A stretch of DNA of 64,000 nucleotides from Salinisphaera shabanensis E1L3A. Its GTDB lineage: Bacteria; Pseudomonadota; Gammaproteobacteria; Nevskiales; Salinisphaeraceae. The translations under genes and the position numbers were made by a program. Positions 1 through 64,000 of the stretch are shown here, piece by piece. The stretch covers positions 186,001-250,000 of the forward strand of contig NZ_AFNV02000003.1 of assembly GCF_000215955.2 (NCBI RefSeq), given 5' to 3'. The notes under the pieces are model-generated. The model ran no database searches and was not told the origin of the DNA. It saw nothing but the letters and a program-made list of their open reading frames with translations. Within the stretch, counting starts at the first letter, position 1. Every line of letters starts with the position of its first letter.

Positions 1-632
1 AGATCGTGCAGCACCATGACCACCGTCTTGCCCTCGGCGGCGAGATCGCGCACCAGCTCGAACACCTCGATGGCATGGCCCAGATCGAGCGCGGTGGTGG
101 GTTCGTCGAGCAGCAGTACGGGCGTTTGCTGGGCGATGGCCATGGCAATCCAGGCACGCTGGCGCTGGCCGCCGGACATGGCCTCCAGCGGCCGGTGCGC
201 CAGGGCTTGCAGATCGGCCGCGGCCAGGGCGGCATCGACCACGGCGGCATCCTCGGCCGACCATTGCCGCAGCCAGCTCTGGTGCGGCTGACGCCCGAAG
301 CGGATCAGCTCGGCGGCGGTCAGCCCTTCCGGCGCGGTCACGTTCTGGGGCAGCAGGGCCAGCGCACGGGCGAGTTCGCGTGCGCCGTAGCTGCGGATAT
401 CGCGCCTTTCGAGAGTGATACGCCCGGCCTGCGGTGTATGCAGGCGTGCCAGCGCCGACAGCAGCGTGGATTTGCCGCAGCCGTTGGGCCCGACGATGGC
501 CGTGACCTGTTCGCGCGGAAAGGCGATATCCAGCTCGCTGAGCACTGGCCGCCGGCCATAGCTCACGCACAGCTTTTCGGCCTGGAGTGGGCTGGTCAGC
601 GAAAGGGGCGGCGCTTCGAAAGGCACGGTCAT
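1..632 (-). CDS. Iron-siderophore ABC transporter ATP-binding protein (FecE/FhuC type), 3' end cut by window edge
   Basis: This is the cytoplasmic ATPase that powers import of a ferric siderophore through the two permeases encoded just upstream. The visible 210 codons include Walker A (GPNGCGKST, residues 48-56), a Q-loop (LLPQN), the ABC signature (MSGGQRQRA), Walker B (VLLLDEPT) and the switch histidine (VLHDL) at the window edge. Roughly the last 50 residues of a typical 260-residue FecE/FhuC protein lie outside. The ATG at 632-630 overlaps the TGA of the preceding permease gene (ATGA), so it is translationally coupled as the last gene of the operon. The substrate cannot be read from the ATPase alone. 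Confidence 0.93.
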   Translation of the reverse strand, partial: MTVPFEAPPLSLTSPLQAEKLCVSYGRRPVLSELDIAFPREQVTAIVGPNGCGKSTLLSALARLHTPQAGRITLERRDIRSYGARELARALALLPQNVTAPEGLTAAELIRFGRQPHQSWLRQWSAEDAAVVDAALAAADLQALAHRPLEAMSGGQRQRAWIAMAIAQQTPVLLLDEPTTALDLGHAIEVFELVRDLAAEGKTVVMVLHD

Positions 633-1711
633 ACGCCTATTTTGTGGCCTGGACGCAGCAGTATCCAGAGCAGCACCGGCGCGCCGACCACGGTACTGAT
701 CAGTCCCACCGGAATTTCGATAGGCGAGAACAGCACCCGCCCGGCCAGATCGGCCACCACCATGAGCAGGGCGCCTGCGAGCGTCGCGCCCATCAGGGGC
801 ACGCCGCGCCGCGAGGACAGATGCCGGGCCAGTTCCGGGCCGATCAGCGCGATCAGCCCCACCGGCCCGGCCACGGCGACCGCCAGCGCGGTCAGCCCCA
901 CCGACAGCACGAGCGCGCCCAGGCGGATATGGGCGACACGAATGCCCAGGCCCTGGGCCACGCCTTCGGAAAAACGCACCACGCCGAGCGCCCGAGCCAG
1001 CGCTGCGGCGCCGATCAGGCCGATCACCAGGCCGATGGCGAGCATGTTCAAGGCCAGCGCGCCTACGCCGTTGAGGCTGCCCACGGTCCAGGGGTAGGCC
1101 GCGTTGGCCGCATCGATCGCGCTGCGCGCGAGCATGAGCCGCGTGATCGCATCGAAGGCCGCCCCCACGCCGATGCCGGCTACGAGGAAACGATAGCCCT
1201 GGGTGCCGATGCCGCCGGCCAGGCCAAAGGCGATGGCCGTGGCCACGCTGGCACCGACCAGCGCCATGGCCGGCGGCGCGATGCCCAGGCCCACGCCCAG
1301 TACCGAGGCCACGGCAAAGGCAGTTGCGCCGTTATCCAGGCCGATAATGCCGGGGGTGGCCAGACGGTTGCGGGCCAGGGTCTGCATCAGACAGCCCGCC
1401 AGCGCGAACGCCCCGCCCGAGAGCACGCCGGCGAGCAACCGTGTCCAGCGCAGCTCCTGGACGACGAATACGTCCATGAAGTCGCCGTAACCGAACAATC
1501 CGGCAATGGCAGCCCGCGGCGTGATCGAAACCTCGCCCAGACACAGCGACGCCACGCAGGCGGCCCACAGCGCCGCGGCCAGAAGCAGGTTGGCCACACA
1601 GGCGCGCTTGTCGAGCAGTAGCGAGCGCCCGCTGCGGGCCGAGCCCAGCGGCAGCCGCCAGCTGCCGGCCGGCGCCAGCGCAGGCCGGGCGTGTTCGCTT
1701 GCCGTAGTCAT
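629..1711 (-). CDS. FecCD-family iron-siderophore ABC transporter permease, second subunit
   Basis: This is an inner-membrane permease of 360 residues with about ten hydrophobic segments, typical of the FecCD/BtuC family. The internal stretch GALVLSVGLTALAVAVAGPV and the following IGLIALIGPELARHL-type segment match the conserved region that contacts the ATPase. The frame stays open about 50 codons further upstream, but that part lies inside the neighbouring permease. ATG at 1711-1709 overlaps the upstream TGA as ATGA, so I chose it. It should pair with the 346-residue permease to form the heterodimeric channel. Confidence 0.9.
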   Translation of the reverse strand: MTTASEHARPALAPAGSWRLPLGSARSGRSLLLDKRACVANLLLAAALWAACVASLCLGEVSITPRAAIAGLFGYGDFMDVFVVQELRWTRLLAGVLSGGAFALAGCLMQTLARNRLATPGIIGLDNGATAFAVASVLGVGLGIAPPAMALVGASVATAIAFGLAGGIGTQGYRFLVAGIGVGAAFDAITRLMLARSAIDAANAAYPWTVGSLNGVGALALNMLAIGLVIGLIGAAALARALGVVRFSEGVAQGLGIRVAHIRLGALVLSVGLTALAVAVAGPVGLIALIGPELARHLSSRRGVPLMGATLAGALLMVVADLAGRVLFSPIEIPVGLISTVVGAPVLLWILLRPGHKIGV

Positions 1712-2748
1712 AGCGTGGGCAGGCGCCGCGAGCGCACGACGGCAACCAGCACTGGTGCGCCGATCAATGCCGTGAGTACGCCCAGCGGCAGCTCGGATGG
1801 GCGTACGACCAGACGCGAAACCACATCGGCGCCGAGTGTGAGCACCGCGCCGATCGGCAGGCACAGCCAGAGCGTGGTGCGTACATCCGGGCCGGCGAGC
1901 CCGCGCGCCACGAAGGGGGCGACCAGCCCGATGAACGCGATCGGCCCGGCGATCGCCGTGGCCGAGCCCACCAGCAGTGCGACCGCCAGCACCACCAGCA
2001 GCCGTACCAGGCGTGGCCGGTGGCCCAGGCCGCTGGCGACATGCTCGCCCAGGGCAAGCGCGGCCAGCGGCCGGGCAATGCCGACGACCACGACCGCTGC
2101 CACTGCCAGGCCGGGCAGCAAGGCGATGACATCGTCCGGGCGGCGGCCGGCAAAACTGCCCACCACCCAGAAGCGGATTTCATCGGCGGTGCGCTCGTCG
2201 AACAACAGAATCAGCGAGGTCAGCGCATAGAGCAGGCCCGAGAGCACCGCGCCCGCAAGCACCAGGCGCACCGGATCGTCGCCGGCGCCGCGGACACGCG
2301 AGGCTGCCAGTACCGCCACGCAGCCGGCGAGCGCACCGAACTGGGCGACCGGCACCCGTAACGACGCGGCATCGGCGCCCAGCGCGATGGCGATGGCCAC
2401 GGCAAACGTCGCGCCGCCGCTCACGCCCAGCAGGCCCGGTTCGGCAAGCGGGTTGCGGGTGACCGCCTGCAGCAAGGCGCCGGCCACGGCGAGTGCGGCC
2501 CCCACCAGAACGCCGATCGCGGTGCGCGGCGCGCGTAGCGATTCGATTGTGAACCAGGCGTTGTCGTCGCTGGTGTGCCCACTCAGGGCGCGTATCAGCG
2601 TATCGAGAGAATCAAGCGGACCAATGGCGCCGGCACCGAACAGCAGGCTGGCCACGCACACCAGCAGCGTCGCGGCGCACAGCAGCGCGAACCATAAACG
2701 GACTCGGCGCTGCGGTGCGCCGGCTGCAATGCGTGGCCGGCCGTTCAA
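1708..2748 (-). CDS. FecCD-family iron-siderophore ABC transporter permease, first subunit
   Basis: This 346-residue inner-membrane permease belongs to the FecCD/FhuB/BtuC family. It has an N-terminal membrane segment (FALLCAATLLVCVASLLFG), the family motif VTRNPLAEPGLLGVSGGA near residues 115-132, and a conserved C-terminal IAGPIAFIGLVAPFVAR stretch. It sits between the binding-protein gene and the second permease gene with ATGA overlaps on both sides. Translation of the whole block is therefore coupled. Confidence 0.92.
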   Translation of the reverse strand: MNGRPRIAAGAPQRRVRLWFALLCAATLLVCVASLLFGAGAIGPLDSLDTLIRALSGHTSDDNAWFTIESLRAPRTAIGVLVGAALAVAGALLQAVTRNPLAEPGLLGVSGGATFAVAIAIALGADAASLRVPVAQFGALAGCVAVLAASRVRGAGDDPVRLVLAGAVLSGLLYALTSLILLFDERTADEIRFWVVGSFAGRRPDDVIALLPGLAVAAVVVVGIARPLAALALGEHVASGLGHRPRLVRLLVVLAVALLVGSATAIAGPIAFIGLVAPFVARGLAGPDVRTTLWLCLPIGAVLTLGADVVSRLVVRPSELPLGVLTALIGAPVLVAVVRSRRLPTL

Positions 2749-3680
2749 GGTTGGGCGGCAATACCCAGCGCGCGGGCGATGTCATCGAGAATCGCATTGG
2801 CGGCAAGCGGCCCCGAGGCGCTTGTCCACAGCTGGCCATCGACCGGCACGACCTGATCACGCTGCACCACATCCAGGCGCTCGAAGGCAGGCGAGGTGCG
2901 TGCCTTGGCCAGCGCGGATTCGCCATCGGCGTTGAGGGTGGCCAGAAACAGCCAGTCGCTGTCGATTCGGTCGAGATTTTCCAGGCTCAACGGGTCGCTG
3001 TGTGGCCGGTTTGCTGCGATCTTGCCGTCGTTTCCGGTTTCGAAACCGGCCGCGCTGAGCACGCGTCCCGCAAAGATTCGGGACGACATCACGATGGGGC
3101 CCTGCGGCATCCAGCGGGCAACCGCAGCCTCGGTGTGGGCCGGCAGCTGTGCGCGGATGTGCTCAGCCCGCGCGTCGAAGGCTTCGATGAGCTGCTCGGC
3201 CTTGTCTTCGCGGCCGAGCGCCCGGGCGAACAGCCGGGTTTCGTTCTGCCAGGCGTCGGCCGCGAACGAAGAGCCTTTGGGCACGACGGTCGGTGCGATC
3301 TTCGAGAGTAGCCGGTACTGCGGTTCGGACAGATTCGACGAGGCCAGGATGACGTCCGGGCGCTGGGCGACGACCGCTTCGATATTGGTCTCGCGCGCGG
3401 TGCCGACAATGGCGATATCCGGCACATGGTCGTGCATGTAGTTGGCGACGCTGTCGCCGCCGCGGGTAGCGACAGCCGCAAGCGGGGTCGTGCCCAGCGC
3501 GACGGCGCTATCGAGCGCGCCTTCGTAGAGGGTCACCACGCGCTCGGGCGTGCCGTCGATCTCGACGTCGCCGTAGGCGGTATCCAGCGTGCGTGCGGCA
3601 TGGGCCGTGCCTGCAAGCAGGAGCAGGGCGAGGGCAACGATAAGGCCGGGCGTACGCCGCCGACCGTAGAAAAACGACAT
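2745..3680 (-). CDS. Periplasmic iron-siderophore binding protein of the ABC transporter (FecB/FepB type)
   Basis: The 311-residue product starts with a Sec signal peptide (basic GRRR, then LIVALALLLLAGTAHA, cleavage expected after AHA near residue 28). The mature part has the class III binding-protein pattern: GTPERVVTLYEGALDSAVALG near the N-terminus and VVAQRPDVILASSNLSEPQ in the first lobe. It would capture the ferric siderophore after the outer-membrane receptor and deliver it to the permeases. There is no lipobox, so it should be a soluble periplasmic protein. Its TGA overlaps the ATG of the first permease gene. The siderophore type is unknown. Confidence 0.9.
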   Translation of the reverse strand: MSFFYGRRRTPGLIVALALLLLAGTAHAARTLDTAYGDVEIDGTPERVVTLYEGALDSAVALGTTPLAAVATRGGDSVANYMHDHVPDIAIVGTARETNIEAVVAQRPDVILASSNLSEPQYRLLSKIAPTVVPKGSSFAADAWQNETRLFARALGREDKAEQLIEAFDARAEHIRAQLPAHTEAAVARWMPQGPIVMSSRIFAGRVLSAAGFETGNDGKIAANRPHSDPLSLENLDRIDSDWLFLATLNADGESALAKARTSPAFERLDVVQRDQVVPVDGQLWTSASGPLAANAILDDIARALGIAAQP

Positions 3681-3732
3681 GAAAAACTCCGTGATGGCGC
3701 ACGGTCGAGATCGCGACCGTGCAGGATAATGC

Positions 3733-3761
3733 GCGTCGCCGCCGAGGGCCAGCGGCGACGC
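3733..3761 (-). terminator. Intercistronic GC-rich hairpin between receptor and binding-protein genes
   Basis: GCGTCGCCGC (3733-3742) pairs perfectly with GCGGCGACGC (3752-3761) around a 9-base loop. It lies in the 102-base gap downstream of the TonB-receptor gene and upstream of the binding-protein gene, with no T tract in the minus direction. It may be a partial terminator or an mRNA-stabilising structure that sets receptor expression above ABC-transporter expression. Confidence 0.5.
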
Positions 3762-3782
3762 CCTGGAACCGTTCGCTGGCGG

Positions 3783-5744
3783 CTAGAATTCGACGTTCAC
3801 GCCCAGCCAGTAGCGGCGCCCGTCCTCGACGAAACCGTATTCTTCGTAGTTCACGTCCTCGTCGAAGAGGTTGTAGACGCCGACGTTGAGGGTGGTGGCG
3901 TCGGTCAGGGCGTAGCCCATGCCCGCGTCGACGAACGTGTAGGACGGTGCGATCAGCGCGCTCTGCGAAGGCCCGGTGGTGGGCTGGCTTTCCTCGCCGC
4001 GATAGGTCAGGCGCGCCCAGGAGGCGATGTTCTGCGTGGCTTGCCAGTTGGCAGAGGCGCTGAACAGATGCTTGGGCAGCTGGGTGAGCGGTTCGCCTTC
4101 GTATTCGCCGGATTTCTGCTCGGAATCGGTATAGGTATAGCTCGCGGATACGTCCACCGTGGTGCTCACCGGGGCCGACAGGGCGACTTCCACGCCCTGG
4201 GTGATCGCTTCGTCAACGTTGATGCGATAGGTCGGGTCCGAGCCGAACTGGTTGGGGCCGTCGCTGCAGATATCGATCGGGCAGGACACGCGGGTGATCT
4301 TGTCTTCGAAGTCGTTATGAAACAGCGTCAGGCTGGCGTTGGCGCCCCAGTCGCTAGCATAGAGCAGCGCAAGTTCCTTGTTGACCGAGGTTTCCGGTTC
4401 CAGATCGGGGTTGCCGTAAATATTGCCGCCGCGGCTGATCTGGCCGAAATTGGGCGTGATCTCGCGCAGATCCGGGGCCCTGAAGCCGGTCGACACGCCG
4501 CCCTTGAGGGTCCAGTTGCGGGTCGGGTTCCATACGCCGTACAGGCGCGGGCTGACGTGCGAATCGAAGTTCTCGTCGTGGTCCAGACGCAGCCCGCCGG
4601 TGAGTGCGAAGGTGTCGGTAAGCATCCATTCGTCTTCGGCGAACACGGCCCAGATGTCTTTTTCGACATCGGTCAGATCGGAAATCTGGTTGGTGGTGCC
4701 GTCGGCGAGTTCCTGGCGCTCGGCGCTGGCGCCCAGGGTCACAACGTGCATGCCCAAGGGCATGACCACGCTGGTCTTGGCCACCGTATTGGTGATCTCG
4801 ATTTCACGGCTCGAGTTTTCGGCCGTTTCGCGCTGGATATAGGTATCGGTGGTGCCGAAGTCCCAGCGGCCCTGGTGGGTCAGGGCGTAGTGCTCGCGCG
4901 AATAGCGGTTGAAGGAATCGGTGCAGCCACCGCGACAGCCGGTCACCCGGCCGGAGCGCCCGACGTTCTGTTCCCGTGTCTGCTCTTCGGCGCCGGCTTC
5001 GAGGGTGAAGTCCTGGTTGTCGGTGGGCGTGAACGCCAGGCGCGCGGTGAGGTTGCGCAGGTCCTTGCCTTCATAGCCGTCGATGATCTCGTCTTCGGCG
5101 CGACGGCTGACCTTGCCGTAGAGCTGCAGGCCCAGCAGGTCCTGCTTGAGCGGGCCGCCGACATAGAAGTTCGCGCTCTGGCGGTTACCCGAGTCGCCGT
5201 CTTCCTGGATGATGGTGTCGGCCTGTACGGCGCCGCCCCAGTCCTCGGGCACCTTGCGGGTGATGATATTGATTACGCCGCCGATGGCATCGGAGCCGTA
5301 GAGCGTGGACATCGGCCCGCGGATGACTTCGATGCGGTCGATGGCCTGCAGCGGCGGCAAAAAGTCCTGTTCGAAGCCGGCACTGCCGTTCGGACGCGTT
5401 TCGCGGGTGTTCTGGCGTTTGCCGTCGACGAGGATGAGCGTATAGGCGCTGGGCATGCCGCGAATGCTGATATCGCGGCCGTTGTCGCCCGCGCCGCCGC
5501 CGGTCACGATGACGCCGGGCACATCCTGCAGGGCATCGGTGACGTTGCGGTAATAGCGTTTTTCGATCTTCTCCTGATCAATCACGCTGATCGACGCCGG
5601 CGCGTCTTCGATCTGCTGCTCGTGTCCGGAGGCCGTCACCACGACCTCGCCTAGTGACATGGCCTCCTGGGCGGTTGCCGCGGTGGCGCCGCATATTGCC
5701 ACTGTAGACCCCAGCACCCGACAGACACGCTGAATACGCTTCAT
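3783..5744 (-). CDS. TonB-dependent siderophore receptor (FepA/CirA-like)
   Basis: This outer-membrane receptor of 653 residues imports ferric siderophore using TonB energy. A signal peptide (ends about residue 25, ATAQ) precedes a TonB box-like stretch (SLGEVVVTASG). The plug domain follows (ASISVIDQEKIEKRYYRNVT, then GGAGDNGRDISIRGMPSAYT and IEVIRGPMSTLYGSDAIGGV). A beta-barrel ends in the typical aromatic residue (GVNVEF). Two extracellular-looking Cys pairs (GCRGGC and CPIDIC) recall disulfide-bearing loops of catecholate receptors, so a catecholate substrate is plausible but inferred. The ABC genes follow 102 bases downstream on the same strand. Confidence 0.92.
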   Translation of the reverse strand: MKRIQRVCRVLGSTVAICGATAATAQEAMSLGEVVVTASGHEQQIEDAPASISVIDQEKIEKRYYRNVTDALQDVPGVIVTGGGAGDNGRDISIRGMPSAYTLILVDGKRQNTRETRPNGSAGFEQDFLPPLQAIDRIEVIRGPMSTLYGSDAIGGVINIITRKVPEDWGGAVQADTIIQEDGDSGNRQSANFYVGGPLKQDLLGLQLYGKVSRRAEDEIIDGYEGKDLRNLTARLAFTPTDNQDFTLEAGAEEQTREQNVGRSGRVTGCRGGCTDSFNRYSREHYALTHQGRWDFGTTDTYIQRETAENSSREIEITNTVAKTSVVMPLGMHVVTLGASAERQELADGTTNQISDLTDVEKDIWAVFAEDEWMLTDTFALTGGLRLDHDENFDSHVSPRLYGVWNPTRNWTLKGGVSTGFRAPDLREITPNFGQISRGGNIYGNPDLEPETSVNKELALLYASDWGANASLTLFHNDFEDKITRVSCPIDICSDGPNQFGSDPTYRINVDEAITQGVEVALSAPVSTTVDVSASYTYTDSEQKSGEYEGEPLTQLPKHLFSASANWQATQNIASWARLTYRGEESQPTTGPSQSALIAPSYTFVDAGMGYALTDATTLNVGVYNLFDEDVNYEEYGFVEDGRRYWLGVNVEF

Positions 5745-5767
5745 TTATCCCCCAAAGAATTTTTAAT

Positions 5768-5786
5768 GCGAATAATTCCTATTAAG
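5768..5786. promoter_or_regulatory. Candidate Fur box in the divergent siderophore-receptor/LysR promoter region
   Basis: The 144-base gap between the divergent receptor and LysR genes has an AT-rich island unlike the surrounding GC-rich DNA. Within it, 5768-5786 (GCGAATAATTCCTATTAAG) matches the 19-base Fur consensus at about 10-11 positions by eye, in a palindromic arrangement. Iron-dependent repression of the receptor is expected from family knowledge. The match is only moderate and no promoter hexamers are clear. Confidence 0.4.
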
Positions 5787-5888
5787 ATTGTGCTATAAAG
5801 CGAGTTGCAGTTGGCCGAACGTGTCATTGCGCCTGATGCAACAACCCATCGGCACAGGCGCTTCGGTCGCATGCGAGGGAGACGCGGG

Positions 5889-6791
5889 ATGCACCGATTG
5901 AGCGAACTCGCGGCGTTTGTTGCCGTGGTGGAGAGCGCCAGCCTGACCGCCACGGCGCGCCAGATGTCGTTATCGAAATCCACCTTGAGCCGCCGTCTGA
6001 CGCGGCTCGAGGCACGGGTGGGTCAGCCGCTTTTACGTCGGCGTTCGTACGGTCTGGAGCCGACGGATGCCGGCCAGGTCTTTGCCGGCTATTGCCGCGA
6101 CATGCTCGATATCGACCGCGAAAGCCGATATGCGCTGGAGCAATTGAGCGAACGCGTGGTCGGGCAGCTGACCGTGCATGCGCACCCGCTGTTCATGCGC
6201 GGCTGGTTCATGCATAACGTCGAGGCGTTTCTGGCGCGCTTCACTGAAATCGAGCTCAATCTGGTCACACTCACCCAGCCGCCGACCGGTGGTTCGGGCG
6301 TGTCGTTGTGCCTGTGGCCGGGCGAGCTTGGCGACTGCGGCCTGCGTAGCGAAGTGGTGGGGTACCTCACCCGTGGGATCTATGCCCATCCGGATTATCT
6401 GGCCGAGCGGGGGACACCCACCCATCCGCGTGAGCTGGCCGATCATCAATGGGTGGACATGCTCGGCGAGCGGCGCGTACCGCTGGAACTGCGCAACGAC
6501 AGGCAGCGCCTGGTGTATCGGCTGGCGCCTCTACGGCTGCGCGCGCGTACCGATCAACTCGTACTGCAGGCCGATGCGATCGCCCGCCGTGGCGGCCTCG
6601 GTGTGCTCCCCGACTGGACCGCGGCCAAACGCTCGCACGCGCATCCGGGCACGCTTTGCCGCTGCCTGCCGGATTGGTCCTTGCCCGCGCTGCCGGTGAC
6701 GCTTGCCTATCCCTACGGGCGTTTGCCGCGCAAGACGGTCTGTCTGCTCGATTATCTGCGCGAGGCTATTCCGCAGGCGTGGCGCATCTAG
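5889..6791 (+). CDS. LysR-family transcriptional regulator
   Basis: This is a 300-residue regulator with an N-terminal winged HTH (residues 1-60: LTATARQMSLSKSTLSRRL recognition region, then LEARVGQPLLRRRSYGLEPT) and a LysR substrate-binding domain. ATG at 5889 is preceded by AGGGAG about 8 bases upstream; the open frame reaches further up but that part looks non-coding. It is divergent from the siderophore receptor gene, so it may regulate the uptake operon in response to a siderophore or metabolite. That role is inferred from position only; AraC-type regulators are more usual for siderophore operons. Confidence 0.88.
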   Translation: MHRLSELAAFVAVVESASLTATARQMSLSKSTLSRRLTRLEARVGQPLLRRRSYGLEPTDAGQVFAGYCRDMLDIDRESRYALEQLSERVVGQLTVHAHPLFMRGWFMHNVEAFLARFTEIELNLVTLTQPPTGGSGVSLCLWPGELGDCGLRSEVVGYLTRGIYAHPDYLAERGTPTHPRELADHQWVDMLGERRVPLELRNDRQRLVYRLAPLRLRARTDQLVLQADAIARRGGLGVLPDWTAAKRSHAHPGTLCRCLPDWSLPALPVTLAYPYGRLPRKTVCLLDYLREAIPQAWRI

Positions 6792-6917
6792 CCGGCCGTG
6801 CGCTGACTAACGTTCCGGCGATTCATTGAGGCGCATTGGCCCGCGGCGGCCTCCGCCTCTTGTATTTGGCATCGATCGTACGCAGCTACTCCGCATTGCC
6901 CGCAATAATATTGTTTT

Positions 6918-8174
6918 ATGCCAAGCCTTTTCGACGGTGCGAGTGCGCGTATCGAAGCCGCGCTCGAATATATCGACATCTCCGACGACATCGCCCAGCA
7001 GTTGGCCCAGCCGGATACGGCGCTGAAAGTGTCCGTACCTTTGCGCCACGACGACGGCGAGATGAAGCTCTATCCCGGTTATCGCGTGCGCTACGACACC
7101 ACGCTCGGTCCGGCCAAGGGCGGGATTCGTTTCCACCCGGACGTGAACGCCGATGAGGTCTCCACCCTGGCGTTCTGGATGACGATGAAATGCGCGGTGC
7201 TCGGCCTGCCGTTTGGCGGCGGCAAGGGCGGTATTGCGATTGATCCGAAACGACTTTCGCCGGCAGAAATGGAGCGGCTTTCGCGCGCCTATGTCGACAA
7301 GATCGCGGACTTCATCGGGCCGGATTCCGATATCCCGGCGCCGGACGTGAATACCAATCCACGCGTGATGGGTTGGATGATGGACCAGTACCGCATTATC
7401 AATCGTGCCGAAGTGCGCGACGTGATTACCGGCAAACCGGTCGAAATGGGCGGCTCCGAAGGCCGCACCACGGCCACCGGCGATGGCGCTTTTCATACCC
7501 TGCAAACGATGATGGCGCGTTGGGATCGCGACGCCGAGGGCACGACGGTAGCCGTGCAGGGCTTCGGCAACGCCGGCCAGCAGTTCGCGCGCCTGTGTGC
7601 CGACGCAGGCTACACCGTGGTGGCAGTCAGTGACTCCGGCGGCGGGATCTACGACGAAAACGGTCTGGATATCGATGCCGTTGCCAAGGCCAAGCAGTCC
7701 GATGGTTCCGTGACCGCGGCCGACGGCGAGCAGATATCCAACGACGACTTGATCGCGCTCAAGGTGGATGTACTGGCACCCGCGGCGTTGGAAAACGTCA
7801 TCACCGAGGACAATGTCGCCAATGTGCAGGCCGGCGTGATTGTTGAAATCGCCAACGGGCCGGTAGCCAGCGAAGCAGACGCCACGCTCATCGACAATGA
7901 TGTGCAGGTCCTGCCGGATATTCTCGCCAACGCCGGCGGCGTGACGGTGAGCTATTTCGAATGGGTGCAGAACCGCCAAGCCTGGTACTGGGACGCTGAT
8001 ACCGTGGCCGAGCGGCTGGAAAAACGCATGGTCGATGCCACCGAACGCGTGGCCGAGCGCGCCGAATCGCTGGAGATCGACTACCGCACCGCGGCCTATG
8101 TGATCGCGCTGGAAAAACTCGAAAACGCCGCCCAGGCCCGCGGTACCAGCAGCTTCTTTCGCGATGGTGGTTAG
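6918..8174 (+). CDS. Glu/Leu/Phe/Val dehydrogenase (glutamate dehydrogenase family)
   Basis: This 418-residue protein oxidatively deaminates an amino acid, most likely glutamate, to its 2-oxo acid with NAD(P). Visible motifs are GGIRFHP (68-74), substrate lysine K91 (TMKCAV), catalytic lysine K103 in FGGGKGG, catalytic aspartate D143 (PAPDVNT) and the Rossmann loop GFGNAG (215-220). The length matches the 410-430 residue hexameric GDH class. No clear Shine-Dalgarno precedes ATG 6918; AT-rich bases lie just upstream. It appears to be a single-gene unit. Specificity between glutamate and branched-chain or aromatic amino acids cannot be settled here. Confidence 0.93.
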   Translation: MPSLFDGASARIEAALEYIDISDDIAQQLAQPDTALKVSVPLRHDDGEMKLYPGYRVRYDTTLGPAKGGIRFHPDVNADEVSTLAFWMTMKCAVLGLPFGGGKGGIAIDPKRLSPAEMERLSRAYVDKIADFIGPDSDIPAPDVNTNPRVMGWMMDQYRIINRAEVRDVITGKPVEMGGSEGRTTATGDGAFHTLQTMMARWDRDAEGTTVAVQGFGNAGQQFARLCADAGYTVVAVSDSGGGIYDENGLDIDAVAKAKQSDGSVTAADGEQISNDDLIALKVDVLAPAALENVITEDNVANVQAGVIVEIANGPVASEADATLIDNDVQVLPDILANAGGVTVSYFEWVQNRQAWYWDADTVAERLEKRMVDATERVAERAESLEIDYRTAAYVIALEKLENAAQARGTSSFFRDGG

Positions 8175-8550
8175 CTGAGACGCCGGGGCGGCTCCGGTAC
8201 CCCGGCATCGCTCGATTCGCGCAGAACAGGCCGACCGCAATGCAACATCGCGGCCGGCGTTCGTGACGGTTTCGGTTCCGTTCCTTGCTTCGCCCGCGTT
8301 TGGGGCGCCGGCGCAAGCGATTGATAAGTCGAGCGTGTTCGCTTTGCTGAACGTCTAGCCGTGGCGACAAACGGGCAATTTGGGCCGCCCGCCCGCCGCG
8401 GCGTGCTTGACGCTGCACGCGGTACGATGAATTACTAAGCGCGTCAGTGGAATGACATTTCGTTTTAGTTCGCTGGCCGCAATAGAAGCAAAAATAAATA
8501 AGGCCCGCTCGCCCTTTACGGGTACCCGGCGAGGCCGCTCAGGAGGAGAA
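8175..8550. other. 376-base intergenic region
   Basis: No convincing coding frame lies between the dehydrogenase and the lipoprotein hydrolase. It holds a hairpin right after the dehydrogenase stop (8182-8206). The last 100 bases are AT-richer and presumably contain the hydrolase promoter. A short stem (CTCGCC at 8508-8513 with GGCGAG at 8528-8533) in the putative leader ends just before the strong AGGAGG site. Confidence 0.6.
8182..8206 (+). terminator. GC hairpin after the dehydrogenase gene, no T tract
   Basis: GCCGGGG (8182-8188) pairs with CCCCGGC (8200-8206) around an 11-base loop, starting 8 bases after the TAG. No run of T follows, so rho-independent termination is uncertain. It may protect the 3' end. 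Confidence 0.45.
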
Positions 8551-9969
8551 ATGAACGATTTACGCTGGACGCAAGTCCTGGCGCTCGCCTGCGCGAGTGT
8601 ATTGGTAGTGGGCTGTTCCGATAGTGGGGACAGCGACGATGACGTCGACGCGGGCAACGCGCAGCTGACCCGCGTACAGGACACGCGGCAGTTCAGCGTC
8701 GACCGCGATAAGTTGGCGTTCGGGGCGCTCAACGGTGTCGAATCCGACCGCTGGACGGGCGTGATGGCCAATGGGGCAGGCTATCGCGTGGAAGTGCCGG
8801 CCAGCGGGAACTGGAACGGCATGCTGGTGATGTACGCGCACGGCTATCGTGGCGAAGAAGGCGAATTGTCGGTCAGCAATCCGGCCTTGCGCGATTACTA
8901 CATCCGTAACGGCTATGCCTGGGCGGCCTCGAGCTATAGCAAGAACTATTACGACGTGCGTGCCGGCGTGGAAGATACCAACGCGCTGGCCAACGCCTTT
9001 GTCGATATCGCCGCAGAAAACGGGCGCACGCTGATGGCGCCGACCAAGATTTATATCACCGGCGATTCCATGGGTGGCCATGTCACCGCAGCCGCCATCG
9101 AACAGGAAACCCAGCTCGAGGCCGCCAACAAGGTGCGCTACGCCGGCGCCGTCGCACGCTGTGGCGTGGTAGGCGGCACCTACGAGTTCGACTATCTGCT
9201 TAATTTCACCTTTGCGGCCCAGCATGCCGCCGATATGGGGCCGACGCGCTATCCGGCCACCGATTTCAACCAGACCGAAATCGACGCCGTGCTCTGGTCG
9301 ACCGAACCCGGCTTTGGCCAGCAGGGTGTGCCGACCGCAGCCGGCGAGAAGCTCGAGAACATCGTACGTACGCTCAGCGGCGGCGACCGGCCCGTGTTCC
9401 AGCAGGGCTTTCGGGGCGGCTATTACGATGTGGTCATGGGCACCGGGGGCCGCGACGGCACGGTCAACGGTATTCTCGCTCGCGACCTGAGCGGCAATAT
9501 CGGCTATGAATATGACTACGACGGTGATCCGGAGTCGAGCACGGCCGAGGAAACGCAGTTCAACGAGTCGATATTGCGCGTGGCGGCCGATCCGAACGCC
9601 AATCCGGCGCGTAGCGATGGCGTACGCTGGATTCCGCGGGTCAACGGCCAGTTCAGCGTGCCCATGGTGACCCTCCATGGGCTGGGCGATCTCTACGTGC
9701 CGTTCGTGCACGAACAGATCTATCGCGAGCGTGCGCGTGACAACGGCAATGACGATCTGCTCGTACAGCGGGCCGTACGTGCCCCGGGCCATTGCGACTT
9801 CACCCAGGAAGAACGCCTGGCGGCCTTCGAGGACATGATCAACTGGGAACAGAACAGCGTGAAACCGGCGGGCGACGATGTCTCGCGCACAGCGGTTGCG
9901 GATGCGGACTATGGTTGTCAGTTCACCACGGCCGATCGCCAGGGCATCGCTGCCTGTCCGGCGCCCTGA
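8551..9969 (+). CDS. Secreted alpha/beta-hydrolase-like lipoprotein
   Basis: This is a 472-residue predicted lipoprotein. The signal peptide ends in the lipobox LVVGC with Cys22, followed by a strongly acidic tether (SDSGDSDDDVD). A serine-hydrolase nucleophile elbow GDSMGG has Ser173, and an oxyanion-type HG motif lies in MYAHGYRG near residue 97. A late GLGDLYVPF segment and HCDF could supply the acid and histidine of a triad. ATG 8551 is fixed by AGGAGG at 8541-8546. The substrate is unknown; it may be an esterase or polyester/oligomer hydrolase at the cell surface. A strong terminator follows, so it is probably monocistronic. Confidence 0.8.
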   Translation: MNDLRWTQVLALACASVLVVGCSDSGDSDDDVDAGNAQLTRVQDTRQFSVDRDKLAFGALNGVESDRWTGVMANGAGYRVEVPASGNWNGMLVMYAHGYRGEEGELSVSNPALRDYYIRNGYAWAASSYSKNYYDVRAGVEDTNALANAFVDIAAENGRTLMAPTKIYITGDSMGGHVTAAAIEQETQLEAANKVRYAGAVARCGVVGGTYEFDYLLNFTFAAQHAADMGPTRYPATDFNQTEIDAVLWSTEPGFGQQGVPTAAGEKLENIVRTLSGGDRPVFQQGFRGGYYDVVMGTGGRDGTVNGILARDLSGNIGYEYDYDGDPESSTAEETQFNESILRVAADPNANPARSDGVRWIPRVNGQFSVPMVTLHGLGDLYVPFVHEQIYRERARDNGNDDLLVQRAVRAPGHCDFTQEERLAAFEDMINWEQNSVKPAGDDVSRTAVADADYGCQFTTADRQGIAACPAP

Positions 9970-9994
9970 ACGCAAGCAGGTAAAACCAACGAAA

Positions 9995-10026
9995 GCCGGG
10001 CGTGCGGACGCGCCCGGTTTTTTTTC
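9995..10026 (+). terminator. Rho-independent terminator
   Basis: A CCGGGCG...CGCCCGG hairpin followed by eight T residues (to 10025) lies just after the lipoprotein hydrolase gene. The next gene is convergent, so the hairpin separates the two. Confidence 0.85.
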
Positions 10027-10047
10027 ATGTCCGTATCAGCTTGACGA

Positions 10048-11016
10048 CTACTTGCTTTTGCTGCTCATCAGGCTGGCCACGGTGGTCACCACGAGAATGC
10101 CCACGATGACCGATAGCGACAGCCAGATCGGGATTTCCGGTACCAGATGCACTTCCTGGCCGCCGTTGATGAAGGGCAGTTCGTTGGTGTGCAGGGCGTG
10201 GATCATCAGCTTGATGCCGATGAAGCCGAGAATCACCGCCAGGCCCAGCGACAGATACACCAGCCGATCGAGCAGCCCGCCCAGCAGGAAGTAGAGCTGA
10301 ATCAGCCCGAGCAGGGCGAAGGCATTGGCAGTGAATACGATATAGGGCTCCTTGGTGAGCCCGTAGATCGCCGGGATCGAATCCAGTGCGAACAGGATAT
10401 CGGTCGCGCCGATGGCGATCATCACGATCAGCATGGGCGTGATCAGGCGCTTGCCGTTCTTGATCGTGGTCAAGCGGGTGCCATCGTATTCCTCGGTCGC
10501 GGGCAGATATTTCTGCGCCAGGCGTACCATGATGTTGGGCTCGTATTGCTCATCCTCGTCATGCTTCGTGCGCGCCAGGCTCCAGGCCGTATACAGCAGG
10601 AAGATGCCGAAGATATAGAACACCCAAGAGAAGTTCTCGATCGCGGCCGCGCCCAGGGCGATGAAGATGGTGCGCAGAATGAGCGCGATGACCACGCCTA
10701 CCAGCAGCACTTTCTGCTGATATTCGGCCGGCACGTTGAACGAGGCCATGATGATCACGAACACGAACAGATTGTCGACCGACAGACTCTTTTCGGTGAT
10801 ATAGCCGGCGAAGTATTCGATGCCGTGATCGTGGCCCCAGACCATCCACAGGCCGATGCCGAAGATGATGGCCAGCACCACGTAGAAGATCGACCAGCCG
10901 CCGGCTTCCTTGAGCGACGGCGCGTGCGGCGTGCGAACGTGGGCAAAGAAATCGAATATCAGAAGCGCCAGAATACCGGCGATCGTCGCGCCCCAGACCC
11001 AGACAGGTACATCCAT
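10048..11016 (-). CDS. TerC/Alx-family integral membrane protein
   Basis: This 322-residue, roughly nine-helix inner-membrane protein has nearly the length of E. coli Alx. The family hallmarks are a conserved acidic intramembrane motif (LSVDNLFVFVII), and GATDILFALDSIPAIYG with the paired DS/D residues later. TerC/Alx proteins are linked to manganese export and metalation of secreted proteins. ATG at 11016-11014 follows an AAGAGAGA-like ribosome site. The frame extends upstream but the extra residues are not family-like. I looked for a yybP-ykoY manganese riboswitch upstream and did not see its conserved core. Confidence 0.9.
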   Translation of the reverse strand: MDVPVWVWGATIAGILALLIFDFFAHVRTPHAPSLKEAGGWSIFYVVLAIIFGIGLWMVWGHDHGIEYFAGYITEKSLSVDNLFVFVIIMASFNVPAEYQQKVLLVGVVIALILRTIFIALGAAAIENFSWVFYIFGIFLLYTAWSLARTKHDEDEQYEPNIMVRLAQKYLPATEEYDGTRLTTIKNGKRLITPMLIVMIAIGATDILFALDSIPAIYGLTKEPYIVFTANAFALLGLIQLYFLLGGLLDRLVYLSLGLAVILGFIGIKLMIHALHTNELPFINGGQEVHLVPEIPIWLSLSVIVGILVVTTVASLMSSKSK

Positions 11017-11332
11017 CGCTTGATTCTCTCTTGCGTAATTATTCGTGCGGCAGGCAAACGGCCGCCCGCGCACTGTTTGGGGCGGTGGTCGTTATGTGCC
11101 GGCCCAGCTCGGCCAATGTGACTGTCCTCGCGCCGGCTGGGTATCGCGGTTCGGCCAGCGTGCCGTGGCCGCTGCCGAGGGTAATCATGATATGCGCTGC
11201 GCCATCAAATGCTTGTTAAGACTGCGATTCATCGCAGGGTCGCAAGACGGACGAGCCTGAAACGCCATTTCGCCATTTCCCGAAGTGGCGCTGCCGGGTG
11301 GTATGTTACGCGCATCCAAACCGGGGGACTTG
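11017..11332. other. 316-base divergent intergenic region
   Basis: This lies between the divergent terC-family gene and the permease gene. No supported gene is visible. It presumably carries both promoters; I could not assign convincing -35/-10 boxes. Confidence 0.5.
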
Positions 11333-12733
11333 ATGATGTCGCACTACCGAACGCATGACGGCGGCGAAGCGTCGTACTGGGGCGCGGGGCCGTTCAAGAT
11401 ACGGCTGCCGTTTTTGCACTACCGTTTCGAATGGCCGGATTATCTGCAGGGCCTTCTGATGTGCGCGGTCGATCTGGCCGCGATTCCGTTGATGACCGAT
11501 CTGCTCGGCATGCCGTTCGAGGCGGCACTGGCCGTGGTCATGCTCAATGGCCTGTTCTATCTCACCCATCATCTGCTCGGCGACCCGGTCGTGCCCGGCT
11601 GGATCACGCCCGCCATTCCGTTGCTGATCACCTACTGCGAAGGCTTTCCGGAGGGCGTGGATCGCGTGCATGCGCTGATCGCCTTCCAGTTCATGCTCGG
11701 CACGCTGTCTATCGGCCTGGGCGCGACCGGCATGGCCAAACATGTGGTGCGTTTCGTGCCGCCCGCGCTCAAGGCCGGCATCATCATGGGCGCAGGTCTG
11801 GCCGCGGTGAACAGTGTGTTTGCCGACGGCGGGCGCTTCTGGACGTTTCCGTTCACCATCTCGATTGCAGTCGGGCTGGCCTTTCTGCTGATCTTTTCGC
11901 GTGGCTTCAGCGTGCTCAAGCAGCGTAACGCCGTGTTCGGCTTGATTGGCAAGCTGGGCATCTTCCCCATCATCGCGCTGGCCATCGTCATTGCGCCGCT
12001 ATTCGGCGAAGCGCCCTGGCCCAACGTGGAGTGGGGCTTCTCCAAACCCGACTTCGTCACCCTGTGGACCGAGTACACCGTCTTCGGTGTCGGCCTGCCG
12101 CCGGCCTGGTTCTTCATCCAGGCGCTGCCCATGGTCGGGGCGACGTATATCGTGCTGTTCGGCGACGTGCTCCAGTCCAAGGCGCTGCTCGACGAGGCCG
12201 ACGGTTCGCGACCGGACGAGCATATCGACTACAGCCCCGACCGTGCGCACATGATCTTTGGCGCGCGTAACGCGAGCATGAGCATCATCGGCCCGGATGT
12301 GGCCATGTGCGGGCCGCTGTGGGCGGCGATGCACGTGGTGATCGTGGAGCGCTATAAGGAAGGCCGCAAGGCCATGGATTCGATCTTCGGCGGCGCGGGC
12401 TCGTTTCGCTGGGGGACGAATACCGGTCTGCTGCTATTGCCGATCGTCTCTGTCATTCAGCCGATCCTCGGCGTGGCGCTCGCATTGACCCTGCTGCTGC
12501 AGGGTTACGTGTCGGTGCGTATCGGCATCATGGAAGCACGCAGTCAGCGCGATCTGGGCATCGCCGGTGTCACCGCGGGTGTGCTCGTCACCCAAGGCGC
12601 AGCCTGGGCGTTCGGTGTGGGTATCGGCCTGTGCCTGCTGATTTACGGCAAGCGCTTCTTCTCGGGCGAGGCCGACGAGACCTTCGTCAAGGATGCTGAT
12701 CGGGAAGCGCTCAAGAACGAACGCAACGTCTGA
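11333..12733 (+). CDS. NCS2/SulP-fold membrane permease, substrate unknown
   Basis: This is a polytopic membrane protein of about 466 residues with 12 or more hydrophobic segments. A duplicated-fold feel, a GITPAIPLL-like early segment (WITPAIPLLITY) and a later GPDVAMCGPLWAAMHV stretch suggest the UraA/SulP (APC superfamily) fold. Substrate candidates would be nucleobases or organic/inorganic anions, but nothing decides between them. Two adjacent ATGs (11333 and 11336) follow a GGGGGA site at 11323-11328; the second has the better spacing. A very strong hairpin follows the stop. Confidence 0.7.
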   Translation: MMSHYRTHDGGEASYWGAGPFKIRLPFLHYRFEWPDYLQGLLMCAVDLAAIPLMTDLLGMPFEAALAVVMLNGLFYLTHHLLGDPVVPGWITPAIPLLITYCEGFPEGVDRVHALIAFQFMLGTLSIGLGATGMAKHVVRFVPPALKAGIIMGAGLAAVNSVFADGGRFWTFPFTISIAVGLAFLLIFSRGFSVLKQRNAVFGLIGKLGIFPIIALAIVIAPLFGEAPWPNVEWGFSKPDFVTLWTEYTVFGVGLPPAWFFIQALPMVGATYIVLFGDVLQSKALLDEADGSRPDEHIDYSPDRAHMIFGARNASMSIIGPDVAMCGPLWAAMHVVIVERYKEGRKAMDSIFGGAGSFRWGTNTGLLLLPIVSVIQPILGVALALTLLLQGYVSVRIGIMEARSQRDLGIAGVTAGVLVTQGAAWAFGVGIGLCLLIYGKRFFSGEADETFVKDADREALKNERNV

Positions 12734-12749
12734 CCAACGACCCGGCCAT

Positions 12750-12776
12750 GGCGTCGCGGCCGCCGGCCGCGACGCC
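12750..12776 (+). terminator. Perfect 12-bp hairpin after the permease gene, no T tract
   Basis: GGCGTCGCGGCC (12750-12761) is perfectly complementary to GGCCGCGACGCC (12765-12776) with a 3-base loop, 16 bases past the stop codon. No T run follows. It probably marks the 3' end of the permease transcript. Confidence 0.55.
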
Positions 12777-12851
12777 CGGGTGGGCGCGTAGGGCTGCGCG
12801 CATTCGCTGCCACTGGTTAGAATGCGCGCCCGGCCGCCATCTTCGCTCGCC

Positions 12852-13433
12852 ATGTCCGAACAAACCGCGCCTGCCAACGATCGCATTCGCAGTATTTGTG
12901 TGTATTGCGGTTCCCGAGACGGCGCGCGAGGCGTCTATCGCGACGGCGCGGCGGCGCTTGGCGATGCCATCGCTCGCGCCGGCGTGCGCCTGGTCTATGG
13001 CGGTGCGCGGGTCGGTCTGATGGGTGTAATTGCTGACGCCGCGTTGGCCGCCGGCGGCGAGGTCTATGGGGTGATTCCGCGCTCCATGACCGATCGCGAA
13101 CTCGCCCACACCGGACTGACCGAACTCAACGTGGTCGAAACCATGCACCAGCGCAAGCTGGCGATGATCGAGGCTGCGGATGCCTTCATCGCCATGCCCG
13201 GCGGCTTCGGTACGCTTGAAGAACTGTTCGAGGTGCTCACCTGGCATCAGCTGGGCTGGCACGACAAACCCTGCGGTCTGCTCGATATCGACGGTTTCTA
13301 TCAGCCGCTTGCCGACTGTCTTGGCCACATGCAGACCGAGGGGTTCGTATCTGCTGCACAGGTCGGCCGTATCCAACGGGCCGCCGATGCCGGTACATTG
13401 CTCGAAAGAATGGGTGTCACGCCCGACACGTGA
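12852..13433 (+). CDS. LOG-family protein (TIGR00730), nucleoside 5'-monophosphate phosphoribohydrolase
   Basis: This 193-residue protein belongs to the Lonely Guy family, whose members cleave the N-glycosidic bond of (cytokinin-type or purine) nucleoside monophosphates. The signature PGGFGTLEE lies at residues 116-124, and the upstream MHQRK (98-102) supplies the conserved Arg/Lys. A Rossmann-like start (ICVYCGSRDG) and VYGGARVGLMG (48-58) complete the fold. ATG 12852 was preferred because the ten residues encoded upstream are not family-like. The length is normal. The physiological substrate in bacteria is uncertain. Confidence 0.92.
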   Translation: MSEQTAPANDRIRSICVYCGSRDGARGVYRDGAAALGDAIARAGVRLVYGGARVGLMGVIADAALAAGGEVYGVIPRSMTDRELAHTGLTELNVVETMHQRKLAMIEAADAFIAMPGGFGTLEELFEVLTWHQLGWHDKPCGLLDIDGFYQPLADCLGHMQTEGFVSAAQVGRIQRAADAGTLLERMGVTPDT

Positions 13434-13537
13434 CGCGCGCCGTAGACCATCAACGCCGTAGCCAGCGGCCGTGAAACCTTTGAAACAGCTGAACATCGCT
13501 GTTTTGTGCAGGGTTAATAAAACCAGGGAGAGTCGCC

Positions 13538-15034
13538 ATGAGCCCGAGTCAGGATAGCGTGTCCTCTAGCCAGCAAGAGGCGCATTCAACGAGTCTTGCC
13601 GGGCGTATCGGGCTTTTCCTCGGCCCGTTGTTCATGCTCGCGACGATCGTGCTGCCCGCGCCGGCCGGCATGGAAACCGCGGCCTGGCACTGTGCCGGCC
13701 TGGCTTTGTTCATGGCCACATGGTGGGCCACCGAAGCGATTCCGATTCCGGCCACCTCCCTGTTGCCGCTGGCCATTGGTCCGGCGATCGGCGTCGGCGG
13801 TATCGAGGATCTTGCCGCATCCTATGCCGACGACATCATCTTCCTGTTTCTCGGCGGTTTTCTGCTCGGGCTGGCGATGCAGCGCTGGAATCTGCACCGG
13901 CGTATCGCCCTCGCCACGCTGCTGGCCGTGGGCTCGAGCCCGGCTCGTCAGATCGCCGGTTTCATGATCGCCACGGGTTTCATCAGCATGTGGGTGTCGA
14001 ATACCGCCACCTCGATCATGATGCTGCCGATCGGCATGTCGGTGATCAGCCTGATGGCCGAAGAAGACTCGCCCGCGGTCGATCGCTATGCCACCCGGCT
14101 GTTGCTGGGTATTGCCTATGCCGCATCGATTGGTGGTGTGGCCACGCTTATCGGTACGCCGCCGAATGCGCTGCTCGCCGGCTATCTGTCGTCGGATCAG
14201 GGCATCGATATCGGTTTTGCCCAGTGGATGGTTGTCGGTATTCCGGTATCGATCGCGATGATGGCCGCCGCATGGGTCTGGCTGACCTGGGGCGGTTTCG
14301 AGCTGGATAACAGCCAGTCCGGCCGTGACATGCTCAAGGACGAGATGAGCCAGCTCGGCACATTGACCACGGCCGAAAAACGCGTGGGCGCGATGTTTCT
14401 GATCGCGGCCGGTCTGTGGATTTTCCGGCCGTTGCTCAACAACGCCGGCATCGACTGGCTCTCCGATGCGATGATCGCCATATTCATCGGCGTGGTCCTG
14501 TTCGTGATGCCGGCCGGCAGCGGCCGGGTCGGCCCGGACCGCGAGCAAACCAGCAGCGGACGCCTGATGAACTGGGAGAACGAAGCCAACGTGCCCTGGG
14601 GCGTGCTGCTGCTGTTCGGCGGCGGCCTGGCCTTGGCCGGGGCGATCAAGAAGACCGGGCTGGCCGAATGGATTGCCACCCAGATGGAAATCTTCGGCGT
14701 GCTGCCGGCCGTGCTGCTCGTAGGCGCGGTCGTGCTGGTCATCATCTCCTTGACCGAGGTGAGCTCGAATACGGCGACCGCGGCCGTGTTCATGCCCTTG
14801 CTCGGCGCGCTGGCCGGTTCGGTCGGCGTCGATGTGCTGTTGCTGACGGTGCCGGCGGCCATTGCGGCCAGCTGTGCGTTCATGATGCCGGTGGCCACGC
14901 CGCCTAACGCGATCGTGTTTGCGACGGGCCGTATGAAGATTCAGTCGATGATGCGGGCCGGGCTGGCGCTGAATATCGTGTGTGTCGTGATCGCGACGCT
15001 GATCCCGTATCTGATCATCAGCACGTTCTGGTAG
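13538..15034 (+). CDS. DASS/SLC13-family sodium:dicarboxylate (or anion) symporter
   Basis: This is a 498-residue inner-membrane symporter. Two SNT motifs that bind sodium and carboxylate are visible: VSNTATSIMMLPIGMSVI in the first repeat and SSNTATAAVFMPLLGAL in the second. Each is followed by a proline-containing re-entrant segment (LIGTPPNALLAGYL and VATPPNAIVFATG). The early WWATEAIPIPATSLLPLA stretch is typical of the family. ATG 13538 follows AGGGAGA at about 13526-13532. Likely substrates are succinate, malate or related dicarboxylates. The exonuclease gene begins 8 bases after its stop. Confidence 0.93.
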   Translation: MSPSQDSVSSSQQEAHSTSLAGRIGLFLGPLFMLATIVLPAPAGMETAAWHCAGLALFMATWWATEAIPIPATSLLPLAIGPAIGVGGIEDLAASYADDIIFLFLGGFLLGLAMQRWNLHRRIALATLLAVGSSPARQIAGFMIATGFISMWVSNTATSIMMLPIGMSVISLMAEEDSPAVDRYATRLLLGIAYAASIGGVATLIGTPPNALLAGYLSSDQGIDIGFAQWMVVGIPVSIAMMAAAWVWLTWGGFELDNSQSGRDMLKDEMSQLGTLTTAEKRVGAMFLIAAGLWIFRPLLNNAGIDWLSDAMIAIFIGVVLFVMPAGSGRVGPDREQTSSGRLMNWENEANVPWGVLLLFGGGLALAGAIKKTGLAEWIATQMEIFGVLPAVLLVGAVVLVIISLTEVSSNTATAAVFMPLLGALAGSVGVDVLLLTVPAAIAASCAFMMPVATPPNAIVFATGRMKIQSMMRAGLALNIVCVVIATLIPYLIISTFW

Positions 15035-15042
15035 GCGTTGCG

Positions 15043-15636
15043 ATGGCGCATCCGATCCCCGCGCCGGCCTCAGCGGTCGGCGTGCCGGATTTCATCGCGA
15101 TCGATGTCGAGACCGCGAACAACGATGCCGGCAGCATCTGCCAGATCGGGTTCGCACGGTTTGCCGACGGCGTGCTGATCGACAACTGGGCCTGGCTGAT
15201 CAACCCGCAGACCTGGTTTTCTTCGCACAACATCGCAATCCACGGCATTCGCGCGGCGGATGTGACTCATGCACCGAGCTGGGATGCGGTTTACCACGAG
15301 ATTGCAGCGCTGCTGGCCGGGCGCATCGTGGTTTCGCACACCGCGTTCGACGTGACTGCGACCGCGCGTGCATGTGCTCGTTACGACCTGCCGCTATTGG
15401 GCGCGCAATGGCTGGATTCCGCACGCGTGGCGCGGCGTGCTTTTGCCCGGTTCGCGCGCCGCGGTTGGGGGCTGGCCAGCCTGAGCGCGCATCTGGCGAT
15501 CGAATTCGACCACCATGACGCTGGCGAAGATGCGCGGGCGGCCGGATTGGTGGTGCTGGCAGCGGTTGAAGCCAGCGGACGCTCGGTTGTTGATTGGCTG
15601 ACCGATGCCCACCGCCCGCTACGAGACTTCGCCTAG
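15043..15636 (+). CDS. DnaQ-like 3'-5' exonuclease (DEDDh family)
   Basis: This 197-residue protein has a complete DEDDh exonuclease site: Asp21 and Glu23 in AIDVETAN, Asp103 in SHTAFDVTA, and His158/Asp163 in HDAGEDA (HxxxxD). The size and motifs resemble ExoX or the DNA polymerase III epsilon-like proteins, acting on DNA or RNA 3' ends. ATG 15043 lies 8 bases past the transporter stop, so the two are probably cotranscribed although functionally unrelated. The frame extends into the transporter gene, but that part is spurious. Confidence 0.9.
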   Translation: MAHPIPAPASAVGVPDFIAIDVETANNDAGSICQIGFARFADGVLIDNWAWLINPQTWFSSHNIAIHGIRAADVTHAPSWDAVYHEIAALLAGRIVVSHTAFDVTATARACARYDLPLLGAQWLDSARVARRAFARFARRGWGLASLSAHLAIEFDHHDAGEDARAAGLVVLAAVEASGRSVVDWLTDAHRPLRDFA

Positions 15637-15720
15637 TACGACCATCGGCCAGGGAAGTCGCATCCGTACGGGGGCACGCGCGGTATAGTTGGTAAATACT
15701 CTGTTTGAGCGTTCGTCCCG

Positions 15721-16662
15721 GTGATCAATCGTCTCGCCCAGCGCCTGCCGGCGCCGAATCAACTGCTTACGCCGCTGCACAAGCGTCTGCGTGACTGGAT
15801 CGTGGGCGTGGTAGCAACCACCGAGGATTTCGGCATCGACTACGACGCCCCGGTGGGCGATCCGGGCCTGTTCGGCCCGGATAGCGTGACCTGGAAGATC
15901 CACGGCGATTTCCCGGGCATGATGTCCGGCGGTATTGCCGCACTTATGCTGCAGACGTTGCACCCGCGTGCGCTGGCCGGCGTGGTCAATCATTCGCGTT
16001 TTCGCGAGGATCCGCTCGGCCGACTACGCCGCACGACCATGTTCGTGGCTGCCACCAGCTATGCGCCCACCGGTGACGCCGAACGCATCATCAATATTGT
16101 TGATCGCATGCATGCCAAGGTTGTGGGCACGACCGATGAAGGCGAGCCGTATTCGGCGCGCGATCCGGCGTTGCTGACCTGGGTCCACTGCACGGAGATG
16201 GCCAGTTTTCTGGCCGGTTATATGCGCTATCGACGAGCCGATTTGAGCGTGGCGGTTCAGGATCAGTATTTCGACGAAACCCGGCGGGTTGCCGAAGCGC
16301 TCGGTGCGAAGGACGTGCCCGCATCGCGCGCCGAAATGGACGACTATTTCGCCGCCATGCAGCCACAGCTACGTTTCGACCATCGTTCCCGCGAAACACT
16401 CGCCGTACTTGAAGCGATGGAACTGCCGATCCCCGTTGCGGGCGTATCTCGACGAATGTTTCTTGGCGCCGGTGCGGCGCTATTGCCGCCGTGGGCGCGC
16501 GAATTGATTCATCGCAGCTCGGGCCAACGCATGATCGATCGTGCCTCAGCCGAAAGCCTCAACCGCATCGCGCCACTCATTCGCGCGTCCATGTCGGAAG
16601 GGGTGGCGATGCGCTCGGCCCGACGAGTCGGCGCCGAGCGCGATTGCCTTGTTTTCGATTGA
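15721..16662 (+). CDS. Oxygenase MpaB-family protein (DUF2236)
   Basis: This 313-residue protein has the DUF2236/MpaB pattern seen in the latex-clearing-protein-related family of heme-binding oxygenases. SGGIAALMLQTLHPRALAGV and the conserved RLRRTTMFVAATSYA segment are followed by HCTEMASFLAGYMRYR. Conserved histidines (LHPRALAGVVNHSRF, WVHCTEM) could bind heme or metal. The start is GTG 15721, where the family-like sequence begins almost at once. The substrate is unknown. Confidence 0.82.
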   Translation: MINRLAQRLPAPNQLLTPLHKRLRDWIVGVVATTEDFGIDYDAPVGDPGLFGPDSVTWKIHGDFPGMMSGGIAALMLQTLHPRALAGVVNHSRFREDPLGRLRRTTMFVAATSYAPTGDAERIINIVDRMHAKVVGTTDEGEPYSARDPALLTWVHCTEMASFLAGYMRYRRADLSVAVQDQYFDETRRVAEALGAKDVPASRAEMDDYFAAMQPQLRFDHRSRETLAVLEAMELPIPVAGVSRRMFLGAGAALLPPWARELIHRSSGQRMIDRASAESLNRIAPLIRASMSEGVAMRSARRVGAERDCLVFD

Positions 16663-16732
16663 TCACGGTGTTTTCTCGCGCGTACGCGTGAGATGGCCGC
16701 CTTGATATCGCTCGATCCTGCGGAAGTCGTAG

Positions 16733-17518
16733 CCGGAAACCGGCGCGCTTCGACTCAGCGCTTTGGGCGATTGCGGAGTCGGCATCCTGCCGGGCGCAGG
16801 CGGTTCGATCTCGGGGTTGGTGTCCTATTCCGAGGCACGGCGGGCATCGAAGACGCCCGAGCGTTTCGGCCAGGGCGAGCCACAGGGCCTGCAGGCCAGC
16901 GAAGCCGCCAACAACGCCACCGTCGGCGGCGGTATGGTGCCCACGCTGGTGCTGGGCATTCCGGGCACGCCGCCGGACGCCATCATCCTCGGCGCGCTGC
17001 TCGTGCAGGGTGTGCAGACCGGGCCCGCCATGTTCGAAAGCGGCGGCGGCAGCATGGTGTTCACGTTCATATACGGGCTGTTCATCGCCACGCTGCTGAT
17101 GCTGCCCATCGGTCTGCTGATCGGCCGCTATGCGTTCAAGTCGATCGTGACCTTTCCCAAGGCAGTACTCGTGCCGGCTGTGGCGTTCATGACCATGATC
17201 GGCGCCTTTGCCATCCGCAACTCGCTCTCGGATGTAGTGATCATGATCGCGCTGGGCATCATGGGCTGGGTTCTCGACCGGCTCGGGTTCAAGCCGTCGC
17301 CGATCGTGCTGGGCCTGATTCTCGGCCCGATCGCCGAGCAGGGTTTCGTGCAGGGCTGGATGATCGGTGGCGCGACCGGCGATCCGTTATCCATATTCCT
17401 GGCCGGGCCGCTCACGATCACCATCGTGGTGCTCATCTTCGCGTCGCTTTTCTTCCCGCTGGTGGCGGGCTGGTTGCGCCGGCGCCGCAATACCGAGGAG
17501 GCTTGCCATGACGGATGA
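16733..17518 (+). pseudogene. tctA: tctA remnant: C-terminal half of a tripartite tricarboxylate transporter large permease
   Basis: From about 16772 the frame encodes the second half of a TctA permease: GVGILPGAGGSISGLVSYSE, then EAANNATVGGGMVPTLVLGIPG, a TctA hallmark, and further membrane helices to RRRRNTEE. Intact TctA is about 500 residues; only about 250 remain. The frame is closed by a TAG at 16730-16732, and neither the missing N-terminal half nor a tctC binding-protein gene occurs upstream, where the MpaB-family gene ends at 16662. Only weak TTG-type starts exist, so this is a 5' deletion remnant. Its end overlaps tctB by 11 bases. Confidence 0.85.
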
Positions 17519-17984
17519 AGATCGCAAGGACCTGCGCGGCACGCTGGGCGGCGTGCTGTTCATTGGGATCGGCGCGGTGTGCTGGTGGGATGTCTCGTCC
17601 GTGCCGAGTCCTCAGGCGGTGGTCTTTCCACGCGCGGTGATCGGCCTCATGGTCGCGTTCAGCGCGATTCTGATCGTGCGTAACCTGCTGGGTTTCGCGA
17701 CCAGCGAGTACACGCCGCAATCCGGCTCCATGCTGCGGCGTGTCGGATTGCTCGTGGCCATGATCGCGGGCACGTTCGCCATGCACTGGATCGGGTTCAC
17801 GATTGCGGCGCTTCTGGTCTATCTGGCGCTCATGGCGCTGGCCATGTACGAGCGCTGGACGCCAACGCGCTGTATCGTCTATCCCTTGGCCGGGGTCGTG
17901 CTCGTGCTCGGCTTTCACTTCATATTCAAGGGGCTTTTCCAGGTGCCGCTACCCGAGCCGCGCTGGTTCACCCTGCCGTTCTGA
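17508..17984 (+). CDS. tctB: Tripartite tricarboxylate transporter small permease, TctB family
   Basis: This 158-residue protein with about four membrane segments matches the TctB (DUF1468) family. The PQAVVFPRAVIGLMVAFSAI stretch and the C-terminal YPLAGVVLVLGFHFIFKGLF with LPLPEP-like ending are characteristic. ATG 17508 is preceded by GAGGAGG and overlaps the tctA remnant by 11 bases, which looks like an original coupled arrangement. With TctA truncated and TctC absent it cannot form a working transporter by itself. It may be decaying or may pair with components encoded elsewhere. Confidence 0.85.
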   Translation: MTDEDRKDLRGTLGGVLFIGIGAVCWWDVSSVPSPQAVVFPRAVIGLMVAFSAILIVRNLLGFATSEYTPQSGSMLRRVGLLVAMIAGTFAMHWIGFTIAALLVYLALMALAMYERWTPTRCIVYPLAGVVLVLGFHFIFKGLFQVPLPEPRWFTLPF

Positions 17985-18004
17985 GTCTTTCCAGGGAGTT
18001 TTCG

Positions 18005-19180
18005 ATGCGTATCGTCGAGATTCGCGACGCTGTCGCGCCGATCAGTTCGCCCATTCGCAATGCCTTCATCGACTTCTCGAAGATGACGATCAGCGTGATC
18101 GCGATCGTTACGGATGTCATGCGCGACGGCGAGCCGATCATCGGCTACGGCTTTCATTCCAACGGTCGCTATGCCCAGCAGGGCATTCTGCGCACGCGTC
18201 TCATACCGCGGCTGATGGAGGCCGAACCGGCCGATCTGTGTAATGCGACAGGCGACAATCTGGACGCGCACCGGGTCTGGCGCACTTTCATGCACAACGA
18301 AAAGCCGGGTGGTCACGGTGACCGCGCGGTTGCGGCCGGCGCTTTGGACACGGCGGTCTGGGACGTGATCGCCAAGATCGAGAACAAACCGCTCTGGCGA
18401 GTCCTGTCCGAGCGCTATAACGAGGGGCGCTACGACAGCGAGATCGTGGTCTATCCCGGCGGCGGTTATTACTACCCGGGCAAGGAAATCAGTGGCCTGC
18501 AGGACGAAATGCGTGGCTATGACGCGCAGGGTTATCAGGTCGCGAAGATGAAGATCGGCGGTGCCGATCTGGAAACGGATCTGGCCCGTATCCACGGCGC
18601 GTTGGAAGTGCTCGGCGACGGGCAGCGCCTCGCGGTGGATGCCAACGGCAAGTTTGATCTGGACACCGCGATCGCCTACGGCAAGGCGCTCGAACCGTTG
18701 AACCTGTTCTGGTACGAGGAGCCGGGCGACCCGCTCGACTATGCCCTGCAAGACGAGCTGGCCGACCACTATTCGGGTTCCATGGCGACCGGCGAGAATC
18801 TGTTTTCGACTCAAGATGTGTGCAACCTGATTCGGTTCGGCGGCATGCGGGCCGATCGCGACTGGATCCAGGCCGATCCCGCGCTGGCCTACGGTTTGAC
18901 CGAATACCTCAATCTCATTGAGGCGGTCGAAGCGCTCGGCTGGCCGCGCCGCCGACTCATGCCGCACGGCGGCCACCAGTTGGCGCTCAATATCGCCGCC
19001 GGCCTGCAAATTGGCGGCACCGAATCCTATCCGGCCGTATTCCAGCCTTATGGCGGCTTTGCCGACGATATTCCGATTGTGGGCGGGCGTACGGCTTTGC
19101 CGGACGCACCCGGCATCGGCATGGAGCGCAAGCCCGAGATGCTGCGCACGCTGCGTAGCTACCTCGAGCTCTCGTTATGA
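18005..19180 (+). CDS. tarD: D-tartrate dehydratase-like enolase-superfamily enzyme (TarD)
   Basis: This 391-residue enzyme aligns from memory along its whole length with the D-tartrate dehydratase of Bradyrhizobium, which turns D-tartrate into oxaloacetate. The shared landmarks are ISSPIRNAFIDF, NEKPGGHG, YPGGGYYYPGK and QPYGGF. The catalytic set is in place: Lys181/Lys183 (AKMKIGG), metal ligands Asp212 (VDANG), Glu238 (WYEEPGDP) and Glu264 (ATGENLF), and His321 (PHGGHQ). It lies 20 bases after tctB and is likely cotranscribed with the relic transporter genes, which fits uptake and use of a C4 dicarboxylate. Confidence 0.88.
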   Translation: MRIVEIRDAVAPISSPIRNAFIDFSKMTISVIAIVTDVMRDGEPIIGYGFHSNGRYAQQGILRTRLIPRLMEAEPADLCNATGDNLDAHRVWRTFMHNEKPGGHGDRAVAAGALDTAVWDVIAKIENKPLWRVLSERYNEGRYDSEIVVYPGGGYYYPGKEISGLQDEMRGYDAQGYQVAKMKIGGADLETDLARIHGALEVLGDGQRLAVDANGKFDLDTAIAYGKALEPLNLFWYEEPGDPLDYALQDELADHYSGSMATGENLFSTQDVCNLIRFGGMRADRDWIQADPALAYGLTEYLNLIEAVEALGWPRRRLMPHGGHQLALNIAAGLQIGGTESYPAVFQPYGGFADDIPIVGGRTALPDAPGIGMERKPEMLRTLRSYLELSL

Positions 19181-19353
19181 GTAATTCGGTGCTTTACTCG
19201 AAGACTGCCCGCTTCCAGCAAAGACCACGGCGGCCTGTCTTGAAGTGACGGCTGGCATGGTTTCCATGCGCCCCCGGCGCCGCCATCAATAGCGATCCAG
19301 CGCCAGGTGCGTGTGACGCGCCAGCCTTTGGTGCGCCTTTTCATAGCGGTGAG

Positions 19354-20502
19354 TCAACGACGGCTGGATGGCACAGCCGCCAGCTGTGCCGGTGGCCTCA
19401 GGAACGGCGCCGGGTCGACCGGCCCAAAGCTCGTGTAGATACCGAAATGCAGATGCGGTGGTGTAGTGCGCGCATTGCCGGTATTGCCGACATAACCGAG
19501 TACATCGCCCTTTGAAACCGACGCGCCGGACTCGACGTTGAACGAGTCCAGGTGGGCGTAGTAGTAACGCGCGCCGCCGATGCCAAGCATCCCGGAGGAG
19601 AGCCAGACGTGGTTGCCGCCGATGCCGCCCGTGCCGGTACGCACGCGCCCATCGGCAACGGCGGTGACGGGCGTGCCGCGCGCGGCGAAGATATCCACGC
19701 CGTGATGCCGGCGTGAGCCGCCATCGCGCGGCGCGCCAAAGCCGCTGCCGATATCGCGGGCGGCTGCGCCTTTAACCGGAAACGACAACGAGCCACCGCG
19801 GGCCATGGCGACGTCGTAGCGCACCGCCGCGGCAAGTTCCGGTTGCAGCACGACACGGTAATCGCCGTCGCGGTCCGTGACGAAGCTCTGGATCTCGCCG
19901 TTGGCAGGTAAGCCGCTTACGTGTGCCCAGGCGTTCGAATCGTCGCTGTCGGTATCGCGGCGTTCGATATCGGCATAAAGCGCGTTGCGGCAACCGGCAC
20001 AGGCGGGCGCGTCGCGTTGTAGGCGTACCTGAAAGCGTTCGCCCCGTTCGAGCGTGGTCTGGTAGACGTGGGCTTCGATTGTGTCGGGTACGAACGTGCC
20101 GCGGGTCGCGTAGCGGGTCGTGAAGCGACCTGGATCTGCGCCAGCGCGTGCGACGGCGTTACGCCAGCGCTGGCCCAGCGCGCTATCCTCGATCCCGGCG
20201 ATACGCAGACGCGCGGCATAGATATCGCGAGGCGAGATATGAAAGGTATCCATCGCGGTGGTTCGCGCCCAGACGGCTGCATCGGCCCGCCATGCGGGGC
20301 GATAGACCAGCAGCGCGATCAACGCAGCGAGCAGACATGCCAGCAGCCAGGGGCGACTCCGTCGGCGGCGTGCCGGCTCTGGCGTCGGCGTGGACGCGGT
20401 ATTGGATTGCGCCGCGGAAACGGCCTCGCTGTCCGGCGTGGGGCGATCACTGTCGGTTTCGGCGGTGGTATCCGTCTCAGGCCGGGTTTGATCTGATTGC
20501 AT
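19354..20502 (-). CDS. Membrane-anchored M23-family peptidase (LytM type)
   Basis: This 382-residue protein has a long cytoplasmic Thr/Pro/Ser/acid-rich tail (1-44), a basic patch (RRRRSR), and one membrane segment (WLLACLLAALIALLVY, about 52-67). A periplasmic region follows. The C-terminal M23 domain has zinc ligands His266 and Asp270 (HHGVD) and the HxH pair His350/His352 (PHLHFG), so it should be an active glycyl-type or DD-endopeptidase on peptidoglycan. Two Cys (ACAGC, 168-171) may form a disulfide. It is divergent from the amidase gene with 134 bases between. Confidence 0.88.
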   Translation of the reverse strand: MQSDQTRPETDTTAETDSDRPTPDSEAVSAAQSNTASTPTPEPARRRRSRPWLLACLLAALIALLVYRPAWRADAAVWARTTAMDTFHISPRDIYAARLRIAGIEDSALGQRWRNAVARAGADPGRFTTRYATRGTFVPDTIEAHVYQTTLERGERFQVRLQRDAPACAGCRNALYADIERRDTDSDDSNAWAHVSGLPANGEIQSFVTDRDGDYRVVLQPELAAAVRYDVAMARGGSLSFPVKGAAARDIGSGFGAPRDGGSRRHHGVDIFAARGTPVTAVADGRVRTGTGGIGGNHVWLSSGMLGIGGARYYYAHLDSFNVESGASVSKGDVLGYVGNTGNARTTPPHLHFGIYTSFGPVDPAPFLRPPAQLAAVPSSRR

Positions 20503-20556
20503 ATCGCCGATACGTTACCGGATGCTGCATGGATGTCTCATGCGAACCCGCTGATG

Positions 20557-20579
20557 ATGGGTAGTAGTACCCATTTTTT
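20557..20579 (+). promoter_or_regulatory. Perfect dyad followed by T run in the M23/amidase divergent promoter region
   Basis: ATGGGTA (20557-20563) and TACCCAT (20568-20574) form a perfect 7-bp inverted repeat with a GTAG loop, followed by a short T run to 20579. It looks like a rho-independent terminator read in the plus direction, yet it lies upstream of the amidase start and no plus-strand gene precedes it. It could be an attenuator in the amidase leader or a palindromic operator. Confidence 0.5.
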
Positions 20580-20636
20580 GAATTTGCAATCCTGGGTAGC
20601 CTCCTTGCCCCTTTTTCGAGGCACCGCAAGGACAGC

Positions 20637-22058
20637 ATGAGCGCGAGAGACGACGATCTCGGCACGATGGATGCCGGCAAACTGATCGATCTATTCAAAT
20701 CCGGCGATGCGTCGCCGCTGGAAGCCACGCGCGCCGCGCTTGACCGGATTGATCGATTCAATGACGACGTCAATGCGTATGTCTATATCGACCGCGAAGG
20801 CGCCGAAGACGCCGCGCGCGCCTCGGCGCGGCGCTGGGGCCAGGGCAAGCCGCTGTCGCCGATCGATGGCGTGCCGACGTCGCTCAAGGATCTCACCGAA
20901 GCCAAGGGTATGCCGGTTCGTAACGGGTCGCTGACCACGGGCACCGGCAAGGCCGATAACGACGCGCCGCCGGCGCGGATGCTGCGCGAAGCGGGGGCGG
21001 TCATTCTGGGCAAGACCAATACGCCCGAATTCGGCTGGAAAGCGGTGACCGATAACCGCCTGTTCGGCGCGACCTGCAATCCGTGGGATACGCGTCTTAC
21101 GCCGGGCGGCTCGTCCGGCGGCGCGGCCGCCGCTGCGGCACTCAATATGGGTGTACTGCATCAAGGCGGCGATTCGGGCGGCTCGATTCGTATTCCCGCC
21201 GCGTTTACGGGCGTATTCGGTTTCAAGCCGACCTTCGGTTGGACACCGCAATGGCCGCCGGCGAAGATGCCGACGCTGTCGCATATCGGCCCGCTGACCC
21301 GGCATCCGCGCGATGCCGCGCGCATGCTTAACGTGATCGGCCGTTACGACTATCGCGACCCCTATGCCACGCGCGGTCAGCCTGAAGACTGGGGCGTGGA
21401 TCTCGAAGACGATCTGCGCGGCCTGCGGATTGCCTATTCGCCCGACCTGGGCTATGCGGATGTCGATGAACAGATCGCTGCCCGCGTCAAGGAAGCGGCG
21501 AGTAAGCTCGAGGAACTCGGGGCGGAAGTCGTCGAGATCAATCCGGGCTTCGAGTCGCCGATCGATATCTTTCGCAAGCTCTGGTTCACGGCGTCGTTGC
21601 AGGTCTGGGACAGCTGCGATAACAAGGAGCGCGAACTGCTGGACCCGGGTCTGGTAGCCAATGCCAAGCATGCCCAGAACTGGAGCGCGCTTGAGCTGTT
21701 CAACGCGTTCTCCGAACGTGCCGAATTGACGCTCGCGCTGGAGAAGTTCAACCAGGACTATCATCTGCTGATGACGCCCACGGTGCCCTTACAGCCCTTC
21801 GAGGTGAATCACGAAGTGCCCCCGGGTAGCGGCATGCGCGACTGGGAGGAATGGGCGCCTTTCTCCTATCCGTTCAATCTGAGTCAGCAGCCGGCGGCGT
21901 CCGTGCCCTGCGGCTTCACCGACTGTGGCCTGCCGGTCGGGTTTCAGCTTGCCGGCGGCAAGTTCGATGACGTGCGCGTGCTGCGCGCCGCCAACGCCTA
22001 TATGGCGGCGTATCCGGCGCGGTTCCCGACGGTGCCCAACCCGGCTGAATACGGCTGA
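20637..22058 (+). CDS. Amidase (amidase signature family)
   Basis: This 473-residue cytoplasmic hydrolase has the Ser-cisSer-Lys triad of the amidase signature family: Lys84 (TSLKDL), Ser159 in PGGSSGG, and nucleophile Ser183 in GGDSGGSIRIP. It would hydrolyse an amide to acid and ammonia. It is unlikely to be GatA because no gatB or gatC lies nearby and the sequence around the substrate pocket differs. The natural substrate is unknown. A long hairpin follows the gene, and a dyad lies in its upstream region. Confidence 0.9.
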   Translation: MSARDDDLGTMDAGKLIDLFKSGDASPLEATRAALDRIDRFNDDVNAYVYIDREGAEDAARASARRWGQGKPLSPIDGVPTSLKDLTEAKGMPVRNGSLTTGTGKADNDAPPARMLREAGAVILGKTNTPEFGWKAVTDNRLFGATCNPWDTRLTPGGSSGGAAAAAALNMGVLHQGGDSGGSIRIPAAFTGVFGFKPTFGWTPQWPPAKMPTLSHIGPLTRHPRDAARMLNVIGRYDYRDPYATRGQPEDWGVDLEDDLRGLRIAYSPDLGYADVDEQIAARVKEAASKLEELGAEVVEINPGFESPIDIFRKLWFTASLQVWDSCDNKERELLDPGLVANAKHAQNWSALELFNAFSERAELTLALEKFNQDYHLLMTPTVPLQPFEVNHEVPPGSGMRDWEEWAPFSYPFNLSQQPAASVPCGFTDCGLPVGFQLAGGKFDDVRVLRAANAYMAAYPARFPTVPNPAEYG

Positions 22059-22067
22059 TTTAGCCGT

Positions 22068-22124
22068 AGCGAGAATGCGCCTTGAGCACCGACGGCTGGC
22101 GCCGTCACTGCTCAAGGCCTCGCT
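22068..22124 (+). terminator. 57-base multi-stage stem-loop after the amidase gene
   Basis: Three nested perfect helices stack: AGCGAG (22068-22073) with CTCGCT (22119-22124), GCCTTGAGCA (22079-22088) with TGCTCAAGGC (22109-22118), and GACGGC (22091-22096) with GCCGTC (22101-22106). A 5-base bulge lies on the left and the loop is four bases. No T tract follows, so it may be a processed 3' end, a small structured RNA element or a REP-like unit. Confidence 0.55.
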
Positions 22125-22192
22125 GACCCGTTCGGGACGGCATGTTCAACGCAGGCCGTATACATGGCTGGGCCGTTCGTGGCCCCGATTCG

Positions 22193-22203
22193 CCCCCCCC
22201 CCC
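22193..22203. repeat. C11 homopolymer tract
   Basis: Eleven consecutive C residues occur in the intergenic region about 120 bases upstream of the beta-propeller lipoprotein gene. Such tracts can slip in replication and can also be mis-sequenced. Confidence 0.9.
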
Positions 22204-22325
22204 AGTGAATTTTTACCCATCCCCATAGGCTGTTTCCCGCTAGGATCGAGCCAAGCGCTTGATCGATAGCGAGAGTCATCGACGCTGCGTGATAACGCCA
22301 GACAATCGAATGACGGGAGCGCGTA

Positions 22326-23786
22326 ATGGGAAGAACGGTCGGACGGACGCTGCTTTGGATCCTCGCGGCAGGCTTGCTGCTAAGCGCTTGCAACGACGGA
22401 GATTCGGACGTCCAACTCGACCGCGCGGCTGGCAGCGATTCCGCGCAAAGTCCCGACGTGGCCGACCCGGGCGATGGCTCCGCCTCGGACGCGGATCTGC
22501 GTTCGGTGATGTGGGTGGGCAATAACTGGGACGGTACCGCGACGGTTGTCGATGCCAATACGCTGGACGTGCTGAAAACCGGCATCGACCTGATTCCGGA
22601 CAAGGATCAGGAGCTGGCCGATATCTTTGCCAACCCCGTCGATCTCGCTTTCTACTATCTCATCCGTTTCGGCCCCGGCGAGGGGCACGATCAGTACGTC
22701 GACGATATGTTCACCACCGAAGACGGTCGTTATCTGGCGGTGTCGCGGCCGAGCTTCGCGGACGTGGTCTGGATCGATATCGCCAAGGTGACTCAGGGCG
22801 CGGGCGTGGATGCGATCGTGCGTGAGCAGGACATGGACGGCCAGCGTACTGACCATATGGCGCTGTCGCCGGATGGCCGACGCCTTCTCGTATCGGACTC
22901 GACGTCACGCCAGGTGATCGAATTCTCCATGGTCGACGAGACCGGCCCCGATGGCTCGGCCGTCAAGATGGGCGACCGGCTGCGTAGTTTCGTCTCGGGG
23001 GAGACGCCGCACGAAAGCAACTTCAATCGCGCCGGTGAGACGATCTACCATGCCTCGATCGGGCGCGTGTATACGCCGGGCGATTATCCGGATGTCCTGC
23101 CCGAGCTGCTCGGCCCGGCCCAGGAAGCGATCAAGGGCGATCGCTGGTTCCAGATCGTGCGCAACGAGGACTTCGAGATTCTCGCGCGCTGGAACATGGG
23201 GCTGGAGCTGGAGGAATCGGGCTATGCCGGCATGAGTCCGGCCGTTCGGCCGATGGCGATTTCGCACGACGAGCGCTATATCTATTACCAAGTGTCGTAT
23301 TTTCATGGCCTGATCGAATTCGATACCCAGGCGCCCGATGTCAACGGCCAGCAGGACTACGTCAACGAAGGCCTGGCCGAACCCGACTTCGGCGCCGTAT
23401 CGCGGGTCGTGCCGCTGCCCAACCTCGTGCCGAACGTGCCGCGCGAAGAATACGTGAACGACTCGGCCCATCACGGCCTGTCGCTCAACGAGTCCGGCGA
23501 TACGCTGTGTGTCGCCGGTACCGTGGATGACTACGTGGCGCTGGTGGACCGCCAGACCATGGCCTATAGCCTGTTCAATACCGCCAGCACCGGCAACGAC
23601 TATCTCAAGCCGTACTGGACGACGGAAGGGCCAAACGATACCTGCTGGATTTCGCTTAGCGGTGCCGATGCCGTGGCAGTACTGGATACGCGTCGGCACG
23701 AAGAGCTGGCTTTTCTGCCGGTGGGTAATCATCCGCAGCGGGTGCGCCTGGGCCAGATCCCCGAGCGGGTGATCATGAACTGGTGA
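22326..23786 (+). CDS. Beta-propeller (YVTN-like) lipoprotein
   Basis: This 486-residue predicted lipoprotein has the lipobox LLSAC (Cys about residue 22), followed by a Ser/Asp/Gly-rich acidic tether of about 35 residues. Repeated blade-like motifs follow: VMWVGNNWDGTATVVDANTL, MALSPDGRRLLVSDSTSRQV, HGLSLNESGDTLCVAGTVDD and ADAVAVLDTRRHEELAFLPV. These are typical of YVTN or cytochrome-d1-type seven-blade propellers. No heme-binding CxxCH motif is present. ATG 22326 has a GGGAG site upstream. The role is unknown; binding or scaffolding at the envelope is likely. Confidence 0.75.
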   Translation: MGRTVGRTLLWILAAGLLLSACNDGDSDVQLDRAAGSDSAQSPDVADPGDGSASDADLRSVMWVGNNWDGTATVVDANTLDVLKTGIDLIPDKDQELADIFANPVDLAFYYLIRFGPGEGHDQYVDDMFTTEDGRYLAVSRPSFADVVWIDIAKVTQGAGVDAIVREQDMDGQRTDHMALSPDGRRLLVSDSTSRQVIEFSMVDETGPDGSAVKMGDRLRSFVSGETPHESNFNRAGETIYHASIGRVYTPGDYPDVLPELLGPAQEAIKGDRWFQIVRNEDFEILARWNMGLELEESGYAGMSPAVRPMAISHDERYIYYQVSYFHGLIEFDTQAPDVNGQQDYVNEGLAEPDFGAVSRVVPLPNLVPNVPREEYVNDSAHHGLSLNESGDTLCVAGTVDDYVALVDRQTMAYSLFNTASTGNDYLKPYWTTEGPNDTCWISLSGADAVAVLDTRRHEELAFLPVGNHPQRVRLGQIPERVIMNW

Positions 23787-23795
23787 TCGTGAGCG

Positions 23796-23813
23796 GCCGG
23801 CGCCCGGCTGTTT
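23796..23813 (+). terminator. Probable terminator after the beta-propeller lipoprotein gene
   Basis: GCCGG (23796-23800) pairs with CCGGC (23804-23808) and is followed by TGTTT. The stem is short and the T run broken. An outer GCGGCC/GGCCGC pair could compete with it. Confidence 0.4.
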
Positions 23814-23928
23814 CGGCCGCGTGCGCTGGGCGCAAGCCATATCGGTTGTAGAATGCGACGCCGACGCGATAGCCGGCGTTTGCCCTCGGTTGTTTCGCGT
23901 CGTCAGTTTATCTGGACGAGGCGCTCCC

Positions 23929-25326
23929 ATGGCTACCGATTCCGCTCTTCGCTGTCCGCCCGATGCACTTGCCGGCGTTATCGAGCGTATCGGCACGCTG
24001 CTAGGCGATCGCCTGAGCACGAATGCCGCCATCTGCGAACAGCATGGCCACGATGAATCCTGGCACCATCCGGCCGCGCCCGACGCGGTCTGTTTCGTGC
24101 ACAGTACCGCCGAAGTCGCGTCGATCGTCAAAGCCTGTAACGACTACCGTGTGCCCGTGCTTGCCTATGGCGTGGGCACTTCGATTGAGGGGCAGGTTAT
24201 CGCCGAACGTGGCGGTGTCTGTATCGACCTGTCGCAGATGAACGCGATTCACGCGGTGCGGCCCGTCGACATGGACGCTACCGTCGAAGCGGGTATTACC
24301 CGGACTCAGCTCAATGCCCATCTGCGCGATACCGGGCTGTTCTTTTCGGTCGACCCGGGCGCGGATGCCACCCTCGGCGGCATGGCGTCGACCCGCGCCA
24401 GCGGAACCAATACCGTGCGCTACGGCACCATCCGCGAAAACGTGTTGTCGATGACGGTGGTCATGCCTGACGGTGAGATCGTGCGTACCGGCGCACGGGC
24501 GCGCAAGTCCGCAGCCGGCTATGATTTAGCGCATCTGCTGATCGGCGCCGAAGGCACGCTCGGCATCATCACCGAACTGACCGTGCGCCTGCATGGTCTG
24601 CCGGAAGCGGTGAGTGCGGCGACCGTCTGTTTCGAGGATGTGGCTGGCGCGGTCGATGCCGTGATTGCGTCGATTCAGTACGGTATACCGATGGCGCGTA
24701 TTGAGCTGCTCGATAGCCTGTCGATATACGCCGTCAATCGCCACAGCGGGCGCGATCATCCGGAGAAACCGACGTTGTTTCTCGAATTCCACGGCACCGC
24801 AGCGGGCGTAGCCGAGCAGGCCACGACGATGGGTGAATTGTGCCGCGAGTTCGGCGGCAGCGACTTTACCTGGGCCACGCTCGAGGAAGAACGGAGCGCG
24901 CTCTGGGCAGCCCGTCACAGCGCAGCCTATGCGGCCAAGCAATTGCGTCCCGGTATGGAATTTCATGCCACCGATATCTGTGTACCGATCTCGCGCCTGG
25001 CAGGCTCTATCGAGGCCGCCCAGGCGGACGTCGCCGAACTGGGGCTCACTGCACCGTTGTTCGGACATGTCGGCGACGGCAATTTTCATCTCGTCGTGGT
25101 CCTGGATCGCGATAACCCAGACGAACGGGCGGCCCTCGATACACTCAACGAGCGTTTGATCACGCGCGCCCAGGCTGCCGAGGGTACCTGTACCGGCGAA
25201 CACGGTGTCGGGCTGGGCAAGCGCCGTTATCTTGAAGCCGAGCATGGCGCGGGGCTGGATGTTATGCGAGCGATCAAGGCCGCGCTCGACCCCAACAACG
25301 TCATGAACCCCGGTAAAATGCTCTAG
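23929..25326 (+). CDS. FAD-binding oxidase, D-lactate dehydrogenase (cytochrome)/glycolate oxidase GlcD-like
   Basis: This 465-residue flavoprotein has an N-terminal PCMH-type FAD-binding domain (VPVLAYGVGTSIEG, then DPGADATLGGMASTRASGTN). The C-terminal oxidase domain carries the hallmark histidines of this family in FGHVGDGNFHLVV and GEHGVGLGKRRYLEAEHG. It would oxidise D-lactate or a similar 2-hydroxy acid and pass electrons to a membrane acceptor. ATG 23929 was preferred over the longer frame because the added 36 residues are Cys/Arg-rich and not family-like. The thioesterase gene follows about 100 bases downstream. Confidence 0.88.
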   Translation: MATDSALRCPPDALAGVIERIGTLLGDRLSTNAAICEQHGHDESWHHPAAPDAVCFVHSTAEVASIVKACNDYRVPVLAYGVGTSIEGQVIAERGGVCIDLSQMNAIHAVRPVDMDATVEAGITRTQLNAHLRDTGLFFSVDPGADATLGGMASTRASGTNTVRYGTIRENVLSMTVVMPDGEIVRTGARARKSAAGYDLAHLLIGAEGTLGIITELTVRLHGLPEAVSAATVCFEDVAGAVDAVIASIQYGIPMARIELLDSLSIYAVNRHSGRDHPEKPTLFLEFHGTAAGVAEQATTMGELCREFGGSDFTWATLEEERSALWAARHSAAYAAKQLRPGMEFHATDICVPISRLAGSIEAAQADVAELGLTAPLFGHVGDGNFHLVVVLDRDNPDERAALDTLNERLITRAQAAEGTCTGEHGVGLGKRRYLEAEHGAGLDVMRAIKAALDPNNVMNPGKML

Positions 25327-25423
25327 CCGGGCAGCCATCTACCCGTGGCGCTACGACGAAGTCCATACGGTCGAGATCGATAGCCTCGGCTGAACCCGAA
25401 CAGCAAGCAGATAGCGGACCTTC

Positions 25424-25819
25424 ATGGATCAACGCCTCGAACAGGTCATCGCCCATCCGCTGCACCAGCATCTGGGTATCGAGACAATCGAATCGGAGAG
25501 CGGCAAAGCCCGTTTATCGATCGTCGTCGGCGATAACGTCATCAACCCGGCCGGCGTTTTTCATGGCGGTGTGCTTTATCTGCTGTGCGATGTCTGTGCC
25601 TACGCAGGGCTGCTCAGCCAGTTGGGCGCACACACCGAGGCCGTCACCCACGATATCCATGTATCGGTCATGCGTGGCGCGCGTGCCGGCGAAGTCGTGG
25701 TCTTCGAATCCAATCCCGTACGAGTCGGTCGGCGCATTGCCTTCATTGACGTAAGCGCGCGCGTGGACGAGCGCTTGATTGCTAGCGCACGTGTCACCAA
25801 GACGCTGCTCGACGCTTGA
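25424..25819 (+). CDS. PaaI-like hotdog-fold thioesterase
   Basis: This 131-residue protein has the compact hotdog fold of PaaI/COG2050 thioesterases, which hydrolyse acyl-CoA (often phenylacetyl or hydroxyphenylacyl forms). The family motif is visible in NPAGVFHGGVLYLLCDVCAY, where the HGG turn and the Asp in LLCD form the active-site region. The length is normal. It ends 12 bases before the convergent MFS gene. The substrate is unknown. Confidence 0.87.
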   Translation: MDQRLEQVIAHPLHQHLGIETIESESGKARLSIVVGDNVINPAGVFHGGVLYLLCDVCAYAGLLSQLGAHTEAVTHDIHVSVMRGARAGEVVVFESNPVRVGRRIAFIDVSARVDERLIASARVTKTLLDA

Positions 25820-25831
25820 GCCGCTGCGCCC

Positions 25832-27016
25832 CTAGCTCGTATTGTCGCCGAGTGCTTCGCGCCGCGGCTTGCCCGGGAAGAACACGACTGTAGCCAGCGA
25901 GATCGCGGCATTGGCAACGAACGTGCCGGCCAGACCCAAAGGCCCGGCCGCAAAGCCGCCGAGCGCCGGGCCGATGATATTGCCCAGCGCAAACATCGTC
26001 AGCGTGGCGGTGAAGCCGATCGTGGGCAGATTGGGATGCAGATGACTGCTCCAGAACGAAAAGATGGCGCTTAAAACCATGATGCACGCGCCTTGTAGCG
26101 CAGCCGAAACCAGCAGCGCGCTCCATTGCGTGGGCAGCAGACCCACCAGCAGTAGCGACAATAGCGAACAAACGAATATACCGCGTACCAGCGCGGTCAG
26201 GCCGATACGTGCCTTGATATCGGCAGTGAGGAAACCGACGACGCCGCCCGCGCCGAGGGCCATGTAGAGCACCGGCCCGGACAGCGCCGTGGATATGCCG
26301 GGCAGACCACCCGCCTGAGACAGGTGATCGACGGCGAAAGACAAGTAGAACCCGTTGGTCAGACCAAACGACAGGGCAATACACAGCAATGGCCAACCCG
26401 GGCGGGTAACAAGCGATTTCAGCCAGCCACTCGGCACCGTGGGCGTGGCGCTACGCGGAAGCCGTGCCAGGCCATAGAGGTTGACCGCCGCAGTCGCCAG
26501 CGCGGCGAGAGAGAACACCACCCAGACCGTACGCCAGCCGTTGTCGAGTCCAGCCACAGCCAAGGCGAGAACGCCGGCGCCCACGATGCCGGCCGCAGTC
26601 CCTGTGCTGATGATCGAAAGTGTGCGTTCGCGTTGAGCCAAGGGCACGCCACGCTCGGCGGCATCATTGAACGGCGACCAGCAAAAGCCTGCGCTGGTGG
26701 CTGCGAGTACCGTGCCCAGGGCGAGCATGATCGCGTTCTGAGAAATCGCGACGACCACCATGCCGGCCATTGCGGCAAAGCAGCCGAGCGAAACCGCCAG
26801 CCTTGGGCCCCGCGTTACGACCAGCCATGCGGTGAGCAGTAGCGCCAGGAAAAAACCGGCGAACGCGCCGCTTGCGATCAAGCCGGCGGCAGATGTCGAC
26901 AGCGCAAACTCGTCGCGGAATACGGGCAGAAACAGCCCGAACCCCACGCGCGCCGGGCCGAAGGCGATAGCGGTGGCTAACGCGCCGCCGATAGCGAGTG
27001 GCCATGTTCGTGGCAC
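25832..27016 (-). CDS. MFS transporter
   Basis: This 394-residue protein with 12 predicted membrane helices belongs to the major facilitator superfamily. The repeat boundary lies near residue 190, with a hydrophilic loop (LARLPRSATPTVPSG). ASGAFAGFFLALLLTAWLVV and VTRGPRLAVSLGCFAAM carry the loop 2-3 region. The start is GTG 27016-27014, placed by AGGAGA (complement of 27021-27026); the longer open frame upstream is not membrane-like. The substrate is unknown; sugar-efflux or drug-efflux relatives are possible. Confidence 0.85.
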   Translation of the reverse strand: MPRTWPLAIGGALATAIAFGPARVGFGLFLPVFRDEFALSTSAAGLIASGAFAGFFLALLLTAWLVVTRGPRLAVSLGCFAAMAGMVVVAISQNAIMLALGTVLAATSAGFCWSPFNDAAERGVPLAQRERTLSIISTGTAAGIVGAGVLALAVAGLDNGWRTVWVVFSLAALATAAVNLYGLARLPRSATPTVPSGWLKSLVTRPGWPLLCIALSFGLTNGFYLSFAVDHLSQAGGLPGISTALSGPVLYMALGAGGVVGFLTADIKARIGLTALVRGIFVCSLLSLLLVGLLPTQWSALLVSAALQGACIMVLSAIFSFWSSHLHPNLPTIGFTATLTMFALGNIIGPALGGFAAGPLGLAGTFVANAAISLATVVFFPGKPRREALGDNTS

Positions 27017-27169
27017 ACGGTCTCCTGTGCGGATAAGTTCCGTCACCCTAGGCAGCTGGCGGCGGGTGTGCCATCCGGTAAAGCACGGGCGCGTGGGACG
27101 CAAGTCTTCGGCTAGTCGGCTTGGCACCCGCAGTATCGTGCCGCCCCAATGCGTATCGGCGAAGCGGGT

Positions 27170-28363
27170 CTAGGTTTCCCAGGTTTCGGCGTAATCCTCG
27201 ACGTCGACGCCGTGGGTCCCGGGCGCGAGCATGCGATTGACGAAGAATTTGGGAAAACGCATGAGATCACGCACGCGCTGCGGGAAATAGCGGCGCTTCT
27301 TGTAGTCGAGCACCAACAGCACCGTCGGCTTTTCCTGGCGTTCCGGGGTCGGAATCACGAAGCCGACTTCGCCGGTATTGAGTTCGACCAACGTGCCGAC
27401 CGGGTACTCGCCGTGATAATCGGTGAACTGGCGCAGCAGCTCGTCGTTGAAATCGCCTTCGAAGCTCGACATCAGCTTGAGTGCTTCGGCAGGCGTGCGG
27501 CCCTTTTGGTAGATGCGGTCGCTGGTCATCGCATCGTAGACATCGGCGATCGCCACGATCTGGGTGTAGTAGGAAATTTCAGATCCGCGCAGTCCGGCCG
27601 GATAGCCGCGCCCGTTGAGTCGCTCGTGGTGGTCGCGCACGATATCCAGGCTGGCCGGGGTAAGCCCGGAAGCCTTCTGCAGGATCTCGACACCGTACTG
27701 CGGATGTTTCTTGATTTCGTCGTATTCGGCCTCGGTCAGCTTGCCGGGTTTGTTGAGGATGGCCAGCGGGACCTTGATTTTGCCGACATCGTGCAACAGC
27801 GCGCCGATGCCCATTTCCTTGATTGCGCGCTCGTCGTTGCCGACGAACGTCGCCAGCGACACCGCCTGCATGCATACGTTCAGGCTGTGGATGGCGGTGT
27901 ATTCGTCCCGGCTTTTGAGGTTGCTGAACCACACCAGCGCGTCCGGATGGCGGGCAACGCTATCCATCATCTGTTCCACTACCTCCGTGACGGCCGCGGT
28001 GTCGGGGCGCCGGTTTTCGGCGATTTCCTCGTGGATGGTGCGGATCAGACCGCGCGCGTTGCTGTGGATCTGGCGGGCTGCCGACAGCTCTTGGCGGAAC
28101 GAGCGCGGTGTGCGTTCCCCCAGCGGGGGGATCACGCCTTCGCCGTAGCCGGCGGGTGTCTTATCCTCCGCCGTCTCGGGTTCGTCGCTGCGAATATAGA
28201 CATACGCACACAGTGCGCGCAGTTCGTCGATGTCCTCGTCGGTGTTTACTTCTACGCCTTCAAGCAGATACGGCGTTTCCAGCCAAGGGCGATCGAGCGC
28301 CTCGACGTACATGCCGATGCGCAGGTCGCGGGTATCTATTTTTTTTCGGTGTAGGGCCATCAT
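27170..28363 (-). CDS. HD-GYP domain phosphodiesterase with DUF3391 N-terminus
   Basis: This 397-residue cytoplasmic protein is predicted to hydrolyse cyclic di-GMP. An N-terminal DUF3391 domain (IGMYVEALDRPWLETPYLL) precedes the HD-GYP domain, with HD at 191-192 in ALLHDVGKIKVP and the GYP signature HHERLNGRGYP at 245-255. The metal- and substrate-binding motifs look intact, so it should be active. There is no transmembrane segment. Two adjacent ATGs (28363, 28360) are possible starts; the longer frame upstream is Cys/Arg-rich and looks spurious. Confidence 0.92.
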   Translation of the reverse strand: MMALHRKKIDTRDLRIGMYVEALDRPWLETPYLLEGVEVNTDEDIDELRALCAYVYIRSDEPETAEDKTPAGYGEGVIPPLGERTPRSFRQELSAARQIHSNARGLIRTIHEEIAENRRPDTAAVTEVVEQMMDSVARHPDALVWFSNLKSRDEYTAIHSLNVCMQAVSLATFVGNDERAIKEMGIGALLHDVGKIKVPLAILNKPGKLTEAEYDEIKKHPQYGVEILQKASGLTPASLDIVRDHHERLNGRGYPAGLRGSEISYYTQIVAIADVYDAMTSDRIYQKGRTPAEALKLMSSFEGDFNDELLRQFTDYHGEYPVGTLVELNTGEVGFVIPTPERQEKPTVLLVLDYKKRRYFPQRVRDLMRFPKFFVNRMLAPGTHGVDVEDYAETWET

Positions 28364-28505
28364 CAAAAGGCTGCGGTGCGCGCAACTACAAAAGCATACA
28401 TGTCCAAAACACGTTATCGCGCGCGCTGCGTATAACTTGAGCGCATTTGTATGGCCCGGATCTGTATGCCGCCGTGTTTGTGGATGGGCAAGCCGCTGAC
28501 GGCTG

Positions 28506-29516
28506 CTAGCCGAGCTGCGCGGCCGCTGCGGCGCCGGACAGCCAGGCGCCCTCGACACGTCCGCCCGCCAGCCAGTCGCCCGCGAGTACGAGGCGGTCGT
28601 TCAGCGCAGCCTGGCAACGCATGTCGAGCGCCGTAGCGGCCGGACCAGGGCGCGCATAGCGCCAGCGATGGGTACGTACCAGACGCATCTGACGTGCCTG
28701 CAGGCCGGTGATATCGGCGAATTCGCGTGTGAGCGTCGCCGCGATCGATTCCGGCGTGTCTTCAAGGCGCGCGGCGCTGAACTCCGGTCCGGCATGAAGG
28801 GTCCACAGGCGCGCGTTGGTGCGTGTTTGGCCGGCCTTGTGGCTGTTATCGGCGCACCAGGATAACGGGCCGTCCTTGACGAAGATGGCCTGGCATTCGG
28901 CCAGGGCCGGCGCTGCGACGACCAGCGAATGACACGGCGAAAGCGCGTCATCAGCATTGGCGAGCGCCGGCAACGCGCCGGCGTAGTCGCCAAGCAGCGT
29001 CGCCGCCTGTACAGCCGGTGCAGTCAGCACGACCGCATCGGCATTGAAATAACCGTGTTCGCCGAGATCGGCGCGCCAGCCTTGGGTTGTTCGTTGCAGG
29101 CGGCGTACGCCCTGGCCGCAACGCACGTCGATATCGGCTTGTTCGAACAGATACCGTACCCAGTGATTGAGTCCGTCCGGCCCGATAAGGCGTTCCCGAT
29201 CGTCGGGAGAGGCGGTGAGTTGCCAGCCGTTGCGGCCCTGCTCGGCCATGCATACGGCCGGCGACCAGCGCGCGAGCACCCGGCTGGCGAGATCCCGTTC
29301 GACGCGCACGCGAAATGCCGGGTCGCGGGCGGTGAAATACTGGGCGCCGTAATCGAACCAAGGGCTGGCCGGGTCGACGGAAAGCCGGCGCGTAGCGCAA
29401 CGCCCGCCCGGCCGGCGGGCCTTGTCGACCACGACCACGTCCCAGCCGGCCTCGTCGAGCGCCAACGCTGCGCTTGCACCGGCGACGCCGGCGCCAATAA
29501 TGAGCACTTTAGCCAT
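28506..29516 (-). CDS. NAD(P)/FAD-dependent oxidoreductase, renalase-like
   Basis: This 336-residue flavoprotein opens with the dinucleotide-binding motif IIGAGVAGASAALALDEAG. RRPGGRCATRR follows and is typical of the amine-oxidase/renalase group. The FAD C-terminal motif LVLAGDWLAGGRVEGAWLSG is intact. Bacterial relatives oxidise isomeric dihydro-NAD(P) forms or amines, so the exact reaction is uncertain. ATG 29516 begins right at the Rossmann fold. It is divergent from the alpha/beta-hydrolase gene. Confidence 0.87.
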   Translation of the reverse strand: MAKVLIIGAGVAGASAALALDEAGWDVVVVDKARRPGGRCATRRLSVDPASPWFDYGAQYFTARDPAFRVRVERDLASRVLARWSPAVCMAEQGRNGWQLTASPDDRERLIGPDGLNHWVRYLFEQADIDVRCGQGVRRLQRTTQGWRADLGEHGYFNADAVVLTAPAVQAATLLGDYAGALPALANADDALSPCHSLVVAAPALAECQAIFVKDGPLSWCADNSHKAGQTRTNARLWTLHAGPEFSAARLEDTPESIAATLTREFADITGLQARQMRLVRTHRWRYARPGPAATALDMRCQAALNDRLVLAGDWLAGGRVEGAWLSGAAAAAQLG

Positions 29517-29614
29517 GGCTCTATTGTCTTTGGCGGATAGATAGCGCGCAAACGGCACGAAATCGGTATGATCTGCGCTTTGTGATCGTTGCCTACGAAG
29601 CGCGGGTCTTGTCC

Positions 29615-30904
29615 ATGCTTAGTTTCTTGCGTGCGTGTCTTGCGCTCGGTATGCCGCTGGTGGCGTTCGTCGCTGTCGCCCAGCCCGATACCGGGCCTTA
29701 TCCTATCGACGACGGCCTGGCTGCGACCGTGGTGGGTACGCCTGCCAAGTACAAGGCGGAGCTGCCCCAGAATCTTGATTTTGAAGTGCGCAGCCTCAAG
29801 CCGCTGGTCGAGCGGGAAACGCCGGACACGCTGCGCTACGCCCGCCCGCTGCAGTATCTGCGCGTAACCCAGGACGGCCCGGCGCCGCTGGCGTTCGTGA
29901 TTGCCGGTACCGGCGCGAGCGCGTTGTCGAGCAAGTGCATCATGCTCTCCAGCGCGTTGTATGCGGCCGGCTACAGCGTGGTCTGCCTACCATCGCCGAC
30001 GAGCGTGATCTTCATGCTCGGCGCCGCCAAATACCCGGTGCCAGGGCGCATGACCACCGATGTGCGCGATCTGTACAAGCTCATGCAGGTCGTGCGTGAC
30101 GATCTCGACTCCGAAACCAACGTTACCGGTTACGCGTTGACCGGCTGGAGCCTGGGTGCGACCGAGGCCGCATTTATCGCGCGTCATGACGTCGACGCCG
30201 GCGTGTTCAACTTCTCGCGGGTTCTGCTGTTGAACCCGGCCGTGGATGTATGGGCGTCGGTACAGCGCATGGATCAGCTGCTCGCTGAGAATCTCGAAGG
30301 CGGGATCGATGGCATTCCGGCATTCGTGGCACGCGGGCTGGGCGGGCTCAAGCAGCTCTATTCCTCGGGCGATCCGTTGCGTTTCAACGAGGATTTCCTC
30401 TACCGCGCCTACCAGACAAAGTCGCCGCAACGCGGCGATATCGCGGCCATCGTCGGGCTGGCTTTCAGGCTATCCCTGGCCAACATGGCGTTTGGCGCCG
30501 ATGTGATCACCCATTCCGATGTGATCGTGCCGGAGAACGTCGAACTCGGACCCTACGACTCGCTTGATCCGTATATCCACCGTTCTTTCGAGATGTCGTT
30601 CGATAACTATTTCGAGCGCTTGCTTGCGCCTTACTGGAATCGCGATGGTCGTCATGTATCGCGCGAGCAGCTGATTGCCGAGGCGGATCTACGCCAGATC
30701 GGCAGCTATCTCGCGGCCAATCAGGATATCGGCGTGTTCACCAGCGAAGACGATCCGATTCTGAGCACGGACGAAATCACCTTCTTACGCACGACTTTCG
30801 GTGAGCGCGCGCGAATTCGCCCGCACGGCGGGCATATGGGCAATCTCGCCTCGGCGAATACCGTCGCCGCCTTGCAGCAATTCTTCTCTCGGCCCGCGCC
30901 ATGA
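29615..30904 (+). CDS. Exported alpha/beta-hydrolase-like protein coupled to mlaA
   Basis: This is a 429-residue protein if started at ATG 29615, which gives a clean signal peptide (MLSFLRACLALGMPLVAFVA). A GTG at 29582 is the alternative. The fold looks like an alpha/beta hydrolase: oxyanion-type FVIAGTGASAL, a nucleophile elbow GWSLGA, and a late histidine in RPHGGHMGN. It would act in the periplasm. Its TGA overlaps the mlaA ATG (30901-30904), so the two are translated together. A phospholipase or other lipid-related role at the outer membrane is an inference from this coupling. Confidence 0.75.
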   Translation: MLSFLRACLALGMPLVAFVAVAQPDTGPYPIDDGLAATVVGTPAKYKAELPQNLDFEVRSLKPLVERETPDTLRYARPLQYLRVTQDGPAPLAFVIAGTGASALSSKCIMLSSALYAAGYSVVCLPSPTSVIFMLGAAKYPVPGRMTTDVRDLYKLMQVVRDDLDSETNVTGYALTGWSLGATEAAFIARHDVDAGVFNFSRVLLLNPAVDVWASVQRMDQLLAENLEGGIDGIPAFVARGLGGLKQLYSSGDPLRFNEDFLYRAYQTKSPQRGDIAAIVGLAFRLSLANMAFGADVITHSDVIVPENVELGPYDSLDPYIHRSFEMSFDNYFERLLAPYWNRDGRHVSREQLIAEADLRQIGSYLAANQDIGVFTSEDDPILSTDEITFLRTTFGERARIRPHGGHMGNLASANTVAALQQFFSRPAP

Positions 30905-31668
30905 ACAATCGAGTCACACGCATGTACGCACGCCCGCAGTGTGCCTTCATTCTTTTCGTATGCCTGTGGCTTGGCGGCTGCGCGAGCACGCCCGTGCCGC
31001 AAACCGTGAGCGACGATACGCCAGACGATGTGCCGGTCGCCCAGACCACAGCCAATGCGCTGGCGATTCATGATCCATGGGAAGGTTTCAATCGTCGTGT
31101 CTATCGCTTCAATGCGTTGGCCGATCGCTATGTGCTGATGCCGGTGGTGCAGGTCTATCGCACCGTCACGCCGGGGTTTGCGCGTACGGGCGTACAGAAC
31201 TTCTTCTCCAATCTGGGCGAGATCAATACCTTCGCCAATAGCGTGTTGCAGGCCAAGCCCACCAGTTCGGCGGTCACGCTTTCGCGTTTCGCACTCAACA
31301 CCACGGTGGGTCTGGCCGGGTTGTTCGACCCGGCAACGGCGATCGGCCTGGAACAGCGCAACGAAGATTTCGGTCAGACGCTTGGCCACTACGGCGTCGG
31401 TGCGGGCCCGTACCTGGTGCTGCCGTTTTTCGGGCCGTCCTCGTTGCGCGACAGTATCGGTCTGGCCGGCGATCAAGGACTGATCTTTGCGCTCGACCCG
31501 CTCCAGTTGGATGAGCATCCGTGGGCGCGTGTGCCGTATTGGGGCCTGTACGCCATCAATACGCGCGATAGCGTGAGTTTTCGCTATTACCAGACCGGTT
31601 CGCCTTTCGAATACACGCTCGTACGGCTGGTCTATATGAACTATCGCGCCCTGCTGATCGAGGAATAG
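30901..31668 (+). CDS. mlaA: MlaA (VacJ) outer-membrane lipoprotein of phospholipid transport
   Basis: This 255-residue lipoprotein (lipobox LGGC, Cys27) has the VacJ signature HDPWEGFNRRVYRFN, then YVLMPVVQVYRTVTP, and GVGAGPYLVLPFFGPSSLRD, which form the ring structure of MlaA. It removes mislocalised phospholipid from the outer leaflet of the outer membrane and hands it to MlaC and the MlaFEDB complex. No mlaBCDEF genes are nearby. The upstream alpha/beta-hydrolase gene overlaps it by ATGA. Confidence 0.93.
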   Translation: MNNRVTRMYARPQCAFILFVCLWLGGCASTPVPQTVSDDTPDDVPVAQTTANALAIHDPWEGFNRRVYRFNALADRYVLMPVVQVYRTVTPGFARTGVQNFFSNLGEINTFANSVLQAKPTSSAVTLSRFALNTTVGLAGLFDPATAIGLEQRNEDFGQTLGHYGVGAGPYLVLPFFGPSSLRDSIGLAGDQGLIFALDPLQLDEHPWARVPYWGLYAINTRDSVSFRYYQTGSPFEYTLVRLVYMNYRALLIEE

Positions 31669-31676
31669 CGCGTCAC

Positions 31677-31698
31677 GGGCCGCCGTGTTCGGCGGCCC
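31677..31698. terminator. Bidirectional GC hairpin between convergent mlaA and glycerate kinase genes
   Basis: GGGCCGCC (31677-31684) is perfectly complementary to GGCGGCCC (31691-31698) around a 6-base loop, in the 72-base convergent gap. There is no long T run on either strand. Confidence 0.5.
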
Positions 31699-31740
31699 GG
31701 CATACCTTGTTCGACGCGTGCGTGTTATGCGGTGATGTCG

Positions 31741-32907
31741 CTATTCCTGTGCCGGCTCGGGCGCGTCCGCCGGGGTGATTAGCGACCCCAGGTCTGCGCC
31801 GATATCGGCTGCCGCGACTCGCGCCCAGCGGAGCGGGTCGGCCACGGCCTCGGCGACCGAGCCGGCGCGCTCGACGAGCGTATAGCAGCCGGCAAAGTGT
31901 TGTCCCAGCTCGGTGCGTGCCTCGTCGGCGATCGCTCCCGACAGCAGCACCGTCGGTGTGGGTTTCGCTGCGTCGGCGATCGCCAGCGGCAGCTTGCCCG
32001 ATAGCGTTTGTGTGTCCGAACGGCCCTCGCCGGTGATTACCAGGTCCGCGTCGGCCAGGGTTTCGCGGAGTCCGGTCATGTCGAGCAGGGTATTCGCCCC
32101 GGAACACAATTCACCGCCGATCAACGCCAGTGCGAAGCCGAGACCGCCGGCAGCGCCACTGCCGGTCGCGGTCGCAAGCCCGGGCGGTGCCGCACTGTCG
32201 GCAAGGCGTATGAAGGCCGCTTCCACGGCTTCGATATCGGCGTCGCTCAAGCCTTTTTGCGGGCCGTAAACGCGGCTGGCACCACGCTCGCCAAGCAATG
32301 GGTTGTCGACATCGCAGAGCACGCGAATACGCGTTTTCTGTAGCCGCGCGTCCAGACCGGTGAGGTCGATACGGTCGAGCGCGAGCAGGCCATCCATCGT
32401 CGGTGCCACCTGCGTACCGTCGACCGCAGTGGCATGCGCGCCAAGTGCGCTGAGCAGGCCGAGGCCGGCATCGTTACAGGCGCTGCCACCGAGGCCGATA
32501 ACGAGATCGTGAATACCGGTATCCAGAGCAGCCGCAATGAGTTCGCCCAGCGCGTGGCTGCCACGTGCCTGCAGGCGTGGCGCGTTTGGCTGTGCTTCGA
32601 TCAGCGGCAGGCCGAGTACCTGTGCGGATTCGATTACCGCGGTGCCGGCCTGGTCACAGAACCAGGGGGCGTCGATACGTTCACCGTGGATGGCCAGGAT
32701 TGATGTGCTTTGCCAGGCCACGTCACGTCCGGCGGCAAGACAGTCGAGCGTGCCTTCACCGCCGTCGGCCATCGGGGCGAGCGTCAGGCGTGCATGGGGC
32801 CAGGCCGTTTGCAGACCTTCCGCCAATGCATGCGCAATCTCGAGCGCGCTCGCGCTGCCCTTGTAGCTGTCGGGTGCGAGCACGATATGCGGCGCTTGGG
32901 TACTCAT
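31741..32907 (-). CDS. Glycerate kinase (GlxK/GarK type)
   Basis: This 388-residue enzyme phosphorylates glycerate, giving 2-phosphoglycerate in the type I (GlxK/GarK) family. The N-terminal APDSYKGSASALEIAHALAE, MADGGEGTLDCL, and GLGGSACNDAGLGLLSALGA are diagnostic. DLVITGEGRSDTQTLSGK lies in the C-terminal part. The glycerate source could be glyoxylate/tartronate metabolism or the glucosylglycerate released about 10 kb away by the GH13 phosphorylase; the latter is inference. The gene stands alone and is convergent with mlaA. Confidence 0.9.
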   Translation of the reverse strand: MSTQAPHIVLAPDSYKGSASALEIAHALAEGLQTAWPHARLTLAPMADGGEGTLDCLAAGRDVAWQSTSILAIHGERIDAPWFCDQAGTAVIESAQVLGLPLIEAQPNAPRLQARGSHALGELIAAALDTGIHDLVIGLGGSACNDAGLGLLSALGAHATAVDGTQVAPTMDGLLALDRIDLTGLDARLQKTRIRVLCDVDNPLLGERGASRVYGPQKGLSDADIEAVEAAFIRLADSAAPPGLATATGSGAAGGLGFALALIGGELCSGANTLLDMTGLRETLADADLVITGEGRSDTQTLSGKLPLAIADAAKPTPTVLLSGAIADEARTELGQHFAGCYTLVERAGSVAEAVADPLRWARVAAADIGADLGSLITPADAPEPAQE

Positions 32908-32998
32908 GGGCGGACGGTGCCGCCGGGGATCGAATGGCGCGGATTGCAGCCGGGCTTTTGAATCATGCGCAAAAATTGGTTTCGAATGATGTCGATGT

Positions 32999-34357
32999 AT
33001 GGCAACGGGAAAACGCGTAATGGCGCTGGCATTCGTCGATCATAACGCGTCGGTGCTGATCGTGGCTTCCAGCCGCGATATTGCCGCGCCGGTGCTGGAC
33101 TATCTTTTCGATCAGGGCGTGGCGTTCGTGTTCAGTCGTCCGGCCGATCTGGCTATCGGTGGTGCGCGGCTCAAGGCGCGCTACCGCATGGCGGTTGTGC
33201 TCGACCTGGATATCGGTGAGCGCATACGCGAGTCGGCACAGCTGCTGGCGCGACAGCTGCCCTGTGTCATCGTCAGCGATGGGCCGGTTTTTCGACGCGA
33301 CGATTTTCGTGCGGTGCTGCATACGGATACGTCGCCGATTGAACTGTTCACCACCATACAGGGTGTGTTGAGCGAGCGATCCGTTGGCAAGGCGCTGACC
33401 GGGGATACGCCGGCGATAAGACAGGTGCGGTGGCTGATCGAGCGGGTTGCCCAGAAGGCGACGCCGGTTTTGTTGACCGGCGAAGTGGGTGTGGGCAAGG
33501 CCGTGGCAGCCCGTGAAATTCATCGCTGTTCGACGCGCCGCGGATCATTGGTCACGGTTCAGTGTGCCGCGATAGGCGATGCCGGGGTGGATGCGGCGCT
33601 ATTCGGGGTATCGGCCAGCGACGGCGGCTATTTGCAGGCCGCGGCCGGGGGCACATTGGTACTGGATGAGATCACGGATCTTTCGCCGGTATTTCAGGCA
33701 CGCGTGCTGCAGCTGCTCAAGACGGGCAGCTACGAGCGTCCCGGCGAAGCAAGCGGCCGGCCGTTGAATGCACGCGTGATCGCAACCACGCGCCGATCGC
33801 TCAACGAGATGCTCGATACCGGCCAGCTGCGTCCGGATCTTTATTACGAGCTGGCGGTGTTTCCGATCCATTTGCCGCCCCTGCGTGAACGCCGTGACGA
33901 TATCGAAGCGCTTATCGATGGGCTGGGTGCCGGCCTGCCTGGTGCGATGCCGCGTTTTGATGCCCAGGCGATCATCGAGCTCAAACGATATGCGTGGCCG
34001 GGCAACGTGCAGGAATTGTCCAATCTCATCGAGCGGTTGGCCATTCTTTACCCGCAGACCACGGTGGATAGGAAGACGCTCGAACCCTATCTGCGGCCCG
34101 GCACCAGGCCACCCACGCTTATGTCGGTACCTGAGCCCGTGATCGATGAGAGCCAGCCGGCGGACCGGATTGCCACCATGAGGCTGCCGGAAGATGGGGT
34201 GGATCTGCGTGAGCTGTCCGAACGTCTGGAAAAACAGCTGATTGAGCAGGCACTTGCACGTCATGATCACGTGGTGGCCCACGCTGCGCGGGCGCTGGGG
34301 CTGCGCCGGACGACATTGACGGAAAAGCTGCGTCGCTACGCGATCCGTACGGATTGA
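32999..34357 (+). CDS. FleQ-like AAA+ enhancer-binding regulator lacking the GAFTGA loop
   Basis: This 452-residue regulator has a FleQ-type N-terminal domain (SVLIVASSRDIAAPVLDYLF). An AAA+ domain follows with Walker A GEVGVGKA (FleQ and relatives have GKE) and Walker B GGTLVLDEIT. A Fis-type HTH ends it (HDHVVAHAARALGLRRTTL). The segment between ALFG and GGTL is only 13 residues (VSASDGGYLQAAA), about eight shorter than usual, and the sigma-54-contacting GAFTGA motif is absent. DLYYEL replaces the common DLYYRL. It may act with sigma-70, like VpsR, or as a repressor/antagonist. ATG 33020 is an alternative start. Confidence 0.85.
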   Translation: MATGKRVMALAFVDHNASVLIVASSRDIAAPVLDYLFDQGVAFVFSRPADLAIGGARLKARYRMAVVLDLDIGERIRESAQLLARQLPCVIVSDGPVFRRDDFRAVLHTDTSPIELFTTIQGVLSERSVGKALTGDTPAIRQVRWLIERVAQKATPVLLTGEVGVGKAVAAREIHRCSTRRGSLVTVQCAAIGDAGVDAALFGVSASDGGYLQAAAGGTLVLDEITDLSPVFQARVLQLLKTGSYERPGEASGRPLNARVIATTRRSLNEMLDTGQLRPDLYYELAVFPIHLPPLRERRDDIEALIDGLGAGLPGAMPRFDAQAIIELKRYAWPGNVQELSNLIERLAILYPQTTVDRKTLEPYLRPGTRPPTLMSVPEPVIDESQPADRIATMRLPEDGVDLRELSERLEKQLIEQALARHDHVVAHAARALGLRRTTLTEKLRRYAIRTD

Positions 34358-34516
34358 CGGCCCCGCGACGTTAAGCTGACGCATCGCTGTCTTTCATCGT
34401 CAATAAGTGACGCCTAGCGTCATAATATTGTCGTTTAGGCGCCGACCTTTGCGGGCGAGTGGCCTATTTTTGTCACTCTATACTGTAAGTTGCTGAATAT
34501 AAATGCTACTTCAAAC

Positions 34517-34532
34517 GGGCACGACGATTGCA
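34517..34532 (+). promoter_or_regulatory. Sigma-54 promoter upstream of fliA
   Basis: GGGCACG (34517-34523), 4 bases, TTGCA (34528-34532) matches TGGCACG-N4-TTGCW at all but the first position. The GG and GC dinucleotides are 12 bases apart as required for -24/-12 elements. Transcription would begin near 34543, about 100 bases before the fliA start. Confidence 0.75.
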
Positions 34533-34642
34533 AGAGGGAAGCCGTTGGATTGATTCAGACGCGCTGCAGTTGGCTCTTTGGGCTCGGCGCGCCACCGGCA
34601 CGTCGTATCGCCTTTGGCGGTGCGCTGACATGAGGGGACAGC

Positions 34643-35359
34643 ATGCACGCGGCACTACACACTCGGAACCCGGTCCAGGAGATCGGTCTGGTCGTCGATG
34701 AGAACCTGGAGCTGGTCAAACGTATCGCTTGGCGGTTGCATCAGCGCCTGCCGGACTGTGTCCAGATCGAGGATTTGATCCAGGCTGGAACCATAGGCCT
34801 GCTTGAAGCCTGGGAGCGTTACGAGTCCGGCGAGGACGCCAGTTTCGCAACGTTCGCCGGTATTCGTATCCGCGGAGCGATGCTCGATGAGATTCGCCGC
34901 GGCGACTGGGCGCCGCGTTCGCTGCATCGGGCTGCACGAGCGGTCAAACAGGCACGCTCCGACGTGGAACGTCGCTGTGGGCGGGCTGTACCCAGCACCG
35001 AAGTGGCCGCAGAAATGGGCATGCCGCTCAACGAGTATCGACGCTTGTGTGACGACGTTGCGTTGGCACATGTGGCCAGTCTCGACTCCACGCTTTCGGA
35101 TCAGCCGTCGTTGGAAGTCTCGGCCGGCGTCGAGTTCGCGCCCGAAGCCGCGGTCGAGTACCAGGATATGTGCGAAGCGGTGCAACGGGCGGCAACCAAG
35201 CTGCCCGAGCGCGAACAGCTGCTCATGCATCTCTACTATGAAAGCGGCCATAACCTGCGTCAGATTGCGGAACACCTGGGCGTGTCCGAGTCGCGGGTAT
35301 GTCAGCTGCATGGGCGGGCGATCCGCCAGATTCGTAAATTGCTTGGCGAAGCGGCCTGA
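34643..35359 (+). CDS. fliA: Flagellar sigma factor FliA (sigma-28)
   Basis: This 238-residue sigma factor has region 2 (CVQIEDLIQAGTIGLLEAWE, ATFAGIRIRGAMLDEIRRGD with the W of DWAPRSL) and region 4 (LPEREQLLMHLYYESGHNL and GVSESRVCQLHGRAI). These match FliA of gammaproteobacteria, which directs late flagellar and chemotaxis genes. A sigma-54 promoter lies upstream and a UUCG-loop terminator downstream, so it is probably a monocistronic class II/III flagellar gene. In most gammaproteobacteria fliA sits in a flhF-fleN-fliA-che cluster; none of those genes is here. Confidence 0.93.
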   Translation: MHAALHTRNPVQEIGLVVDENLELVKRIAWRLHQRLPDCVQIEDLIQAGTIGLLEAWERYESGEDASFATFAGIRIRGAMLDEIRRGDWAPRSLHRAARAVKQARSDVERRCGRAVPSTEVAAEMGMPLNEYRRLCDDVALAHVASLDSTLSDQPSLEVSAGVEFAPEAAVEYQDMCEAVQRAATKLPEREQLLMHLYYESGHNLRQIAEHLGVSESRVCQLHGRAIRQIRKLLGEAA

Positions 35360-35388
35360 ACGCTTCGCAACCCGAAAACCTCGTTACT

Positions 35389-35413
35389 GACCGCCTTCGG
35401 GCGGTCTTTTTTT
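35389..35413 (+). terminator. Rho-independent terminator after fliA
   Basis: GACCGCC (35389-35395), a TTCG tetraloop, GGCGGTC (35400-35406), then seven T residues to 35413. This is a textbook intrinsic terminator. Confidence 0.95.
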
Positions 35414-35513
35414 GGGTGAGCGTCTGCGTGCGGATGCAGATCAAAGCGCGATGTTTCGATAGCCACAGGGCGGCATGTAAGCTGGACGCCTGCGTTCAAA
35501 GCCCACTGTTTCG

Positions 35514-36041
35514 ATGTTCTATTTCGCCTACGGCTCGAACATGCTGATCGCCCGATTGGCCGAGCGTGTACCCAGTGTGCGCCCGGCTGGCCGGGCCTGG
35601 CTCGTCGGCCATCAACTGCATTTTCATTTGAGCGGCAGCGACGAATCGGGCAAGTGCAATGTGCTGCATACCGGCAACGACAGCGATATCGTGCACGGTG
35701 CGCTGTACGAGTTGGACGCCGAGCGTCTTGATCGATTGCATGCGGCCGAAGGCCCGCCGTATGTCTTTCTCGAGCTCGATGTGGGTACGCCGGATGGTGT
35801 GGTGCGTGCCGCCACTTATCGGGGCCGGCCTGAATATCTGGACGACGCGCTCGTGCCTTTCGATTGGTATCGCGACTTCGTCACCCATGGCGCACGCGAG
35901 CATGGGTTGCCGCCAGACTACGTCGCGCGCCTGGAAGGCGTGACGACGTGGCGCGATCCTGACGAACAGCGCGCGCAGCACAATCGCCGAATCCTGCAGC
36001 ACCAGGCGACGAACGTCATACGTGACCCGGTAAGGAATTAG
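35514..36041 (+). CDS. Gamma-glutamylcyclotransferase-like protein (AIG2/GGCT fold)
   Basis: This 175-residue cytoplasmic protein opens with FYFAYGSNM, the substrate-binding YGSN loop of gamma-glutamylcyclotransferases. The acidic residue expected for catalysis lies in HAAEGPPYVF near residue 81. These enzymes cyclise gamma-glutamyl groups to 5-oxoproline, for example in glutathione turnover. The length and motif order match the GGCT family. It is a stand-alone gene between fliA and the convergent glycosyltransferase gene. The true substrate is not certain. Confidence 0.82.
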   Translation: MFYFAYGSNMLIARLAERVPSVRPAGRAWLVGHQLHFHLSGSDESGKCNVLHTGNDSDIVHGALYELDAERLDRLHAAEGPPYVFLELDVGTPDGVVRAATYRGRPEYLDDALVPFDWYRDFVTHGAREHGLPPDYVARLEGVTTWRDPDEQRAQHNRRILQHQATNVIRDPVRN

Positions 36042-36102
36042 CGCGGACGAATTGACGGTCTGCACTGCCGCGCGCAAAGCCAATACGCGATTGCCCGCGT
36101 GC

Positions 36103-37212
36103 TCAGTAGGCGCCGGTCAGCCAGGCGAGTGGGCCCGGGGCGCTGCGTGCGCCGCGGCTGAGTGTGGCGATATCGCCGCGTAGCAGATCAATGGCCTCGC
36201 GTACGCCGTCGCGCTGGTGCGCCTGCGTGGCAGCGGCGTAATTGTCGGCGCGTTCCAGGAAGGCGCGTAGCGCGCGGGACGTAAGACGATGGAGCGACGC
36301 GCGCGTGCCCACGCCCATCCGGCGCACGGCTTCGGCATTCAGCCGTTGTTCGACAGCGTCTTCGGGCAATGCCAGCACCGGTTTGCCTAGATGAATCGCC
36401 TCCGATAGCAGTTGATTGCCGGCCGTGGACACCACGGCCCGTGCTGCCGCCAGATCGGTAATGAATTCGCTCTGCGAGGGGGCTTTGAAATGCAGATTGG
36501 CGCGCCGGCCGCGTTCGGCCGTGCCATAGACGATGACCGGTGCCCCGCAGGCGCGTAGCGCGGCGTCCATGGACGTGTTGTATTGATGGGCGCCCTTGTT
36601 CAGGTACACCAACACCGTATCGCCGCGGATCGGGGCGGCCTGACGTACCGGTTCGCGCAGGATCGCGCCGACCATGCGTACGCGTTCGTGGCGCGGCGTG
36701 GCCGGGTAGAAGCTGGATACGATCACCCGGTCCGGGTCGCCCATGAAGGCGCGATAGCCGAGTCCGTCGCGCCGTCCTGCCAGCGCATCGCCTGACGCGA
36801 AGTCGCAATGACAATAAGCCATGATGCCGACATGATCGAAACCGATTCGTGCAATACCGTGATGACGGGCAAAACGATGGCTATAGGTTTCTGAGTCGGA
36901 TATCACGATATCCGGCTCGAAATCGGCCATCTGTTGCCAGACCGCCCGAGTTTGCGGGCCGGCGACCAGTAGATCCGCGACTTTCGGCGCGTTGTGGCGC
37001 AGCGTGCGCCGGGCACAGATTCGCCCGCGCGGGCCGTACTGATAGCCGATGACCGGGATTTCGACGCTGTCATGGTCGGCGCGCAGCATTTCGTGGGCAT
37101 CGCGTCCGGCGAATACGCGCACTTGATGGCTATGTTCGAGCGCTGGCAGCACAGCGGCCGTGCGCATGGCATGGCCGCGGCCGTAACCCATCACCGCATA
37201 AGCGATTCGCAT
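36103..37212 (-). CDS. GT-B glycosyltransferase (family 28-like, MJ1255 type)
   Basis: This 369-residue protein has a GT-B fold. The N-terminal AYAVMGYGRGHAMRTAAVLP resembles the MurG/MJ1255 acceptor-domain start. The C-terminal nucleotide-sugar motif is visible in SEFITDLAAARAVVSTAGNQ and LLSEAIHLGKPVLALPEDA. It probably transfers a sugar from a UDP- or other nucleotide-sugar to an unknown lipid or cell-envelope acceptor. It is followed by the chorismatase and GT9 genes on the same strand, but no operon logic is clear. Confidence 0.8.
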   Translation of the reverse strand: MRIAYAVMGYGRGHAMRTAAVLPALEHSHQVRVFAGRDAHEMLRADHDSVEIPVIGYQYGPRGRICARRTLRHNAPKVADLLVAGPQTRAVWQQMADFEPDIVISDSETYSHRFARHHGIARIGFDHVGIMAYCHCDFASGDALAGRRDGLGYRAFMGDPDRVIVSSFYPATPRHERVRMVGAILREPVRQAAPIRGDTVLVYLNKGAHQYNTSMDAALRACGAPVIVYGTAERGRRANLHFKAPSQSEFITDLAAARAVVSTAGNQLLSEAIHLGKPVLALPEDAVEQRLNAEAVRRMGVGTRASLHRLTSRALRAFLERADNYAAATQAHQRDGVREAIDLLRGDIATLSRGARSAPGPLAWLTGAY

Positions 37213-37302
37213 GACAAGACCCGATTCATATGACGGCGTCAGTATCGGGTGGGCGAATGACGGGATTATGACGCCGCGCTGTGATAACGCGGGCCATTAT
37301 CG

Positions 37303-38281
37303 TCATTCCAGCCGCATCTGGGCTTCGAACTCGACCAGCAGCTCGGCACGACACAGCGGCGCATGCAGCAACGCGAGCGGTACGCCGGGCGCCTGGGTTG
37401 CCGCTATCTCGGCGACGATCGGCGCTTGCTCGGGATCGCGGATATAGGCTTTCAGGCATTCCAGCGCGCCGAGCCCCTGTGCATCGCGCCAGCAGTCGGC
37501 GTTGCGAATGACTGCACGCACGTTGTCTAACGCCTCCAGTGCCTGCGCGCCAACGTCGCCGACGTGACGACTTTCATGGCCGACGATGCTGGCGGTGCCG
37601 GAAATCAACAAATAAGGCGTGCCGCCCAGTTGCACCCGACCGCCGCGCGCGAACGCCGGCGGGGGGGCGCACGCCATAGTCGCGCGGGTAGGCATAGGCG
37701 CTAACTTGCCGCGGGTTTTCGATAGGCACCACAGGCGTTGGGCCGAGCAGTGCATGCATGCGCAGCCCGCGTTGATGGCTGCTGACCAGCGTAGCCGGCG
37801 GCAACACCGGCATGCCGGTATCGTTCGCATCGAGTGCTTCGGCCCGGCCCCGGCAGAAGCGGCGGTAGCGCTCGTCGTCGTCGTCGCCCGCGGTGACGTT
37901 CGACAACCAGTGCCATATCCGCTGAACCTGACCGAGGCCGAGTTGGCGCTGGAGCCGAAACAGCTGGTTATAGGTGTCGAACGCTGCCTGCTGGATTTGT
38001 TCGGGCTGATCGATGCGCTCGCCGTCGTCGATATGCAGTGCGGCAAAGGCGAAACCGCGGCCGGCGACATAATCCCAGCCTTCGGCATGGCCATGCGCAA
38101 GCGGGCCGGCGATCGCCCAGCTTTCCTGATCGAAGTTGCCGCCCAGCGATATTAGCGGGCAGGCAAAAACATCTGCATCGGCGGCATGCCGAACATGAAT
38201 AAGGCCGGTGTCGTAAGGCGCTTCATTCCCGCTATGGGCGCGCCAGCGTACCGTGGCAGCCTGTATCGGCGCGTCGGGCAT
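37303..38281 (-). pseudogene. Chorismatase (XanB2/FkbO-like hydroxybenzoate synthase) gene with a frameshift
   Basis: Two overlapping minus-strand frames together encode one chorismatase. From ATG 38281 the first frame runs through QVSAYAYPRDYGVRPP; near 37661-37667 (seven G on the plus strand, C on the coding strand) the sense moves to the next frame, which continues AFARGGRVQLGGTPYLLISG, TASIVGHESRHVGDVGAQ to the end at 37303. NPRQVSAY, YG-R-P-FAR and SGTASIVGHESRH are chorismatase/RidA-fold hallmarks. The enzyme would make 3- or 4-hydroxybenzoate plus pyruvate from chorismate. Removing one C restores a product of about 325 residues. A sequencing error in the C tract is possible. Confidence 0.85.
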
Positions 38282-38346
38282 AAGAAAATCGCAGGGCAGT
38301 CAGACGAACTCGCAGTTTAGCCCGGCGATTGATTGCGCAACAAAAC

Positions 38347-39447
38347 TCAGGCGACGAAGGCGCTGGACTGGCGGGCGCGCTCGGCCACCGCATCCACAGC
38401 GGCCGATGGATCGAGCGCCGCGCCTTCGAGCGAAATACAGCCTTGCCCGAGTGGCGCGTAGGACGCAGGGGCGGTGGCCTTGAACAGGCCCACCACAGGC
38501 ACGCCGGCCGCTGCGGCAAGATGCATGGGGCCGCTGTCCGCCGCAACGAATGCATGCAATCGGCCGAGTAAAGCCGCGAGTACATCGAGTTCGGCGATAG
38601 TCACGCTCGCAATGTCGGCTGCAATCGGCTCGGGCTGGTCGGGCGCGCGAATCTGAATCAGCCGGGCCGCAGGCAGACGCTTTCTAAAGCGGGTGACGAA
38701 CTCACGCCACCACGACTCATCAAACTGTTTGCGTCCGGTCGCGCGGGTGAAAAACCCGACGGTCGTTGTGGTCGCACGCGCCTGACCGGCAAACGCCGTC
38801 TGCCAGTGCCGCTGCGCCAGCTTGTGAGACGGTGCGCACGGAAACACGGCCAGGGTGTTGAAGGTTTTCCAATCAAAGTCGGTCACGCTGGATTGCAGTA
38901 ATTCGACCGATTGGAGGGCTTGATGACGGCTGTCGGGCCTCGGCGCGGCATGGGTGAGGGGCAGCCACTGATCGCGTGCGGCAAAACCCATGCGTTGTTG
39001 CGTGCGCGCCAACGCCAGGGCAAGCCGGTTGCTGGTGGAGTTGCCGCTCGGATCGATCGCCAGATCGTAACGAATCGAGCGCAGGCGCCGCAGCAGGCCG
39101 AACGTCGCACGTAGCGATTTTTCCTGAACCCAGACCTGGCCAATCCCCGGCAGGCCTTCCAGTAGCGGCTTCTGGCGGGCGTCCTGAATAAGTACATCGA
39201 TGGTCGCCGCCGGCAACGATGCGGCCAGGCTGCGCAGCATCGGCGTGAGGAAAAGGATATTGCCGAGGCGTTTGTTCAGGCGCACCACGAGAATACGACG
39301 CGTGTCTGAAGCAAACGGCCGCCGACGCGGTTCGACGGTGCCGAATACACGTGTGAGCAAGCGGTTGAACCGCTGTCGATTGCCACGCCGCAGGCGTTTG
39401 ATCCAGCCTTTGAAGCCGGTCGCGTTGATTGTATTACGATGGGCCAT
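38347..39447 (-). CDS. Glycosyltransferase family 9 (heptosyltransferase-like)
   Basis: This 366-residue protein is a GT-B family 9 transferase, related to ADP-heptose:LPS heptosyltransferases. The N-terminal ILVVRLNKRLGNILFLTPML and the C-terminal FVAADSGPMHLAAAAGVPVV, where the DSGPMHLA motif binds the nucleotide-sugar, are diagnostic. A long basic N-terminal tail (KGWIKRLRRGNRQRFNRLL) may attach it to the inner membrane. It probably adds a sugar to the LPS core or another glycan. It lies 65 bases downstream of the chorismatase start, on the same strand. Confidence 0.88.
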   Translation of the reverse strand: MAHRNTINATGFKGWIKRLRRGNRQRFNRLLTRVFGTVEPRRRPFASDTRRILVVRLNKRLGNILFLTPMLRSLAASLPAATIDVLIQDARQKPLLEGLPGIGQVWVQEKSLRATFGLLRRLRSIRYDLAIDPSGNSTSNRLALALARTQQRMGFAARDQWLPLTHAAPRPDSRHQALQSVELLQSSVTDFDWKTFNTLAVFPCAPSHKLAQRHWQTAFAGQARATTTTVGFFTRATGRKQFDESWWREFVTRFRKRLPAARLIQIRAPDQPEPIAADIASVTIAELDVLAALLGRLHAFVAADSGPMHLAAAAGVPVVGLFKATAPASYAPLGQGCISLEGAALDPSAAVDAVAERARQSSAFVA

Positions 39448-39527
39448 CTGGCCCTCCCATCGGTAAGAATGGGGTCATCATGCCGTGAGGGTGTTGCGCA
39501 ATCCGTCAATTCGATATTAAGAAGACG

Positions 39528-40790
39528 TTAAAGTCGTGCGAAGCGCACTTCCACGCGGGTGCCTTCATCCGGCCGACTGGTCAGGCGCAAATGCCAGTCG
39601 TAGCGGTGTGCGACGCGCTGCACGAGATACAGCCCCAAGCCAAGGCCGGCGCCGCGACCATAGCGGTAGCCGCGTTCGAATGCCTGGCGTCTTTGTTCGG
39701 CGTCCATGCCGGGGCCGTCATCGGCAACGCTGAGCACGTTATCAGCCAGGGTCACGCGGATATTGGGCCCGCCGTGGCGCATTGCGTTGCGTAGCAGGTT
39801 GCCGAAAACGATCACCAGCGCGATCCGTGGCGCGGCCACCGGGCAATGGTCCATCGCTGCCACTTGCACGGTGCTGTTGCCGAGAATCGGCCGGTAGGCG
39901 TCGAGCAGTTCGCCGACCACGATATCCGCCCGACAATGCTGCTCGCTAGAGAGATTGCTGCTTTCATCGCGCGCCAGAAAAAGCAGTGACTCGATCAGAT
40001 CGGCCATTTGCCGCGAGGCGCGCTCGATGCGCATGAGCGGCGCACTGTCGGTAAAACGCGGATCCTGGCGCAGGACTTCCAGTGCGCCCTGAATCACGGC
40101 CAGCGGCGTGCGCAATTCATGGCTGGCATCGGCAGTGAAACTGCGTTCGCGTTCGACAAAACCGTCCAGGCGCTGCATGAAACGATCGAAGGCCCGCGCG
40201 ATCGCGCCGACTTCATAGCCGTCGAAGCGTTCGGCCATCGCTTCGCCGGGCGCGCCCGGTTCGAGCCGGGCCACGTGCTCGGCGAGCTGATTGATCGGTT
40301 TGAGGCTGATGCGTGCGATCCAGATACCCAGCGGCAGCGCGAGCGCGAAGACGATGATTACGGCCACGATCAGCGCGATACGAAACACCGCCTCGCGGGC
40401 CTCGATCGCGGTCATGTCGTAGGTCAGATAGGCGCGTTTGCCGTTGATGATGGTAGTGGCGACGCGATAACTGCGCCCGCCGTAGCTCAGATTCACACCC
40501 GTGCTGTGACGCGGCAACGGGCGCAGTGCCTCGGGCAACAGGCCCAGTGCGTCGGGTTCGACCACGAATGCCTTGATCGTGGCCGAATTGGGTAGCGCTG
40601 CTTCGCCTTCGATCGGATATTCGGCTTCGAGCTCGCCAAGTTCGTGGGCGACGATGCCGTCGAGCAGGTCGTTTTCCAGACGTTCGTTGATGGCGAACAG
40701 TGCGAGCACGATGAGCGTGGCCATGACGGCCACGAACAAGGCCAGCGCAGCGGTCACCCGGAACTGCAGGCTGTCGAGTGGACGAAACAC
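39528..40790 (-). CDS. Two-component sensor histidine kinase
   Basis: This is a 420-residue inner-membrane kinase. TM1 (about 13-35) and TM2 (about 138-160) bracket a periplasmic sensor of about 100 residues, followed by a HAMP linker. The phospho-acceptor His is in DASHELRTPLAVIQG. ATP-binding boxes are N (NLLRNAMRHG), G1 (VADDGPGMD) and G2 (RGAGLGLGLYLVQ). The start is GTG 40790, 11 bases after the stop of its response-regulator partner. The layout resembles QseC/BasS-type kinases. The signal is unknown. Confidence 0.92.
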   Translation of the reverse strand: MFRPLDSLQFRVTAALALFVAVMATLIVLALFAINERLENDLLDGIVAHELGELEAEYPIEGEAALPNSATIKAFVVEPDALGLLPEALRPLPRHSTGVNLSYGGRSYRVATTIINGKRAYLTYDMTAIEAREAVFRIALIVAVIIVFALALPLGIWIARISLKPINQLAEHVARLEPGAPGEAMAERFDGYEVGAIARAFDRFMQRLDGFVERERSFTADASHELRTPLAVIQGALEVLRQDPRFTDSAPLMRIERASRQMADLIESLLFLARDESSNLSSEQHCRADIVVGELLDAYRPILGNSTVQVAAMDHCPVAAPRIALVIVFGNLLRNAMRHGGPNIRVTLADNVLSVADDGPGMDAEQRRQAFERGYRYGRGAGLGLGLYLVQRVAHRYDWHLRLTSRPDEGTRVEVRFARL

Positions 40791-40801
40791 GCCAGCGTGG
40801 C

Positions 40802-41482
40802 CTAAGCAGCGTCGGGCGCGATCAGGCGATAGCCCATGGTCGGCACCGTATGCAGAAGCGGTGTGCCGAACGGTTTGTCGATTGCGGCGCGCAGCGCATG
40901 AATATGGGTGCGCAAGGCTTCTGAGTCCGGCGGATGGTCGCCCCAGATTGCGGTTTCCAGTTCGCCGCGACGTACCAGCCGCGGCGAGGCGCGCATAAGC
41001 ACTTCCAGCAGCCGCAGCGCGGTGGGCGTGAGCGTCACGCGCTGGTCGTTGCGCGTGGTCTGCCAGGTGTCCAGGTTGAGTACGAGATCAGCAACGCGCA
41101 GTACGTGCTGGCTCTGGCGCGGGCCGCGGCTGCCGAGCGCGGTCAGCCGAGCATCGAGCTCGAGCAGCGAGAACGGTTTGATCAGGTAATCGTCGGCGCC
41201 GGACGCAAAACCGGCGAGCTTGTCGTCGAGCGTGTCACGCGCAGTGAGCATGAGCACCGGCGTCTGTCGATCGGCTTCGCCGCGCAGGCGTGTGCACAGA
41301 TCGAAGCCATCGATGCCCGGCAGCATCAGATCGAGCACGATCGCGTCGTAATCGTTGACCACGGCCAGGTGCAGCCCGGTCACGCCGTCGCTGGCGCTAT
41401 CCATGACGTGGTGGCGGGCGGACAGAAAATCGATGATATTGGCCGCGAGATCTTCGTTGTCCTCAATCACGAGTATGCGCAT
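40802..41482 (-). CDS. OmpR-family response regulator
   Basis: This 226-residue regulator has a receiver domain with the acidic pocket (IEDNED), phospho-acceptor Asp51 in AIVLDLMLPGIDG, and Lys in YLIKPFSLLEL. A C-terminal winged-helix DNA-binding domain carries VTLTPTALRLLEVLMRA and RTHIHALRAAIDKPFG. ATG 41482 begins directly at RILVIEDNED; the longer frame upstream is spurious. It is upstream of the histidine kinase gene and both are likely cotranscribed. Target genes are unknown; the adjacent divergent glucosylglycerate genes are a possible target (inference). Confidence 0.93.
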   Translation of the reverse strand: MRILVIEDNEDLAANIIDFLSARHHVMDSASDGVTGLHLAVVNDYDAIVLDLMLPGIDGFDLCTRLRGEADRQTPVLMLTARDTLDDKLAGFASGADDYLIKPFSLLELDARLTALGSRGPRQSQHVLRVADLVLNLDTWQTTRNDQRVTLTPTALRLLEVLMRASPRLVRRGELETAIWGDHPPDSEALRTHIHALRAAIDKPFGTPLLHTVPTMGYRLIAPDAA

Positions 41483-41720
41483 AGTCGAAGTTCCCGCTCG
41501 ATCCGCGTTGCCGAAAGACCCGCGGCAGGATGCCACGCGTATCACTCGGGGCATTTTATCCGTATTTGCCGGTGTCCCGGTCTTACGTGCGCTGGATTAC
41601 ACTCAAGCCCAGATCGCTGCGCCCGCGCACGGCGCCATTCTGTCTTGTAACACGCGCCCGCACCATGATTAATCCGATCTGCCTTGCTTCGTGTTTGCGC
41701 CTGTCATTGCGGTGTGCGCG

Positions 41721-42542
41721 ATGAGAATGGCGCGCTCCTCGGCTGTCGTCTTTACCGATCTCGATGCCACCTTGCTCGATCATCACGACTACAGCTGGCA
41801 GGCGGCCGGCGAGGCCCTGGCTGTGTTGGCCGCGCACGAGGTGCCGGTCTGCATCGTGACCAGCAAGACCGCCGCCGAAGTGGCTGCCTTGCGTTGCGAG
41901 CTGGCCAACGGCCATCCGTTTGCAACAGAAAACGGCGGCGCGGTGGCCGTGCCGCAGGGTTATTTCGAGGGCGCACATTGCGATGCGAACACGCCGCTGG
42001 ACGTGACCACCCTGGGTGCCGAGCGCGAGATATTGCGTGCGTTGGTCGAGCGCTTGCGCGCAAAGCACGGTTTTCGTTTTACCGGCTTCGGCGATATGGG
42101 CGTGGATGACGTCATCGAGGCGACCGGCCTGGATCGCGAGGCGGCCGCCAAGGCACTCGACCGCGCGGCCTCGGAGCCGTTGCTCTGGCAGGACAGCGAG
42201 GAGGCGCTCGACACGTTCTGTGGTGCCGTCGAAGCCGCCGGTCTGGCCGTTCGGGTCGGCGGGCGCTTCGTGCACGTACTGGGCCAGGCCGACAAGGGCG
42301 ATGCGCTGACGTGGTTGCGCGCGCGCTACGAACGCGCGCACGGTCCGATTCTTGCTGTAGCGTTGGGCGATAGCGGCAACGATGTGGACATGCTCGAAGC
42401 GGCCGATATCGGCTATTGGGTGGCACGCCCTGACGGCAGCTATCACGGGTCGGCCATGGGCCACATTCGGCATGCCCGCGGTATCGGCCCGGCAGGCTGG
42501 GCCGAGGCCATCACGGCGTTGATCGCCCACCACGAGATCTAG
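41721..42542 (+). CDS. HAD-IIB phosphatase, mannosyl/glucosyl-3-phosphoglycerate phosphatase family
   Basis: This 273-residue HAD phosphatase has the nucleophile motif FTDLDATLLD (Asp-x-Asp) and motif IV GDSGNDVDMLEAAD. Motif II-like IVTSKTAAEV is in between, and the MpgP-specific cap region contains FTGFGDMGVDDVIEATGL. This matches mannosyl-3-phosphoglycerate phosphatase and relatives, and it would remove the phosphate from glucosyl-3-phosphoglycerate made by the next gene. It ends 15 bases before the synthase ATG. The start is uncertain (41721 chosen; 41727 also possible). No clear ribosome site is visible. Confidence 0.85.
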   Translation: MRMARSSAVVFTDLDATLLDHHDYSWQAAGEALAVLAAHEVPVCIVTSKTAAEVAALRCELANGHPFATENGGAVAVPQGYFEGAHCDANTPLDVTTLGAEREILRALVERLRAKHGFRFTGFGDMGVDDVIEATGLDREAAAKALDRAASEPLLWQDSEEALDTFCGAVEAAGLAVRVGGRFVHVLGQADKGDALTWLRARYERAHGPILAVALGDSGNDVDMLEAADIGYWVARPDGSYHGSAMGHIRHARGIGPAGWAEAITALIAHHEI

Positions 42543-42557
42543 AGCGAAGGACACGGT

Positions 42558-43796
42558 ATGGCGGATTTTCATCAAAACGGGCTGATCACGACCCTGCATC
42601 GGCTAGGCGAGCGGCCGATCGAGGCACTGGAAGCCGAGTTGCGCGCCTTCGGCGAGCGCCGGTCGATGTCTTTGATCCTGCCTTGTCTGTACTCCGAACT
42701 CGAAGGCGATGCCTTGCCGCATATCGTCGAGGAAATCGCGAAAGTCGATTATCTCGACGAAATCATCATTGGCCTGGATGCAGCCGACGAAACGCAGTTT
42801 GCGCATGCGCACGCGTTCTTCGAGCGTCTCGGCCAGCACTATCGGCTGCTATGGAACGATGGGCCGCGCCTGCAAGCACTCTACGATCAGCTCGATGCCG
42901 AAGGTCTGGCACCCGAGCGGCCGGGCAAGGGCGCCAACGTATGGAACTGCATGGGCTATTTCCTGGCCTCCGGGCGCGGGCGTGTGCTGGCCATGCACGA
43001 CTGCGATATCAAGACCTATAGCCGCGATCTGCTTGCGCGCCTGTTCTATCCGATGGTGCACCCGAACTTTACCTACAAGTTCGCCAAGGGCTATTACGCA
43101 CGGGTCGCCGATGGCGCGATCAACGGTCGTGTGGCGCGCCTGTTCGTCACGCCGCTGGTTCGCGCGTTGATGACCGTGGTCGGCGAAATGGAATACTTGC
43201 GCTATATGGACAGTTTTCGTTATCCGCTGTCCGGCGAGTGTGCGATGAGTGCGTCGGTGGCCGAAGCGATCCGGATACCCAGCGACTGGGGCCTGGAGAT
43301 CGGCATCCTCGCCGAGGTGCACCGCAACTACACGCCCAATGCGATCTGCCAGGTCGATATTGCCGATGCTTACGATCACAAGCATCAGCCCGTGTCGGAT
43401 CATGAAGCCGATACCGGGCTGGCCAAGATGAGCGCCGACATCGCCAAGGCGCTTTATCGCAAGCTGGCGACCTACGGCGTCGTACTCACGCCGGAAACCA
43501 TTCGCACCATCAAGGCGGTGTATCTGCGCAATGCGCTGGATAGTGTCGAACGATTCTATTTCGACGCGCAGATCAACGGGCTCGGCTACGACCGCCACAA
43601 GGAAGAAAAGACGGTCGAGGTCTTCGTCGAGGCGATCATCAAGGCGGGCGAGCAATACGTGGCCAACCCCATGGAAGTTCCGTTCATCCCCACCTGGAAT
43701 CGCGTGCGCGCGGCTTTTCCCAACTTCCTTGCGGATTTTCATGCGGCCGTGGAGCGCGACCACGAGGAGGCCCAGGCCGCCGCCAGAAAGGGTTGA
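42558..43796 (+). CDS. gpgS: Glucosyl-3-phosphoglycerate synthase (GT81)
   Basis: This 412-residue glycosyltransferase matches the bacterial GpgS (GT81) family, which joins NDP-glucose and 3-phosphoglycerate. GKGANVWNCMGYFLASGRGR, the metal-binding MHDCDIKTYS, and WGLEIGILAEVHRNY are family-typical. The C-terminal EVPFIPTWNRVRAAFPNF stretch also matches. AAGGA lies 7-8 bases before ATG 42558. With the upstream phosphatase it forms a two-step route to glucosylglycerate, a compatible solute used under salt or nitrogen stress. The mannosyl analogue is less likely since MpgS is usually GT55. Confidence 0.9.
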   Translation: MADFHQNGLITTLHRLGERPIEALEAELRAFGERRSMSLILPCLYSELEGDALPHIVEEIAKVDYLDEIIIGLDAADETQFAHAHAFFERLGQHYRLLWNDGPRLQALYDQLDAEGLAPERPGKGANVWNCMGYFLASGRGRVLAMHDCDIKTYSRDLLARLFYPMVHPNFTYKFAKGYYARVADGAINGRVARLFVTPLVRALMTVVGEMEYLRYMDSFRYPLSGECAMSASVAEAIRIPSDWGLEIGILAEVHRNYTPNAICQVDIADAYDHKHQPVSDHEADTGLAKMSADIAKALYRKLATYGVVLTPETIRTIKAVYLRNALDSVERFYFDAQINGLGYDRHKEEKTVEVFVEAIIKAGEQYVANPMEVPFIPTWNRVRAAFPNFLADFHAAVERDHEEAQAAARKG

Positions 43797-43891
43797 GCGA
43801 ACCGGGGCGTACCCGCGTCAGCGCCTGTTCAGCGAGCAATGGCGTAATCGTGTTATGAAAGCCGGCGATAAAGGGTACGAGGAAGCACGCC

Positions 43892-45178
43892 ATGGCGACG
43901 CCGCCGGACACCAATGCGTTCGAAGATGCGCGCGAAATAGAAATGTCGCAGTCCGCGCCGGAGACCGTCGGTCTTATTCGGCAGCAGTTGGAAAACGGCT
44001 TTGGATGGCTGCGTTTCGAGCCGAAGCTGGAACAGGACTTTCGAGCGCATAACAACGAGGCCGGGCTGGTCAACCGGATTGCGTTGCTGGCGATTGCCCT
44101 GACCGTGCTGCTCATCAGTCCATTGTTCGATACGGCTTATTTCGGCGTGCCGGAAGCGGCCGCCTGGTGGTCGCGCGGGTTGCTCATTGGTCTGCTCGGG
44201 CCGGTGATCATTGCTGCACTCATATGGTGCGCATGCCGTAGCCACTCACCCATTACCGAATACGTCATTACCGCCCAGTTCGCGGTCGTAAGCGTTGGGC
44301 TGCTGGGTAACCATATTCTGCTCAACCGCTACGGCGCGGATTTTCCGATCGAGTTCATTGGCGTGGGGTTGGTCGCCGTCGTCGCGCTCGGGCGTGTGCG
44401 TTCGTGGCAGATATTGCCGGTAGCCGTGGCGCTTGTTGTGCTTACGCTCGCGACAGAAGTATGGGTGGTGAATTCGAGCCCGGCCGATTACTACCATCTG
44501 GCCGCCGCCGGTGTGTTGGCCTTGTTTGCGATTTACCTGCAATATGCCAACGAATACGTACTGCGCCGCAGTTGGCTGGACCGGCAACTACTGCAGCTCG
44601 TGGCCCGTCATGACGGGTTGACCGGTCTGCTCAACCGCCATGCGCTGGAAAGTGCGCTGGCCAACGCCCATGCCCATGCCGTACGCGAGCGCAACGATTA
44701 CGGCCTGCTGATGATCGATATCGATCAGTTCGGCGCGTACAACAATCACTACGGCCACCCGGCTGGCGACGACGCATTGCGGCGGGTGGCGGCGGTTATC
44801 GAGTCCCATGCCCGCAGACCGCTGGATGTCTGCGGACGTTACGGCGGCGAAGAGTTTGTAGCCTTCTGGATCGAAAGCGACGAGCACAAGCTCGAAGCCC
44901 ATGCCGAGGCGCTGCGCGCGGCTGTCGAGCAGGCAGCGATCCCTCACGCGACCTCGAACGTTGCGCCAGTAGTGACCGTGAGTATCGGCCTTTGTTATGT
45001 CGCTCAGCCGCAAGAACGCGATTCGTTATCAGCCGTGTTCGCCAGTGCGGATGAGCTGCTGTACGACGCCAAGGCCCAAGGCCGAAATCGTGTGGTCGTG
45101 GGGCATTTCGATCGCGACAGTATCAACGAGGCCACGGTCCGCAAGCACCCCGAGGCCCGTCCAGCGACGAATGGCTAG
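43892..45178 (+). CDS. Membrane-bound diguanylate cyclase (GGDEF)
   Basis: This 428-residue protein has a soluble N-terminus, about six membrane helices (roughly residues 62-225) and a C-terminal GGDEF domain with an active-site GGEEF (RYGGEEFVAFW). The domain also shows HDGLTGLLNRHALES and the metal-binding MIDIDQFGAYNN. An RxxD inhibitory site is not obvious. It would make cyclic di-GMP in response to a membrane or external cue. GAGGAAG precedes ATG 43892. It lies between the glucosylglycerate synthase and the convergent phosphorylase gene, overlapping the latter by 4 bases at 45175-45178. Confidence 0.92.
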   Translation: MATPPDTNAFEDAREIEMSQSAPETVGLIRQQLENGFGWLRFEPKLEQDFRAHNNEAGLVNRIALLAIALTVLLISPLFDTAYFGVPEAAAWWSRGLLIGLLGPVIIAALIWCACRSHSPITEYVITAQFAVVSVGLLGNHILLNRYGADFPIEFIGVGLVAVVALGRVRSWQILPVAVALVVLTLATEVWVVNSSPADYYHLAAAGVLALFAIYLQYANEYVLRRSWLDRQLLQLVARHDGLTGLLNRHALESALANAHAHAVRERNDYGLLMIDIDQFGAYNNHYGHPAGDDALRRVAAVIESHARRPLDVCGRYGGEEFVAFWIESDEHKLEAHAEALRAAVEQAAIPHATSNVAPVVTVSIGLCYVAQPQERDSLSAVFASADELLYDAKAQGRNRVVVGHFDRDSINEATVRKHPEARPATNG

Positions 45179-46890
45179 TCGCTGATCCAGGCGACTTCAT
45201 AAGGCGCGAGCGTAATGGAGCGGCTCGATCCGCTGATCTCGGTCGATGCCACTACGTTGCGCGGCACCCGTGCCTCGGGCAACACATGGGCTGCGATTTT
45301 GACCGGGCGGTCGGTGACGTTGTGCAGCGCCAATAGCGTCTGACCGTTACCGCGGCGTTGGATCGCGAACAGATGCGGGCCGAGGTCCACCAGCGTCTGG
45401 GCTGCATCGGGGTGCAGCGCGGGCTGGCGGGCACGCACGGCCAGTAGGTGCTTGAGGCGGTTGAATACGGTTGCATGATGGGTCTGGCTGGCCAGCTGGT
45501 ATTCCAGCTCGCCGGCATCCCACTTGCGGCGGTTGATGGTGCGATAACGCCCGCTTTCTTCCACTCGAGACAAATCGTTATGGGTGGCGGTCAGGCTATG
45601 AAAATACAGCGCCGGAATACCGGCCAGCGCCATTGCGATCGCCTGGCTGCACACGAACCGATCGATATGCAGCGGCGTATCGCGTTCGGCGGCGTCGGCT
45701 AGCAGGTCGTAGTACGAAATATTGAGTTCGTAGGGCTTGTGCGAGCCGTCTGCAACCGCGCGCGTGGATACGAAACCACCGCGCTCGCGCACGGTATCGA
45801 CCAGCGCCTCGATGGACTCGGCCTCGAGGATGGATTCCACCGCGCGCAGACCGATGCCGTCGTGGCTGGCGGTGAAATTCAGGAAATGGCAGCCGTCGGG
45901 CAGCGCCGGCAGGCTGCGCGCCCAGTGGCTGAGGGTGCTGGCATCGCCGGTGAGCAGCGCATCGGCGACCAATGGCGGCAGGGCGAACTGGTAGGCCACA
46001 TGGGCCTCGTCGCCGTCGACCAGATACGAAATATTCTCTACATGCGGCACGTTGGTTTCGGTGATCAGCTGCACGCCGGGCGCGTAGTGCGCGAGCAACG
46101 CACGCAAAAACTTGATCAGCCGATGCGTCTGCGGCAGATGAATACACGGCCCGCCGATGTCTTTCCACAGAAAAGCCACGGCATCCAGGCGCAACAGCCG
46201 TGCGCCGCGTGCGACATATTCGAAGATGATGTCGATGAATTCCGATAGCACCATCGGGTTGGCGAAGTTCAGGTCGATCTGATCTTCGGAAAACGTGGCC
46301 CACAGATGGCGTGTGCCGCGGGCGGTGGCGACTTCGGCGAGCAGCGGCGTGCTGCGTGGGCGTACCACCGCACGCAGATCGGTGTCCGGCTCGACCTCGA
46401 TGAAATAATCGCGCCCCGGGTCGACATCGCCAAGATAGTTCGCAAACCACTGTCCCTTGCGCGAGGCATGGTTGAGCACGAGATCGAACATCAGCGGATG
46501 GTCGTCGCCGAGTGCCGCCACGTCATTCCAGTTGCCCAGCTGCGGATCGACCGCGCGATAGTCCATCACCGAAAAGCCGTCGTCCGAGCTATGCGGATAG
46601 AACGGCAGGATATGGATCGATGCAATCGAGTCGGCCAGGTTTTCGGCCATGAACGCTTTCAGCGTGGCCAGCGGCGCTTCGCCCGGGCGCTGGACGATAT
46701 CCCCATAGGTGATCATCACATTAAACGCCTGATCGATCGGCGTGGTGGATTCGATCGGCAGGCCGTGGCGCAACGCCGCGTTGGCGGCGCGGTCCACGCA
46801 ATCGGTGGCGGCGGCCTCGCCGTAAAGCGGGTCGAGCCAGTCGATCAGGGTCTGGCGCGGCGCGGGCTTGTGGGAGCTTGCATCAGGCAT
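45175..46890 (-). CDS. GH13 subfamily 18 phosphorylase (glucosylglycerate or sucrose phosphorylase)
   Basis: This 571-residue enzyme is a retaining phosphorylase that cleaves a glucoside with phosphate to glucose-1-phosphate. The catalytic residues are the nucleophile Asp in RLLRLDAVAFLWK, acid/base Glu in LITETNVPHVEN, and the stabilising Asp in FTASHDGIGLR. The early PFYPHSSDDGFSVMDYRAVD is typical of GH13_18. The family includes sucrose phosphorylases and glucosylglycerate phosphorylases; position beside gpgS and the phosphatase favours glucosylglycerate. ATG 46890 was preferred over 46920. It overlaps the diguanylate cyclase gene end by 4 bases. Confidence 0.87.
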   Translation of the reverse strand: MPDASSHKPAPRQTLIDWLDPLYGEAAATDCVDRAANAALRHGLPIESTTPIDQAFNVMITYGDIVQRPGEAPLATLKAFMAENLADSIASIHILPFYPHSSDDGFSVMDYRAVDPQLGNWNDVAALGDDHPLMFDLVLNHASRKGQWFANYLGDVDPGRDYFIEVEPDTDLRAVVRPRSTPLLAEVATARGTRHLWATFSEDQIDLNFANPMVLSEFIDIIFEYVARGARLLRLDAVAFLWKDIGGPCIHLPQTHRLIKFLRALLAHYAPGVQLITETNVPHVENISYLVDGDEAHVAYQFALPPLVADALLTGDASTLSHWARSLPALPDGCHFLNFTASHDGIGLRAVESILEAESIEALVDTVRERGGFVSTRAVADGSHKPYELNISYYDLLADAAERDTPLHIDRFVCSQAIAMALAGIPALYFHSLTATHNDLSRVEESGRYRTINRRKWDAGELEYQLASQTHHATVFNRLKHLLAVRARQPALHPDAAQTLVDLGPHLFAIQRRGNGQTLLALHNVTDRPVKIAAHVLPEARVPRNVVASTEISGSSRSITLAPYEVAWISD

Positions 46891-46982
46891 GCGTTTGCAA
46901 AACAAGGTTTGTGCCAGCATGCATTATGCCGGTACCGGTTCTATGATTGGTGCCGGGTTCGATTCGCAAGCGAGGCGCGACC

Positions 46983-47393
46983 ATGATCGAAGGCGGCTGT
47001 CTGTGCGGTGGCGTGCGCTACGCAATTACCGGCGCGCTGGCCGACGTCCAGGTCTGTCATTGCCAGAGCTGCCAGAAAGCCCAGGGCGGGCCGTTTGCGA
47101 CGAACATCCCGGTCGATCGCGCCTGTTTTGAATGGCGACGCGGTGAAGCCCAGATACGCGACTATGAATCCTCGCCGGGCAAGCATCGGCTGTTTTGTGG
47201 CCGATGCGGCTCGCCCTTGATCAGCCGTCGCGACGCTATGCCACAGGCCGTGCGCGTACGGGCCGGCACGCTCGATCACGCGCCCGCGGCGCATATCGCC
47301 AGCCAGGCGTTCACGGCCGAGGCCGTGCCATGGTGGCCGCCCGGCGACGACGCCCCTTGCTTTGCCGGGCCACGCCCGAAAGCGCGTAAGTGA
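46983..47393 (+). CDS. GFA-family (CENP-V/GFA) zinc protein
   Basis: This 136-residue protein matches the glutathione-dependent formaldehyde-activating enzyme/CENP-V fold. Zinc-binding cysteines lie in GGCLCGGVRYAI, VCHCQSCQKAQGG and LFCGRCGSPLI, the classic pattern. Members activate formaldehyde or other adducts, or have unknown roles, so the function is uncertain. The start ATG 46983 begins at the Cys-rich core. The DUF945 gene starts 8 bases downstream. Confidence 0.88.
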   Translation: MIEGGCLCGGVRYAITGALADVQVCHCQSCQKAQGGPFATNIPVDRACFEWRRGEAQIRDYESSPGKHRLFCGRCGSPLISRRDAMPQAVRVRAGTLDHAPAAHIASQAFTAEAVPWWPPGDDAPCFAGPRPKARK

Positions 47394-47400
47394 ATCCGGC

Positions 47401-48792
47401 ATGATTCGCAAGACGCTGTTGCTGGGGCTGCTCACGCTTATTGGCCTGGCGGCGGCCGCGCCGGCACTCGTGGGCTTCTATCTGGAGCGTGAATTCGCCG
47501 GCGTCGTCGCCCGCCTGGAGCGCCCCGGTGTGATCCGCGTCACGCGCGCGCATTTCGAGCGCGGCTGGTTCAGCTCGAAGGCCACGCTCCGGATCGAAAT
47601 CGCCCCGCCACTCTGCAGCGCGCCGCCCTGTGCCGGGACGCGCTTGAATACCACCGTGCATCACGGGCCGTTGCCGTTCGGCGCGCCGGTCGAGCGCAGT
47701 CACGGCTTCGAGCCGAGTCTGGGCGTCGGCGTGACCGAAATCGATTTGGCGTCTTTGTGGCCTACGCGTGTTTTCGAGCCGGCGCTCGAGCCGCCGCGCG
47801 TTATTACCCGTGTCGGTTTCGATGCCATTGCGCGCTCGCGGCTGCAATTCGCGGGCCGCGCCGTCGATATTTCTCGCGATCGCCTGCTGGCGCATATCGA
47901 GACCGCACCTATTGCCGCGCGTGCGCGGCTGCCGTTGGCAGGCGGGCCGCTCGCGCTCGAAGTCGACGCGCCGCAGTTCGAGATCATCGGTGCCGATGGT
48001 GGGCAACTGGCCTGGCGTGAACTCGAGGCGCGTTTGGGCGAACCTGCCGAGGGCGGTGCATTGCGCGCAAGTTCGCTGCGTCTTGCGGATGGCCTGGGCC
48101 AGTCGGCGCTGCTGCAATCGCTGGTCTGGCAATGGCGGACACTACCGGGCGCGCCCGATCGCATGAGTGCACGCCTGGACGGGCGTATTGCCCGCGCGGT
48201 GATTAACAACGACGAATACGGCCCGCTGCTGTTCGAGGCCCAGGTCGCCGATCTGGATATCCATGCCTGGCGGGCGCTTTTCGCCCAGATCGGACTGTTG
48301 CGCGATGCCGAAACCGGCGAACTCGACGACGCGGCACGCGCCACGCTTTACAGCCAGACTTTGCCGGCGCTGCTGGCCGGCGGCCCACGGATCGAGATAC
48401 CGCGCCTGCGGCTGACCACGCCACAAGGCGATGTAACGCTGACACTACGCCTGCAGGCGCCCGAGCAAATGCGCAAGGTCCGCCTGCTTGCCGATGTGGT
48501 CTCGCAGCTCGATGTGAACTTCGAGGCTCGCCTGCCGGCCGGGCTCGCACGCGACCTGGCCGTACAGGTCATGCTCGCCAGCGGGCGTTCGCCCTATGCC
48601 ATCGAAGAGGCCGATATCGACCGGGCCCTGGACGAGCTGGTTCAGCAGAACCTGATTGAATGGATCGACGCGGACGACGCCTACCGATTGCGTCTGACCA
48701 TCGATGCCGGTCGGCTCACGCTCAACGGCCGCAATCAGATCGGCTGGAAAGCCATGGTCGACCAGTTCGAAGCCGCCCGCGAGCGACTCTGA
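47401..48792 (+). CDS. DUF945 (YdgA-like) protein
   Basis: This 463-residue protein begins with a single N-terminal membrane segment (TLLLGLLTLIGLAAAAPALV). A large periplasmic domain with YdgA/DUF945 features follows: GFYLEREF, HHGPLPFG and a repeated hydrophobic beta-rich pattern. E. coli YdgA relatives are envelope proteins of unknown biochemical role. ATG 47401 lies 8 bases after the GFA-family gene; the pair may be cotranscribed. No enzyme motif is visible. Confidence 0.78.
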   Translation: MIRKTLLLGLLTLIGLAAAAPALVGFYLEREFAGVVARLERPGVIRVTRAHFERGWFSSKATLRIEIAPPLCSAPPCAGTRLNTTVHHGPLPFGAPVERSHGFEPSLGVGVTEIDLASLWPTRVFEPALEPPRVITRVGFDAIARSRLQFAGRAVDISRDRLLAHIETAPIAARARLPLAGGPLALEVDAPQFEIIGADGGQLAWRELEARLGEPAEGGALRASSLRLADGLGQSALLQSLVWQWRTLPGAPDRMSARLDGRIARAVINNDEYGPLLFEAQVADLDIHAWRALFAQIGLLRDAETGELDDAARATLYSQTLPALLAGGPRIEIPRLRLTTPQGDVTLTLRLQAPEQMRKVRLLADVVSQLDVNFEARLPAGLARDLAVQVMLASGRSPYAIEEADIDRALDELVQQNLIEWIDADDAYRLRLTIDAGRLTLNGRNQIGWKAMVDQFEAARERL

Positions 48793-48945
48793 GCGCGTAC
48801 CTCGCTGCGCTCGCCGCCGCGCGTCATGAGCGATAGGCATGGATTGCGAAACCGGCAATGCCGCCGCGCTGATCAATCACGCGCGAAAACACGTTAAAAT
48901 GGTGTGTTTTTCAATTCGACCGCGACTATTTCGCGGGAGCGCGCA

Positions 48946-50859
48946 ATGAACACGCAGACCGATTTCGACGTTATCGTGGTCGGCGGCGGCCATGCTGGCA
49001 CTGAGGCCGCGACCGCTGCTGCCCGTATGGGCGCGCGTACGCTGCTTTTGACCGACAATATCGAAACCATTGGCCAGATGTCCTGCAATCCAGCCATTGG
49101 CGGTATCGGCAAGGGCCATCTGGTGCGCGAAATCGATGCGCTGGGCGGGGTCATGGGCCGTGCCGCCGATCGCGGCGGGATCCAGTTTCGCACGCTCAAT
49201 GCCCGCAAGGGCCCGGCTGTGCGCGCCACCCGTGCCCAGGCTGATCGCGCGCTCTACAAGGCCGCAGTACGTTCGATAGTCGAGAACACCCCCAATCTGT
49301 CGCTGTTCCAGCAATCGGTAGCGGATCTGATCGTCGACGGCGATCGCGTGGCCGGCGTGATGACGACCATGGGCCTGGCCTTTCATGCGCCCACTGTGGT
49401 GCTCACGGTCGGCACCTTCCTGGGCGGAACGATTCATATCGGCCACAAGCGCTTTGGCGGTGGGCGTGCCGGCGATGCGCCGTCGAACGCGTTGTCCGAG
49501 CGCCTGCGCGCACTCGATCTGCCGGTGGGCCGGCTCAAGACCGGCACGCCGCCGCGCATCGACGCCAAGAGCATTGATTATTCACAGCTGGCCGAACAGC
49601 CGGGCGACGAGCCGGCACCGGTGTTTTCGTTCATGGGTGAGCGCGCCGAGCACCCGCGCCAGGTGAGCTGTCATATCACCTACACCAACGAAACCACGCA
49701 TCAGATCATTGCCGATAACATCGGCGAATCGGCCATGTATTCGGGCCAGATCGACTCGGTGGGCCCGCGCTATTGCCCGTCGATCGAAGACAAGGTGGTG
49801 CGCTTTGCCGACAAGGCCTCGCACCAGATATTCATCGAGCCGGAAGGCCTGACGTCCGCCGAGGTCTACCCGAACGGCATTTCCACGAGCCTGTCGTTCG
49901 AAACCCAGCAAAAGGTGGTGCGCTCGATTGCCGGTTTCGAGCATGCGCATATCACGCGCCCCGGCTATGCCATCGAATACGACTATTTCGATCCGCGCGC
50001 GCTGTCCTACACGCTGGAAACCCAAGCGATTGCCGGCCTGTATTTCGCCGGCCAGATCAACGGCACCACCGGCTACGAAGAAGCGGGGGCGCAGGGCCTG
50101 CTTGCCGGGCTCAACGCCGCCCGCGCCGTCGCCGGTGAAAGCGCCTGGTGGCCGCGTCGCGACGAAGCCTATCTGGGCGTGCTCGTGGATGATCTGATCA
50201 CCCGCGGCACGATCGAGCCGTATCGCATGTTCACCTCGCGCGCCGAGCATCGCCTGCTGCTGCGCGAAGACAATGCCGATACGCGGCTCACACCGGCCGG
50301 GCGCGAGCTGGGGCTGGTCGATGACACGCGTTGGGCCGCTTTCGAGGCCGCACGCGCGGCGGTCGCCGGCGAACAGGCGCGATTATCGGCGATTATCGTC
50401 AAGCCCGAGGACCTGGGCGCCGACCGCGGCGAGCGCCTGCTCGGCAGTGCGCTCAAGCAGGCCACGCCGGCGGCCGATCTTTTGAAGCGTCCGGGCGTGA
50501 ATCATGCCCAGGTGGTTGCCATTGAAACCGTCGGCGCGCCCGATCTGGCGCACTTGAACGCCGAAACCGCCGAAGCGATCGGTGACCAGGTCGAGATCCA
50601 GGCCAAATATGCCGGCTATATCACCCGCCAGAGTGCGGAGATCGAAAAGACGCGCCAGCACGAAGCCACGCTATTGCCGGCTGATCTGGATTACGGTGCG
50701 GTATCCGGCCTGTCCAACGAGCTGCGCGGCAAGCTCGAGGATGTACGCCCGGCCACGATTGGCCAAGCCGCGCGTATTCCGGGCATGACGCCGGCTGCGA
50801 TTTCGTTGCTGCTGGTGCATCTGAAAAAGCTGGGCATGAAGCTGGCGAAAACTGCCTGA
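48946..50859 (+). CDS. mnmG: tRNA uridine-5-carboxymethylaminomethyl modification enzyme MnmG (GidA)
   Basis: This 637-residue FAD protein works with MnmE to modify U34 of tRNAs that read split codon boxes. The FAD-binding motif ([19 protein letters not shown]), [33 protein letters not shown] and [20 protein letters not shown] are diagnostic. The length is close to 630. ATG 48946 follows GGGAG. In many gammaproteobacteria mnmG is followed by rsmG and parAB near the origin; here the next gene is oppA, so the usual cluster is broken. Confidence 0.97.
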
Positions 50860-51009
50860 TCGGCTGTGAGCCGGTTGCTCGTGGCACGCACCGCTGGCGT
50901 TGTTATAGGCACTGCAACGTCTGGTTTTAACCGCGCGTTGCCTTGCGTTGCGCACGAAACATTCGTGTAACCTAGCGAATCAATCAGTGGGCGGTTTCGC
51001 GGGGCCAAA

Positions 51010-52641
51010 TTGAACAAGCTTCGAGCGCTAGGATGTGTCTTTTTCGTTGCGCTGCTCATGGCAGCCTGCAGCAGCGAACAATCGGACCAGTTCCCGGTCA
51101 AGAGCACGCCGGAAATCCGTGAAGATGGCACGACGGTGCTGCGTCGAGGCAACGGCGCCGAGCCGGAAAGCCTCGATCCGCATCAGGCCCGTAGCGTGCC
51201 GGCGTCCAATGTGTTGCGCGACCTGTATTCCGGTCTGGTCCAGATCTCGCCCGGCGGCGATATCAAGCCCGCCGATGCCGAATCCTGGGAGGTTGGTGAT
51301 CAGGAACTGGTCTATACCTTCAATCTGCGAGAGAACCTGCACTGGTCGAACGGTGAACCGCTGACCGCACAGGATTATGTCTACAGCCTGCGGCGCAGCG
51401 TCGATCCGGTCACCGGCTCGCCCTACGCGCAGCTGCATGCAGCAATCGCCAATGCCAAGGCGATCATTGCCGGCGACAAACCACCCCAGGCGCTGGGCGT
51501 GCGTGCGGTGGACGATCGCACGCTGGAAATCACGCTGACCAAGCCCACGCCGTATTTTCTGGGCACCCTGGCACACAGCATCAGTTACCCGGTCTATCGG
51601 CCGGCGGTTGAAGCACACGGTGCTTCGTTCAGTCAGCCCGGTAACGCGGTCACCAACGGCGCCTACAAGATCGAGAGCTGGCGCGTGAATTCCATGATTG
51701 CGGTCGAGCGCAATCGCGAATACTGGGACGATGCCAATACGTCCATCGGCCGGGTCGAGTTCTACCCGATTACCAACCAGAACTCGGCGTTGTCGCGCTA
51801 TCAGGCCGGTGAGCTGGACTGGGCGACGTCGGTGCCGATTTCGCAGTATGAAGCGATCAAGAAATATATTCCGGCCCAGCTGCACGCCGAGCCGACGCTG
51901 GGCGTTTACTACTACGGCCTGAACGTCAAACGCCCGCCGTTCAAGGACGCGCCGGAGCTGCGGCAGGCGTTGTCGATGGCGATCGACCGGCGCACGATCG
52001 TCGATAAGATCACCCGCGGCGATGAAATTCCGGCCCACGGCTGGATTCCCTCGGTGGTGGAGGGCTATGCCGGCGCCCAGTTCGAGTGGGTCAAGCTCTC
52101 GGATGGCGAGCGCGAAGCCAAGGCACGCGAACTCTACGAAAAAGCCGGCTACTCGAAAGACAATCCGCTCAAGGTCGAGATCCGTTACAACAGCGGCGAA
52201 GGCAACAAGAAGATCGCCTCGGTGATTTCGTCGATGTGGCGCAGCGTGCTCGGTGCCGAGGTCACGCTCCGCAACCAGGAATGGAAGGTGTTTCTCGACA
52301 ATGTCCGCCAAGGCAATACCGAGGCGTATCGCCTGGCCTGGATCGGCGATTACAACGACCCCAACACCTTTTTCGAATTGATGAACTCGAAGTTCGGGCT
52401 CAACGGCACCGGCTATGCCAGCGCCGAATACGACAGGCTTCAGGAAAAACAGGCGCATATGCCGGACGGCCCGGCGCGCATGAAGACCATGAAACAGGCC
52501 GAGGCCGTATTGCTCGCCGACAGCCCGATCATTCCGATCTACTTCTATGTCAGCAAGTATCTGATCAAGGACTACGTCAAGGGTTTCGAGGGCAACCCGC
52601 TGGACTCTTATTACAGCAAGGATCTGTCGATCGAACCGTGA
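51010..52641 (+). CDS. oppA: Oligopeptide-binding lipoprotein OppA
   Basis: This 543-residue lipoprotein is the extracytoplasmic binding protein of an oligopeptide ABC transporter. The start is TTG 51010, needed to include the signal peptide and lipobox LLMAAC (Cys20). The mature protein has the SBP_bac_5 pattern (GNGAEPESLDPHQARSVPAS, YVYSLRRSVDPVTGSPYA, FKDAPELRQALSMAIDR). It resembles OppA or MppA. The oppB gene follows 40 bases downstream. Confidence 0.93.
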   Translation: MNKLRALGCVFFVALLMAACSSEQSDQFPVKSTPEIREDGTTVLRRGNGAEPESLDPHQARSVPASNVLRDLYSGLVQISPGGDIKPADAESWEVGDQELVYTFNLRENLHWSNGEPLTAQDYVYSLRRSVDPVTGSPYAQLHAAIANAKAIIAGDKPPQALGVRAVDDRTLEITLTKPTPYFLGTLAHSISYPVYRPAVEAHGASFSQPGNAVTNGAYKIESWRVNSMIAVERNREYWDDANTSIGRVEFYPITNQNSALSRYQAGELDWATSVPISQYEAIKKYIPAQLHAEPTLGVYYYGLNVKRPPFKDAPELRQALSMAIDRRTIVDKITRGDEIPAHGWIPSVVEGYAGAQFEWVKLSDGEREAKARELYEKAGYSKDNPLKVEIRYNSGEGNKKIASVISSMWRSVLGAEVTLRNQEWKVFLDNVRQGNTEAYRLAWIGDYNDPNTFFELMNSKFGLNGTGYASAEYDRLQEKQAHMPDGPARMKTMKQAEAVLLADSPIIPIYFYVSKYLIKDYVKGFEGNPLDSYYSKDLSIEP

Positions 52642-52681
52642 TCAGCGCGATAACCCTTCTGCCGATCCGGCACGCCTAGCC

Positions 52682-53596
52682 ATGCTGTCCTACGCATTAC
52701 GGCGTCTGCTGGGCGCGATTCCCACGCTGCTGATCCTGCTCACGCTGGCGTTTGTCATGATGCGTGCCGCGCCGGGCGGGCCTTTCGATGCCGATCGCGA
52801 ATTGCCGCCGCAGGTACGGGCCAACCTCGAAGCCAAATACCATCTCGACGAGCCGCTCTATCAGCAGTACGGCCGTTATATCTGGGACGTGGCCCATTTC
52901 GATTTTGGCCCTTCGTTTCAGTATCGCGATACCAGCGTCAACGATCTGATCGCCCAGGGCTTTCCGGTTTCGCTCAAGCTGGGGGCCGCATCGCTGGCGT
53001 TCGCGCTGATCTTCGGCATACCGCTGGGCATGCTCGCGGCGCTGCGCCAGAACAAGCCGGCCGACTATGGCGCGATGACCGTGGCCATGCTGGGCATATC
53101 CATACCCAATTTCGTGCTCGCGCCGCTCATGATCCTGTTGTTCGCGGTCTACAACGACTGGCTGCCGGCGGGCGGCCTTGGCAGTTGGCAGAACTATGTC
53201 ATGCCCGTGCTCGCGCTTGGCACGGCCATGATGGCCTATGTCGCCCGCTTGGCCCGTGGCTCGACGATTGAAGTCATGCGCTCAAACTATGTGCGTACCG
53301 CACGGGCCAAGGGACTGTCGGCGGCGCGCGTGGTCTGGGTCCATGCGCTGCCCGCCGCGCTCACGCCCATCGTGTCGTTCCTCGGCCCCGCTGCGGCCGG
53401 CATCATCACCGGCTCGGTGGTCATCGAAACCATCTTCGGCATTCCCGGTCTCGGCCAGTTCTTCGTCCAGGGCGCGCTCAATCGCGACTACACGCTCGTC
53501 ATGGGCGTGGTGCTGTTCTACGGCATTCTTATCGTGCTCTTCAATCTGGCCGTGGACCTGCTCTACGGCTGGCTCGATCCGAGAGTGAGCTATTGA
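52682..53596 (+). CDS. oppB: Oligopeptide ABC transporter permease OppB
   Basis: This 304-residue inner-membrane permease has six helices. MLSYALRRLLGAIPTLLILL opens it, and the EAA-type loop near residue 200 reads YVRTARAKGLSAARVVW. VVIETIFGIPGLGQFFV is a hallmark of the DppB/OppB family. With OppC it forms the membrane channel. ATG 52682 follows oppA by 40 bases; oppC begins shortly after its stop. Confidence 0.95.
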   Translation: MLSYALRRLLGAIPTLLILLTLAFVMMRAAPGGPFDADRELPPQVRANLEAKYHLDEPLYQQYGRYIWDVAHFDFGPSFQYRDTSVNDLIAQGFPVSLKLGAASLAFALIFGIPLGMLAALRQNKPADYGAMTVAMLGISIPNFVLAPLMILLFAVYNDWLPAGGLGSWQNYVMPVLALGTAMMAYVARLARGSTIEVMRSNYVRTARAKGLSAARVVWVHALPAALTPIVSFLGPAAAGIITGSVVIETIFGIPGLGQFFVQGALNRDYTLVMGVVLFYGILIVLFNLAVDLLYGWLDPRVSY

Positions 53597-53654
53597 TGCG
53601 GCCGATCGAGAACAGCTCTTGTCGTTCGCCCGCCCCCGCGTGGCAGTTCGCCGC

Positions 53655-54542
53655 ATGATTTTCGGGCGCCGAAAACGCATGGAACAGGCCGCCCACGGGC
53701 GCAGCCTGTTTTCGGATGCGCTGCGCCGGCTGCGCTCGAACAAGGCCGCACTGGCCTCGATCGGCGTGCTGGGGTTCATCGTCGTCGCGGCGGTGGTCGG
53801 GCCATGGCTGTCGCCGCACAACTATTTCACCCAGGACTACGGCGCGATCTGGATCGCGCCGACCCTGGCCGACGCACATTGGTTGGGCACCGACGGGCTC
53901 GGACGCGATCTGTTCGTGCGTGCGCTCGAAGGCGGACGGATATCGCTGATGATCGGTTTCGTCGCGACGTTGGTGAGTCTGATCATCGGCGTGGCCTACG
54001 GTGCCACGGCCGGCTATGCCGGCGGGCGTGTGGACGGCGTGATGATGCGCATCGTGGATATTCTCTATGCGATGCCGTTTCTGTTCTTCGTGATCCTGCT
54101 GATGGTCTTCTTCGGCCGCAATATCCTGTTGATATTCGTGGCCATCGGCGCGATCAACTGGCTGGATATGGCGCGTATCGTGCGCGGGCAGACGCTCGCA
54201 CTCAAACAGCAGCCGTTCATCGAAGCCGCGCGCATGTCCGGCGCGCCGGCGGTGTCGATCATCGCGCGCCATATCGTGCCCAACCTGCTCGGCGTGGTGG
54301 CCGTGTATATCACCCTTACCATCCCGCAGGTGATTCTGTTCGAATCGTTTTTGAGCTTTCTCGGCCTCGGTGTGGCCGAGCCAGCGACTTCCTGGGGCGC
54401 CTTGATCAAGGACGGGGCCGATGAGATGGGCCGCGCGCCATGGCTTTTGATCGTGCCGGCGGTGTTTCTGGCTGCCACGCTGTTCTGCTTCAACTTCATT
54501 GGCGATGGGTTGCGGGATGCGTTGGATCCCAAGGATCGTTGA
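53655..54542 (+). CDS. oppC: Oligopeptide ABC transporter permease OppC
   Basis: This permease of about 295 residues pairs with OppB. GRSLFSDALRRLRSNKAALA at the start, WLGTDGLGRDLFVRALEGGR, and FIEAARMSGAPAVSIIARHI with the EAA loop are family landmarks. The start is uncertain: TTG 53619, ATG 53655 and ATG 53679 are all possible, none with a clear ribosome site; 53655 is a compromise. After its stop lies a 231-base gap before oppD, unusual for an opp operon. Confidence 0.9.
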   Translation: MIFGRRKRMEQAAHGRSLFSDALRRLRSNKAALASIGVLGFIVVAAVVGPWLSPHNYFTQDYGAIWIAPTLADAHWLGTDGLGRDLFVRALEGGRISLMIGFVATLVSLIIGVAYGATAGYAGGRVDGVMMRIVDILYAMPFLFFVILLMVFFGRNILLIFVAIGAINWLDMARIVRGQTLALKQQPFIEAARMSGAPAVSIIARHIVPNLLGVVAVYITLTIPQVILFESFLSFLGLGVAEPATSWGALIKDGADEMGRAPWLLIVPAVFLAATLFCFNFIGDGLRDALDPKDR

Positions 54543-54574
54543 GTCGATCTTGTAGTCGCGGGACGGTGAGTTGG

Positions 54575-54596
54575 TCGCACTCGTACGTGAGTGCGA
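54575..54596. repeat. 8-bp perfect inverted repeat in the oppC-oppD gap
   Basis: TCGCACTC (54575-54582) and GAGTGCGA (54589-54596) with a 6-base spacer lie about 35 bases after oppC. No T tract follows. It may be a partial terminator, an operator or a degraded repeat. Confidence 0.5.
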
Positions 54597-54773
54597 AACC
54601 CCAAGCCGATACCTGGCCGCGCAGTTGATTAAGTAAACAATGAGTTTCGCCCTGCGATTTGGTCTCGAACCAAGCCGATCCAGGCAGGCCCGGCGATACC
54701 GTGCAGGCCGTGCGCAATAGCCGAGCACAAGACGCTGTCTCGTTAGCCGTTATGGTGGCTTACACTGGGGGCC

Positions 54774-55588
<815 letters not shown>

Positions 55589-55592
<4 letters not shown>

Positions 55593-57052
55593 ATCTGCCG
55601 GATTATCTGACCGATCCGCAGCTGATCGCATTTGTGAAACTTTGGGGCACGGTCTTGCTGCTGGCCGGCAGCGCGATTGCGGCCAGCGTGCATGCGCTGC
55701 TCACGCGCGAAACGCCCAGCAGCGCGTTCGGCTGGATCGGTGTGTCGATATTGTTCCCGCCGATTGGTCCATTGCTGTATTACATGTTCGGCGTCAATCG
55801 CGTACGCATACGAGCACGGCGTCTAGACCGCCAGTCGCGCCATGGTCTGGGTGCGCATCAGCCCGGTGCGAACGCCGAGCTGCGCGACTATAGCGCCATA
55901 CTCGATCGCCGCCGGCTTGGGCTCGCGGCTGCCGGCGACCGGCTCTCGGCATGGCCGGTGGTGGCGGACAACGGCGTGGACGTGCTTTATGACGGCGAGC
56001 AGGCTTACCCGCCCATGCTGGAGGCGATCGAAAAAGCACGGCGGTTTGTTTATCTCACCACCTATATTTTCGAAACCAACCGGGCGGGCAAGCGTTTTAT
56101 CGCCGCTCTGGCGCGTGCGGCCGAACGCGGTGTGGACGTGCGGGTGCTTATCGACGGGGTGGGCGAATACTATGCCTGGCCGGGGCGGCGCGCCGTGCGT
56201 TTGCTGAACAAACAGGGCGTGAAAGCCGCGCGGTTTCTGCCGCCTCGGCTGATCCCGCCATCGCTGCAGATCAATTTGCGCAATCACCGCAAGATTCTGG
56301 TCACGGACGCCGGCGTGGCGTTTACCGGGGGCATGAATATCGGCGATCGACATCTGGTGAAAACCGGTCGTGGCGTGGCCGATATGCATTTTCGTTTTGC
56401 GGGGCCGGTGGTGCGCCAGATCGAGGCGGTGTTTCTATCCGACTGGGCATTCGCTACCGGCCGTCAGACCGGCGTATCGCGCGGCGAGATCGCCCCGGCC
56501 GGCAATGCCGCATGCCGCAGTATCGAGAACGGGCCCACGCGCGATACCGAACGCCTGGCCACGCTCATTCAGACCGCGATTGCCAGCGCGCGGCGCAGTG
56601 TGTTGATCATGACGCCGTATTTTCTGCCCGGCCCGGCGTTGGTGGGGGCGTTGCAGTCGGCCGCACTGCGCGGGCTGGAGGTCAAGATTGTACTGCCGGC
56701 CAAGAACAATCTGCCGTTCGTGGCCTGGGCGTCGCGGCATGCGCTGGGCGAGTTGATGATGCGGGGCGTGGAAATCTATTACCGGCCGCCACCGTTTGCG
56801 CATACCAAGCTGCTGGTGCTCGACGACGACTATGCGCTGGTCGGCTCGCCCAATCTCGATCCGCGCAGCCTTCGCTTGAACTTCGAACTGGCGGTGGAGA
56901 TCTTCGATCCGAAAGGGGTGGACGGCCTCGCCGAACATATTCGCGACACCATCGCGGAAAGCCGGGCCTATTCGCTGGTTGATCTGCACCGGCGTCGCTT
57001 GCCTGCGCGCCTGCGCGATTCCTTCTTCTGGCTGTTTTCGTCGTATTTCTGA
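55589..57052 (+). CDS. cls: Cardiolipin synthase (phospholipase D family)
   Basis: This 487-residue enzyme has two N-terminal membrane segments ([20 protein letters not shown] and [16 protein letters not shown]) and two HKD motifs. The first is [20 protein letters not shown] and the second [19 protein letters not shown]; both have the H-x-K-x4-D pattern and so look active. It condenses two phosphatidylglycerol molecules to cardiolipin and glycerol, or a ClsC-type variant with phosphatidylethanolamine. Its ATG overlaps the OppD stop, which splits the opp ATPase genes. It ends in a perfect palindrome shared with the convergent EEP gene. Confidence 0.93.
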
Positions 57053-57068
57053 CGCGCCGGCGCGTCAG
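57049..57068. terminator. Perfect 20-bp palindrome containing both stop codons of cls and the EEP gene
   Basis: CTGACGCGCC (57049-57058) and GGCGCGTCAG (57059-57068) form an unbroken palindrome. The TGA of cls (57050-57052) and the TGA of the convergent EEP-family gene (complement of 57065-57067) sit at mirror positions inside it. It could act as a bidirectional terminator-type cruciform, but has no loop and no T tract. Confidence 0.6.
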
Positions 57069-57892
57069 GTCTCGGCGTGACTCGCGTTCAGCGCCGTGGC
57101 GAGCGTATTCGGCAGACCGATACGCATATGCACGGGCAGATGATCGGAGAGCACGGAATCGACCACCCGCGCTTCGTCAATTTCGAGGCTGGGCGAGGTG
57201 AGGATATGATCGATACCGCGCCGCGGACGCCAACTCGGGAATGTAGGTAGTGGCCGGTCGTAGACGCGTAGGCCGCTGGCCGCCAGCGCCGGGTCGGCGA
57301 TCAGGGCCGAGGCGGTGCAGTTGGTATCGCCCATGATGACCACATGCCGGTCCTGGGCCACGAGGTCGCAGATGGCGGCAAGCTGGCGTGCACGACTGCC
57401 CGCGCCGAGCGCGAGATGCGTGATCACCACGGCAAGATTGTTTTCAGGCGTACCGAATCGCGCAATGAGCGCGCCGCGGCCCGGCAGGCGGCCCGGCAGC
57501 TTGTGTTCACTCACGGCAAAGGGTGTGTAGCGGCTGATCAGCCCGAGTCCGTGCTGGGCGACGCGCCCCAGGTCGCGGTTGACCTGAACCCGCCAGTATT
57601 CGAAACCGGCGGCTTCGGCCAGATGTTCGATCTGGTTGCGATACTGGCTGCGACGGCTGCCGGCATCGATTTCCTGCAGCCCGATGATGTCGTGCCCGAC
57701 CAGCAGTTCGCCGATACGATCCAGGTTGTCGCGTACCTGCTGACTGGGCAGGACATGACGCCAGCCGCGGGTGACGTATTCACGATAGCGTTTCGTGCCG
57801 ACGCCGACCTGCATGTTGAAACTCAACAGAGACAGGCCCGGCCGGTTCTGGCTGGGGCGCGTCAGGGTGCCGGGTGCGGTGGGCGAATTCAC
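57065..57892 (-). CDS. Endonuclease/exonuclease/phosphatase (EEP) family protein
   Basis: This 275-residue protein has the EEP catalytic set: Glu in IGLQEIDAGS, Asp/Asn in IMGDTNCTA, and the terminal Asp-His in LSDHLPVHM. A histidine in VVITHLALG completes it. The family includes DNases, sphingomyelinases and lipid phosphatases. In E. coli a similar EEP gene (ybhP) adjoins clsB; here it is convergent with cls, so a role linked to cardiolipin or phospholipid turnover is an attractive inference. There is no signal peptide. Confidence 0.85.
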   Translation of the reverse strand: MNSPTAPGTLTRPSQNRPGLSLLSFNMQVGVGTKRYREYVTRGWRHVLPSQQVRDNLDRIGELLVGHDIIGLQEIDAGSRRSQYRNQIEHLAEAAGFEYWRVQVNRDLGRVAQHGLGLISRYTPFAVSEHKLPGRLPGRGALIARFGTPENNLAVVITHLALGAGSRARQLAAICDLVAQDRHVVIMGDTNCTASALIADPALAASGLRVYDRPLPTFPSWRPRRGIDHILTSPSLEIDEARVVDSVLSDHLPVHMRIGLPNTLATALNASHAET

Positions 57893-57948
57893 ATGGGCAG
57901 CGTACCATCGTTACCGGGTTTGCGATGCGTTACGAAGGCGGCTTGTTA

Positions 57949-58959
57949 ATGAGCGAAGCGCTGCTGCGGGTAGGCGATCTCAAGGTGCATTTTCCGCTGG
58001 CCGGCGGCTGGTTTGGCGGCGCGGCCGGGGTGCTCAAGGCCGTGGATGGCGTGAGCCTCGATCTGGCCCCCGGGCGCACGCTCGGGCTGGTGGGCGAATC
58101 CGGCTGTGGCAAGTCGACACTGGCCCGCGCGCTGACCGGCATGGTGCCTGTCACATCCGGCCAGATCGAATTCGAAGGCCAGCCGGTACGTCATGACCGG
58201 TCTGCGAGCTGGCAGGCACTGCGCCGCGATGTGCAGATGATTTTCCAGGACCCGCTGGCGAGTCTCGACCCGCGCATGACCGTTGGCCAGATCGTGGCCG
58301 AGCCCTTGCGCCATCTGCGCCCCGATCTGAATCGTGCCGAGCGTGCGCGTCGTGTGGCGGCGATGATCGAACGGGTCGGGCTATCGCAGGCCCAGATCAA
58401 CCGATATCCGCACGAATTCTCCGGCGGGCAGTGCCAACGCATCGGGATCGCCCGTGCGCTGGTGGTCGAGCCGAAAGTGCTCATCTGCGACGAGCCGGTG
58501 TCGGCGCTGGATGTCTCGATTCAGGCGAAAATCGTCGAATTGCTGCAGCAACTCCAGGCCGAGTTCGGTATCGCCATCCTGTTCATTGCCCACGATCTGG
58601 CCGTGGTACGCCAGATCAGCGACGAGGTGATGGTGATGTATCTCGGTCGGGTGATGGAGCGCGCGTCTTCGGATGTGCTGTTCGATACGCCGGCTCACCC
58701 CTATACGCGCGCGCTGTTATCGGCCGTACCACGGCCGGATCCGACCATCGAGCGCACGCGCCGGCGTATCGCCTTGCCCGGCGAACTGCCGTCGCCCGCC
58801 GATCCGCCCTCAGGCTGCGTGTTTCGTACCCGTTGCCCGTGGGCGCAGGCGGATTGTGCCGCGCAGACCCCGGCGCTGCGCGCATTCGGCGAGAGCACCC
58901 GCGTCGCCTGTCTGCATGCCGAAACCGTGGTGGACGAACGGGTTGCGGTGGCCGGCTGA
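57949..58959 (+). CDS. oppF: Oligopeptide ABC transporter ATPase OppF
   Basis: This 336-residue ATPase has Walker A GESGCGKST, ABC signature FSGGQCQRI, Walker B PKVLICDEPVSALDVS and LFIAHDLAVV. The C-terminal OligoHPY domain is complete with Cys residues in GCVFRTRCPWAQADC and RVACLHAE. ATG 57949 was preferred; ATG 57925 is an alternative. It is separated from oppD by cls and the convergent EEP gene. The next gene begins 3 bases after its stop. Confidence 0.9.
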   Translation: MSEALLRVGDLKVHFPLAGGWFGGAAGVLKAVDGVSLDLAPGRTLGLVGESGCGKSTLARALTGMVPVTSGQIEFEGQPVRHDRSASWQALRRDVQMIFQDPLASLDPRMTVGQIVAEPLRHLRPDLNRAERARRVAAMIERVGLSQAQINRYPHEFSGGQCQRIGIARALVVEPKVLICDEPVSALDVSIQAKIVELLQQLQAEFGIAILFIAHDLAVVRQISDEVMVMYLGRVMERASSDVLFDTPAHPYTRALLSAVPRPDPTIERTRRRIALPGELPSPADPPSGCVFRTRCPWAQADCAAQTPALRAFGESTRVACLHAETVVDERVAVAG

Positions 58960-58962
58960 AAG

Positions 58963-60195
58963 ATGACCTACGAGCGCCTGTTCAACCGCCTTGGCGTGCT
59001 GGCCCTGTTTGTGGCTCTCGTCGTTGTGGCAGGCGTTGCCGGCTGGCATACGTTGCTCAATACCTATGCTGGCGCATGGGTTCATCAGCCGGAAGATGCC
59101 GACTGGCTGCTGCCGGATACGGCCCGACAGTTGATCGCCGATAGCCTCGTCGATATCGACGGGTCGGTGGTCGATCACCGAATCGTCTTGTTGCCGGGCA
59201 ATCGAATTGGTCGTGGTCCAGCGGGCGCGGCGGCACAGCCGGCCGTTGAAGTGACGACCCCTACCACGCCGCGGGCCTGGCTCGACTGGCAGTTTCTGCG
59301 TCATGCCGCCGGCGTGACTGATGAACTACAGGCTTTCGATATCCATGCATCGCGGCTGCTGCGCCAGATCGGCGCTGTGCCGGCAGATTATCGCGGGTAT
59401 GTGTTCGCCCAGGATGCGGTCTATAGGCCCGGCGGTGAACTGGATGAGAAGGCCACCGCCGGGTTCGTTGCCAACGCTGATGTGGTGGCGCTCGCCGAGC
59501 GTAGCGATGGTCAGCTGCTGCCAGTGATTTCGGTACACCCGGCGCGTGCCGATGCCGCTTCTGCGCTCGCGCGCTGGGCGGATGCGGGCATACGCGATGT
59601 AGCGTGGTGGCCGGTTGCGCAGCAGATCGACCTCATGGGCACACCGGCAAGAGCGGCTTATACGGTGATGGCCACGCAGAATATGCGCCTGCATACGCGC
59701 GTCGGCCGTTGGCGCGACAGTCGCGGGCGTGCGGGTGTGATCGATCCTGCCGCGTTGCGTGCGGCTCTCGAGGCCGGCATGCAGGTGACGGTATCGATCG
59801 GTGATGTTTCGAACGACCCCGATGTGGATGTCATGCAGGCGCTGTTCGCGCTACTGCGTGTACCAGCCTATCGCGATCGCCTGAGTATCGCCCTCGATGG
59901 CGTGCTTTCCGGCGAGCGTGCCGAAACCGTACTCACGCCGCTGCTCCAGCACCCGCAGTTTTTCGAACGCTTGCGTTACGCCAGTGGCTATCCGCATTCG
60001 GCGGTTGCCAGGGCGATCGACCTCGACCGGCTTGCCAACTCAGACTTTATCGACCCGGCCGTCATAGAGCCCTTGCGCGCCTTGTATGACGTCAATCCGT
60101 TGCTTTTCGTGTTCGTAACCATGCGCCAGATTCATTTGCCGACCACCGGCCTGACGCTGCCGGCGCCCGTATTCGAGCGCCGGTCACGGTCATGA
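58963..60195 (+). CDS. Uncharacterised membrane-anchored protein at the end of the opp locus
   Basis: I do not recognise a definite family. The 410-residue protein has one N-terminal hydrophobic segment (LGVLALFVALVVVAGVAGWH, about 10-29) and a large periplasmic part. That part has alternating hydrophobic strands (ADVVALAERSDGQLLPVISV, DAGIRDVAWWP, PVIS-VHPARADA) suggestive of a TIM-barrel, perhaps amidohydrolase-like, but the metal-binding histidine pairs are not all evident (DIHAS and VHPARA are candidates). It starts 3 bases after oppF and is very likely cotranslated. It could process or sense imported peptides; this is speculation. Confidence 0.65.
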   Translation: MTYERLFNRLGVLALFVALVVVAGVAGWHTLLNTYAGAWVHQPEDADWLLPDTARQLIADSLVDIDGSVVDHRIVLLPGNRIGRGPAGAAAQPAVEVTTPTTPRAWLDWQFLRHAAGVTDELQAFDIHASRLLRQIGAVPADYRGYVFAQDAVYRPGGELDEKATAGFVANADVVALAERSDGQLLPVISVHPARADAASALARWADAGIRDVAWWPVAQQIDLMGTPARAAYTVMATQNMRLHTRVGRWRDSRGRAGVIDPAALRAALEAGMQVTVSIGDVSNDPDVDVMQALFALLRVPAYRDRLSIALDGVLSGERAETVLTPLLQHPQFFERLRYASGYPHSAVARAIDLDRLANSDFIDPAVIEPLRALYDVNPLLFVFVTMRQIHLPTTGLTLPAPVFERRSRS

Positions 60196-60549
60196 CGCCT
60201 TAACAGGCGCGCGCAGGCTGATGGCATTCAAGCCGCCACCGGCGATTTCGCCGGAAGTCGCGCGTTCAGTAACGACGAACAGCATCAATGGTTGGCGGTC
60301 CGGGTGCCGCAGTCGCAGTCGCTATGGAAGCGGGTCGGTCAGCAGGTGCTGTTCGGGCAGCTCAAGCCTGTGGGCGCGGCCAATGTGACCCATGTCATCA
60401 ATCCAGGCGGTGAGGGCGGCGTATTCTTCAATACTGATCAGCGTGGCTTCGACGGGCGTGCCGCTGAAAGAAAAGATCGTTTTTCATAGTCTGGTCATGT
60501 CCAGGGACTAGCCTTCGAAAACGCACTGTTGCGTTTTGGGGGACATCAC
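60196..60549. other. 354-base intergenic region with short open frames on both strands
   Basis: No recognisable gene. The plus strand stays open for about 95 codons without a good start (60203-60489). The minus strand has two protein-like fragments in different frames, one with EEYAALTAWIDDMGHIG and one ending SGEIAGGGLNAISLRAP. Either is a possible gene relic. The last 20 bases contain a GGGGGA ribosome site for the PhoX-like gene. Confidence 0.5.
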
Positions 60550-61992
60550 ATGGTCAAACGGTATACGCCCCGTGCCCACGACCCGGCACGCCGGCGGCTA
60601 TTATTGCAAAGTCTAAGCGGCGCCGGATTGCTGGTCACAGGTAGCTTGCTCAATGGTTGTAGTGACGGAAACTCGTCGGTTTCCTTGGACTCGGGGCAGG
60701 GCTCGGCTGGCGGCGGTACCGTGCGCCCGGGCATGCCGGACGGCGGCGATGCCGCGGGCTCGCCGATCAGTCGCCTTGGCGAGCTCGGCGAGGCCGATGA
60801 AAACGGTGTGCGTTTGCCCCAGGGCTTCGCTTCCCGAATTATCGCCACGGCCGGACAGCGACCCTACGCCGGTTCGCCGTATCTCTGGCATACCTATCCA
60901 GACGGTGGTGCGACCTTCCGCATGGACGATGGCGGTTGGGTGTATGTCTCCAACAGCGAGTTCGCGCCTGGCGGCGTCGGTGCGCTGCGCTTCGATGCCG
61001 ACGGCGAGATCGTTGATGCCTATCAGATTCAGGCGGGTACGATTCTCAATTGCGCAGGCGGCCCCACGCCGTGGGGCACGTGGCTGACCTGCGAGGAATA
61101 TGAGGCGGGCAGTGTCTACGAATGCGACCCGCGCGGGGCGAGCGCGACTGATCCGCTGTCCAACAAGAGGCCGGCGCTGGGAACCTTCAACCACGAAGCC
61201 GCGACGGTCGACCCCGACAACGGTATCGTCTATATGACCGAGGACGATCCACAGGGCGGTTTCTATCGGTTCGTCTGCGATGCTTATCCGTCGCTGGATT
61301 CGGGCACGCTACAGATCGCCGAACTCGTCGGCGATGACCCCATGACCCGCCGTCAGATCATCTGGCACGATGTGCCGCAGCCCAATCCGCCCACCGCCCT
61401 GCTCACCGAAATCGAAAACCTGGGCGGTGAGCTTGGCGAGTTGCCGCTGGTCGGCGGTCTGATCGATGCCGTGCTCGATACCGCGTTTACGATCATTCCA
61501 GGCAATACGCCGACTCGCCAGCAGGTCGAGCAGTCGAGCGCTTTCGACGGCGGCGAGGGCATCTGGTATCACGACGGAATCGTGTTCTTTACTACCAAGG
61601 GCGACAACCGCGTATGGGCCTATGATACGGCCGACGCCTTTGTCGAAATCATCTACGACGACGACCTGTTCGAGGATCCGGTACTCACCGGGGTCGACAA
61701 CGTCACTATTTCGCCCCTGGGCGATATTCTAGTGGCCGAAGACGGCGGCGATATGCAGATCGTCGCCATTACCGCCGACCGCAATATTCTGCCGCTGGTC
61801 CAAGTGGTCAACCAGCCGGATTCCGAGATTACCGGACCGGCCTTCTCGCCCGATGGCAGATGTCTGTATTTTTCCAGTCAGCGTGGTCGCCGCAGTGTAG
61901 ACGGCGCCGATAGCGATGGCGGTTTCGGCATCACCTACGAAATACGCGGTGTTAACGGCCAGCGCTTCTTCAATCCGCGGGCCTCGACATGA
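60550..61992 (+). CDS. PhoX-like phosphatase (DUF839), Tat-exported lipoprotein
   Basis: This 480-residue protein has a twin-arginine-type leader (ARRRLLLQSLSGAGLL) and a lipobox LLNGC with Cys37, then a Ser/Gly/Asp-rich tether. The body matches the DUF839/PhoX family: LPQGFASRIIATAGQRPY, NCAGGPTPWGTWLTCEE, GTFNHEAATVD and MTEDDPQGGFYRFV. PhoX proteins are calcium/iron alkaline phosphatases. GGGGGA sits just upstream of ATG 60550. Its stop overlaps the next phosphatase gene as ATGA. The exact substrate is not provable here. Confidence 0.85.
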   Translation: MVKRYTPRAHDPARRRLLLQSLSGAGLLVTGSLLNGCSDGNSSVSLDSGQGSAGGGTVRPGMPDGGDAAGSPISRLGELGEADENGVRLPQGFASRIIATAGQRPYAGSPYLWHTYPDGGATFRMDDGGWVYVSNSEFAPGGVGALRFDADGEIVDAYQIQAGTILNCAGGPTPWGTWLTCEEYEAGSVYECDPRGASATDPLSNKRPALGTFNHEAATVDPDNGIVYMTEDDPQGGFYRFVCDAYPSLDSGTLQIAELVGDDPMTRRQIIWHDVPQPNPPTALLTEIENLGGELGELPLVGGLIDAVLDTAFTIIPGNTPTRQQVEQSSAFDGGEGIWYHDGIVFFTTKGDNRVWAYDTADAFVEIIYDDDLFEDPVLTGVDNVTISPLGDILVAEDGGDMQIVAITADRNILPLVQVVNQPDSEITGPAFSPDGRCLYFSSQRGRRSVDGADSDGGFGITYEIRGVNGQRFFNPRAST

Positions 61993-63833
61993 GTCCGCCG
62001 CGCGACCCTGTACGGCATTCGGCATCGCGCCGTGGTTTTCTGCGGCGGGCAGGGCTTGCAGGTTCCAGCCTGGCTATCACTCCGTGGCTGGCGGCTTGCG
62101 ATGACGAAGACAGGGTCGACCTGCGCAGCGGGCGCGATAATGGCGACGGCACGAGCGATGGGGGCACGGCCAACCCCGGCCTGCCGGCTATCAGCACGGC
62201 GAGGGTTCGGTTCGAGCACGGTGTGGCCAGCGGCGACCCGCTGCCCGAGGCGGTCGTACTCTGGACCCGAATAACGCCGCAAAACAAAACCGACGACCTG
62301 CCGATCGGCGGGCGTTATACGGTGGCGCGCGACCGTGAATTTTCCGATATCGTCTTCGAAGACGATTTTCTCACCGATGCGAGTCGAGATTATACGGTCA
62401 AGATCGATCGTACCGGACTGCTGCCGGGCACGACCTATTTCTATCGCTTTGTAGCCAACGGGATGGCGTCGCCGGTCGGGCGTACGCGCACCGCGCCGAT
62501 GGGGCCGGTCGATCGTGTACGTATCGCGTTCACCTCCTGCTCACAGTACGCGGACGGCTATTTCAACGTCTACGCCGCTATCGCTCGGCGTGACGATCTC
62601 GATTTCGTGATGCACCTGGGTGACTACATCTACGAGTATGGTGACGCCCAGTATGGCGATGATGCGGTGCCCGGGCGCTCGCCCGAACCGCCGGTCGAGA
62701 TCGTGACCCTGGCCGACTATCGAACCCGGCATGCCCACTACAAGACCGATCCCGACCTGCAAGCAGTACACGCCGCACATCCGATGATCGTGGTCTGGGA
62801 CGATCACGAATCGACCAACGACAGCTGGAAGAACGGCGCCGATAATCACCAGCCGGACACCGAGGGCGCCTGGTCCGCGCGCAAGGCGAATTCGATCAAG
62901 GCTTACTACGAGTGGCTGCCGATCCGCGCCGTCGAGCCCGATCGGCCGGAACGAATCTATCGGCGTTTCGCGTGGGGCCAGCTGGTCGATCTGATTATGC
63001 TGGACACGCGCCTGGTCGGGCGCGATCAACAGGCGTCGAACCCGCTCGACAGTTCAACGATCTACGACGAGCGCCGTACGCTGCTGGGCTTCGAACAGGA
63101 GGCCTGGCTCACCACCGAACTCACCCGATCGGTCGCGCAGTGGAAACTGCTCGGCCAGCAGATCATGTTCATGCCGCTACGGCTGGGTCTGCCCAATCTG
63201 ATCGATCTCGAGCTGCTTCCCGTGCTCGACGACAAGCTTTCTCTGCTGACCGATGGCGGGATCGCGGTCAATGTGGATCAGTGGGACGGTTACCCGGCCG
63301 CCCGCCGTCGGGTGATCGACCAGATTCGTATCCAGGGCTTAGACAATGTCGTGGTGCTGTCGGGAGATATCCATACCTCCTGGGCGCAGGACGTCAGCGA
63401 GGATCCGAACAACCCGCTGGTTTACAACGCGATCACCGGTGAAGGTTCGCGGGCGGTAGAGTTCGTGTCGCCCTCGGTCACCTCGTCCGGGCTACCGGAA
63501 CTACAGCCGATCCGCAATACGCTGCGGGGACTCAATCCGCATATGAAATACGTGGATCTGGCCCACCATGGCTATGTGTTGCTCGATATCACCGCCGAAC
63601 GGTTGCAGGGCGAATTCTGGTATGTAAATACCATTCTCGAACGCGACGCCAGCGAGCGCTTCGCCACGTCGTTCGTAACCGCCAGCGGGGAGAATCGATT
63701 GCGAGAACAGCGCACCGCCAGTACCGGAGAAACCGCGACGGCGGGCCTGGCGCAGAGCATCGGCAGCGCACCGGCCCGGAATCGACGCCGCGACACCGAT
63801 CTCGACGTCATCGAACCTTCGCCGGTGTCCTGA
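61989..63833 (+). CDS. phoD: Alkaline phosphatase D (PhoD), Tat-exported lipoprotein
   Basis: This 614-residue phosphodiesterase/phosphatase has a Tat signal (SRRGFLRRAG, 13-22) and a lipobox WLAAC with Cys37 followed by acidic DDED. The PhoD domain shows GVASGDPLPEAVVLWTRITP, CSQYADGYFNVYAAIA, LHLGDYIYEYG-type (MHLGDYIYEYGDAQ), VWDDHES and SGDIHTSWAQD, which bind calcium and iron. It releases phosphate from extracellular mono- and diesters. It overlaps the PhoX-like gene by ATGA. A bidirectional terminator follows. Confidence 0.93.
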   Translation: MSPPRDPVRHSASRRGFLRRAGLAGSSLAITPWLAACDDEDRVDLRSGRDNGDGTSDGGTANPGLPAISTARVRFEHGVASGDPLPEAVVLWTRITPQNKTDDLPIGGRYTVARDREFSDIVFEDDFLTDASRDYTVKIDRTGLLPGTTYFYRFVANGMASPVGRTRTAPMGPVDRVRIAFTSCSQYADGYFNVYAAIARRDDLDFVMHLGDYIYEYGDAQYGDDAVPGRSPEPPVEIVTLADYRTRHAHYKTDPDLQAVHAAHPMIVVWDDHESTNDSWKNGADNHQPDTEGAWSARKANSIKAYYEWLPIRAVEPDRPERIYRRFAWGQLVDLIMLDTRLVGRDQQASNPLDSSTIYDERRTLLGFEQEAWLTTELTRSVAQWKLLGQQIMFMPLRLGLPNLIDLELLPVLDDKLSLLTDGGIAVNVDQWDGYPAARRRVIDQIRIQGLDNVVVLSGDIHTSWAQDVSEDPNNPLVYNAITGEGSRAVEFVSPSVTSSGLPELQPIRNTLRGLNPHMKYVDLAHHGYVLLDITAERLQGEFWYVNTILERDASERFATSFVTASGENRLREQRTASTGETATAGLAQSIGSAPARNRRRDTDLDVIEPSPVS

Positions 63834-63867
63834 TCGGTGTCAGTTGGCCACGAACAAGACGCGGATA

Positions 63868-63896
63868 AAAAAAGCCGCCCGTAGTGGCGGCTTTTT
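63868..63896. terminator. Bidirectional intrinsic terminator
   Basis: AAAGCCGCC (63871-63879) pairs with GGCGGCTTT (63886-63894) around a 6-base loop, with T residues on the plus side (to 63896) and A residues on the other. It separates the convergent phoD and RNA-binding-protein genes. Confidence 0.9.
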
Positions 63897-63918
63897 CTCT
63901 AATCGTTCAAGCCGTAGC

Positions 63919-64000
63919 CTAGAAACGACGCGGACCGCGGGGACGATCGTCACGCGGACGCGCTTCGTTCACACGCAGCGTGCGACCACCGAGATCCTTG
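63919..64000 (-). CDS. RRM-type RNA-binding protein, C-terminal fragment
   Basis: The last 26 codons of a minus-strand gene are inside the window. They read KDLGGRTLRVNEARPR and then an Arg/Asp/Pro/Gly tail ending RGPRRF and TAG. The LGGRTLRVNEARPR end is typical of bacterial single-RRM glycine/arginine-rich RNA-binding proteins, often cold-induced. The start and the RNP motifs lie beyond 64000. Confidence 0.85.
   Translation of the reverse strand, partial: KDLGGRTLRVNEARPRDDRPRGPRRF

Follow-up and report, generated by a model that had tools for sequence, protein, structure and literature searches.

A FleQ-lineage regulator without the GAFTGA loop beside a σ28-family paralogue in Salinisphaera

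Enhancer-binding proteins (EBPs) without the GAFTGA motif are a known kind, and TyrR, DhaR, HupR, VpsR and YplP are named as examples in the account given by PMC3162934. The GAFTGA-less NtrC proteins of Rhodobacter capsulatus and Caulobacter, as well as VpsR, have been reported to act at σ70 promoters (PMC10274813), and VpsR of Vibrio, in which a receiver-like domain is followed by an AAA+ domain and an HTH, binds c-di-GMP (PMC10714721). FleQ, in turn, is kept in Azotobacter vinelandii although FlhDC runs the flagella of this bacterium, as the title of PMC2885672 indicates. In the extracts available from the literature on FleQ with GAFTGA or on Salinisphaera, no GAFTGA-less protein of the FleQ lineage was found in print.

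Such a protein is encoded in the window analysed here, a stretch of 64,000 nucleotides from the genome of Salinisphaera shabanensis E1L3A, where it lies next to a gene for a sigma factor of the σ28 family.

The regulator, its shortened loop and its motor

The regulator, GAFTGA-less and of the lineage of a second FleQ (FleQ2), comprises 452 amino acids and is encoded at 32999..34357 on the forward strand, as judged from translation, Pfam and alignment; the ATG at 33020 may be its true start, and the orthologue listed for the related genome G011 begins there. Its translation runs from ALFG through the 13 residues VSASDGGYLQAAA (loop 1, 33608..33646, +) to GGTLVLDEIT, and the equivalent stretch of Pseudomonas aeruginosa FleQ holds 21 residues in the alignment, GAFTGA included. 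Moreover, Walker A ends in GKA, and DLYYEL stands where DLYYRL is expected. These features had been described in an earlier, sequence-only reading of the locus, which had also called the C-terminal HTH FleQ-like, and both the translation and the assignment to the FleQ lineage by sequence match and tree bear it out.

Pfam recognizes Sigma54_activat (PF00158, 126.7 bits), an AAA+ lid and HTH_8 in the regulator, with no match to PF06490, the FleQ N-terminal domain, at E ≤ 0.1. The N-terminal domain (residues 17-127, 33047..33379, +) shows in the model a receiver-like succession of strands and helices, and the AAA+ core (residues 133-291, 33395..33871, +) is supported by Pfam, structure match and sequence match. 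The FleQ-type HTH (residues 397-450, 34187..34348, +), the most constrained part of the protein, aligns with the HTH of FleQ and has the recognition helix RRTTLxEKxRxY in common with it. By sequence, the nearest solved structures are FleQ (8p53, E 4.4e-58) and FlrA (26jl, 2.9e-47), and the match to VpsR is much weaker (E 2.5e-27). The AlphaFold model is of middling quality (mean pLDDT 75.6, pTM 0.53, seven sequences) and, thus, its domain folds alone were used, namely the receiver-like N-domain, the AAA+ core and the HTH. The AAA+ fold agrees with that of FleQ at Z 28.9-29.4 and 2.0-2.2 Å over 237-239 residues, and many other EBPs come next at Z 25-27.

Full-length orthologues are present in 5 of the 14 Salinisphaera genomes, the one analysed here included, with identities to the window protein of 61% (G011), about 57-58% (G008) and 46% (G003 and G004). 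GAFTGA is absent from all five, which represent four distinct proteins, since those of G003 and G004 were printed alike; G004 was for this reason omitted from the protein and promoter alignments, although it was included in the promoter-site counts. The loops that lack the motif measure 13 residues in the window protein and in G008, 16 in G011 and 21, as in FleQ, in G003 and G004. The absence of GAFTGA is a true loss and not a sequencing error, because other distinct orthologues also lack the motif.

The positions of the motor residues follow the FleQ numbering of PMC10723142. The Walker A lysine (equivalent to K180) and R300 are kept in all four distinct orthologues. At the position of E181, the Walker A Glu, the window protein, G011, G008 and G003 have A/H/S/T, respectively, and in the same order sensor II R363 is represented by Q/R/H/R, R306 by E/Q/E/R, R260 by Q/R/Q/R and Walker B by DE/DE/EE/DG. 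The catalytic set of the window protein, read from its sequence, therefore retains DE and R300, with Gln in place of sensor II R363 and Glu in place of R306. Among 25 canonical FleQs, mean identity is 81% in the AAA+ core and 74% in the HTH, whereas this order is reversed among the regulators, with 51% in the AAA+ core and 74% in the HTH. The difference between HTH and AAA+ identity amounts to +14 to +32 points in six of six regulator pairs, whereas in 300 pairs of canonical FleQs it ranges from -17 to +6.5 and does not reach +10 in any (0/300). Rough dN/dS values for the window protein against G008, G011 and G003 are 0.03, 0.06 and 0.27 in the HTH, 0.18, 0.42 and 0.37 in the AAA+ part, 0.71, 0.30 and 0.42 in the N-domain, and 0.04, 0.06 and 0.21 over the whole FliA2 gene; dS, at about 0.8-2, is close to saturation in these comparisons, and in the G003 pair the constraint on the HTH scarcely exceeds that on the AAA+ part. 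The comparison of these sequences indicates that the AAA+ motor of the regulator is eroding and that its FleQ-type HTH is held.

Ancestry and distribution

The locus is marked by two conserved flanking genes, recognized by comparison of loci, one at 31741..32907 (-), which we take to be glycerate-kinase-like, and the other at 35514..36041 (+), presumably gamma-glutamylcyclotransferase-like (GGCT-like). The genome G082, which belongs to another genus of the same family, carries two FleQs, one of them inside its flagellar cluster. The second, FleQ2, keeps GAFTGA and lies next to FliA2, flanked by the neighbours that the regulator has in the window, the order being glycerate-kinase-like gene, FleQ2, FliA2 and GGCT-like gene. 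With the orthologue profile, G082 FleQ2 scores 6.9e-109, the best value outside the genus among the matches listed, in which other FleQ-like proteins from many of the 85 genomes of the order have E values of about 5e-90 to 1e-101 and the best further protein within the genus reaches 1.2e-68. All 31 FleQ-like rows from the order, among them four repeats and the NtrC-like L108, keep GAFTGA. In a tree of 33 rows, from which L078 and L105-L107 (repeats of other rows) and the NtrC-like L108 were left out, the regulators form a clade (100/100) and are joined by G082 FleQ2 (96/92), a join at which long branches meet. Gene order is an independent support for this kinship. The loss of GAFTGA throughout the genus, together with its retention in the G082 orthologue of the same gene order, argues that the regulator is an in-place descendant of FleQ2 and would be σ54-incompetent.

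Among the best 80 loci of a scan of named genomes, only L133 (Salinisphaera sp. NP40) is a full-length GAFTGA-less protein of the FleQ type. L147, L154, L160, L179, L203 and L205 likewise have no GAFTGA-like motif, but their HTH differs from the FleQ type and they were set aside; from their look, we assume that they are NtrX-like.

Within the genus, the regulator is missing from the FliA2 locus in three of eight genomes (G006, G012 and G013), and in G006 a 31-nt fragment of its 5' end survives, with 94% identity to the gene of G008 (E 1.8e-8). It was found in none of the six genus genomes that lack FliA2. Three genomes are only 81-87% complete and, thus, single absences are uncertain. The gene has been lost at least once in the genus, probably twice or more and, therefore, its role is dispensable. 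There is, apparently, a graded series that leads from the intact GAFTGA of the sister genus through loops of 21, 16 and 13 residues without the motif to loss of the gene, a series in which an AAA+ σ54 activator sheds its motor while the DNA-binding end stays. A further gene near the regulator (27170-28558 of the window), the product of which we take by its motif to be an HD-GYP-like protein, is matched in the loci of G006, G008 and G011 and not in those of G003, G004, G012 and G013.

FliA2, its promoter and the search for an activator

FliA2 (238 aa, 34643..35359, +) is identified by the σ28 family model (TIGR02479, 227.6 bits vs a cut-off of 189.6). It occurs in 8 of the 14 genus genomes, and among the 85 genomes of the order only these eight and G082 give matches at 60% identity or more. 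Two FliA-type sigma factors exceed the family cut-off in the window's genome; the second (C14:13763-14422) shares its contig with flagellins, flagellar operons and the matches to FlhA and FlgM. The flagellar genes are on this contig, C14, and none are in the regulator locus. The neighbour of the regulator, which the sequence-only reading had named fliA, is thus indeed a σ28-family gene, but it is the paralogue FliA2 and not the flagellar fliA, which sits on C14 beside the flagellins. FlhC is encoded in the window's genome, the one in which it was sought, and the flagellum is therefore probably run by FlhDC; a scan for σ54 sites of at least 10/11 found none on C14. Moreover, neither FlhA nor FlgM had a match in G003, G004 and G011, three of the eight FliA2 genomes, which carry both the regulator and FliA2. 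The regulator/FliA2 cascade is therefore probably non-flagellar, and the σ28 paralogue has apparently been retained in these genomes without a flagellum or FlgM.

FliA2 targets were sought by scanning for σ28 promoters. The pattern TAAA-N14-17-GCCGATAA was matched 23 times across 14 genomes and 16 times in the reversed control, and TAAAG-N14-17-CGATAW gave, in the flagellum-less FliA2 genomes vs control, 0 vs 5 (G003), 3 vs 5 (G004) and 5 vs 5 (G011); no FliA2 targets emerged from these scans. At L070:14771-18553, three similar flagellin genes stand in tandem, each after TAAAG-N15-VCGATAT, which varies from the usual σ28 promoter.

A σ54 -24/-12 type site had been proposed in front of this neighbour, and one is found there: GGGCACGACGATTGC (34517-34531, +) has 10 of the 11 consensus bases and is conserved in related genomes. 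The element aligns in seven genus genomes, where it reads GGGCACGACGATTGC in the window's genome and in G006, CGGCACGTCGTTTGC in G011, GGGCATGCCGATTGC in G008, AGGCACGGCGTTTGC in G003, AGGCACGGTTTCTGC in G013 and TGGCTGATAGTTTGC in G012; that before FliA2 in G082 is CGGCACACCGATTGC. An array of GTCA/TGAC/TGTC half-sites with a spacing of 9-11 bp (34388..34432) includes GTCAATAAGTGAC (34399) and TGACGCCTAGCGTCA (34408-34422). With G004 and G082 counted, a σ54 site of at least 9/11 occurs in eight of nine genomes (G012 has 8/11) and in 5.2% of the controls, an exact GTCA/TGAC inverted repeat in eight of nine (not G011) and in 3.3%, and both together in 0.5% of the control windows, which were 4248 overlapping windows on both strands of the same loci and included the promoters themselves. 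Relative to the σ54 element, half-sites lie at about -119, -109 and -98 in the window's genome, G008 and G011, and at -88 in the window's genome and G011. These half-sites resemble the FleQ motif GTCaNTAAAtTGAC (PMC8125075, PMC6120874), although the box of the window has 13 bases, one fewer than the 14-base Pseudomonas motif, which a ChIP study describes as unreliable genome-wide (PMC6120874). The σ54 site and half-sites persist in the three genomes without the regulator, even if G006 keeps just -109 and -98 of those listed and G013 has an inverted repeat at -54 instead. Therefore, something other than the regulator must fire the fliA2 promoter, and the boxes may serve another protein.

The sequence-only reading had suggested looking for a second, GAFTGA-containing FleQ. 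None was found elsewhere in the window's genome (97.5% complete), where the nine other clear PF00158 proteins have no FleQ-type HTH as far as their C-terminal ends are readable. Among 43 EBP loci retrieved from the 13 other genus genomes, 32 have their nearest counterpart in the window's genome in NtrC, PilR or GlrR, in many cases at an identity of just 40-50%, and no exclusive EBP partner tracking the regulator or FliA2 was found in these 43 loci. A regulator of the C34:130429 type (GAFTNA) is present in seven of the eight FliA2 genomes by match length, G012 being the exception, and sequence confirms it in five of the other six (G004 not among them); shared ancestry may account for its tracking of FliA2.

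Several unusual frames were seen among the loci compared. L056:9575-11389 encodes a response-regulator-type EBP with GAFTNA and FLNEIG replacing GAFTGA and FLDEIG, a kind found, by match length, in seven of eight FliA2 genomes and in none of the six without FliA2. An odd AAA+ family of 434-483 aa, with CGHVSGAFPGA-like loops, FLDESHG at Walker B and a distant PF00158 match, comprises L051:7530-8864 (G007), L052:5291-6595 (G013), L054:6607-7995 (G011), L055:5049-6500 (G003) and L053:5982-6458 (G004), the last being listed as just a 158-aa piece with an in-frame TAG. In the window's genome, an EBP frame at G000:C23:22558-23379 (L063) contains one in-frame TAA, and a close relative, L023 in G008 (87% over 225 aa), has no such stop.

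Proposed mechanism and known systems

The best reading, put forward tentatively, is that the regulator is a DNA-binding modulator of fliA2, probably an anti-activator or repressor; it probably controls genes by DNA binding alone. Both the GAFTGA loop and several of the ATPase residues are gone from FleQ2 in the Salinisphaera lineage and, given the established role of this loop, remodelling of the σ54-RNA polymerase should have ceased. The constrained FleQ-type HTH is retained, and binding to the GTCA/TGAC half-sites, which lie some 90-130 bp in front of the fliA2 σ54 promoter, has most likely persisted. By occupying these sites the regulator would then modulate fliA2 and, in the likeliest case, repress it or counteract an intact EBP that now fires this promoter, the direction of the effect being uncertain. 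In three of eight genomes FliA2 and its promoter have survived the regulator, which is found in none of the six FliA2-less genomes; this pattern suits a modulator better than a required activator.

The main rival, on the unlikely side, is a σ70-dependent activator of the kind of VpsR or GAFTGA-less NtrC, perhaps nucleotide-bound, that acts at fliA2 or elsewhere. The precedents at σ70 promoters speak for it, as does the loop 1 deletion of Caulobacter NtrC, which at eight residues equals that of the regulator (PMC10274813). The invariant Walker A lysine and R300 imply that nucleotide binding may matter. However, the conserved adjacent promoter is of the σ54 type, and FliA2 persists in the three genomes from which the regulator is gone. 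It is improbable, though compatible with the retained σ54 promoter and half-sites, that the regulator enters mixed rings or complexes in which it gives DNA binding and an intact GAFTGA-containing EBP gives the σ54 contact. Caulobacter NtrC mutants without GAFTGA and DNA binding are reported to raise σ54-dependent flagellar genes (PMC12421884), but in the three regulator-less genomes the promoter has survived the loss of one member of such a complex, and no partner tracked the regulator among the loci compared.

There is a similarly small chance that the regulator is a decaying remnant with its function gone. Its motor residues differ among orthologues, it has disappeared from three FliA2 loci, and over its full length it has diverged faster than its neighbours (57% identity with G008 and 61% with G011, vs 90% and 86% for FliA2). 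Against decay stand the open frames in five genomes at identities down to 46% and the low HTH dN/dS of the two closer pairs. A flagellar antagonist or a c-di-GMP sensor acting on flagellar genes is very improbable. The FleQ lineage and the flagellated state of the window's genome would fit it and, among the FleQ c-di-GMP contacts R138, R144, R151, R185, E330 and R334, the window protein retains R185 (the published E332 was not counted, there being an isoleucine at that number). The other five contacts are changed, a weak test because the flagellar FleQ of G082 itself keeps only 2/6 and G082 FleQ2 3/6, so that these residues speak neither for nor against c-di-GMP sensing as such. An antagonist, as the sequence-only reading had envisaged, is plausible in itself, but its flagellar setting does not hold in view of FlhC, the fliA on C14 and the three genomes without FlhA or FlgM. 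Finally, a sequencing or assembly error that deleted the GAFTGA segment, named at the outset as a possible undoing of the case, has a negligible probability and is contradicted by the independent orthologues of four other genomes, with their differing loop lengths.

The modulator reading can be extended to a history that is possible, if rather doubtful: a non-flagellar FleQ-FliA duplicate is carried by Salinisphaeraceae, its activator became, in place and within the genus Salinisphaera, an anti-activator of its own former σ54 target, and the σ54 promoter was kept and handed to another activator. If true, the motor and σ54 loop decayed while DNA binding was held. Since the promoter and the partner sigma factor are still there to serve as an internal control, the change from activator to modulator would be directly testable.

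The regulator has the domain order of FleQ and FlrA, its closest sequence matches among solved structures, but it differs from them in the missing GAFTGA, in several ATPase residues, in most of the listed c-di-GMP contacts and in a locus outside any flagellar cluster. The resemblance to the G082 locus extends to the region in front of FliA2, with its σ54 site and its GTCA boxes, whereas G082 FleQ2 has intact GAFTGA and checked ATPase residues. Unlike the window, G082 (L103, where FleQ2 ends at 9073 and FliA2 at 8317) also has a small HTH-type frame between the σ54 site and FliA2, which ends in an HTH resembling the C terminus of an EBP. VpsR, already invoked by the sequence-only reading, is an apt comparison in that VpsR-like proteins are likewise GAFTGA-less and share the domain order; the fold match of 7v2b_D to the model has a Z of 25.5, but at 18.2 Å across several domains. 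With the σ70-acting GAFTGA-less EBPs in general, the regulator shares the lack of GAFTGA and the retention of AAA+ and HTH, whereas GAFTGA-less NtrC is of another lineage, serves nitrogen control and is not paired with a σ28 paralogue. The regulator is a FleQ homologue, but since it lacks some of the defining features for which it was tested, it is classed neither as a functional FleQ nor as a σ54 activator. Thus, while GAFTGA-less activators are already known, what is new here is an EBP of this kind that belongs to the FleQ lineage and stands beside a σ28 paralogue.
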